Notes: a model not told the origin generated them from the sequence alone. Positions 1 through 30,135 are shown, counted from the stretch's first letter. The stretch is DNA of 30,135 nucleotides from a virus (IMGVR_UViG_3300020183_003550:1-30135); one strand, 5' to 3'. A program made the numbers and translations.

Positions 1-126
1 ATGGTAAACACCGATTTTAAAATAACTGATAAGTTTAAATGGACTGTAAGTTTTTCAAGTGTTTATCAACTGAACCAAACATTTTTGAATTGGCAAGTAT
101 TAACAGGAACTAAAGTATTGTTATGA
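1..126 (+). CDS. 3' end of an unidentified protein (5' truncated by window)
   Basis: The frame is open from base 1 to a TGA at 124-126, giving 41 residues rich in F, W, K and T. The first codon is ATG, but the true start may lie upstream of the window. The stop overlaps the ATG of the next gene (ATGA), which indicates translational coupling. Its position before a secreted PA14 protein and the lysis genes would suit a late virion or surface protein, but no family can be recognised from this fragment. Confidence 0.55.
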   Translation: MVNTDFKITDKFKWTVSFSSVYQLNQTFLNWQVLTGTKVLL

Positions 127-1838
127 TAAAAAAGTTAATATTATTATTATTACTACCTCTTTCGGTATTTGGGCAGATGACTTATACCCAATCCTCAACA
201 ACTTATTTTTATGAGTCAACCACAGGAACTGATCTAACATTGGGGGATGACCAAACTATAACCAATTTACCTATTGGTTTTACTTTTAATTATTGGGGAA
301 CTGATTTTACAACAGTCAATATTTGCTCAAATGGGTGGATATCATTTACCAATACGGGTGGTAATATTGTAGGAGGTTCACCAAATAATGTAGTAAGTAA
401 TGGTATTCACGGAAACGCTATGGATTTGTTTCCAATAACAGGTTATTTTGTAAGATACCAAACTATTGGTTCATCACCAAACCGAAAATTTGTTGTAAGT
501 TATCATATAGGGTATTATAGTTGTAATTCCAATACAACCCTTTTTACTGATTTTCAAATCGTATTATCTGAAACCACAAATTTAATTCAAATAAATATTA
601 GTTCACATCCCGGTTGTTCTTCGGGAGCATCACTTCAAGGAGTTTCAAATAACAATAATTCACTAATAGTAACAACAACTGGTAGAAATGGGATTAATTG
701 GAGTCCAACTACAAATTCATCGGTTATCTTTACACCTTACATACCCTTCACACATTCAGGTATTATACTAACCGAAAACGATGTTCCTGTTCCAAATATA
801 CTTACAAAAATTTTTAAAAGAAGTTCTACATTAGGATTATCAAACACAATGAATGTTAAAATATTTTCAACACATGGTGGTAATGGAAATACTTCTCAAT
901 ACATTGCTCACCCAACAGTTACTGCTGATTTTGATAAACTATTTAATACATCATTTTCTAATACACAACTTAGATGGAATTCAACATTACCCACAACCAC
1001 TTGTTTAAATTTTACAACATTTACAACTCTTACTGGTGCGGGTGCTACTGTACCCAATAATGGTGATTTCTATTCAGTTGAAGTTACGGGAACATTTATA
1101 CCCGCAGTAACTGGGACTTATTCCTTTGGTATAAATTCAGATGATGGAAGTGATTTATTTATTGGTGGAACTTTTGTTGTTAGTTACTATGGTGGACATG
1201 GGATGAGTGGGCCGATATATGGTAATATAAATTTGGTAGCGGGAACACAATATACCTTCAGAGCAAGGATGCAAGAATTTGGTGGGGGCGATGGATTAGC
1301 AGTTGTATGGAAAAGACCAGGACAATCCACCTACTCTTTACAAACATCAGAATTGGGGGTATTAACACCTACATTTACTCCTTGGACACAACAAACCACA
1401 TCCACAACAAATGCACAAGGACAGTATTCTTTTTCACAACCTATAGCAAATGGAGATGAGTGGTATATTGAAGTTGTAATTCCAACAACAACCTCAAACT
1501 TATCTTCTGCTGATTTTATAGGAGTTGATGATATCGTATTACAAAAAACACCAATCAAGTCTTATCACTACCACAAATACGAATTGAATGGTGATAATAA
1601 TATTACGATTGGTGATATAAACACATTAATTAAAAGAGTAAACGGAACACCCTATACTAAAAGAACCTTACTATTCACAAACTCACAATGGACAACTTTA
1701 ACCACCGGCACAACTGATTTAAGAAGTTCAATACCCGGCGTTCAATCTACCTATACTTTTACTCCTTTGAATGGAGGAACAACTAATCTATATTTATTAT
1801 CACCAGGATTTACAAATCAATCAACTTTAACTTATTAA
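123..1838 (+). CDS. Secreted PA14-domain protein with dockerin-like calcium loop
   Basis: A 571-residue protein. It begins with a classical Sec signal peptide, MIKKLILLLLLPLSVFGQ, of the Flavobacteria type. Residues about 20-200 are beta-rich with many T, N, S and G. Residues about 265-415 form a PA14 domain, shown by GTYSFGINSDDGSDLFIGG near 331-350 and the later R.R.E..GG..L.V.W pattern. PA14 domains bind glycans or cell-surface polymers. Residues about 486-506 (YELNGDNNITIGDINTLIK) resemble a single dockerin or EF-hand calcium loop. The role inferred is surface or polysaccharide binding: a virion adhesion protein, or a protein exported by the infected cell. The Sec signal is odd for a virion part. 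The start is set by the ATGA overlap and the signal peptide. Confidence 0.8.
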   Translation: MIKKLILLLLLPLSVFGQMTYTQSSTTYFYESTTGTDLTLGDDQTITNLPIGFTFNYWGTDFTTVNICSNGWISFTNTGGNIVGGSPNNVVSNGIHGNAMDLFPITGYFVRYQTIGSSPNRKFVVSYHIGYYSCNSNTTLFTDFQIVLSETTNLIQINISSHPGCSSGASLQGVSNNNNSLIVTTTGRNGINWSPTTNSSVIFTPYIPFTHSGIILTENDVPVPNILTKIFKRSSTLGLSNTMNVKIFSTHGGNGNTSQYIAHPTVTADFDKLFNTSFSNTQLRWNSTLPTTTCLNFTTFTTLTGAGATVPNNGDFYSVEVTGTFIPAVTGTYSFGINSDDGSDLFIGGTFVVSYYGGHGMSGPIYGNINLVAGTQYTFRARMQEFGGGDGLAVVWKRPGQSTYSLQTSELGVLTPTFTPWTQQTTSTTNAQGQYSFSQPIANGDEWYIEVVIPTTTSNLSSADFIGVDDIVLQKTPIKSYHYHKYELNGDNNITIGDINTLIKRVNGTPYTKRTLLFTNSQWTTLTTGTTDLRSSIPGVQSTYTFTPLNGGTTNLYLLSPGFTNQSTLTY

Positions 1839-1850
1839 AAGGAGAAAACA

Positions 1851-2252
1851 ATGAACACAATAGTATGTTATTTTATTTCAAGCGTTATCACACTTGCTCA
1901 TATGAATGGGGTGCCCGATACAAAACTAACTTATGGTGCAAAACAAATCGTTACTGAATTGGTAAACGATAAGTACGCACTTTGCGATGATGGTAGACCA
2001 ATAACTGTAGAAATATTATCAATTGAAGCACCAACAAAAGGTATTAGAGTAGGCCCATTTGAATTCAAACAAAAGAAAACTATCGTAAAAACAAAAATAA
2101 CGATGGACGGTAAGGAGTATTTTGGGGAAGGTTCAAACAAAACATCGGTATCTTCTACAATTCTACAATTACAGGATGAAAACCTACCATTTGAAAGAAC
2201 CGAATTTAGTTCTGCTTTAAGAAAATCATTAGAATCATCATTTAAAAAATAA
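1851..2252 (+). CDS. Small secreted protein of unknown function
   Basis: 133 residues. A good Shine-Dalgarno (aaaaggag) precedes the ATG. The N-terminus (about residues 1-17) is hydrophobic, MNTIVCYFISSVITLAHM, and may be an uncleaved or atypical signal peptide. The rest is soluble, with a beta-rich middle (residues 45-90: TVEILSIEAPTKGIRVGPFEF, then KTKITMDGKEYFGEG) and an amphipathic C-terminal helix. The layout is loosely reminiscent of Bacteroidetes periplasmic proteins of the LpoB/CsgG sort, but no diagnostic motif is present. It lies between the PA14 protein and the lysis block, so it is probably expressed late. Confidence 0.7.
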   Translation: MNTIVCYFISSVITLAHMNGVPDTKLTYGAKQIVTELVNDKYALCDDGRPITVEILSIEAPTKGIRVGPFEFKQKKTIVKTKITMDGKEYFGEGSNKTSVSSTILQLQDENLPFERTEFSSALRKSLESSFKK

Positions 2253-2266
2253 AAAAAGGAGTAAAT

Positions 2267-2668
2267 ATGGAATTATTAGTTATATTAGTTGCTGGTTTTT
2301 TGTTTATGTTCTTCAATGAACTTGAAGATGAGTGTATTTCAAATAATTGGAAAGGTAAGTATGAAAAGTGGAATACAAAAAACTCTTGGAAGGGCAAGTG
2401 GAAATTAGATAAAGATGGCAACCCAATGCCATATGAAAAAAAATGGTATCATTTTGGAGTTCCAATGCCTAAAGCAGAAAGATATCCTTATGGTTCAACC
2501 CTATTTGTAGGGTTTAGTGATGCAGAACACTTTTTTCAAATGATGAAAGTTCTTTCTGTGTGTTTTGGGTTTGCTGTTTATGGGTTTTGGCCGGCAGCCT
2601 GTTTTTTTGTAGGACATATTTTATTAGGTGTAGCAAAAGAAACTGTTTTTAAATCTTTTTTAAGATAA
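2267..2668 (+). CDS. Predicted membrane protein, unknown
   Basis: 133 residues, preceded by aaaaaaggag 6-7 bases before the ATG. One hydrophobic segment lies at residues about 2-17. A long, basic, W/K-rich loop follows (NNWKGKYEKWNTKNSWKGKW). A second, longer hydrophobic stretch covers about 92-122. It sits directly before the endolysin gene, so a role in lysis or envelope disruption is possible by context only. No known holin signature is visible. Confidence 0.7.
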   Translation: MELLVILVAGFLFMFFNELEDECISNNWKGKYEKWNTKNSWKGKWKLDKDGNPMPYEKKWYHFGVPMPKAERYPYGSTLFVGFSDAEHFFQMMKVLSVCFGFAVYGFWPAACFFVGHILLGVAKETVFKSFLR

Positions 2669-2707
2669 AAACGATATTTATATAAGTAACAAAACGAAAG
2701 GGTATTT

Positions 2708-3307
2708 ATGGACATTAACAAATTAAAAGGGCATATTCCTGATGGGGTGCTAGCACAAATTCCATCTGTTATGACCACATTCAAAATTGACACACCACTT
2801 AGATTATCACACTTTTTAGCCCAATGTGGACACGAAAGTGCTGGTTTCAAAGCCGTTCAAGAAAATCTAAACTATGGAGCTAAAGGTTTATTGGGTATTT
2901 TTAAAAAATATTTCCCAACCGAAGCTAAAGCTTTACAATACGAAAGAAAGCCTGAAAAAATTGCTAACTTAGTATATGGTGGTAGAATGGGAAATGGTGA
3001 TGAAGCATCAGGTGACGGATATAAGTTTAGAGGTAGAGGTTACATCCAACTAACAGGAAAAAGTAATTATACTGCTTTTGGTAAAGCAATTAACGAAGAT
3101 ATAGCTGCTAACCCAGATTTAGTAGCAACAAAGTATCCATTATTATCAGCTGCTTGGTTTTGGTCAAGCAATGGATTAAACACTATCGCTGATAAAGGTG
3201 CGGATGATGCAAGTGTAACATCTGCTACAAAGAGGGTGAATGGTGGAACAATTGGTCTTGCTGATAGAATTAAACACTTTAAAGAGTATTACGCATTACT
3301 TAAATAA
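2708..3307 (+). CDS. Endolysin, glycoside hydrolase family 19 (chitinase/lysozyme-like)
   Basis: 199 residues. Family 19 glycoside hydrolases cut the beta-1,4 glycan backbone; phage members degrade peptidoglycan. Evidence: the helix FLAQCGHESAGF with H42-E43-S44 (E43 is the likely catalytic acid), then LNYGAKGLLGIFKKYFP, YGGRMGNG, and the family hallmark FRGRGYIQLTG at 107-117. A C-terminal TKRVNGGTIGLADR segment completes the fold. No signal peptide or TM segment is present, so it should need the holin to reach the wall. It is followed by two TM/coiled-coil proteins and a holin-like protein, which forms a complete lysis cassette. A start at 2708 leaves no missing domain. Confidence 0.93.
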   Translation: MDINKLKGHIPDGVLAQIPSVMTTFKIDTPLRLSHFLAQCGHESAGFKAVQENLNYGAKGLLGIFKKYFPTEAKALQYERKPEKIANLVYGGRMGNGDEASGDGYKFRGRGYIQLTGKSNYTAFGKAINEDIAANPDLVATKYPLLSAAWFWSSNGLNTIADKGADDASVTSATKRVNGGTIGLADRIKHFKEYYALLK

Positions 3308-3310
3308 AAA

Positions 3311-3523
3311 ATGAAATTTCCAATATCATTTGAAGATTTTATAAAAGACCCCATCAAAGCCATTATGTTTTTGGTTTTGGTGGGGATCGTTTTTCTTTAT
3401 ATTGATAATAGAATGGTTTATAAAGAACAAATAGAAACTCAGAAAGTTAGAATTAATAAATTAGAGCAGGATGTTGAAAAATTACAACAAACTGTGGTTA
3501 AATTAGTAGAAGAATGCGATTAG
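3311..3523 (+). CDS. Small TM plus coiled-coil protein of the lysis cassette
   Basis: 70 residues. A short N-terminal amphipathic stretch is followed by one TM segment (residues about 17-31, AIMFLVLVGIVFLYI) and a C-terminal coiled coil (about 38-68, with heptads of I/L/V such as RINKLEQDVEKLQQTVVKL). It begins 3 bases after the endolysin stop and overlaps the next gene by 10 bases. The architecture fits an inner-membrane spanin or holin accessory protein, but this is inference from shape and place. Confidence 0.75.
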   Translation: MKFPISFEDFIKDPIKAIMFLVLVGIVFLYIDNRMVYKEQIETQKVRINKLEQDVEKLQQTVVKLVEECD

Positions 3524-3900
3524 AAAAGATTTACATATTATTAATTGCCTTTGTTGGCGGGGTGGCTGGATATAATTTAGGATATAGAGTTGCTGAAAGT
3601 GATTTTGTAGCTACAGAATCCGCTTTGCTAGATAAAATATCTTCGTTGGAATGGGAGGTTGAAAATATCTATGAAGAAAAAGAAAAAATAATTGAGGAAG
3701 AATTTATCAGACAGAGTGATTCAGTACACACCCCCACAAAAAAAATAAAATACAAAAAAGCTCAAAAAGCAAAAACAAAAGTTGATTCTTTAGAATTTGT
3801 TGTTGAAAAAAAGATTGAAATGATACGTTTGAAAAAATGGAATGACAGTATAGAAGAACATTTATTAAGAACGGAAATACAAAGATTAAAGAAAGACTAA
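3514..3900 (+). CDS. TM plus coiled-coil protein, possible inner-membrane spanin
   Basis: 128 residues. One N-terminal TM segment (about 5-22, KIYILLIAFVGGVAGYNL) is followed by a long, highly charged helical or coiled-coil region rich in K and E. This is the shape of Rz-type i-spanins, which bridge the envelope in the last step of lysis. No lipoprotein partner (o-spanin) overlaps it. The ATG lies inside the previous gene, so the two are translationally coupled. Confidence 0.75.
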   Translation: MRLEKIYILLIAFVGGVAGYNLGYRVAESDFVATESALLDKISSLEWEVENIYEEKEKIIEEEFIRQSDSVHTPTKKIKYKKAQKAKTKVDSLEFVVEKKIEMIRLKKWNDSIEEHLLRTEIQRLKKD

Positions 3901-3901
3901 T

Positions 3902-4345
3902 ATGACAAGTAAATTACAAATACTTACTAATCCGTTGATATTAACAATAACATCCATATCCGGCTTATGTGCTTTTATATGTAGTTATTTTCTTAATCTA
4001 TATATGAACAATCAAGACCAATATACCGCAGTAATTGGTGTAATGTTTTTAGATGGTATATTTGGAATAATAGCCGGTTCAAAAAAAGAGGGATTTAAAA
4101 CACGCAAAGCCCTAGGTGTACTAAGAAATACTTTTGTTTGGATAATGATACTATCCGCAATACTAATGGTGGAAAAGGGTTTTAGTGGCACGGGTTGGTT
4201 GAGTGAAGTAATTGTTGTTCCATTTATGGTGTTTCAGTTAGTAAGTGCACTTAAAAACGCATCAATGGCAGGGTATATAAAGATGAGTTTGTTAAATGAG
4301 ATACTTGATAAAATAGATAATCACAAAGGAATTAGAAAGGTATAA
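3902..4345 (+). CDS. Holin-like membrane protein
   Basis: 147 residues with about four hydrophobic helices: 10-33, 42-58, 75-94 and 101-118. The segment AVIGVMFLDGIFGIIAGSKK resembles the D-G-I-G loop of phage holins of the Bacteroidetes/Firmicutes holin_4 type. Such holins form inner-membrane holes that release the endolysin and time lysis. The order endolysin, two coiled-coil proteins, holin supports this call. The start is 1 base after the previous stop. Confidence 0.75.
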   Translation: MTSKLQILTNPLILTITSISGLCAFICSYFLNLYMNNQDQYTAVIGVMFLDGIFGIIAGSKKEGFKTRKALGVLRNTFVWIMILSAILMVEKGFSGTGWLSEVIVVPFMVFQLVSALKNASMAGYIKMSLLNEILDKIDNHKGIRKV

Positions 4346-4346
4346 T

Positions 4347-4727
4347 ATGGGATGTGGGTGCGAACAAAATAAAAAACCTTTAAAAGAGGCTTTGGTAGTA
4401 ACAAAGGATAATTTAAGAGACCAAGCCTATAATGCTATCTACAATACACCGATATCGTTTACATATCAAAACAAAGATACAGGTGGTAGAAGTAATGCAT
4501 CATATCAAAAGGCGTTGAATAGAAAAGAAAAAATCGGCAAACCCGTATCTGATACTGATAAAGATAAGATGGTAAAAGAATTAATACCATTCCTTGCTTA
4601 TTTATACAAAAAGCATTTGAAAGCAATAGTGAAAGAGGGTAATAATAAACCAACCATATCTAAATTTATAAAAGAAAATATTAGGATTAAAAAAAATGGC
4701 GACGTGTTCCTCAAAACTAAAGGGTGA
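4347..4727 (+). CDS. Hypothetical protein with N-terminal Cys cluster
   Basis: 126 residues. It starts MGCGCEQNKK, a C-x-C cluster seen at the ends of several small marine-phage proteins. The rest is basic and helical, with many K residues and no TM. It overlaps the next gene by 32 bases in another frame. The function is unknown. The lysis block ends just before it, so it may be a late accessory gene. Confidence 0.65.
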   Translation: MGCGCEQNKKPLKEALVVTKDNLRDQAYNAIYNTPISFTYQNKDTGGRSNASYQKALNRKEKIGKPVSDTDKDKMVKELIPFLAYLYKKHLKAIVKEGNNKPTISKFIKENIRIKKNGDVFLKTKG

Positions 4728-5331
4728 AACTGAGCAAGAATTTAGAAAAAGATGTGGTGGATACACCTATGCTTTTCCAATAAATATCTTTCAGAAAAAA
4801 GAAGAAGAACCCCCTGCCGAAGAACCACCACCGGCAGCTGAACCCACACCACCACCACCTGCACCTGAAGGTGGTATAGAAGAAGCAAAACATACCAAAG
4901 GTGGTATATACAAAGGTAAATTAAAGATTGGTGGAGTGCCTGTACCTGTTGAGGTAGAAATGGTTGGTGTTGATAATAGAACCCGTAGTTATTTGGTAAG
5001 AGTAATCCATATTGATAAACAATATTGGAGTAAGTTACCAAAAGATGGTATAATCCCTATTCCATCTCGTATTTTTGATATACCAGGCGGTGGTTGGGCT
5101 AAACTAAAAACACCATCGGTATTTGAGAACCAGAAGTATTACGATAAGTTGAAAACGATTGAAACTATGGTAATTGAACTTTTGAAAAAAAGAATAAAAG
5201 AAGATTGGACGAATAAATACAAAAAATCCATAGATTGTAATAATCCAAAAGGATTTTCCCAAAAAGCACATTGTGCGGGGAGAAAAGCCAGACAGAGGGG
5301 TGAGGATACCAAATCAAGTCCAGTAAAATAA
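4696..5331 (+). CDS. Proline-rich linker protein with C-terminal CNNPKGFSQKAHC motif
   Basis: 211 residues in three parts. The N-terminus has two Cys (CSSKLKGETEQEFRKRCGG). A long Pro/Glu linker covers about 36-60. A folded middle (about 65-165) follows, with IYKGKLKIGGVPVPVEVEM and an IPSRIFDIPGGGW segment. The C-terminus carries IDCNNPKGFSQKAHCAGR, a paired-Cys motif I recall from unrelated proteins of marine T4-like phages; it may be a small metal-binding or packaging tag. The Pro-rich linker suggests a tethered, possibly virion-associated protein. The function is unknown. Confidence 0.7.
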   Translation: MATCSSKLKGETEQEFRKRCGGYTYAFPINIFQKKEEEPPAEEPPPAAEPTPPPPAPEGGIEEAKHTKGGIYKGKLKIGGVPVPVEVEMVGVDNRTRSYLVRVIHIDKQYWSKLPKDGIIPIPSRIFDIPGGGWAKLKTPSVFENQKYYDKLKTIETMVIELLKKRIKEDWTNKYKKSIDCNNPKGFSQKAHCAGRKARQRGEDTKSSPVK

Positions 5332-5333
5332 AT

Positions 5334-5364
5334 TTGGATAATTAAACTTTCTTTCGTATATTTA
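5334..5364 (+). promoter_or_regulatory. Class I promoter for HAD gene (TTGG-N19-TATATTTA)
   Basis: TTGG at 5334-5337 and TATATTTA at 5357-5364 are separated by exactly 19 bases, matching the Bacteroidetes primary-sigma pattern (TTTG, about 19 bases, TAnnTTTG). The ATG is only 5 bases beyond the -7 box, so the transcript should be leaderless or nearly so. Confidence 0.75.
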
Positions 5365-5369
5365 TAGGT

Positions 5370-5948
5370 ATGAGAAAAGTTTTAAGAGTATTTGATTTGG
5401 ATGATACCCTCGTAAAGACATCATCAAAAATTAAGGTAATCCATTCAGATGGCAAGGAATCCATGCTTACACCAGGTGAGTATGCTGTTTATAAAGAAAA
5501 ACCTGGCGATAAGTTCGATTTTGGGGAATTCAACAAACTCCTACAAGAACCAAAACTAATTAAAAAGAATGTAGATTTACTGAAAAAGATGCTTTCAGAC
5601 CCATCCAAAAAAGTAACTATATTGACTGCCAGGACTTTAGGATTTCCAATTAAGCACTTTTTTAAAACACAATTAGGTTTGGATGTGTATCCTGTTACAT
5701 TGGGTAGTAATAATCCACAAGATAAAGCAGATTGGATTGAAAAGCATATAGAAAAAGGATATACTGATATTGCTTTTATGGATGATTCACCATCAAACAT
5801 TCAGGCGGTAAATAAACTTAAATCAAAATACCCAAATGTAAATCTTAAAACAAAATTGGTTGTAGACCATTTTGCTCCTGAGAAAAAAGTTCGTATATTT
5901 GAATCATTGGTTCAATCAAAATTTAACGATTTATTAAAAGTTTTTTAA
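5370..5948 (+). CDS. HAD-superfamily phosphatase
   Basis: 192 residues. HAD motif I is FDLDDTLVKT (residues 8-17, with two catalytic Asp). Motif II is KVTILTART (about 81-89). Motif IV is FMDDSPSNIQAV (about 136-147). A basic residue for motif III probably lies in the loop between. The build resembles phage polynucleotide-kinase 3'-phosphatase and other small-molecule HAD phosphatases; no kinase domain is attached. A possible role is removal of terminal or nucleotide phosphates. It is transcribed from its own class I promoter, and the start is fixed by that promoter. Confidence 0.85.
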   Translation: MRKVLRVFDLDDTLVKTSSKIKVIHSDGKESMLTPGEYAVYKEKPGDKFDFGEFNKLLQEPKLIKKNVDLLKKMLSDPSKKVTILTARTLGFPIKHFFKTQLGLDVYPVTLGSNNPQDKADWIEKHIEKGYTDIAFMDDSPSNIQAVNKLKSKYPNVNLKTKLVVDHFAPEKKVRIFESLVQSKFNDLLKVF

Positions 5949-5958
5949 TATATATAGT

Positions 5959-6174
5959 ATGGTAAACGAATACGAAAAAAAGGCAATGGATGATACTTTG
6001 GAGATAGTCCTAAGTAGGAAGCGTGGAATTGCGGATTATAAAAAACTTGTAATCCCACATTTAGTTGATTTTTATCTAAAGCACGAAGAATACGAAAAAC
6101 TCCAACAGTTGAAAAACTTTACCGACAGGATGGAGAAACTAAATGAAAATAAAAGTAAAAAAGCTAAAGTATGA
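5959..6174 (+). CDS. Small helical protein, unknown
   Basis: 71 residues, charged and almost all helical (DDTLEIVLSRKRGIADYKK then HLVDFYLKHEEYEKLQQLK), ending in a Lys-rich tail. It starts 10 bases after the HAD stop and overlaps the next gene by 32 bases. The pattern of a short helical bundle with hydrophobic repeats suggests protein binding. No family is recognised. Confidence 0.65.
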   Translation: MVNEYEKKAMDDTLEIVLSRKRGIADYKKLVIPHLVDFYLKHEEYEKLQQLKNFTDRMEKLNENKSKKAKV

Positions 6175-6337
6175 GGTAGATTCCGGCGGAACTGGCCAAA
6201 CCCATATTATTTATGTATTGGACAGGTCTAATCGTCCAATATTAGCGGAGTTATGTAACGAAAACGAAATACCAATTTACCTAAACAAATATCAGAAAAA
6301 ATTTGATATACCCAATGGCAAAATTATATATTCATAA
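6143..6337 (+). CDS. Small hypothetical protein upstream of clpS-like gene
   Basis: 64 residues, with a basic N-terminus and a beta-rich body (GQTHIIYVLDRSNRPILAEL). It overlaps the previous gene at its 5' end and the ClpS-like gene at its 3' end, so the set 5959-6705 is probably one coupled translational unit. No recognised domain. Confidence 0.55.
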   Translation: MKIKVKKLKYEVDSGGTGQTHIIYVLDRSNRPILAELCNENEIPIYLNKYQKKFDIPNGKIIYS

Positions 6338-6560
6338 TGATGATATCCATTCGTTCAATGATGTCATTCTAATACTATCAAATATGTTTGATTACCCACT
6401 AAATCAATGCGCAAGTATTGCTCACATAATTCATACAACCGGTGATTGTTGTATAAAGGAGGGTAATTATGATGAATTGTTTAACTATCAAAATAAACTA
6501 AACTATTTAAGGTTTGAAACGGAGATAAAAAATGAGCGTAGAAAAAGAGCAAAAAAGTAA
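6315..6560 (+). CDS. clpS: ClpS-like N-degron adaptor for ClpAP/ClpCP protease
   Basis: 81 residues from the ATG at 6315; an in-frame TTG at 6303 is less likely. ClpS adaptors bind proteins with destabilising N-terminal residues and hand them to the Clp protease. Seen here: NDD at 8-10, F14 at the gatekeeper position (Met40 in E. coli ClpS), and H40 in IIHTTGDCCIKEG. The gap from N8 to H40 is 32 residues, the same as from Asn34 to His66 in E. coli ClpS, where these residues bind the N-degron amino group. The C-terminal helix (NYLRFETEIKNER) also fits. It lacks the long flexible N-terminal extension that E. coli ClpS uses to block substrate delivery, so it may be a competitive inhibitor or a decoy rather than a working adaptor. 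Confidence 0.85.
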   Translation: MAKLYIHNDDIHSFNDVILILSNMFDYPLNQCASIAHIIHTTGDCCIKEGNYDELFNYQNKLNYLRFETEIKNERRKRAKK

Positions 6561-6705
6561 GGGTTTGGGAGATACCATTGCAAAGGTAACATCAGCAACC
6601 AAATTAGATAAGTTGGCTGAAAAAATAGCCCATATTGCAGGACACGAAGATTGTGGGTGTTCTAAAAGACAAGAAACCCTAAATAAGTTGTTTCCATACA
6701 AATAA
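6532..6705 (+). CDS. Conserved small phage protein with CGC-KR motif
   Basis: 57 residues. It reads MSVEKEQKSKGLGDTIAKV at the start and ends CGCSKRQETLNKLFPYK. The layout GLGDT, helix, D/ECGC-x-KR-xxxLNxxFPYK is one I recall from many small proteins of marine tailed phages; its function is not known. The start overlaps the ClpS-like gene by 29 bases. It is followed by a hairpin with a T-run, so this is the last gene of its operon. Confidence 0.7.
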   Translation: MSVEKEQKSKGLGDTIAKVTSATKLDKLAEKIAHIAGHEDCGCSKRQETLNKLFPYK

Positions 6706-6710
6706 CCCAA

Positions 6711-6752
6711 CTGTCCAATAAATTGGACACTTTTAGGTAAAAATGTGGATAA
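6711..6752 (+). repeat. 41-bp repeat, copy 1: hairpin/terminator ahead of a class I promoter
   Basis: It contains the perfect hairpin TGTCCAA-TAAA-TTGGACA (6712-6729) followed by CTTTT, then GGTAAAAATGTGGATAA. A copy with very few differences stands at 15197-15237, again between the end of an operon and a class I promoter. The hairpin plus T-run suggests a terminator insulating the downstream unit. Confidence 0.65.
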
Positions 6753-6768
6753 CTTTTTGAAAAAAGGC

Positions 6769-6799
6769 TTGGAAATATAGGTTTTCTGTTGTATATTTA
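6769..6799 (+). promoter_or_regulatory. Class I promoter (TTGG-N19-TATATTTA)
   Basis: TTGG at 6769-6772, exactly 19 bases, then TATATTTA at 6792-6799. The spacer sequence AAATATAGGTTTTCTGTTG is identical to that of the 7113-7143 promoter. The ATG at 6807 lies 8 bases after the box, so the leader is 0-4 bases. Confidence 0.78.
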
Positions 6800-6806
6800 C
6801 TATGTA

Positions 6807-7079
6807 ATGATTGATAAACTAACCCCCCAAATTGTGAAAAAGGCCACTTTTAAGGTTATTTTCCCCACGAACTATGAGTTCGCTAATCCCAATAGTAAGG
6901 TTGAAACCTCCTATGAGATTGAGTATTCCACCCCTTTAGAGTTAAAGAAACTCTATCAGGAAGCCCGCCAGGTGTGGTCTGAATACTTTGTAGAGGCTTA
7001 TACGGATACTTTTGTGATGTCGGATTCCCACACCTATCAGGAAGAAATCCAAAAACAACTGATGGCCGCTGAATGGTAA
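6807..7079 (+). CDS. Small acidic protein, unknown (MIDK family start)
   Basis: 90 residues from the ATG at 6807; an upstream in-frame codon at 6789 would fall within the promoter and is rejected. It begins MIDKLTPQIVKK, close to the MIDKYSP start of the next gene, and contains a beta segment (ATFKVIFPTNYEF) then a helix with many E/Y/W. Each of the two genes has its own near-identical promoter, which points to a duplicated promoter/start cassette. No domain recognised. Confidence 0.7.
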   Translation: MIDKLTPQIVKKATFKVIFPTNYEFANPNSKVETSYEIEYSTPLELKKLYQEARQVWSEYFVEAYTDTFVMSDSHTYQEEIQKQLMAAEW

Positions 7080-7112
7080 TTTAAGATTTAACCTAAATTT
7101 AATATTGAAAGT

Positions 7113-7143
7113 TTGTAAATATAGGTTTTCTGTTGTATATTTA
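7113..7143 (+). promoter_or_regulatory. Class I promoter (TTGT-N19-TATATTTA)
   Basis: TTGT at 7113-7116, 19 bases, then TATATTTA at 7136-7143. The ATG at 7151 follows 7 bases after the box. It is preceded by TTTAACCTAAATTTAATAT, which also occurs before the 15266 promoter. Confidence 0.75.
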
Positions 7144-7150
7144 CTATATA

Positions 7151-7378
7151 ATGATTGATAAGTATTCCCCAATTACTATGAAAAACGAAAATGTTCGCCG
7201 ATTTGTTCACCTCCAAGAGAAGGCTAATCTTATGATTGAGACCTATGGTAGGTGTTCTGATGATATTGCTAACGAATTAGAAGAATTGGGAGATAAACTC
7301 TCCCCCGAAGAAATTAAGGAAACTTTACGAATTTGGCAGGAAATGCATACCCTGCCTTATGGTGATGATGATTTTTAA
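7151..7378 (+). CDS. Small helical protein, unknown (MIDK family start)
   Basis: 75 residues from the ATG at 7151, just after its own promoter. It is acidic and helical (ENVRRFVHLQEKANLMIE, then SDDIANELEELGDKLSPEEI), ending PYGDDDF. The start MIDKYSP echoes the gene before it. The function is unknown; early host-takeover peptides often look like this, but that is only an analogy. Confidence 0.7.
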   Translation: MIDKYSPITMKNENVRRFVHLQEKANLMIETYGRCSDDIANELEELGDKLSPEEIKETLRIWQEMHTLPYGDDDF

Positions 7379-7399
7379 ATAAAAAACAAAAAAAACAAT

Positions 7400-7564
7400 A
7401 TGAAAAAACTAATCGCAATTTTGATGCTTGCTGTAACAGTTATGGCTTGCTCAAACAACCAAACCACCACAACCGAAACTACAGGTGAGCCGGTAGATTC
7501 AACTCTTTTCCAAAATACTGTGGAATTGGGTGGTGGTGTTGATACTACTGCTGTAGCACAGTAA
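7400..7564 (+). CDS. Small lipoprotein
   Basis: 54 residues. The N-terminus MKKLIAILMLAVTVMAC is a signal peptide with a lipobox (V-M-A-C, Cys17), so Cys17 should be lipidated after signal peptidase II cleavage. The mature part is only about 38 residues, rich in T, N and G (NNQTTTTETTGEPVDST). It is preceded by an A-rich leader (AAAAAACAATATG) and followed within 8 bases by the tRNA-like RNA locus. It could be a phage outer-membrane lipoprotein for superinfection exclusion, or an o-spanin; neither is proven, and it is 3.5 kb from the lysis cassette. Confidence 0.7.
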   Translation: MKKLIAILMLAVTVMACSNNQTTTTETTGEPVDSTLFQNTVELGGGVDTTAVAQ

Positions 7565-7571
7565 TCAACTA

Positions 7572-7642
7572 AGTCAGGTGGCGGTATTGGTTATGGCCCG
7601 CTCAGAAATGAGAAAGCACAGGTTCGAATCCTGTCCTGACTA
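7572..7642 (+). ncRNA. tRNA-like structure 1 (Leu-type ends, no normal anticodon arm)
   Basis: The ends form a 7-bp acceptor stem AGTCAGG / CCTGACT with A as discriminator. The T-arm ACAGG-TTCGAAT-CCTGT is perfect. After the acceptor comes TGGCGG-TATTGGT, like the D-arm of tRNA-Leu. Between D and T arms are only about 20 bases, which fold as CTCA-GAAA-TGAG, a tight tetraloop hairpin, so no 7-base anticodon loop exists. The 71-nt element is a tRNA mimic or a decayed tRNA, not an ordinary tRNA. Confidence 0.6.
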
Positions 7643-7851
7643 CACGTTCCGAAACAAGACAACGGATAGTGTGCTCTACACGATGAGAAACGGAGTGATG
7701 TCCGTATGAGACTGCTGATAGGACAAGGTTCTATTTAGATTGACTATCTACTGAAAGAGGGAATAAATAGTAACCCAAATAGTCTATTCCTAACTCAAGA
7801 AATTGAGGACAGCCACAACACCTGTAAGTTGGATAAATTAGGGTGTTACTT
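7643..7851 (+). ncRNA. Structured spacer between the tRNA-like elements
   Basis: No ORF of note. Several local hairpins are visible: GTGT-GCTCT-ACAC (near 7669-7681), ACGGA-GTGATG-TCCGT (near 7691-7706), GGAATA...TATTCC (near 7760-7789), CTCAA-GAAA-TTGAG (7794-7807) and AACACC...GGTGTT (near 7817-7847). Such density suggests that the whole 7572-7965 span is one structured RNA or precursor. I could not match it to tmRNA, a group I intron or a known riboswitch. Confidence 0.45.
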
Positions 7852-7965
7852 AGTCAGGTGGCGGAATTGGTAGACGCACACAAGATGGGGAAGGCATAAT
7901 AATTGCGAAAAGTCAGTACCCTACAACTTGTTATAGAATTACAGGTTCGAATCCTGTCCTGACTA
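7852..7965 (+). ncRNA. tRNA-like structure 2 (Leu-type D-arm, enlarged anticodon region)
   Basis: The acceptor stem AGTCAGG/CCTGACT and T-arm ACAGG-TTCGAAT-CCTGT are the same as in element 1. The D-arm GCG-GAATTGGTAGA-CGC is a textbook tRNA-Leu D-arm. The stem ACAAG/CTTGT can close the anticodon arm, but its loop holds about 42 bases instead of 7, giving 114 nt in all, some 27 more than a normal tRNA-Leu. Either a small intron-like insert or a non-decoding tRNA mimic is present. CCA is not encoded. Confidence 0.55.
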
Positions 7966-7980
7966 CTAAAGATTAATGAT

Positions 7981-8172
7981 ATGAGTTTAGATTGGAAACA
8001 AGTTTATATTGAAATGGGTTCTCGTGATAAAAAAACAAAGAAACTCAAATATTACAATGTTACATCTTTTAATCACAAACGATTTACCTGCAATTGTCCT
8101 GCGTATGAGTTTGGTAGGGGTTCGGAGTGTAAACATATTAAAAATTTAAAAAGAAAATTATCTATTGTGTAG
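7981..8172 (+). CDS. Small SWIM-type zinc-finger protein
   Basis: 63 residues. The C-terminal half reads FTCNCPAYEFGRGSECKHIK: C-x-C, then C-x-H, the zinc-binding layout of the SWIM domain, which binds DNA or protein. A basic N-terminal half (KKTKKLKYYNVTSFNHK) may add nucleic-acid binding. It starts 15 bases after the tRNA-like locus, so it may share a transcript with it. The whole protein is essentially one SWIM finger. Confidence 0.72.
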   Translation: MSLDWKQVYIEMGSRDKKTKKLKYYNVTSFNHKRFTCNCPAYEFGRGSECKHIKNLKRKLSIV

Positions 8173-8213
8173 TGTTAGTTGTTGTTTAAAAATAAAAAGA
8201 AAGGAAAATTATT

Positions 8214-8627
8214 ATGGAAATTATTTATTTCGCGTTAGGGTTGGTTATAGCTTTGGTGGTTGCTGAGGTTTTGGCCTGGTTTAGCGTAATTAAAGTGTTT
8301 AATCGTTATTCTAAAAATATAACCGATATTCAGATAAAAAATGAAGAACTTATTCGCTCTTCAAAAGAAGAATTACAACTCCTAAATCTTAGGGTTGATA
8401 ATTTAGAAAATCAAATCTATAGAGATATAGATGAGGTTCACACTAGAATAGGTTCAGAAGCCGAAAGGATTGAGAGAGGAATTGATTTTCGTATAGATAA
8501 AACCTCTAAAGATATAGATGAGGTTCACACTAGGATAAGTTCGGAAATTGAAAGGATTGAGAGAGGAATTGATTCTCGTATGGATAAATTTGATTTAAAA
8601 TTAAAAAAAGATTTACTTAAAGGATAA
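8214..8627 (+). CDS. Membrane-anchored coiled-coil protein with internal repeats
   Basis: 137 residues. One TM segment covers about 3-22 (IYFALGLVIALVVAEVLAWF) and the rest is a coiled coil. Residues about 71-99 and 100-128 are tandem copies of a 29-residue unit, DIDEVHTRI-(G/S)SE-ERIERGID-R-DK. The gene has a Shine-Dalgarno-like GAAAGGAAAA. Such proteins tether or scaffold at the membrane; the function is unknown. Confidence 0.75.
   Translation: MEIIYFALGLVIALVVAEVLAWFSVIKVFNRYSKNITDIQIKNEELIRSSKEELQLLNLRVDNLENQIYRDIDEVHTRIGSEAERIERGIDFRIDKTSKDIDEVHTRISSEIERIERGIDSRMDKFDLKLKKDLLKG
8424..8597 (+). repeat. Tandem 87-bp coding repeat, two copies
   Basis: Copy 1 spans 8424-8510 and copy 2 spans 8511-8597, with gatatagatgaggttcacac starting each. 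They differ by scattered substitutions and keep the frame, so the period is 29 codons. This is a recent duplication within the coiled-coil gene. Confidence 0.7.
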
Positions 8628-8669
8628 AATTAACTAACAACAACTACACCGCACAATAGATATTTTTAT

Positions 8670-9236
8670 ATGGCAAATACAGTATTTAATTACATCACTA
8701 TCAACAACGCTGATGGGAATGTAGTAGAAAAAATTAAAGAAATTTTCAAATCCACTAATGAAGACCCATTTGAAACAACATTCACAGTTGAATTGGTAAA
8801 TGCTCTTTTTGATAATATATGGCCTAATGGTAATGATGATTATGATAGAAGTTGGGTAGAAAACAAATGTGGAGCAAAGTGGTTTAATGGGTATGTGAGT
8901 GATTATGGTGATGATGGAACTATTACGATAAATATAGATTCCGCATGGGACCCCATTTTTGGTTGGGTTGAAAAATTAGCAGAGGTATTATCTAATATCA
9001 AATCCGATGTTTGGATTCAAAACAAATTTGAAGATGAAGGTTACAACTTTGCCGGAGTTCATTTAATAGCAAAAGATTATTCTTCAGATGAATATATTGA
9101 AATGGAAGATTGGGATGTAGATAAATTTTTTGAGGGTGGTGAAGAATATAATTTATATTGTGATAAACTGTCAAATATGATGGATGAAGAAGTTGATGCA
9201 TATTTTGAATATTTAAAAAGTATAGAAAATGAGTAA
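8670..9236 (+). CDS. Api92-like / DUF1281-type protein
   Basis: 188 residues. The start MANTVFNYITINN, with a following helix and the motif ENKCGAKWF (about 64-72), fits the ferredoxin-like fold of Api92-like phage proteins (DUF1281), in which N-K-W-G-T-K-W is typical. The body is acidic, with repeated W and D (SAWDPIFGWVEKL). Api92-like proteins occur widely in phages and plasmids and have no settled role. It overlaps the next gene by 8 bases. Confidence 0.72.
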   Translation: MANTVFNYITINNADGNVVEKIKEIFKSTNEDPFETTFTVELVNALFDNIWPNGNDDYDRSWVENKCGAKWFNGYVSDYGDDGTITINIDSAWDPIFGWVEKLAEVLSNIKSDVWIQNKFEDEGYNFAGVHLIAKDYSSDEYIEMEDWDVDKFFEGGEEYNLYCDKLSNMMDEEVDAYFEYLKSIENE

Positions 9237-9579
9237 GACAATTTTTTGTGATATTGATGGAACGCTTGTATATCAGGTTCCATTTGAAGAAATCAACCTG
9301 ACAACAAGTATGGCTTTGCCGGGAGTTGTAAAAAAAATGAATGAGTGGTATAATTCCGGTTATTATATTGTATTGACAACCGCTAGACCCGAAGAATACG
9401 AACTTATTACTAAACAAGAAATGATGAATTTGGATATTCCATACCACCAATTGGTAATGGGTATTGGTAGGAGTGAGAGGGTATTAATTAATAATAAAAG
9501 TGTAAAAAACCCAACCGAAAAAAGGGCAACTGCTATTGAGGTTGAAAAAAATGGTGGGTTTAATGATATTGATATTTAA
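9229..9579 (+). CDS. Small HAD-like hydrolase
   Basis: 116 residues. HAD motif I is IFCDIDGTLV (residues 5-14, nucleophile D8 and D10) and motif II is IVLTTARPE (about 47-55). The C-terminal part has RSERVLINNKSVKNPTEKRA, which may supply the basic motif III residue; a clear motif IV Asp pair is weak (FNDIDI at the extreme end). This layout is that of the compact, capless HAD phosphatases found near capsular sugar genes and in marine phages. The substrate is unknown. Confidence 0.8.
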   Translation: MSKTIFCDIDGTLVYQVPFEEINLTTSMALPGVVKKMNEWYNSGYYIVLTTARPEEYELITKQEMMNLDIPYHQLVMGIGRSERVLINNKSVKNPTEKRATAIEVEKNGGFNDIDI

Positions 9580-9584
9580 TTTAT

Positions 9585-10022
9585 ATGGAACTACCCAATG
9601 TAAAAAATGTAAATAAGGGAAAAAAGCGTTTAAAGAAACACCATTTCAAACCAAAGGATATGGTGGCATATAAATGGTATGCTGAAAAAGAGGTTGGGTA
9701 TATTATGGAGTGTTATCACTCATCCGATGGGTGGGCCTGTTATAAAATCAAATCAGCGAGCAAACCTGGATGTATTTATTCCGATATGCAGTTGGATGAC
9801 CCAGAAGACCCATATTGTTACATATCATCCGTTTTGACGAAATCAATGACGGGTGGTGAAAAGGAGTTAGTAAAAAAAAGAATTGAATGGAGTGAATCCA
9901 AAAATTTACCTAATAATAAACCGATTGTTGAGAAAAAAGCAGAAAAGGTTGTTGTTGATAAGAATGAACTAAAAAGGGCTATTGAAAAACAAAAAGATTT
10001 TATTAACGGAAAATTTTGGTAA
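9585..10022 (+). CDS. Basic hypothetical protein
   Basis: 145 residues, rich in Lys. A compact middle (about 20-85: KDMVAYKWYAEKEVGYIMECYHSSDGWACYKI...) has an SH3-like or KOW-like beta pattern, with a charged helical tail (VVVDKNELKRAIEKQKDFINGKFW). It starts 6 bases after the HAD gene. The groES promoter lies over its last codons. No family recognised. Confidence 0.65.
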   Translation: MELPNVKNVNKGKKRLKKHHFKPKDMVAYKWYAEKEVGYIMECYHSSDGWACYKIKSASKPGCIYSDMQLDDPEDPYCYISSVLTKSMTGGEKELVKKRIEWSESKNLPNNKPIVEKKAEKVVVDKNELKRAIEKQKDFINGKFW

Positions 10023-10046
10023 TTTAAAAATTATTTTGTATATTTA
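10016..10046 (+). promoter_or_regulatory. Class I promoter for the groES-HNH-groEL block
   Basis: TTGG at 10016-10019 lies in the end of the previous gene, 19 bases follow, and TATATTTA stands at 10039-10046. Unlike its siblings, it leaves about 15 bases of leader with AAAAGGAG before the ATG at 10067, so this transcript should use a true ribosome binding site. Confidence 0.78.
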
Positions 10047-10066
10047 TCAAAAAAACAAAAGGAGTT

Positions 10067-10360
10067 ATGATGAACTATAAACCAATGAATGATTATGTGC
10101 TTGTCTTAGTAAACAAACACGATGAAAAAACGCAGGGTGGATTGTATAAACCTGAAACTGCAAGAGAAACAATGAGTGGAAAGGTTGTTGCAGTTGGCGA
10201 TGGATTATTTACTCAACAGGGGGTAAAGATACGTATGAAACTAAAAGTAGATGATGAAGTTCTTTTAGATGGAACAGGCACTCAAATCAAAATTGATGGA
10301 GTAAAATACAATCTATATCGTGAAAGTGAAATTTTGATGGTAAAACTATCAGATAATTAA
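10067..10360 (+). CDS. groES: GroES co-chaperonin
   Basis: 97 residues, the normal length of GroES. GroES caps the GroEL ring and closes the folding chamber. Seen: MNYKPMNDYVLVLVNK (first strand), a mobile loop around DEKTQGGLYKPETARETMSG (about 19-38) with the hydrophobic G-L-Y that docks on GroEL, then GKVVAVGDG (37-45) and DDEVLLDGTGTQIKIDG. All parts of the fold are present. It shares a promoter with the HNH gene and groEL downstream. The double ATG at 10067/10070 leaves the start uncertain by one residue. Confidence 0.93.
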   Translation: MMNYKPMNDYVLVLVNKHDEKTQGGLYKPETARETMSGKVVAVGDGLFTQQGVKIRMKLKVDDEVLLDGTGTQIKIDGVKYNLYRESEILMVKLSDN

Positions 10361-10374
10361 TATTATTGTTTCAT

Positions 10375-12616
<2,242 letters not shown>

Positions 12617-12638
12617 TTTAAAGTGTAAATATATCCAA

Positions 12639-13217
12639 ATGGAGTTAGAGGATATGCAATCAGATTTTGATTCTTATCTAAACAATTTTAACTCTTTTTT
12701 TGGGCAGTTTATGCGCGAAGATAAAAAAAATGAATCTGGGGGAGATTCAAAAGATGGTGTTACGGAGTGTTGGGTGAATGAGGAAACGGGGGAAGTTAGA
12801 CCTGATGAACCCAACACATCCGAACCATCAAAACCAAAACCCCAAATTGAAAAAAAGGTTGATAGTAAGTATAAAAAGTTATTCAAAACTATATCTATAA
12901 AAGCCCATCCTGATAGAGGTGGAAGTGGTGATGATTTTTTACGATTGAAAAAGGCATACGATGGTGATAATCTTATAGAAATGGTTGAATTGGCTGTTAA
13001 ATATGATATAGAGTATGAATTGGATTCCGATGATGAAATACTTATTGAAAAAAACATCAAAGGGTATGAGAGTGAAATTGATAATATAAAAAAATCTTTG
13101 GCATGGATATGGTGTACATCAACAAATCCACAAGATAAAATTAACATAATCAAAAGTGTTGAAAGACAAATAGGAAAAGAAATACCATTAGAAAAAATTA
13201 ATTTGGAGAGTATATGA
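12639..13217 (+). CDS. J-domain protein (DnaJ-like)
   Basis: 192 residues from the ATG at 12639. Upstream in-frame starts at 12573 and 12567 would overlap groEL. Residues about 74-107 form a J-domain core: KKLFKTISIKAHPDRGGSG with the HPD motif at 90-92, then DDFLRLKKAYDG. J-domains trigger the ATPase of DnaK/Hsp70. There is no Gly/Phe or zinc region, so this is a type III J-protein. An acidic N-terminal half and a helical C-terminal half (about 125-190) may bind the client. It directly follows groEL, giving a phage chaperone block that would recruit the host DnaK. Confidence 0.85.
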   Translation: MELEDMQSDFDSYLNNFNSFFGQFMREDKKNESGGDSKDGVTECWVNEETGEVRPDEPNTSEPSKPKPQIEKKVDSKYKKLFKTISIKAHPDRGGSGDDFLRLKKAYDGDNLIEMVELAVKYDIEYELDSDDEILIEKNIKGYESEIDNIKKSLAWIWCTSTNPQDKINIIKSVERQIGKEIPLEKINLESI

Positions 13218-13405
13218 GTTTTGTGATTGTAAAATACATTAAGAAGAATGTTCCGGTAATTTTATTGGATGGGCATGGTGAAGTTTGGGAGTTTGAAAAT
13301 GAAGAGTCGGCAGAGTATTACGCAGCTGTATTTGAAACTAATTCCGATTCGGGTTACAAATATGAAGTAAAAGCAGTTGGAAAAATTCACGAAGAACAAA
13401 ATTAA
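13214..13405 (+). CDS. Small hypothetical protein
   Basis: 63 residues, with the start overlapping the J-domain gene stop (ATGA), so translation is coupled. Beta-rich N-terminus (FVIVKYIKKNVPVILLDG) and acidic helix (ENEESAEYYAAVFE). No known domain. It may belong to the chaperone operon. Confidence 0.65.
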   Translation: MSFVIVKYIKKNVPVILLDGHGEVWEFENEESAEYYAAVFETNSDSGYKYEVKAVGKIHEEQN

Positions 13406-13418
13406 ACTATTTATTCAT

Positions 13419-14054
13419 ATGGACAAAATAATATCAACTATTAAAATTAAGGGTAATGATGATTTACAAGCTACATTATCATCTCTTTTTTCAAATCCTA
13501 AATCAAACGATTCCGATTGGTTGTTAAGCCAATTTTACGAATCAATTTCAGATGTAGACACTAATTGTGTTGGCAGTTGTTCTGCTGAATTGAATAGTGT
13601 ATTCATTGGTGATGAATCAATGTTGGTTCTATCATCCAACAGCGAATTTCCCCATAATTTAGTAGATAGGATGTGTGAAATATTCAAAGAAATTGATGAG
13701 GATTTTGAAATAAGAGGAACATACGAACATATGGAATATATTTGCGCGGGTGCTTACTACGCAACATCTATTGGTTCAGTTTCTACTGAAAAGCAATTGA
13801 GTTCTTTGATGAGTAAAGAAGATTATGAGTCTGTTGATACGATTGAATCAAAAATCTTCTCCATTAAAGATACATTGCTAGAAGTATGTATTGAAGAATT
13901 GGATTCTCAATCCATTATGAGATATGATGGTGATTACAATTGGGATGATAATTGGAACGATGAGGTTTATGAAATAAATTCAGATGATGATGATATACCT
14001 GATTGGTTGATTGATGAGGATGACGATGAAAATAGAAAACATTATGAGGATTAA
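13419..14054 (+). CDS. Acidic protein, unknown; possible Api92-like relative
   Basis: 211 residues from the ATG at 13419; an earlier in-frame TTG is rejected because it overlaps the previous gene. The first 100 residues alternate helices and strands with a ferredoxin-like rhythm, and Cys residues (NCVGSCS near 47-53). The C-terminus is strikingly acidic (DDDDIPDWLIDEDDDE). A distant link to the 8670-9236 protein is possible because of similar folds and length, but no sequence motif is shared clearly. Confidence 0.6.
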   Translation: MDKIISTIKIKGNDDLQATLSSLFSNPKSNDSDWLLSQFYESISDVDTNCVGSCSAELNSVFIGDESMLVLSSNSEFPHNLVDRMCEIFKEIDEDFEIRGTYEHMEYICAGAYYATSIGSVSTEKQLSSLMSKEDYESVDTIESKIFSIKDTLLEVCIEELDSQSIMRYDGDYNWDDNWNDEVYEINSDDDDIPDWLIDEDDDENRKHYED

Positions 14055-14058
14055 TACT

Positions 14059-14649
14059 ATGAAAAAACTAATATTATTATTATTACTACCATTATACTCT
14101 TTTGGACAAGGGAGAGATAGTGTGTATATCAAAAACCAAATCTTTGAAATGGTTTATTCGGAAGTTTTGGAGCAACCAAAATGGATTAAGTACAGGGTTC
14201 AATGTGCTGAAAATTCAGTATCTCGCAAAGGATTGGATTTCTATAAAGAAAAATCATACCATACATCCGATAATGGGGATTATGTGGCGAATGAATGGGA
14301 TAAAGGGCATATGGCTCCGGCGGCAGCGTTTGGGTGTGATATAAACTTACTCAAACAAACATTCACTTACTTAAATTCGGCTCTTCAACATCAATCCTTA
14401 AATAGAGGTCCGTGGAAAGAGTTGGAAGAATCTGAAAGGGTGATGAGGCAGAAGGCAGATGATATTAATATCTATATCAGAGTAGATTTTGAACCACCAC
14501 TTAAAAAAGTATCAGGTGGTGCTACTATTCCATCTGGATTTTATAAGAAGATTCATTCAACAAAGTTGGGTGTATGCGATTGTTATTATTTCAACAATAC
14601 CGCACCGGCAACATCAGATGTAAGTAAATTTAAAGTTAAGTGTGAATAA
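14059..14649 (+). CDS. Exported DNA/RNA non-specific endonuclease
   Basis: 196 residues from the ATG at 14059. The signal peptide MKKLILLLLLPLYSFGQ is nearly the same as that of the PA14 protein at 123. The nuclease core is DKGH at 81-84 (H84 is the general base), then YLNSALQHQSLNRGPWKELE with N115 as the Mg2+ ligand, the beta-beta-alpha metal-finger layout of NucA/Serratia nuclease. The protein should act in the periplasm or outside, cutting DNA and RNA. Cys residues in the C-terminus (CDCYYF, CE) may form disulphides. Possible roles: block of superinfecting DNA, or scavenging nucleotides. Confidence 0.88.
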   Translation: MKKLILLLLLPLYSFGQGRDSVYIKNQIFEMVYSEVLEQPKWIKYRVQCAENSVSRKGLDFYKEKSYHTSDNGDYVANEWDKGHMAPAAAFGCDINLLKQTFTYLNSALQHQSLNRGPWKELEESERVMRQKADDINIYIRVDFEPPLKKVSGGATIPSGFYKKIHSTKLGVCDCYYFNNTAPATSDVSKFKVKCE

Positions 14650-14782
14650 TTACTTTATACAATCATTGTTTTGGAATACTAAAATAGATGCAATCGTTGG
14701 TGTAACGATGAAAGTGGCTTTTACAATGAAACAAATGGGTGCTCCATTTATATATAAGCAATTTGGTATATTTGAAGAATAA
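14642..14782 (+). CDS. Putative 46-residue protein with GTG start
   Basis: The GTG at 14642 overlaps the stop of the nuclease gene. The frame runs 46 codons: MNNYFIQSLFWNTKIDAIVG, then VTMKVAFTMKQ... and ends FGIFEE. It fills the gap to the Nudix gene, with 3 bases spare, as real phage genes do. It is moderately hydrophobic and has no known domain. Confidence 0.45.
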   Translation: MNNYFIQSLFWNTKIDAIVGVTMKVAFTMKQMGAPFIYKQFGIFEE

Positions 14783-14785
14783 GGA

Positions 14786-15193
14786 ATGGTTAAAGTAGTT
14801 TGCGGATTACTTAGAAACGAAGATAAGGTTTTAATAGGAAAAAGATTAGATACCAACCCAAATTGGGGTGGATATTGGGAGTTTCCTGGTGGTAAGGTAG
14901 AGGATGATGGTGAAACGGAGTATGAAGCCTTAATTAGAGAGTTCAGAGAGGAATTTGGGATAGAAATACAACCATTCCACCAATTTAAATCTGCTGTGGG
15001 GGATGGTATAGAGTTAATACCCTTTATATGTGATTTTGTATCAGGAAAAGCCTCTCTTGGAGCGCATACGGAGATTAAATTCGTAGAGATACCCAACCTA
15101 AAGCAGTACACCTTTACACCTCTTACAAAGGATATTTTAACCTCTGTGGTGGGTTCTTATGGGGGGTTCTTTAGGAAAAAGAGGGTTAAATAA
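14786..15193 (+). CDS. Nudix hydrolase, MutT-like
   Basis: 135 residues. MutT-type Nudix enzymes hydrolyse (oxidised) nucleoside triphosphates to monophosphates. Evidence: WEFPGGKVE around 31-39, then ALIREFREEFGI (residues about 48-59), the Nudix helix with REFREE-x-G. The loop between GGKV and E is one residue longer than the canonical G-x5-E spacing (here G-K-V-E-D-D-G-E). The N-terminal VVCGLLRNEDKVLIGKR and WGGYWEFP are like 8-oxo-dGTPases and CTP pyrophosphohydrolases. It follows the exported nuclease and ends the operon before a terminator-like repeat. Confidence 0.9.
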   Translation: MVKVVCGLLRNEDKVLIGKRLDTNPNWGGYWEFPGGKVEDDGETEYEALIREFREEFGIEIQPFHQFKSAVGDGIELIPFICDFVSGKASLGAHTEIKFVEIPNLKQYTFTPLTKDILTSVVGSYGGFFRKKRVK

Positions 15194-15196
15194 GAA

Positions 15197-15237
15197 CTGT
15201 CCAATAAATTGGACACTTTTGGGTAAAAATGTGGATA
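15197..15237 (+). repeat. 41-bp repeat, copy 2: hairpin/terminator ahead of a class I promoter
   Basis: It carries the same TGTCCAA-TAAA-TTGGACA hairpin followed by CTTTT as the copy at 6711-6752, with nearly the same 40-odd bases. It separates the Nudix gene from the next promoter, as expected of a terminator. Confidence 0.65.
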
Positions 15238-15265
15238 AATTTAACCTAAATTTAATATAAAAGGC

Positions 15266-15296
15266 TTGGAAATATGGGTTTTCTGTAGTATATTTA
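15266..15296 (+). promoter_or_regulatory. Class I promoter (TTGG-N19-TATATTTA)
   Basis: TTGG at 15266-15269, 19 bases, TATATTTA at 15289-15296. The spacer differs from the 6769 copy at only two bases. The ATG of the next gene is at 15306, so the leader is a few bases long. Confidence 0.77.
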
Positions 15297-15305
15297 CTAT
15301 GTAAG

Positions 15306-15467
15306 ATGATTGATATGGAAACGAACCTAATGAGTTTTGAGAAGCCCCTTCGGGTATTTGTTCAATTGGTGGTAATTGGTGTGCTGGGTTATTTGACTGT
15401 GTTGTCTTATCAGTTGATATCGGTTTTTTATCTAATTACCCAATTAATCGATTATATTATTAAATAA
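15306..15467 (+). CDS. Small membrane protein (MIDM start)
   Basis: 53 residues. It begins MIDMETNLMSFEKPLR, followed by one long hydrophobic helix or two short ones (VFVQLVVIGVLGYLTVLSYQ and LISVFYLITQLIDYII). It is transcribed from its own class I promoter with almost no leader. Its first three codons match the MIDK starts at 6807 and 7151. It may be a membrane-active host-modulating peptide; the function is unknown. Confidence 0.65.
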   Translation: MIDMETNLMSFEKPLRVFVQLVVIGVLGYLTVLSYQLISVFYLITQLIDYIIK

Positions 15468-15474
15468 TTTTAAA

Positions 15475-15702
15475 ATGGTAGAACTATTGAATGACTTTGG
15501 TTTTTCAACCAAAGAAGAGTATTATGAGTATATTTTGGAGAGTATCCATAATGGACAGCATAAGCAGGCCAAAAACCTTTTCAACCAATTACCCAATGAT
15601 GGTATGACGGGGGAGAGGGCTCAATTTTTTTGGTGGATTGAGGATAAATTTGAGTCCGGACTTGAAAAAGTTACTCATTTGAAGGAGTACTTTAATGGTT
15701 AA
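15475..15702 (+). CDS. Small helical protein, unknown
   Basis: 75 residues in two helical hairpins (KEEYYEYILESIHNGQHKQA, then ERAQFFWWIEDKFESGLEK). A TPR-like helical-hairpin look (E-Y-I-L-E-S-I...G-x-x-x-x-A) is possible but unproven. It starts 7 bases after the previous stop. Confidence 0.65.
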   Translation: MVELLNDFGFSTKEEYYEYILESIHNGQHKQAKNLFNQLPNDGMTGERAQFFWWIEDKFESGLEKVTHLKEYFNG

Positions 15703-15744
15703 TTTTTCAGTCAAAAAACTTAACGATAATTTAATATACAAAAT

Positions 15745-15775
15745 TTGGAAATGTAATACTTCTGTATTATATTTA
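15745..15775 (+). promoter_or_regulatory. Class I promoter (TTGG-N19-TATATTTA)
   Basis: TTGG at 15745-15748, 19 bases, TATATTTA at 15768-15775. A second TATATTTA follows at 15779 without a matching upstream box. The leader to the ATG at 15797 is about 17 bases and lacks a Shine-Dalgarno. Confidence 0.74.
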
Positions 15776-15796
15776 CACTATATTTATTGCTGATAT

Positions 15797-16207
15797 ATGA
15801 AAAAACTAAAATACAAAAAACGGACATCTATATCTAATTGGACTGGGGCTCAAAAAAGAGTTTTATCCGAGCGTATTTTTCGGTGGTGTAAAAACAATAT
15901 GGGTATTAATGGTAGGTATAAAACGCCAATATCCCTATCTGTTATTCGAAATCAATATGAACCCCAAACTTATGGAGCATTTGACCCCGATGAAAATCAG
16001 GTTATCATTTATCACAATAGGATTCGTAGTTTAGAACGCTTGATAACCACTATCATACACGAATATCAACACTCTCTTCAGCCTGTGAAAACCTACTATG
16101 GTATATATTCGGTTGTATATGGGTATTGGAAAAATCCGTTGGAGAAAGATGCTAGGCGGGCAGAAAAGAAATATTATAAAAAAGTTTTTGATTACCTAAA
16201 TAAATAA
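15797..16207 (+). CDS. HExxH zinc-metallopeptidase-like protein A
   Basis: 136 residues. Residues 88-92 are HEYQH inside IIHEYQHSLQ, the zinc-binding helix of zincin peptidases. A downstream acid for the third ligand could be E113 or E120 (LEKDARRAEKK). The N-terminus is very basic, which may bind nucleic acid as in SprT-like proteins. A relative stands at 23332-23727 with the same layout (HEYTHYLQ, then EIEAAENA). The substrate is unknown. Confidence 0.75.
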   Translation: MKKLKYKKRTSISNWTGAQKRVLSERIFRWCKNNMGINGRYKTPISLSVIRNQYEPQTYGAFDPDENQVIIYHNRIRSLERLITTIIHEYQHSLQPVKTYYGIYSVVYGYWKNPLEKDARRAEKKYYKKVFDYLNK

Positions 16208-16220
16208 TAAAAAATACTAT

Positions 16221-16349
16221 ATGAATAAATTAAACACATTTTTCTATCTAATTATAGAATTATTTTTTGCTGCATCCTCCGTATTTATGGCAGGTTTGTT
16301 CGGTTATCTGATTTATATCATAATGAAACCACTACTATCATTGATGTAA
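16221..16349 (+). CDS. Small single-pass membrane protein
   Basis: 42 residues. A hydrophobic stretch covers most of it (FYLIIELFFAASSVFMAG, then LFGYLIYIIM). It sits neatly between two genes, 13 bases after the previous stop and 2 before the next ATG. No family known. Confidence 0.55.
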   Translation: MNKLNTFFYLIIELFFAASSVFMAGLFGYLIYIIMKPLLSLM

Positions 16350-16351
16350 AA

Positions 16352-17032
16352 ATGACGCAAATCAATCCCGAATATTACGATTCAGACCCGTTTAATATGA
16401 AAAAAAGTAAATTTAGGCCTTTTAAGGACACTCGCTCATTTAGTGTAAAAGCTAAAGACTTTGGACAATCTCTTCTGTTTTGGAAAGGTAGAAAGAAAGG
16501 TACGATTTATACTCGTGATTTGGAGTGGGATGATATTCGTTATATTTTCTTTCCAAGAAGATTTTCTGAAAAGTATGGTTATTTAGGTTCTGTGCCTGAT
16601 TACAACAACTATGATAAAGTTATGGTCCCATTGGTTTTGGCTATGGACTATGAAGCAAAACCTTGGTGGTGTCCTCGTTGGTTTCTTAGATTCCTCCAAG
16701 TATTTGGTAATGATAGTTCTATTGTAAGGGTTCGTAACCGAAAGTTACATAATTTACATAATAGATTAACTAAAGGAATTACATTCTACGATTATAAGAC
16801 AAAATGGGAGTGGTATGATTTAAGAATTTCAGTTGTGGGGCCAGAATACATTCAAGATTTGGCGGATGCTATTGAAGATCATTATTACAAAATTGGTGTA
16901 AGAGACCATACTATTAAACAAATTAAGACATTTGAGCCTGATTTTGATAAAACCTATATGACTACAAAGGATCTTGATGATTATTTAGAAACCTTATACG
17001 CTAAAGAAGAAAATAATGAACAAAGAGACTAA
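16352..17032 (+). CDS. Conserved hypothetical protein rich in aromatic residues
   Basis: 226 residues with many W, Y, F and R. Notable segments are KGTIYTRDLEWDDIRYIFFP (about 49-68) and KPWWCPRWFLRFLQVFG (about 103-119), which could be membrane-interfacial. It ends in an acidic helical tail, with overlap of 17 bases into the next gene. The start of a run of small overlapping genes up to 18439, probably one operon. Function unknown. Confidence 0.7.
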   Translation: MTQINPEYYDSDPFNMKKSKFRPFKDTRSFSVKAKDFGQSLLFWKGRKKGTIYTRDLEWDDIRYIFFPRRFSEKYGYLGSVPDYNNYDKVMVPLVLAMDYEAKPWWCPRWFLRFLQVFGNDSSIVRVRNRKLHNLHNRLTKGITFYDYKTKWEWYDLRISVVGPEYIQDLADAIEDHYYKIGVRDHTIKQIKTFEPDFDKTYMTTKDLDDYLETLYAKEENNEQRD

Positions 17033-17261
17033 AACAATAGCACAACAAATCAACTGGGATTTTAAGGCCAACGGTGGCTTGGAAATCAGAGATAAGAAAA
17101 ATAATATAATCTATTGGGAAACCTCAAAGGGATATTGGTGGAATTCTCAAGATAGAATAATCTATGGATTGGATGATTCTGTTAAAGAAAAACAACCCAA
17201 TTCTTACGATAACAAAGTAGTAGAAATTGATGGTGTAAAATATAAACTAACCAAAATATGA
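17016..17261 (+). CDS. Small hypothetical protein
   Basis: 81 residues. Beta-rich (GGLEIRDKKNNIIYWETSKG, then NKVVEIDGVKYKLTKI). The last part, VEIDGVKYKLTK, resembles a short beta-hairpin repeat common in phage proteins. It overlaps its neighbours at both ends. Confidence 0.65.
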   Translation: MNKETKTIAQQINWDFKANGGLEIRDKKNNIIYWETSKGYWWNSQDRIIYGLDDSVKEKQPNSYDNKVVEIDGVKYKLTKI

Positions 17262-17563
17262 ACAAAGTAATTAGAGATGGTAAAGTAGCAGTTCTTATTT
17301 CATATGGATGGGGAGCTGGATTTTATACTTGGGGTGCTCCTCTTGAAGCAATATTTGACCCAAATTTAGTAGTGTTGATTGAATTAGAAAATTTTGATGG
17401 TGCAGAAGAGTATGTTAAAAATACTTATCCAGGTATCAATACCGGAGGAGTTGAAGATTTATATATAGAGTGGGTAGATGAAGGTGAAGAATTTACTATC
17501 AATGAGTATGATGGAAGTGAAAGTATTCAATTTAAAAACAAAATACAATGGATTACAGCATAA
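17258..17563 (+). CDS. Conserved phage protein, unknown
   Basis: 101 residues. The start IRDGKVAVLISYGWGAGFYT resembles a conserved small phage protein of unknown role, with VRDG-KVAVL-SPGFGAGW seen in other phages. It is acidic and beta-rich; the C-terminal GSESIQF..KIQWITA is also beta. The start overlaps the previous stop by 4 bases (ATGA). Confidence 0.68.
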   Translation: MNKVIRDGKVAVLISYGWGAGFYTWGAPLEAIFDPNLVVLIELENFDGAEEYVKNTYPGINTGGVEDLYIEWVDEGEEFTINEYDGSESIQFKNKIQWITA

Positions 17564-17946
17564 GACCGGAAGTATTTGAAAGAATTATTATTGAACTTAA
17601 AGAACAACAAGAAAGATTAGATAAAGCATATGAAGCAGGTATTGACCATATAAACTTTACAGGCTCATATGAAAGCGTTATCGCTATGTTGATTGGTTCA
17701 ATTTATGGTATGGAGGGTAGAGATACATTTGATTGGTGGTGTTATGAAAAGAATTTTGGGAAACGAACCGATTTGACAATGACAGATAAAGATGATAATG
17801 AACTATGTAGAACCATAGAAGAATTACATCAGTATTTGGAAGAAAATAAAGTAAATGATTACTACCTCTCAAAATATCAAATTATGACAGATGAGGAACG
17901 AAAGGATTTATTAGATAAATTAATATCAGATTATGAAAAACCTTAA
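17548..17946 (+). CDS. Helical hypothetical protein
   Basis: 132 residues. A helical N-terminus (FERIIIELKEQQERLDKAYEAG) is followed by DHINFTGSYESVIAMLIGSIYG and an acidic helical C-terminus (KLISDYEKP). It overlaps both neighbours. A DUF-type phage protein is likely, but I cannot name it. Confidence 0.66.
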   Translation: MDYSIRPEVFERIIIELKEQQERLDKAYEAGIDHINFTGSYESVIAMLIGSIYGMEGRDTFDWWCYEKNFGKRTDLTMTDKDDNELCRTIEELHQYLEENKVNDYYLSKYQIMTDEERKDLLDKLISDYEKP

Positions 17947-18439
17947 ATACTATTACATCGAATTTATCTATCAGTCAAAATGTCTAATAAACTTTTTCAA
18001 AAATATTTGGAGATTTAGAAAACCACTATATCAATTTAGGTGGTGGGATTACTACACTCTATTACAATTTATGCAGATATCCATTGAGCATATGGGGGAT
18101 AGAACCAAATCCAAAGGTACTGGAGTTGATTCTACTCGCATCCCTAAAATTGCTAAAATGGAAAGAGCAAGTCAGATTCTAAAAAACCAAATGAATGATT
18201 ATGTTTATATGGATATGGCTGAAGAAAAGTATGGTAAGTTAATTGATAATGATGGTGATTTTATTCCATTGCCTGATAGACCCAATTCTTTTACTTATGA
18301 AGATAAATTAACCGATGAAGAGAGGGAACACAATAGCAAGGTATTTTTATATTCTGCTGAATTAGAAGAAAAGGAATGGGGAGAATTTTGTAATATCATA
18401 AAAGATAAGAAAACAGGCCTAAAGAGTTGGTGGGATTAA
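17933..18439 (+). CDS. Conserved hypothetical phage protein
   Basis: 168 residues. The first half is basic and aromatic (FKNIWRFRKPLYQFRWWDYY), followed by IEHMGDRTKSKGTGVDSTRI, and the second half is acidic and helical (DKLTDEEREHNSKVFLYSAE). Ends KTGLKSWWD. The overlap of 14 bases with the upstream gene implies coupling. Function unknown. Confidence 0.68.
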   Translation: MKNLKYYYIEFIYQSKCLINFFKNIWRFRKPLYQFRWWDYYTLLQFMQISIEHMGDRTKSKGTGVDSTRIPKIAKMERASQILKNQMNDYVYMDMAEEKYGKLIDNDGDFIPLPDRPNSFTYEDKLTDEEREHNSKVFLYSAELEEKEWGEFCNIIKDKKTGLKSWWD

Positions 18440-18441
18440 AT

Positions 18442-18472
18442 TTGAAAATATAAAAATTATTTTGTATATTTA
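18442..18472 (+). promoter_or_regulatory. Class I promoter for metallophosphoesterase (TTGA-N19-TATATTTA)
   Basis: TTGA at 18442-18445 (TTTGA context), 19 bases, TATATTTA at 18465-18472. The ATG at 18476 lies 3 bases after the box, so a start at or next to the +1 base is expected: a leaderless mRNA. Confidence 0.74.
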
Positions 18473-18475
18473 AGT

Positions 18476-19195
18476 ATGAAAACAATATTCATTGGAGATA
18501 TCCATGGCCGTCCAATTTGGAAGGACATTGTAGCAAAAGAAAACGCTGATAGGGTTATCTTTATTGGAGATTACTTTGATAGTTTTGATATACCTGGCAT
18601 AGACCAAATTCATAATTTCAAAGAAATAATTGAATATAAAAAAACAAGCGGTAAAGAGGTTATCCTATTAGTAGGTAATCACGATTTTCATTATATGAAT
18701 GTTGGTCAAACTTATTCAGGTTTTCAACCCGCTCTTAAATTTGATATAGAAATGGTACTGAAAGAAAATATGGAACATCTTCAAATGGCATATTCCTTTG
18801 ATAAGTTCCTATGTACACACGCCGGTGTATCTTCAGTATTTATGGATAGGTGGTTTAGAAATATGTGGGATTGTGATAATTTGGTTGAGAAATTAAATGA
18901 AACATTTATATACAGCCCATCTATTTTTAAATTTACAGGATGGGACCCCTATGGTGATGATGTAAACCAATCACCAATTTGGATTCGTCCACGATCTTTG
19001 TTATGGTCAAATAAAAAAAGAGGAAAAGATTCTATCAAAGATAGATTTATACAAATCGTAGGACACACCGAAGTTAAATCTATTGATATAAAAACAACAG
19101 ATAAATCAATGGGGGGTAAATACTATATGATTGATGCTTTACCCTCAAAAGAATATTTAATATATGATGGTGAACTTAAAGTAGGAAAATTATGA
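18476..19195 (+). CDS. Metallophosphoesterase (calcineurin-like)
   Basis: 239 residues. Metal-binding motifs are GDIHG at 7-11, GDYFDSFD at about 31-38 (D-x-x-D), GNHDFHY at 62-68 and, later, VGHTEV near 202-207 with an H for the second metal. CTHAGVS (about 119-125) fits too. These are the five signature motifs of the calcineurin-like superfamily, which includes phage lambda Ser/Thr phosphatase, PrpA and Ap4A hydrolase. The substrate (phosphoprotein, nucleotide or RNA) cannot be told. It overlaps the next gene by 4 bases. Confidence 0.9.
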   Translation: MKTIFIGDIHGRPIWKDIVAKENADRVIFIGDYFDSFDIPGIDQIHNFKEIIEYKKTSGKEVILLVGNHDFHYMNVGQTYSGFQPALKFDIEMVLKENMEHLQMAYSFDKFLCTHAGVSSVFMDRWFRNMWDCDNLVEKLNETFIYSPSIFKFTGWDPYGDDVNQSPIWIRPRSLLWSNKKRGKDSIKDRFIQIVGHTEVKSIDIKTTDKSMGGKYYMIDALPSKEYLIYDGELKVGKL

Positions 19196-19482
19196 TATAC
19201 GCAACAGCAAAAGAAGAAGAAGCAATGAGGGAATGCTATAGGAAACTATATAAAGCATCCACCCCACCGGCCGATTTTGATGAATTAATGGACAACGCCA
19301 CCATAGATGAAAATGGGCAAAAGGTAATTGATTTTATGGCACATGAAATTTGTGAATACGAATTTTCTGAAATCGTAGATGAAGTTATTAAAAAATATAA
19401 AATTAAAACCCATAGAGTAACACCATTCAAAAACTCAATCTATTTGGGTTGTAGTCCTAAATTTAAGAAAACCGAACAATGA
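19192..19482 (+). CDS. Hypothetical protein, acidic
   Basis: 96 residues, with many E/D and a basic C-terminus (HRVTPFKNSIYLGCSPKFKK). The ATGA overlap with the metallophosphoesterase gene indicates coupling. No domain recognised. Confidence 0.65.
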   Translation: MIYATAKEEEAMRECYRKLYKASTPPADFDELMDNATIDENGQKVIDFMAHEICEYEFSEIVDEVIKKYKIKTHRVTPFKNSIYLGCSPKFKKTEQ

Positions 19483-19826
19483 ATATTTTATCTTTAATAA
19501 TAGCAATTGTAATAATGTTTGTAGCACAAGTATTAACATTTTATCAGCTACAAGGCCCACTTAAAATCGATTGGTTTAAGAATAACTATTGGCTTGTAGT
19601 GTTAATGGGAATACCCATCTCAATACTTTATATGTCCTCAGTAAAACATTTTGTGGATGCTTACAATGGATTAATTTGGCCAAGTCGAATAATTGGGTTT
19701 GGAATTGGAGTGATTGTATTTACAATTATGGCTCAATTATTGTTTGGAGAACCATTAACATCCAAAACGATTGCTTGTTTAATTTTATCGTTAGGAATTA
19801 TTTTAGTTCAATTATTTTGGAAATGA
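19479..19826 (+). CDS. Four-helix membrane protein, SMR-like topology
   Basis: 115 residues with four hydrophobic helices: about 2-21, 38-54, 68-87 and 95-113. The length and topology resemble small multidrug resistance (SMR/DMT) transporters; GEPLTSKTIACLILSLGIILVQ near the end is like the last DMT helix. The catalytic Glu of SMR helix 1 is not seen. It pairs with a second membrane protein downstream, the two overlapping by 4 bases. Confidence 0.7.
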   Translation: MNILSLIIAIVIMFVAQVLTFYQLQGPLKIDWFKNNYWLVVLMGIPISILYMSSVKHFVDAYNGLIWPSRIIGFGIGVIVFTIMAQLLFGEPLTSKTIACLILSLGIILVQLFWK

Positions 19827-20119
19827 TTTATTTCATCGTATTTATTCTACAAGTTTTATTTAATATTGGTAAAGTATTTGAAATTAAACTTACATATGAA
19901 AATAAAACAAATGCTCTGCTTTTAAATTCTATCTTTATTAATTTAGTTAGTTTGGGTTCGATTTATTATTCAATAGATAATTTATTAAAAGGTGATTTTT
20001 GGGTTATATTTTTCTATGTATCCGGAAGTGTTTTTGGAAAATGGATAGGTATGACTAAAGTAAAAAATTATAGAGCTAAACTTTTATCATTCTTTAACAA
20101 TGGAAATAAGGACAACTAA
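19823..20119 (+). CDS. Membrane protein, partner of the SMR-like protein
   Basis: 98 residues from the ATG at 19823, which overlaps the preceding stop (ATGA). Three hydrophobic helices: about 2-18, 33-49 and 60-76. The segment FYVSGSVFGKWIGMTKVKN resembles the third helix of DUF2179/DUF5698-type membrane proteins, a weak link. Its overlap with the SMR-like gene suggests the two form a complex. It overlaps the GNAT gene by 20 bases. Confidence 0.68.
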   Translation: MIYFIVFILQVLFNIGKVFEIKLTYENKTNALLLNSIFINLVSLGSIYYSIDNLLKGDFWVIFFYVSGSVFGKWIGMTKVKNYRAKLLSFFNNGNKDN

Positions 20120-20453
20120 ATACGATGAAGTAGAAAAAGAATTGGGTCACCTAAAATCTGATTTATTAGATAAATCCGCTACATATCAGGGTGCCTATTT
20201 TAAAGATAAATTAGTTGGTGTAGTTTCGTATGTGGAACATCCCAAACATATTTATTTAGGACACGCTTATGTTGTAGAAGAACATCGAGGTAAAGGCATT
20301 TATAAATTACTTTGGGAATATAGAAATATGAAAGTAAAAGAATTAGGAAAACCCCTTATAGCGCATTGTAATGTATCTAGTTTAAAACACTTTTTAAACA
20401 ATGGCTTTACTTTAGATAAGGGATTGTTTATGGTTGTAAAAGAAATGGAATAA
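20100..20453 (+). CDS. GNAT-family acetyltransferase
   Basis: 117 residues. GNAT enzymes transfer acetyl from acetyl-CoA to amines. The core shows GAYFKDKLVGVVSYV (strands 2-3), HAYVVEEHRGKGIYKLLWEY (about 60-79; R/Q-x-x-G-x-G/A acetyl-CoA loop is EEHRGKGIYKLL), then HCNVSSLKHFLNNGF, the C-terminal NxxxxxFYxxxGF motif. The substrate is not known. Phage GNATs can modify host proteins or antibiotics. Confidence 0.85.
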   Translation: MEIRTTKYDEVEKELGHLKSDLLDKSATYQGAYFKDKLVGVVSYVEHPKHIYLGHAYVVEEHRGKGIYKLLWEYRNMKVKELGKPLIAHCNVSSLKHFLNNGFTLDKGLFMVVKEME

Positions 20454-20496
20454 AAGAATTTATCAAAAAAACCGTAAAATTTAATACACTACCACA

Positions 20497-20709
20497 ATGA
20501 TACTTGACTATTTAAATTTCTACTTAACCGGATGGGCATGCATGGCTTGCCTACATGCTGCAATAACTGGATTTAATCCGGAAATTACCGGACATAAAAG
20601 ATTCCTAATAGAGACATTATTATGGCCTTATTACTTACCGGTCTCAATAGGCTTGTTCACTGCAGGGTTTATAAAAGGCTTTCAAGATACACTTAGGAAA
20701 AAAAAATAG
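20497..20709 (+). CDS. Small membrane protein
   Basis: 70 residues with two hydrophobic segments (ACMACLHAAITGF and LLWPYYLPVSIGLFTAGF) and a basic tail (RKKK). The last gene before the change of promoter class at about 20.75 kb. No Shine-Dalgarno; the leader reads CTACCACAATG. Function unknown. Confidence 0.65.
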   Translation: MILDYLNFYLTGWACMACLHAAITGFNPEITGHKRFLIETLLWPYYLPVSIGLFTAGFIKGFQDTLRKKK

Positions 20710-20740
20710 AGAAAAATAAAAGTTCAAAACTTTTTTTAAC

Positions 20741-20785
20741 CAGGAAACTTTCTTTAAATTTGAGCAGATAATTGTGTATAACTAA
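20741..20785 (+). promoter_or_regulatory. Class II element, copy 1 (divergent) before DUF932 gene
   Basis: TTGAGCAGATAAT at 20760-20772 followed by TGTGTATAACTAAAAA. The upstream box AAGTAAAG is poorly kept (AGGAAACT in this place), with the same 11-base gap. Compare the copies at 23735, 24278, 25460, 27365, 28244 and 29489. Confidence 0.65.
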
Positions 20786-20796
20786 AAATTTAAACT

Positions 20797-21636
20797 ATGT
20801 TACACACACCCCTTCCTGACTTTGGCGGACTGACCAAAGCCAATCTCCAGCAGATGGTACCTCACGCCTTTCGTGAAACTCCGTCTAATCCTAGGTTAAG
20901 TGACAATTATGTTCACGTACCTACCTACGAGGTTATTGACGATCTCGAAAAGCTTGGTTGGTACCCAATGCAAGCCTCTCAGCGAAAGCATCGTAAGGCC
21001 GACAGTATTTTTACAAGCCATATGGTTAAGTTCCGTAACCCTGATCTAAAGATCTCAGGGCAAAAGAGGGATGATAGTTACCCGGAGATAATTCTTTTAA
21101 ATTCTCACGATGGACTTTCCTCTTTTAAATTTATGATTGGACTGTATAGACTTGTTTGTTCGAACGGCTTGATAATTGCTACAGACCAGTTTGCAGATTT
21201 TAAGATCAAGCACATGGGTTATACTTTTGAAGAGTTGAGAGCCATGGTAGAGGGTACTGTACAGGAGTTACCTAATAAGCTGCAGATTTTAAATGAAATG
21301 AAGAATACGGACTTAACTCAAACTCAACAAGAAGAATTTGCAATTAAAGGGTTTTTACTGAGGAGAGGAGTTGTACCGGCAATTGAAAAACCTCTACAGG
21401 ATACCGTAGACCAGGGAACCGTACAGGCCATACTGCAGCCTCAAAGAGAGTCCGATAAGGGAAGTGACCTCTGGGTAACTTATAATAAGGTACAAGAGGC
21501 AGTAATCAATGGAGGATTCCATGGAGCTTTAGCGGGAGCTAGAGTTAGGAAAGTTAAGAAGATAACTAACTTCCATAAGGATATTCAACTCAATAGACAA
21601 TTATTCCAACTAGCTACGGAGTACCTACCGGCGTAA
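20797..21636 (+). CDS. DUF932 protein
   Basis: 279 residues. The pattern YEVIDDLEKLGWYPMQASQRK, then LLNSHDGLSSFKFMIGLYRLVCSNGLI and QEAVINGG is typical of DUF932 proteins of phages and plasmids. The central N-SHDG-x-S...L-R-V-C-x-N-G is the family hallmark (about 107-129). The role is not settled; it is often found near antirestriction or early genes. It opens the right-hand region and ends at a strong terminator. Codon choice is less A-rich than in the left region. Confidence 0.85.
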   Translation: MLHTPLPDFGGLTKANLQQMVPHAFRETPSNPRLSDNYVHVPTYEVIDDLEKLGWYPMQASQRKHRKADSIFTSHMVKFRNPDLKISGQKRDDSYPEIILLNSHDGLSSFKFMIGLYRLVCSNGLIIATDQFADFKIKHMGYTFEELRAMVEGTVQELPNKLQILNEMKNTDLTQTQQEEFAIKGFLLRRGVVPAIEKPLQDTVDQGTVQAILQPQRESDKGSDLWVTYNKVQEAVINGGFHGALAGARVRKVKKITNFHKDIQLNRQLFQLATEYLPA

Positions 21637-21650
21637 GTATTAGGGGGGAA

Positions 21651-21689
21651 GTAGGGCCTTCGGGCCCTATTTCTTTGTTTCTTTTTTTA
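21651..21689 (+). terminator. Rho-independent terminator after DUF932 gene
   Basis: A perfect 7-bp stem TAGGGCC with TTCG tetraloop and GGCCCTA (21652-21669), followed by a T-rich run (TTTCTTTGTTTCTTTTTTT). The GC stem and UUCG loop make this the clearest terminator in the window. Confidence 0.9.
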
Positions 21690-21714
21690 CGTATATTCAT
21701 ATACTTAGAATACT

Positions 21715-22104
21715 ATGCAACTACTCGCCACTCACCCAATTAAGAAGATGGATTTAGGGTTCCATGGAAATCTCTTTGGGGGAAAATTATTAGCGTGGGT
21801 AGATGCTGCCTTAGCAGCTTATGCTATGGAGATATGCCATTCTAAAAATATGGTTACGATATCCATAGATAAATGTATATTTAAGAGACCAGCTAAGGAA
21901 GGTTCGTTATTAAAAATATACGGGAAGTTAATCCGATTGGGTAATACATCAGCTACATTTGATGTTGAGGTTAGGTCATATAATGTGTTTAAAGAAGAAG
22001 AGGTTACTATATTAACTACATCTATGACATTTGTTAGAGTAGATGACGAAGGTGGTCCTATACCAATCTCAGAACAAGTCAAACGAATTTTTAATTCAAA
22101 ATGA
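21715..22104 (+). CDS. Acyl-CoA thioesterase, hot-dog fold (YciA-like)
   Basis: 129 residues. Hot-dog thioesterases hydrolyse acyl-CoA. Evidence: GFHGNLFGGKLLAWVDAALAAY (about 15-36: N-x-x-G-G-x-x-L-x-W-x-D, the active-site motif of YciA-type enzymes), TISIDKCIFKRPAKEGSLL and VRSYN-F. D30 is the likely catalytic residue. No fatty-acid gene is next to it. A free CoA or lipid-rerouting role in the infected cell is possible. The upstream sequence carries a perfect GTATAT-TC-ATATAC palindrome (21691-21704). Confidence 0.85.
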   Translation: MQLLATHPIKKMDLGFHGNLFGGKLLAWVDAALAAYAMEICHSKNMVTISIDKCIFKRPAKEGSLLKIYGKLIRLGNTSATFDVEVRSYNVFKEEEVTILTTSMTFVRVDDEGGPIPISEQVKRIFNSK

Positions 22105-22301
22105 ATCTAGGTGAAATTATACAAATTGAAAGTAACTGGTACCAGGTATACAGAAGTTTAAAAGAGCCAAAACAACTACCTAGCGAAATGGTCTCTGAAT
22201 TAAGACAACTGTATGGATGTACCCATACCTTTCGAAGTGATAGTAAGCTATTCCTTTGTAAAGAAGTTCCTGTTGTAGAATTTGAAGAGATATTAAATTA
22301 A
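22101..22301 (+). CDS. Small hypothetical protein
   Basis: 66 residues, starting MNLGEIIQIESNWYQVYRSL and overlapping the thioesterase stop by 4 bases (ATGA). The middle has a few Cys (GCTHTF, FLCKEV). It is likely part of one operon to 23012. No domain known. Confidence 0.63.
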   Translation: MNLGEIIQIESNWYQVYRSLKEPKQLPSEMVSELRQLYGCTHTFRSDSKLFLCKEVPVVEFEEILN

Positions 22302-22308
22302 ACTATAT

Positions 22309-22599
22309 ATGATAAACTGGTACTACAAACCTTCCGGCTTATGTCCAGTACAATCCGAGGGTATATTCTTGAATTATTATTTCTATTTTAGATCAAGACA
22401 CGATCGAGCAACTATAGATTTTGCTAAAAGCGAAGAAGACTGGAGACAAGAAAAAGTTATTACCTTTACACTGCTAACTACAGAATCACCTAAAGCTGGA
22501 TATCTCCCAAAATGGAAATGTATATTGCTTATATATTGGGGATGTATAAAATTTTTATTTAATAAACATAAGTTATGGAAAACAAATCAAAACAAGTAG
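22309..22599 (+). CDS. Hypothetical protein with C-terminal hydrophobic segment
   Basis: 96 residues. The N-terminus is aromatic (MINWYYKPSGLCPVQSEGIF, then LNYYFYFRSRHDRATIDFA) and a hydrophobic segment lies at about 74-89 (CILLIYWGCIKFLFNK). It may be membrane associated. The last 25 bases overlap the next gene. Function unknown. Confidence 0.63.
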   Translation: MINWYYKPSGLCPVQSEGIFLNYYFYFRSRHDRATIDFAKSEEDWRQEKVITFTLLTTESPKAGYLPKWKCILLIYWGCIKFLFNKHKLWKTNQNK

Positions 22600-22784
22600 A
22601 AAGAATCACAACAAAGATTCAAGAAGGACTCCAAATATGGGAAACAATTGGAGGAACACCAGACATAAAACAGGAATATGAAATTAAACAATTTCCTAAA
22701 ATGTATCATCCCACAGATGATTCAATTAGTATTCCTTTGTTTGTGGATGGTAAAAAAATAGTAGTAGAAATTAAAACAGTTTAA
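22575..22784 (+). CDS. Small hypothetical protein
   Basis: 69 residues, basic N-terminal helix (VERITTKIQEGLQIWETIGG) and beta C-terminus (LFVDGKKIVVEIKTV). Overlap with the gene before; it precedes the UVR-like gene by 3 bases. No recognised domain. Confidence 0.6.
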   Translation: MENKSKQVERITTKIQEGLQIWETIGGTPDIKQEYEIKQFPKMYHPTDDSISIPLFVDGKKIVVEIKTV

Positions 22785-22787
22785 GTT

Positions 22788-23012
22788 ATGACACAAAACG
22801 ACTATGTAGCTGTTATACAAGAACGCTTAGATTGGTGTGTTCAAACTGAACGATACGAAATGGCTGCCCGTCTTAGAGATTTAATTGAATATGAGACAAC
22901 GGAAGATGAGAATGTTAAAAACAAATACTATATGTATTTAGCAAAAAAGTATGCTCCTGATTTTTATGAAGTGGTTAAACATAAGTATGAACCCAAAACT
23001 TTATCAAATTGA
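22788..23012 (+). CDS. Small protein with UvrB/UvrC-like (UVR) helix pair
   Basis: 74 residues. The N-terminal segment (about 8-32) has IQERLDWCVQTERYEMAARL-RD-I, the helical hairpin of the UVR motif (L-x-x-A-x-x-x-E-x-Y-E-x-A-A-x-x-R-D). UVR motifs mediate protein-protein contact in UvrB-UvrC and McsA-Clp systems. Whether it meddles with Clp or DNA repair is unknown. Confidence 0.7.
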   Translation: MTQNDYVAVIQERLDWCVQTERYEMAARLRDLIEYETTEDENVKNKYYMYLAKKYAPDFYEVVKHKYEPKTLSN

Positions 23013-23027
23013 TTCATATTTATTAGT

Positions 23028-23168
23028 ATGGTAACATTTCTCATTATATTACTTATAGTAGTTCCTCTATCTATCAGGTGGGCTAAATCTATTGAATATA
23101 TGAAACAAAATCATTCCGATTACAAAGGATTAGATTTGTTTGATGAAGAAGATAAAAACATGGTGTAG
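23028..23168 (+). CDS. Small single-TM protein
   Basis: 46 residues. One N-terminal TM segment (VTFLIILLIVVPLSI) then a charged tail (RWAKSIEYMKQNH...). Starts 15 bases after the previous stop, without a Shine-Dalgarno. Unknown. Confidence 0.5.
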   Translation: MVTFLIILLIVVPLSIRWAKSIEYMKQNHSDYKGLDLFDEEDKNMV

Positions 23169-23171
23169 GTA

Positions 23172-23279
23172 ATGAGTAAAATACTTCCTACCGTTACTAC
23201 TGAAGTAGATGATGATGATATTAACACCTGGGATGTAACGTTATTAGACGGCCTTGATGATGAACCTGATGATGTTTAA
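23172..23279 (+). CDS. Very small acidic protein
   Basis: 35 residues, MSKILPTVTTEVDDDDINTW then DVTLL...DDEPDDV. Starts 3 bases after the previous stop. The acidic composition resembles DNA-mimic peptides, but the length makes any claim weak. Confidence 0.45.
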   Translation: MSKILPTVTTEVDDDDINTWDVTLLDGLDDEPDDV

Positions 23280-23331
23280 GTTGTAAAAGTTAGTAACCTT
23301 ATCTTATATTATTACGAAGTAATTTCGTAGT

Positions 23332-23727
23332 ATGAATATAGAAAAAGTTACAAGAAAAGAAGTACTCCTTGCTGTTGAATATTGCACTAATACCTTAGGT
23401 CTTTCAAAATACTGTACATCGGCACCTAGCCTTGTTTACATAACAAGTAATAAAATTAAAACTGCCGATAGGGGGTGTTACGATGATGATAATAATAAGA
23501 TATTAGTTTACCGTAAAAGACATCGAAGCGTTGTTGATTTAGCTGATACGATTGTACATGAATATACACACTACCTTCAGGATATGGAGAAGTACACCGA
23601 ACTAGCTCAGGAGTATGACTACGACTTACACCCTTATGAAATAGAAGCTGCAGAGAATGCTAAAAAATATAGATGGGATTGTCGAAGGTATATGGTCAGG
23701 ACTAAAAATAAAATAAAAAAAAAATAG
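23332..23727 (+). CDS. HExxH zinc-metallopeptidase-like protein B
   Basis: 131 residues. HEYTH at 76-80 in TIVHEYTHYLQDME matches the zincin motif, with downstream EIEAAENA (about 104-111) supplying the third-ligand Glu. It is a relative of the 15797-16207 protein, sharing the layout of basic N-terminus, HExxH and C-terminal charged helix. Second copy of this family in one phage. It has a class II element 8 bases after its stop, so the next gene is a new unit. Confidence 0.77.
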   Translation: MNIEKVTRKEVLLAVEYCTNTLGLSKYCTSAPSLVYITSNKIKTADRGCYDDDNNKILVYRKRHRSVVDLADTIVHEYTHYLQDMEKYTELAQEYDYDLHPYEIEAAENAKKYRWDCRRYMVRTKNKIKKK

Positions 23728-23734
23728 GAGCTCT

Positions 23735-23777
23735 AAGTAAAGTTTTTTGAAAGTTGAGCAGATAATAACAAGAACTT
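23735..23777 (+). promoter_or_regulatory. Class II element, copy 2
   Basis: AAGTAAAG at 23735-23742, 11 bases, TTGAGCAGATAAT at 23754-23766, then AACAAGAACTTAAAAA. It precedes the winged-helix gene (ATG 23801). Confidence 0.75.
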
Positions 23778-23800
23778 AAAAACCCTTTAAACTTTTTAAC

Positions 23801-24148
23801 ATGAAACGAACATTAACACGCAGAAGAGAAAACTCAGTCTCTAACAAAGTACTTCTTTGTTTGAGAGAGCATTCAGGAGGTCTTACTCAGGCCGATCTTG
23901 TAAAGTCGCTAGGAGTTAATTATGAAAAAAGCAGACAAGATTCTGCTACTATTCGAACTGCTATTCGACAATTACGGGCGGAAGGCCATATGATTATCGA
24001 TCATCCAATCACTAATCCACTCACCGGTACTACACTAATTAAGAAATACCAACTGGTTAAAAATTCTAAAAAGTTTTATGACTGGTTTGTTAAAAATGCT
24101 GTAGAAACTGGCTTTAGGGTCCGTAAAGGTAGGCCAACAGATAAGTAG
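23801..24148 (+). CDS. Winged-helix DNA-binding protein
   Basis: 115 residues, basic. The N-terminal half reads VSNKVLLCLREHSGGLTQADLVKS then IRTAIRQLRAEGHMI, the helix-turn-helix and wing of a small winged-helix domain (about 13-70). The beta wing is IIDHPITNPLTGTTLIKKY. A transcription regulator or replication initiator domain is likely. It is the gene just before the sigma factor and is followed by a terminator. Confidence 0.75.
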   Translation: MKRTLTRRRENSVSNKVLLCLREHSGGLTQADLVKSLGVNYEKSRQDSATIRTAIRQLRAEGHMIIDHPITNPLTGTTLIKKYQLVKNSKKFYDWFVKNAVETGFRVRKGRPTDK

Positions 24149-24183
24149 GTTTGTGGTTAAACTTACCTGCAAAGAGAGGTTAA

Positions 24184-24226
24184 AAGCATTGGGGGGACTT
24201 ATAATATTCTCCCCTTTGCTTTTTTA
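24184..24226 (+). terminator. Rho-independent terminator after winged-helix gene
   Basis: A long hairpin: AAAAGCA-TT-GGGG on the left and CCCC-TTTGCTTTT on the right, with the T-run in GCTTTTTTA. It separates the winged-helix gene from the sigma-factor unit. Confidence 0.78.
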
Positions 24227-24277
24227 CTATGTCTATAGATACGGTAAATATAAGTCGGGTAAAAAAATCCGAAAGTA

Positions 24278-24323
24278 AAGTAAAGCTTCCCAAGGGTTGA
24301 GCAGATAAAGGTTAACTTAAAAA
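24278..24323 (+). promoter_or_regulatory. Class II element, copy 3, before the sigma-factor gene
   Basis: AAGTAAAG at 24278-24285, 11 bases (CTTCCCAAGGG), TTGAGCAGATAA at 24297-24308, then AGGTTAACTTAAAAA. The last bases of the motif vary (AAAG for AATAG). If the phage sigma factor reads this element, its gene is autoregulated. Confidence 0.72.
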
Positions 24324-24335
24324 TAACCAAATAAT

Positions 24336-25217
24336 ATGAAACAGTTTAAAGTAGGGGAGAGAGTAACTGCTTTTCGAAGCAGGACCAGTAACATTTATTT
24401 CACCGAGGTTGCGGCATTGCCAATGCTGTCTCCGGCTAAGGAAGCTGAAGTAGCTTACAGAGCGCGGGAAGGGGATAAAGAAGCTATAGACCTATTAGTT
24501 AAATCTAATTTAAGGTTTGTTATATCGGTAGCTAAGATGTACGATAATGCTGGGGGGAGGCTCTTAGAGGACTTAATTGCTGTTGGCAATAACGGGTTGA
24601 TAGAAGCAGCTCATAAATTTGACCCGTCAAGAGGCTTTAAGTTTATATCTTTTGCTGTTTGGTATATCAGAAAAGAGATGTTAAAGTATTTGAATAGCCA
24701 TGGGCATATTGCAAAAATACCCGTCACCCATAAACGTATTCAGAGAAAAGCTAGGGAAATATCAGGAGCTATCTTTACGGAAGAAGGTCGAGAGCCTACC
24801 GATCAAGAGATCTTAGAGCGTCTTAGGAAGACCTTAAAGAATTTAGGAGGATTGCAGATGGGGGTTATGAAAGCAGCAATGAGTGTCGGGGAGCATTATG
24901 GTAGTTTAGATGCACCTGCTACTGAAGATGGCGACCTAACTTTTGCAGATCTATTAGCTAATCCTGATTCTGATAATGATTCCGAACACCAAGAAGAAAT
25001 GAATTTGTCGTTGCAAAAGTTGTTAAGCTGTTTAACTCCGCTTGAGAGAGTAGTTATAGAAAAACGATACCTCTCAGGATCATCTGAGTACCCTGAATAC
25101 TCTTCTATTGCCTTAGCTATAGGCTCGGATGTTAAATCTGTTCAAGCTACTGCTGGTAGGGCTTTTAGAAAATTACAACGTTATTCGACCTGTGTAAGTA
25201 ACCCATTTAAATCATAA
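24336..25217 (+). CDS. Phage RNA polymerase sigma-70 family factor
   Basis: 293 residues. Sigma-70 parts: region 1.2 (YFTEVAALPMLSPAKEAEVA), region 2 (about 57-116: NLRFVISVAKMYDNAGGRLL, EDLIAVGNNGLIEAAHKFDP, SRGFKFISFAVWYIRKEM), region 3 (about 127-180), and region 4 (about 228-285: LTPLERVVIEKRYL... SVQATAGRAFRKLQR). Region 2 is close to group 1-2 sigmas, but region 4 is divergent, with an unusual SGSSEYPEYSSIALAIG turn, so its -35 preference should differ. No region 1.1. It would direct host polymerase to phage promoters; the class II elements around it are the natural candidates. Confidence 0.93.
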   Translation: MKQFKVGERVTAFRSRTSNIYFTEVAALPMLSPAKEAEVAYRAREGDKEAIDLLVKSNLRFVISVAKMYDNAGGRLLEDLIAVGNNGLIEAAHKFDPSRGFKFISFAVWYIRKEMLKYLNSHGHIAKIPVTHKRIQRKAREISGAIFTEEGREPTDQEILERLRKTLKNLGGLQMGVMKAAMSVGEHYGSLDAPATEDGDLTFADLLANPDSDNDSEHQEEMNLSLQKLLSCLTPLERVVIEKRYLSGSSEYPEYSSIALAIGSDVKSVQATAGRAFRKLQRYSTCVSNPFKS

Positions 25218-25221
25218 AGAG

Positions 25222-25461
25222 ATGTTAAATTTGTACGATAAACTACGCTCAGACCTTCGAGACAAGCTTCAATCTAATCTCATAAGTTATCCTATCACCG
25301 GAGAAAATCTAGTGGAGAAACTAAAGAAAGAAGATAATTTCTTGCAGTTAAGTTTAGCCGATATGTTTAATCTACTGCACCTTACAGAAAGTCAGATAGA
25401 GTATAAGAAAATACTGCTGGAGTTACGAGAGGTATTTACGACATTTTATACCGAAGAGTAA
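25222..25461 (+). CDS. Small helical protein, paralogue of 28675-28929
   Basis: 79 residues. The pattern NLYDKLRSDLRDKLQ, then YPITGENLVEKLKKEDNFLQ and LSLADMFNLL aligns with the 28675 protein (LYDRLKPETKNILEQ, YPYTYKEMLEELRNKRSLLD). It begins 4 bases after the sigma stop, so it is co-transcribed with it, and may be a sigma partner. Its stop overlaps the next class II element. Confidence 0.68.
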   Translation: MLNLYDKLRSDLRDKLQSNLISYPITGENLVEKLKKEDNFLQLSLADMFNLLHLTESQIEYKKILLELREVFTTFYTEE

Positions 25462-25507
25462 GTAAAGTTCTTCAAAGGTTGAGCAGATAATAGTTAAACT
25501 AAAAAAA
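25460..25507 (+). promoter_or_regulatory. Class II element, copy 4
   Basis: AAGTAAAG at 25460-25467 begins inside the previous stop codon; 11 bases; TTGAGCAGATAAT at 25479-25491; then AGTTAAACTAAAAAAA. The ATG is at 25513. Confidence 0.77.
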
Positions 25508-25512
25508 CTATT

Positions 25513-25797
25513 ATGGAGACATCACAATGGACCAGAGAAGAGTTAATGACTTTTCTTAAACAGTACATTAAGTCCGGAGTACGAACTACGGAAGAATTTT
25601 CTAGTAACAGTCAGGGAGGTGTATGGGTGAGTGGTGAGGATATGTCAGAGTACCAAGGTGCTGTTATTTACGATTACTATGCCGAGGGTTCGTTATACGA
25701 ACTTGGAGTATTGGTTGAATTTGAGAGCATACTCCAACAACACGGCTGGTACTCCGAGTGGTACGATGCAGGAACTGTAATGATTCAACCTGAATAA
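25513..25797 (+). CDS. Acidic hypothetical protein
   Basis: 94 residues, with METSQWTREELMTFLKQYIK at the start, then STEEFSSNSQGGVWVSGEDM-like acidic loops and a W/Y-rich end (GWYSEWYDAGTVMIQPE). It is expressed from a class II element. Small, soluble and acidic, as expected of an early modulator, but unknown. Confidence 0.65.
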   Translation: METSQWTREELMTFLKQYIKSGVRTTEEFSSNSQGGVWVSGEDMSEYQGAVIYDYYAEGSLYELGVLVEFESILQQHGWYSEWYDAGTVMIQPE

Positions 25798-25800
25798 CCT

Positions 25801-25968
25801 ATGAAAGAAGTTCTACGAGATTTACGAGCAGAGATACTTAGCCTGAAAGTTAAGCTGGGTGATAATGGTACCTACGGGTTTATAGATAAGGAGCATTTAG
25901 TAAATGCTAAAATAGAGGCTTTAGAGTGGGCATACAACCTCATTCAAAAGAAAGGAATGACTTTATGA
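25801..25968 (+). CDS. Small helical protein
   Basis: 55 residues: MKEVLRDLRAEILSLKVKLG, DNGTYGFIDKEHLVNAKIEA then LEWAYNLIQKKGMTL. Helix-loop-helix, coiled-coil-like. The ATGA overlap at its stop couples it to the next gene. No Shine-Dalgarno. Confidence 0.6.
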   Translation: MKEVLRDLRAEILSLKVKLGDNGTYGFIDKEHLVNAKIEALEWAYNLIQKKGMTL

Positions 25969-26195
25969 AAGATATAACCTTTATTAGTTTTGATATAAAA
26001 GAGGCTTTAAAACCTCATGTATATGTACTTAAGGTGGGTGGGAGGTATGTAAAGTATACTGAATTTATAACCACAACAGGTACGGTATTTGAAGTACTAA
26101 TACAGGATATGGAAGGGGTGCCTATTGGTGGGGAGGAGTATGAAGTATTAAAAGGAGTACTTAGAGAGTTTGTAGAGGGTGAACTATTAACCTAA
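25965..26195 (+). CDS. Small hypothetical protein
   Basis: 76 residues from the ATG at 25965, which overlaps the preceding stop. Beta-rich N-terminal half (ITFISFDIKEALKPHVYVLK then VGGRYVKYTEF) and acidic C-terminal half. No family recognised. It ends the operon begun at 25513. Confidence 0.6.
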   Translation: MKDITFISFDIKEALKPHVYVLKVGGRYVKYTEFITTTGTVFEVLIQDMEGVPIGGEEYEVLKGVLREFVEGELLT

Positions 26196-26248
26196 AATTT
26201 TTATTAACCCTAGCCTATTTATAGTAAACGTTAAATCAATTGAATAAT

Positions 26249-26431
26249 ATGAAAGATAATTTCGACTTAAAAAAATACTTAACTGAAAACAAACTAACTC
26301 CGTTAAGTAAGCATTCAAAAGAACATCCTGACTTTATTAGTTATAAAGGTGCTAAGTACCGTAGGGTTGGACTTGTAAATGAAAATAGTGAAGCTCCTAC
26401 TTCGGATTCCGTTCTCTTAGATGAAAGGTAA
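26249..26431 (+). CDS. Tag-module protein 1 (FDLKKYLTENKLT and YKGAKYRR)
   Basis: 60 residues. It begins MKDNFDLKKYLTENKLT, a leader I recall in the N-termini of some marine-phage proteins, then carries FISYKGAKYRRV at about 30-41, the same peptide module that opens the next two genes. After the module only a short acidic tail remains (NENSEAPTSDSVLLDER). It may be a tag-only protein. A CCCTAGCCTAT sequence at 26210-26220 precedes it. Confidence 0.65.
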   Translation: MKDNFDLKKYLTENKLTPLSKHSKEHPDFISYKGAKYRRVGLVNENSEAPTSDSVLLDER

Positions 26432-26461
26432 TACCAAATCATTTTTAATTACCCCTAGCCT

Positions 26462-26848
26462 ATGTCCTCAAATCAACCTAAATACATTACCTATAAAGGT
26501 GCTAAGTATCAAAGAATACCTACTCTAAATGAAAATACATTAGGGTTATCGGATGATATGTTGATACAGTTACGTAAATCTAATGGTATTCCTGAACTTA
26601 TGTTAGATAAACAAAGTTGGGAATCTTTATATGACAAATATGGTGACGAATTATTAAAAGGGGACCCGAGAACCGTTAGTTATGAAGATTTTAACCAAGA
26701 AATTGAAAACACCGGAAAAAGAAAGATAGAACAGTATCGTTCCATGTATGAAAAAATGAAATCTGTATCACATAAAAGTAGAAATATAAAAAGTAGAGAT
26801 TTTCAAACAACGTTTAATCGTTATAAAGATGACCTCAAATCAACCTAA
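26462..26848 (+). CDS. Tag-module protein 2 with unrelated helical C-terminus
   Basis: 128 residues. N-terminal module SNQPKYITYKGAKYQRIPTL-NE (about 3-24), followed by an unrelated helical, charged C-terminus (SWESLYDKYGDELLKGDPRT, then KRKIEQYRSMYEKMKSV). The ATG lies within a CCCTAGCCTAT repeat (26453-26463). It overlaps the next gene by 20 bases. The function is unknown; the module may be a targeting peptide. Confidence 0.68.
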   Translation: MSSNQPKYITYKGAKYQRIPTLNENTLGLSDDMLIQLRKSNGIPELMLDKQSWESLYDKYGDELLKGDPRTVSYEDFNQEIENTGKRKIEQYRSMYEKMKSVSHKSRNIKSRDFQTTFNRYKDDLKST

Positions 26849-27320
26849 ATACATTACCTACAGAGGTGCTAAGTACGAAAGAATACCTACACTAAATGAA
26901 ATAAAAGTAGATCCTACTCCCGGTCTCTTTTATACCTTATTTAAGGACCAAGATGACGATCATTTATTAACTTTTAAAGGTTACATAACTACACCGAATC
27001 GGAGCCGGACTGCATTAGAAGCATTTAAAAAATGGTTCGACGAGTCAGGTGAAAAAAATAGAGAGAGAATTTTCAATATAGACGCCCAGGATGGACGAGA
27101 CGCGGAAGATGCGGAGGATTTTCTTAGAAACTCAGGTATTGAACATGAAGAGAACCGAATGATAGAACTTAACGGTAAGACTCTTAAAGTTGATGTACTT
27201 CGTAACCCTGTAGAGATACCAACCTATTTTATCTTCTATGGCAAGCTATCGCAGGAAGATATTAATGACATAGTGTATATGGGTGTCTACGGTGTATTTG
27301 ACCTCATAGATGGACAGTAG
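26829..27320 (+). CDS. Tag-module protein 3 with unrelated C-terminus
   Basis: 163 residues. The first 24 are near-identical to the previous protein: SNQPKYITYRGAKYERIPTL-NE. The rest (residues 30-163) is different: a beta/alpha domain with FYTLFKDQDDDHLLTFKGYI and IPTYFIFYGKLSQEDINDIV. The nucleotide match in the first 70 bases (26829-26900 against 26462-26533) is high, so the module was copied recently. Function unknown. Confidence 0.7.
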   Translation: MTSNQPKYITYRGAKYERIPTLNEIKVDPTPGLFYTLFKDQDDDHLLTFKGYITTPNRSRTALEAFKKWFDESGEKNRERIFNIDAQDGRDAEDAEDFLRNSGIEHEENRMIELNGKTLKVDVLRNPVEIPTYFIFYGKLSQEDINDIVYMGVYGVFDLIDGQ

Positions 27321-27364
27321 TACTAAAACATTACATCAAGCTAACTGATTTAATTCTGTAATAA

Positions 27365-27412
27365 AAGTAAAGCTCTTCAAAGGTTGAGCAGATAATAGTT
27401 AAACTAAAAAAC
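27365..27412 (+). promoter_or_regulatory. Class II element, copy 5
   Basis: AAGTAAAG at 27365-27372, 11 bases, TTGAGCAGATAAT at 27384-27396, then AGTTAAACTAAAAA. It matches copy 4 nearly throughout and precedes the gene at 27417. Confidence 0.78.
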
Positions 27413-27416
27413 TATT

Positions 27417-27629
27417 ATGAGACAACCTAAACAAAAATCTCCGTACATAAGTACGGGGGGTATCAATCATGAAGAATTGGTACTTGGTAAGCATGTTGCT
27501 ACTCTTAAAGACATCAAAGCAGACCCTATACTCTATGCCGATCTGGTGTTAGACCTGCTGGCTTATTGGCAGCTAGGTACTAAAGAGACTCAGACTATGA
27601 GATACTTTAAGGACTTTTTTAATAAATAA
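27417..27629 (+). CDS. Small protein, paralogue of 29755-30021
   Basis: 70 residues. The core HVATLKDIKADPILYADLVL then DLLAYWQLGTKET aligns with APTLEDIKNDPEFYAELVND-LMYHWIYGTRET of the 29755 protein. Only this core of some 35 residues is shared; the ends differ. Both are first or second genes behind class II elements. Unknown function. Confidence 0.68.
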   Translation: MRQPKQKSPYISTGGINHEELVLGKHVATLKDIKADPILYADLVLDLLAYWQLGTKETQTMRYFKDFFNK

Positions 27630-27633
27630 AAGT

Positions 27634-27786
27634 ATGAAAAACACATCCAACCCCCCTTATCGTTTATTAAAGCAAATTATGTCTTTAAGTTTAACGAAGT
27701 ACGAAAAATTTCAACGATTGCAAAATTTAGGATATTACCTGGATTGCTATTTACATATGGGGCAACTAAGAAGTAAAAAGGTATGA
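27634..27786 (+). CDS. Small basic protein
   Basis: 50 residues, basic: MKNTSNPPYRLLKQIMSLSL then TKYEKFQRLQNLGYYLDCYL. Ends RSKKV. The stop overlaps the start of the next ORF (ATGA). Unknown. Confidence 0.55.
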   Translation: MKNTSNPPYRLLKQIMSLSLTKYEKFQRLQNLGYYLDCYLHMGQLRSKKV

Positions 27787-28049
27787 AACCAAAAGAAGAC
27801 TTTATTACCCATATTGAAAATCTCATTGACGAGAAAATGGAGCGTATCATCGGTAAACCTGATTATAGCTCGGGTTATAGCCCCTTTCTAGATAGATTTA
27901 TGGTGAGCTATTAAGATGGTGACCCTGAAAGTTCTAGTGAAATAGCAAATCAAGTAGTCGAGTTTGTGAATAATAGTCTAGAAAGAAATATAGTTCAAAT
28001 AGGAAACTATACCAGGGCCCAATTTTGGTTAACCCACAATATAAAGTAA
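27783..28049 (+). pseudogene. ORF split by an in-frame TAA (27912-27914)
   Basis: From the ATG at 27783 the frame codes 43 residues (MKPKEDFITHIENLIDEKME...DRFMVSY), stops at TAA 27912-27914, then stays open in the same frame for 44 more codons (DGDPESSSEIANQVVEFVNN...AQFWLTHNIK) to TAA 28047-28049. No start codon follows the first stop closely. The two halves would form one 88-residue soluble protein. A nonsense mutation, a sequencing error, or readthrough/recoding are all possible. TAA is used as a stop elsewhere, so codon reassignment is unlikely. Confidence 0.55.
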
Positions 28050-28058
28050 AATAGCAAC

Positions 28059-28211
28059 ATGCAAAAACAAAATAAAAACACAATCAATTCATTCAGCACA
28101 ACATTCGTTTCAGTGTTAGGACAACTCATTATAGGGTTGCTCTTAATGACGATTATTTTTGCGGTGGCAGTTCTTGTAAATCCTGATATTGTAAAGCCAT
28201 GGGTAGAGTAG
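28059..28211 (+). CDS. Small single-TM protein
   Basis: 50 residues. Polar N-terminus (MQKQNKNTINSFSTT), one long TM segment (FVSVLGQLIIGLLLMTIIFA and on), and a short tail (NPDIVKPWVE). A holin- or inhibitor-like small membrane peptide by shape. Unknown. Confidence 0.58.
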   Translation: MQKQNKNTINSFSTTFVSVLGQLIIGLLLMTIIFAVAVLVNPDIVKPWVE

Positions 28212-28243
28212 GGGAATAATAGTTTGAAGTTAATTGGTATATT

Positions 28244-28291
28244 AAGTAAAGCTCTTCAAAGGTTGAGCAGATAATAGTTAAACTAAAAAAT
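28244..28291 (+). promoter_or_regulatory. Class II element, copy 6
   Basis: AAGTAAAG at 28244-28251, 11 bases, TTGAGCAGATAAT at 28263-28275, then AGTTAAACTAAAAAA. It precedes the gene at 28302. Confidence 0.78.
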
Positions 28292-28301
28292 CTTTAATCC
28301 A

Positions 28302-28478
28302 ATGACACCTACCCTAACCTCGCGTCAATTCATTAAGTGGCGACTATCTATCCGCCAGGAACTTAAAAGTGCAACTCTTCCTTCCTACGGAGAAGTTATC
28401 AGAGAGTATACTGTTAATTGGAAGCTTTATAAAGACTACCTAGTAGTTAAGGATAATCAACAAGCTATTAAAATTTAA
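28302..28478 (+). CDS. Small basic protein
   Basis: 58 residues: MTPTLTSRQFIKWRLSIRQE then LKSATLPSYGEVIREYTVNW and KLYKDYLVV. Basic and helical with aromatic residues. First gene of a class II unit of about five small genes (28302-29475). Unknown. Confidence 0.6.
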   Translation: MTPTLTSRQFIKWRLSIRQELKSATLPSYGEVIREYTVNWKLYKDYLVVKDNQQAIKI

Positions 28479-28489
28479 TAACAGCTACT

Positions 28490-28660
28490 ATGTCAGAATT
28501 AAAACTACAGGAGGCTATAACTTTGTTCGGAGCAGAACTAGTTAACCAAGTTATTGAAATAGTTGACATGTCCGATGCCGATAGTGCGTATAGCCTCTAC
28601 GAGGATCTTGGACATTTTGAACATGCTGAATGTATAAGCTTACTTTACTTTGAAGACTAA
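28490..28660 (+). CDS. Small acidic protein
   Basis: 56 residues, very acidic: MSELKLQEAITLFGAELVNQ, VIEIVDMSDADSAYSLYEDL then GHFEHAECISLLYFED. Two amphipathic helices. Unknown. Confidence 0.58.
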   Translation: MSELKLQEAITLFGAELVNQVIEIVDMSDADSAYSLYEDLGHFEHAECISLLYFED

Positions 28661-28674
28661 ATTTTAAAAACCTT

Positions 28675-28929
28675 ATGAAATACCAACACCTTTATGATCG
28701 TCTCAAGCCTGAGACTAAAAACATCCTTGAACAGGAGGCAGCAGTTTACCCCTATACCTATAAAGAAATGTTAGAGGAGTTGAGAAATAAACGTTCTCTT
28801 CTAGACTTATCCTATAATACTGTTCGACTCTTTGCAGGTATATCGGCATTACATCCTATCATGGGGACTCCAAACTTTACGGAAGCTTTTTTGTTTCAAA
28901 ACTGGATTAAACTCTTTGAAGAAAACTAA
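28675..28929 (+). CDS. Small helical protein, paralogue of 25222-25461
   Basis: 84 residues. The first 55 align with the 25222 protein: QHLYDRLKPETKNILEQEAA, VYPYTYKEMLEELRNKRSLL. The C-terminal tail (GTPNFTEAFLFQNWIKLFEEN) is different. One copy lies directly behind the sigma gene, this one in a different class II unit. Unknown function, probably binding to a shared partner. Confidence 0.68.
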   Translation: MKYQHLYDRLKPETKNILEQEAAVYPYTYKEMLEELRNKRSLLDLSYNTVRLFAGISALHPIMGTPNFTEAFLFQNWIKLFEEN

Positions 28930-28930
28930 T

Positions 28931-29149
28931 ATGATAGTACCTAAATCAGAACGCCGAGTAAATCTCGAAATAGACCTAACAGGTCCTCAAGGTAATGCCT
29001 TTTACCTGCTCGGTACTGCCCGCACCCTAGCTCGTCAAATAAGCAAAGATCCTAACCCTATTATTGATCAAATGATGGCAGGAGATTATGAGAATCTAGT
29101 TGAGGTATTTGATCGAGAATTTGGCGACTTTGTTACGTTAATAAGGTAA
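28931..29149 (+). CDS. Conserved small phage protein
   Basis: 72 residues from the ATG at 28931. The motif VNLEIDLTGPQGNAFYLLGT at about 10-29 resembles a common small protein of large phages, in which D-x-S-G-P-x-G-N-A-F-x-L is conserved. Function unknown. It begins 1 base after the preceding stop. Confidence 0.66.
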   Translation: MIVPKSERRVNLEIDLTGPQGNAFYLLGTARTLARQISKDPNPIIDQMMAGDYENLVEVFDREFGDFVTLIR

Positions 29150-29160
29150 AAAACACTGAA

Positions 29161-29475
29161 ATGAAAACATATAAACAATACCAACAAGTAGTTCTGGAAT
29201 GCGATGAAGGGTACGTCGATGTAGTATTTAAGGTTGAATATAGCCTTGAGAATGACGGAATCGGAACATATGAGTTCTGGGGGTCTCAAGAGTTTGACCA
29301 CGGTCGAACTTATTCCGTTATCGAGAATCTAACTTGGGATAGAGATAAGCATAGCCCCCAGGAGAACACGTCTATTGAAAAGTATCTAGAAGATATGTCT
29401 AATTATGCTCATCTGGATGAAGAGCTCTGTAAGAGATTGGATGAAGGTTTAATAGACATGGGTCCGGATGAGTAG
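29161..29475 (+). CDS. Acidic hypothetical protein
   Basis: 104 residues, beta-rich first half (EGYVDVVFKVEYSLENDGIG and TYEFWGSQEF) and helical acidic second half (HLDEELCKRLDEGLIDMGPD). Last gene of its unit; a class II element follows its stop. Unknown. Confidence 0.63.
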   Translation: MKTYKQYQQVVLECDEGYVDVVFKVEYSLENDGIGTYEFWGSQEFDHGRTYSVIENLTWDRDKHSPQENTSIEKYLEDMSNYAHLDEELCKRLDEGLIDMGPDE

Positions 29476-29488
29476 CTTCCGGTAATCA

Positions 29489-29536
29489 AAGTAAACTTTT
29501 AAAAAGGTTGAGCAGATAATAGTTAAACTAAAAAAA
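29489..29536 (+). promoter_or_regulatory. Class II element, copy 7
   Basis: AAGTAAAC at 29489-29496, 11 bases, TTGAGCAGATAAT at 29508-29520, then AGTTAAACTAAAAAAA. It precedes the gene at 29541. Confidence 0.76.
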
Positions 29537-29540
29537 AGTT

Positions 29541-29744
29541 ATGAAAAATTGGACAAAAGCACAGCTTGATAAAGAGTTAAAAGATCTCAGAGATGGAGTT
29601 AGAGATGCTGGTGATATAGATGCTTCGATGGTATTTGATATCGCTAATGGATGGTTGATGGATAATCCCGGGGTAGAGATCGCTATTGAGGAACACTACA
29701 ATGCTTCAGATGTACAAGGTTTCGTAGCAAACCGAATTATCTAA
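29541..29744 (+). CDS. Small acidic protein
   Basis: 67 residues. Helical N-terminus (KNWTKAQLDKELKDLRDGVR) and acidic middle (DAGDIDASMVFDIANGW). First gene behind copy 7. Unknown. Confidence 0.62.
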   Translation: MKNWTKAQLDKELKDLRDGVRDAGDIDASMVFDIANGWLMDNPGVEIAIEEHYNASDVQGFVANRII

Positions 29745-29754
29745 AATAAAAGTT

Positions 29755-30021
29755 ATGACAAAAGAAAACAATCCGTACATTGATGCTAATAGAATCGATC
29801 GTAGACAGCAAATCGAAGATGCGTATGCGCCAACGCTTGAAGACATCAAAAATGACCCTGAGTTCTATGCTGAATTAGTTAATGATTTAATGTATCATTG
29901 GATATATGGGACACGAGAAACTAGATTGATGTTTTTAGCTAAAGAATCTTTGTTGATTAGTCATGGAAGAGTAGATGATTTAATGTCATATTATGACGAC
30001 GTATACGAATTAAATAAATAA
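29755..30021 (+). CDS. Small protein, paralogue of 27417-27629
   Basis: 88 residues. The core YAPTLEDIKNDPEFYAELVN-DLMYHWIYGTRET matches the 27417 protein, followed by an extra C-terminal helix (ESLLISHGRVDDLMSYYDDVYE). Its leader AATAAAAGTTATGACAAAA recurs before the next gene, which suggests a local duplication of start regions. Unknown. Confidence 0.68.
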   Translation: MTKENNPYIDANRIDRRQQIEDAYAPTLEDIKNDPEFYAELVNDLMYHWIYGTRETRLMFLAKESLLISHGRVDDLMSYYDDVYELNK

Positions 30022-30026
30022 AAGTT

Positions 30027-30135
30027 ATGACAAAAATAAGCCTCAAACAACAACTCGAAGCATTCGACCAAGGTATAATCCTTGACTCAGAAGGTAGTGA
30101 AAACGATTGCTACAATTTCTACGATTGGTTTTGTA
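30027..30135 (+). CDS. 5' part of an unknown gene (cut by window end)
   Basis: 36 codons from the ATG at 30027 are visible, MTKISLKQQLEAFDQGIILD then SEGSENDCYNFYDWFC, with no stop before base 30135. The same leader as the previous gene (AATAAAAGTTATGACAAAA) sets its start. No family recognised. Confidence 0.6.
   Translation, partial: MTKISLKQQLEAFDQGIILDSEGSENDCYNFYDWFC

Follow-up and report, generated by a model that had tools for sequence, protein, structure and literature searches.

A rigid promoter-like element and its putative reader, a phage-encoded sigma factor, in a genome fragment of a Bacteroidota-type phage

Bacteroidota promoters are unlike those of E. coli, and little is known of how the phages of these bacteria take over transcription. 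The DNA analysed here, referred to as the window, is a whole IMG/VR record of 30,135 bases, which is a fragment of a viral genome; the counts given below cover this fragment. A repeated two-box element, AAGTAAAG-N11-TTGAGCAGATAAT, stands upstream of phage genes in the window, around a gene at 24336 for a sigma-70-like protein, and this arrangement raises two questions: whether the element is a promoter, and which protein reads it. A preliminary description of the same DNA had proposed a promoter-like element read by the 24336 protein.

When up to three mismatches are allowed, the pattern matches at seven places in the window, all on the plus strand (chance expectation 0.01; no shuffled sequence gave seven), and these are the seven positions listed previously:

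20741..20772, plus strand, copy 1: diverged upstream box CAGGAAAC, three mismatches; heads the DUF932 gene
23735..23766, plus strand, copy 2: exact, with GATAAT at 23761-23766; heads the winged-helix-like gene
24278..24309, plus strand, copy 3: final base of the -10 altered (GATAAA); heads the sigma gene
25460..25491, plus strand, copy 4: exact; heads the 25513 gene group, and the L004 ortholog is likewise headed by the element
27365..27396, plus strand, copy 5: exact; heads the 27417 gene
28244..28275, plus strand, copy 6: exact; heads the 28302 gene
29489..29520, plus strand, copy 7: carries AAGTAAAC; heads the 29541 gene

The pattern has 21 fixed bases, all of them matched by the four exact copies. 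The 11-base gap between the boxes, earlier reported as exact in six clear copies, is exact in all seven, and the copy at 20741, earlier called divergent, is diverged in sequence only, since it lies on the same strand as the others. From the end of the element to the start codon, the distances are 24, 34, 26, 21, 20, 26 and 20 bases for copies 1 to 7, within the 15-50 bases first estimated; the probability that all seven copies in the window would fall 20-35 bases ahead of a correctly oriented start is ~1e-12. Additionally, of the eight intergenic gaps in the 23.7-30.1 kb region that exceed 45 bases, six contain a copy, and the pattern scan of the window returned none left of 20.7 kb, as had been noted. 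With a weight matrix trained on the window sites and one site from another viral contig, L004, the element sites score 31-36 bits and the rest of the window scores below 8. Mean pairwise identity is 0.88 and 0.98 in the two boxes, 0.61 in the spacer and 0.32 in the 40-base upstream flank, a pattern as for protein-contacted boxes held in fixed helical phase.

The genes headed by the element are as follows:

20797..21636, plus strand: DUF932 protein, with orthologs in 54 immuto-like contigs, where promoters are of host type
23801..24148, plus strand: 115-aa protein with weak winged-helix/HTH similarity, a candidate regulator and rival reader
24336..25217, plus strand: RpoD-like sigma factor of 293 aa with regions 1.2-4, the proposed element reader
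25513..25797, plus strand: 94-aa protein, no assigned function, 84% identical in L004
27417..27629, plus strand: 70-aa protein, no assigned function, paralog of 29755
28302..28478, plus strand: 58-aa protein, no assigned function
29541..29744, plus strand: 67-aa protein, no assigned function

Spread of the element by gene duplication was considered and rejected, since most of the genes that it heads are unrelated; the one match is that of 27417 to 29755, which is itself without the element. In the same region, the stretch 27784-28045 is a frame with one in-frame TAA (27913-27915) followed by about 44 open codons, a broken or split gene.

The host appears to be a marine or freshwater Bacteroidota-type bacterium. 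Window proteins match those of Flavobacterium phage immuto (DUF932, 51%; GroEL, 46%; the protein at the endolysin position, 55%; holin, 56%; thioesterase, 60%), and L004 runs into a T4-type (gp23) capsid gene that is 52% identical to that of immuto. These matches together place the phage probably in or near the immuto group, T4-like phages of Flavobacteriia. The first 20-29 residues of the protein at 26249 (26249-26335) match the N-termini of the immuto proteins 117631, 118635, 1806 and 103806 at 52-67% identity, as if these proteins had a short N-terminal tag in common. Two tRNA-like stretches, at 7572-7642 and 7852-7965, score above the Rfam gathering threshold (34 and 40 bits), and ARAGORN calls neither; the latter, of 114 bases, is perhaps interrupted or degenerate. 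The left half also holds three copies (6776, 7120 and 15273) of a repeat, TAT[AG]GGTTTTCTGT[TA]GTATATTTACTAT, with a host-type -7 box inside.

Codon usage and start-site style shift sharply at about 20.75 kb (20797-30021 compared with 123-20709), where SD-like GGAG start sites on the left give way to A-rich ones on the right, and in L004 the same contrast separates the sigma module from the capsid genes. The shift may reflect a module of foreign origin or, with lower probability, a join made in assembly. The absence of the element on the left side could be put down to an assembly chimera at 20.8 kb, an explanation made less likely by the L004 contrast and by the gene order of relatives, in which the left-half genes 16352 (L176, L177 and L181) and 19479 (L145, L147 and L148) lie beside DUF932.

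The position of the DUF932 gene, the only headed gene with many relatives, provides a test of promoter function. In the 54 other viral contigs that carry this gene, which yield 38 distinct upstream sequences, TA[TC][AC]TTNN stands 15-36 bases before the ATG in 38 of 38, and most have TTG exactly 20 bases further upstream (TTG-N20-TA[TC][AC]TT). These boxes agree with the published TTTG/TAnnTTTG promoter read by the Bacteroidota primary sigma (PMC7366714). In the window, the element occupies this place, with GATAAT ending 24 bases before the ATG. DUF932 would offer a natural case of a switch from host to phage control between close relatives. The element itself is no TAnnTTTG box with TTG or TTTG about 20 bases upstream, and six copies have GATAAT instead. 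The mismatch to the host pattern claimed at the outset holds without qualification for six copies; copy 1 is overlapped by an exact host -7 box, TAAATTTG, at 20755-20762. Owing to this overlap, DUF932 may be dual-controlled or mainly host-read, and copy 1 is a possible intermediate between a host and a phage promoter.

Could the element instead be a conserved leader, an operator or some other repeat, such as a riboswitch-like RNA, a silencer, or a replication or packaging site? Partial conservation does run about 16 bases past GATAAT, into an A-rich leader, as such a reading would have it. Against it, the aligned copies share no conserved RNA fold (-0.68 kcal/mol, with no compensatory change), and no conserved dyad or hairpin was found in them; the paired, covarying fold of a structured RNA leader is thus absent. 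The confinement to one strand, the fixed place before starts and the position taken by host promoters in relatives likewise speak against this explanation, to which we give very little credence. The DUF932 position test, the rigid spacing and placement, and the absent RNA structure together argue that the element is very probably a promoter, in keeping with the original description of it as promoter-like.

The candidate reader of such a promoter is the protein at 24336. Sigma-70 regions are detected in it (Sigma70_r2, 1.5e-13), its predicted structure matches solved sigma factors over the whole length, and the helix-turn-helix of region 4 is confidently modelled (pLDDT 81-94); it has both the polymerase-binding region 2 and the DNA-reading domains. 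A phylogeny that includes cellular Bacteroidota sigmas places it, together with the L004 sigma, within a phage-only clade (support 98/93 and 96/95). Region 2.4 reads WYIRK in the 24336 protein, compared with WWIRQ in cellular sigmas and W[YH]IRK in the phage clade. The recognition helix of region 4 is SDVKSVQATAGRAFRKL, compared with LTRERVRQIKEKAIRRL in cellular sigmas, and within region 4.2 the cellular LTRERVRQIKEKA is changed to SDVKSVQATAGRA, whereas L004 keeps VQAT. By analogy with E. coli sigma-70, we take the altered residues of regions 2.4 and 4.2 to be those that read the opening base of the -10 and the -35 box, respectively. Region 4 had been called divergent; this is true of its recognition helix, while the region is intact in the predicted structure.

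Elsewhere in IMG/VR, an exact copy of the element was found only in L004, where it adjoins a sigma gene whose product is 67% identical. Both the element and the sigma are absent from the immuto genome, the 54 DUF932 contigs and 79 related-capsid contigs (about 130 contigs from the same phage group), and searches of the large phages that carry sigmas likewise gave no copy of the element. Three other loose matches (L005-L007) fall in coding DNA and were rejected as chance matches. As the pair is present in only two contigs, the window and L004, its co-occurrence amounts to one evolutionary event, and the association is strong but single. This co-occurrence and the sigma architecture make the 24336 protein the most likely reader of the element, and we consider that it probably is; the proposal made initially thereby gains these two lines of support, and the reading itself is our inference. 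A further sigma, or an activator, may be encoded in the phage genome beyond the fragment.

Two other readers deserve to be weighed. In an arrangement like that of T4 middle promoters, a phage protein, perhaps the 23801 product, would bind AAGTAAAG and recruit polymerase carrying the host sigma to the -10. T4 promoters do allow the -35 box to be replaced by an activator box (the MotA box at -30; PMC6024815), and gene 23801 stands shortly before the sigma gene and carries a copy of the element itself. Its similarity to HTH_11 is below the cut-off (E 0.0026), and the AlphaFold model of the protein alone is of low confidence, too poor for use. The Bacteroidota host sigma reads TAnnTTTG (PMC7366714), however, so that GATAAT is unfit for it and more than recruitment would be needed; the distance between the boxes is fixed to the base; and the phage sigma, whose region 4 is intact and whose reading residues are changed, would be left without a target. 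We therefore regard an activator as unlikely. The promoter could also be read by another phage sigma, for example a gp55-like one, whose gene lies beyond the contig, in which case the 24336 protein would read something else: gp55 serves late promoters in T4-like phages (PMC6024815), and each of the jumbo relatives with sigmas has three proteins with sigma-70 region 2. A gp55-like factor, however, lacks a region 4 for the upstream box that the element has, no second sigma is convincing in immuto-like phages (two weak matches, E 7e-4), and the element and the 24336 sigma are adjacent and co-occurring, which renders this explanation more improbable still.

Sigmas from the same clade as the 24336 protein are present in four phages of 290-430 kb (G008, loci L183-L200; G001, L201-L215; G009, L216-L234; G010, L235-L254), and in these GATATATA forms a second promoter class about 20 bases before the ATG. 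It occurs in 35, 33, 43 and 45 upstream regions, compared with 0.8-1.8 expected, and almost never together with a host-type box. Another motif, GATAAATA, was found in two other phages, and GATA-type classes were absent from immuto and 12 relatives, the group without the sigma. The sigma gene has a host-type promoter in the five nearest of these large phages. The common GATA start across the clade is suggestive, and its G would be explained by the replacement of Gln with Lys at the residue that contacts the first base of the -10. That this clade of Bacteroidota-phage sigmas (region 2.4 FISFAVW[YH]IRKE) reads non-host promoters with a -10 starting with GATA is nevertheless a tentative idea, which we would at present rather doubt. 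The GATATATA class was dropped as proof of GATA reading because G001, G008, G009, G010 and G011 each have three sigma-70 region 2 proteins (~300, 207-231 and 121-148 aa). Near another phage sigma, in L036 (5215-5924) and likewise in L042, a short repeat, TTGCTATACACAAT, stands before small genes; it was too weak to be retained as a repeated element.

We favour, with reasonable confidence, the reading of the element as a phage-specific promoter recognized by host core polymerase with the 24336 sigma. GTAAAG within AAGTAAAG would be the -35 and GATAAT the -10, with 18 bases between them, and the predicted transcript would begin 6-8 bases past GATAAT, leaving a leader of roughly 13-28 bases, A-rich like other leaders of Bacteroidota phages. 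Recognition of the element by the transcription machinery of the bacterium would not be expected. Host polymerase would first transcribe genes with host-type promoters, which are found in the window at, for example, 5352, 10034, 18460 and 21687; the phage sigma (24336-25217) would then direct host core polymerase to the element, with a timing that we would place at middle or delayed early. The regulon would comprise DUF932 and the block of small genes that begins at 23.8 kb and runs past the end of the contig. Structural genes are probably outside it, as the scaffold and capsid genes of L004, 1.6 kb downstream of the last element, have no element of their own.

The sigma gene does carry its own copy, as first described, at 24278, and through it the sigma could amplify its own synthesis. 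This copy has the weakest -10 and the sole -10 change among the seven (GATAAA), which is odd for a self-amplifying promoter and counts against the proposal; GATAAA could keep the sigma level low. The sequence immediately in front of the sigma gene showed no promoter of host type, so the first sigma would have to come from read-through or from an unrecognised promoter. A phage sigma with a sharp, easily found promoter would open transcriptional takeover to direct testing in an aquatic phage group that is very common, and might supply an orthogonal promoter-sigma pair for Bacteroidota genetics.

Among known systems, the Bacteroidota RpoD (sigma-ABfr) is the likely origin of the phage sigma, with which it shares the short architecture and the M(K/R)Q(L/F)K start, while its reading residues and promoter boxes differ from those of the phage sigma and the element. 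RpoD-like sigmas are known in jumbo phages of the T4-like group (PMC7824862), and the literature searched describes no promoter for the RpoD-like sigma of Bacteroidota phages. Immuto and its relatives, of the same phage group and with the same A-rich leaders, use host-type promoters throughout and have no such sigma or element. T4 resembles the window phage in its capsid lineage (the L004 capsid being gp23-type) and in using phage proteins to redirect host polymerase. Its late promoters, served by gp55, consist of the -10 (TATA box) TATAAATA alone, without an upstream box (PMC6024815), unlike GATAAT with a fixed upstream box. Its middle promoters use an activator (PMC6024815) and need MotA/AsiA and the host sigma, which the -10 of the element misfits, with 23801 as a weak HTH candidate for the activator.

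Phages of the phiEco32 type come closer. In phiEco32 itself, the sigma gp36 lacks region 4 and has its own promoter class too, the single box tAATGTAtA (PMC8948821), which the missing region 4 explains; the window fits the same rule, since region 4 and the upstream box are both present. In phiEco32-like phages, the sigma gene is served both by a host promoter and by one of the sigma's own class (PMC4331800). Eight promoters of the form GTAAtg-(16)-aCTA are known in phage 7-11, whose own sigma reads them (PMC8948821). This phiEco32-like sigma, SaPh711_gp47, is likewise of the sigma-70 family, works with host core on bipartite phage-specific promoters, and has a -35-like GTAAtg close to the GTAAAG of the window element. 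The two systems differ in spacing (16 compared with 18), in the downstream box (aCTA compared with GATAAT), in host (E. coli/Salmonella type) and in the genes served, late genes in phage 7-11 and small genes without assigned function in the window, and the sigmas are not closely related. Takeover by a phage's own sigma with matching promoters is known from a few other phages; by this analogy, the element and its sigma would be of a known kind, with phage 7-11 as the direct precedent and a switch sequence that is new.
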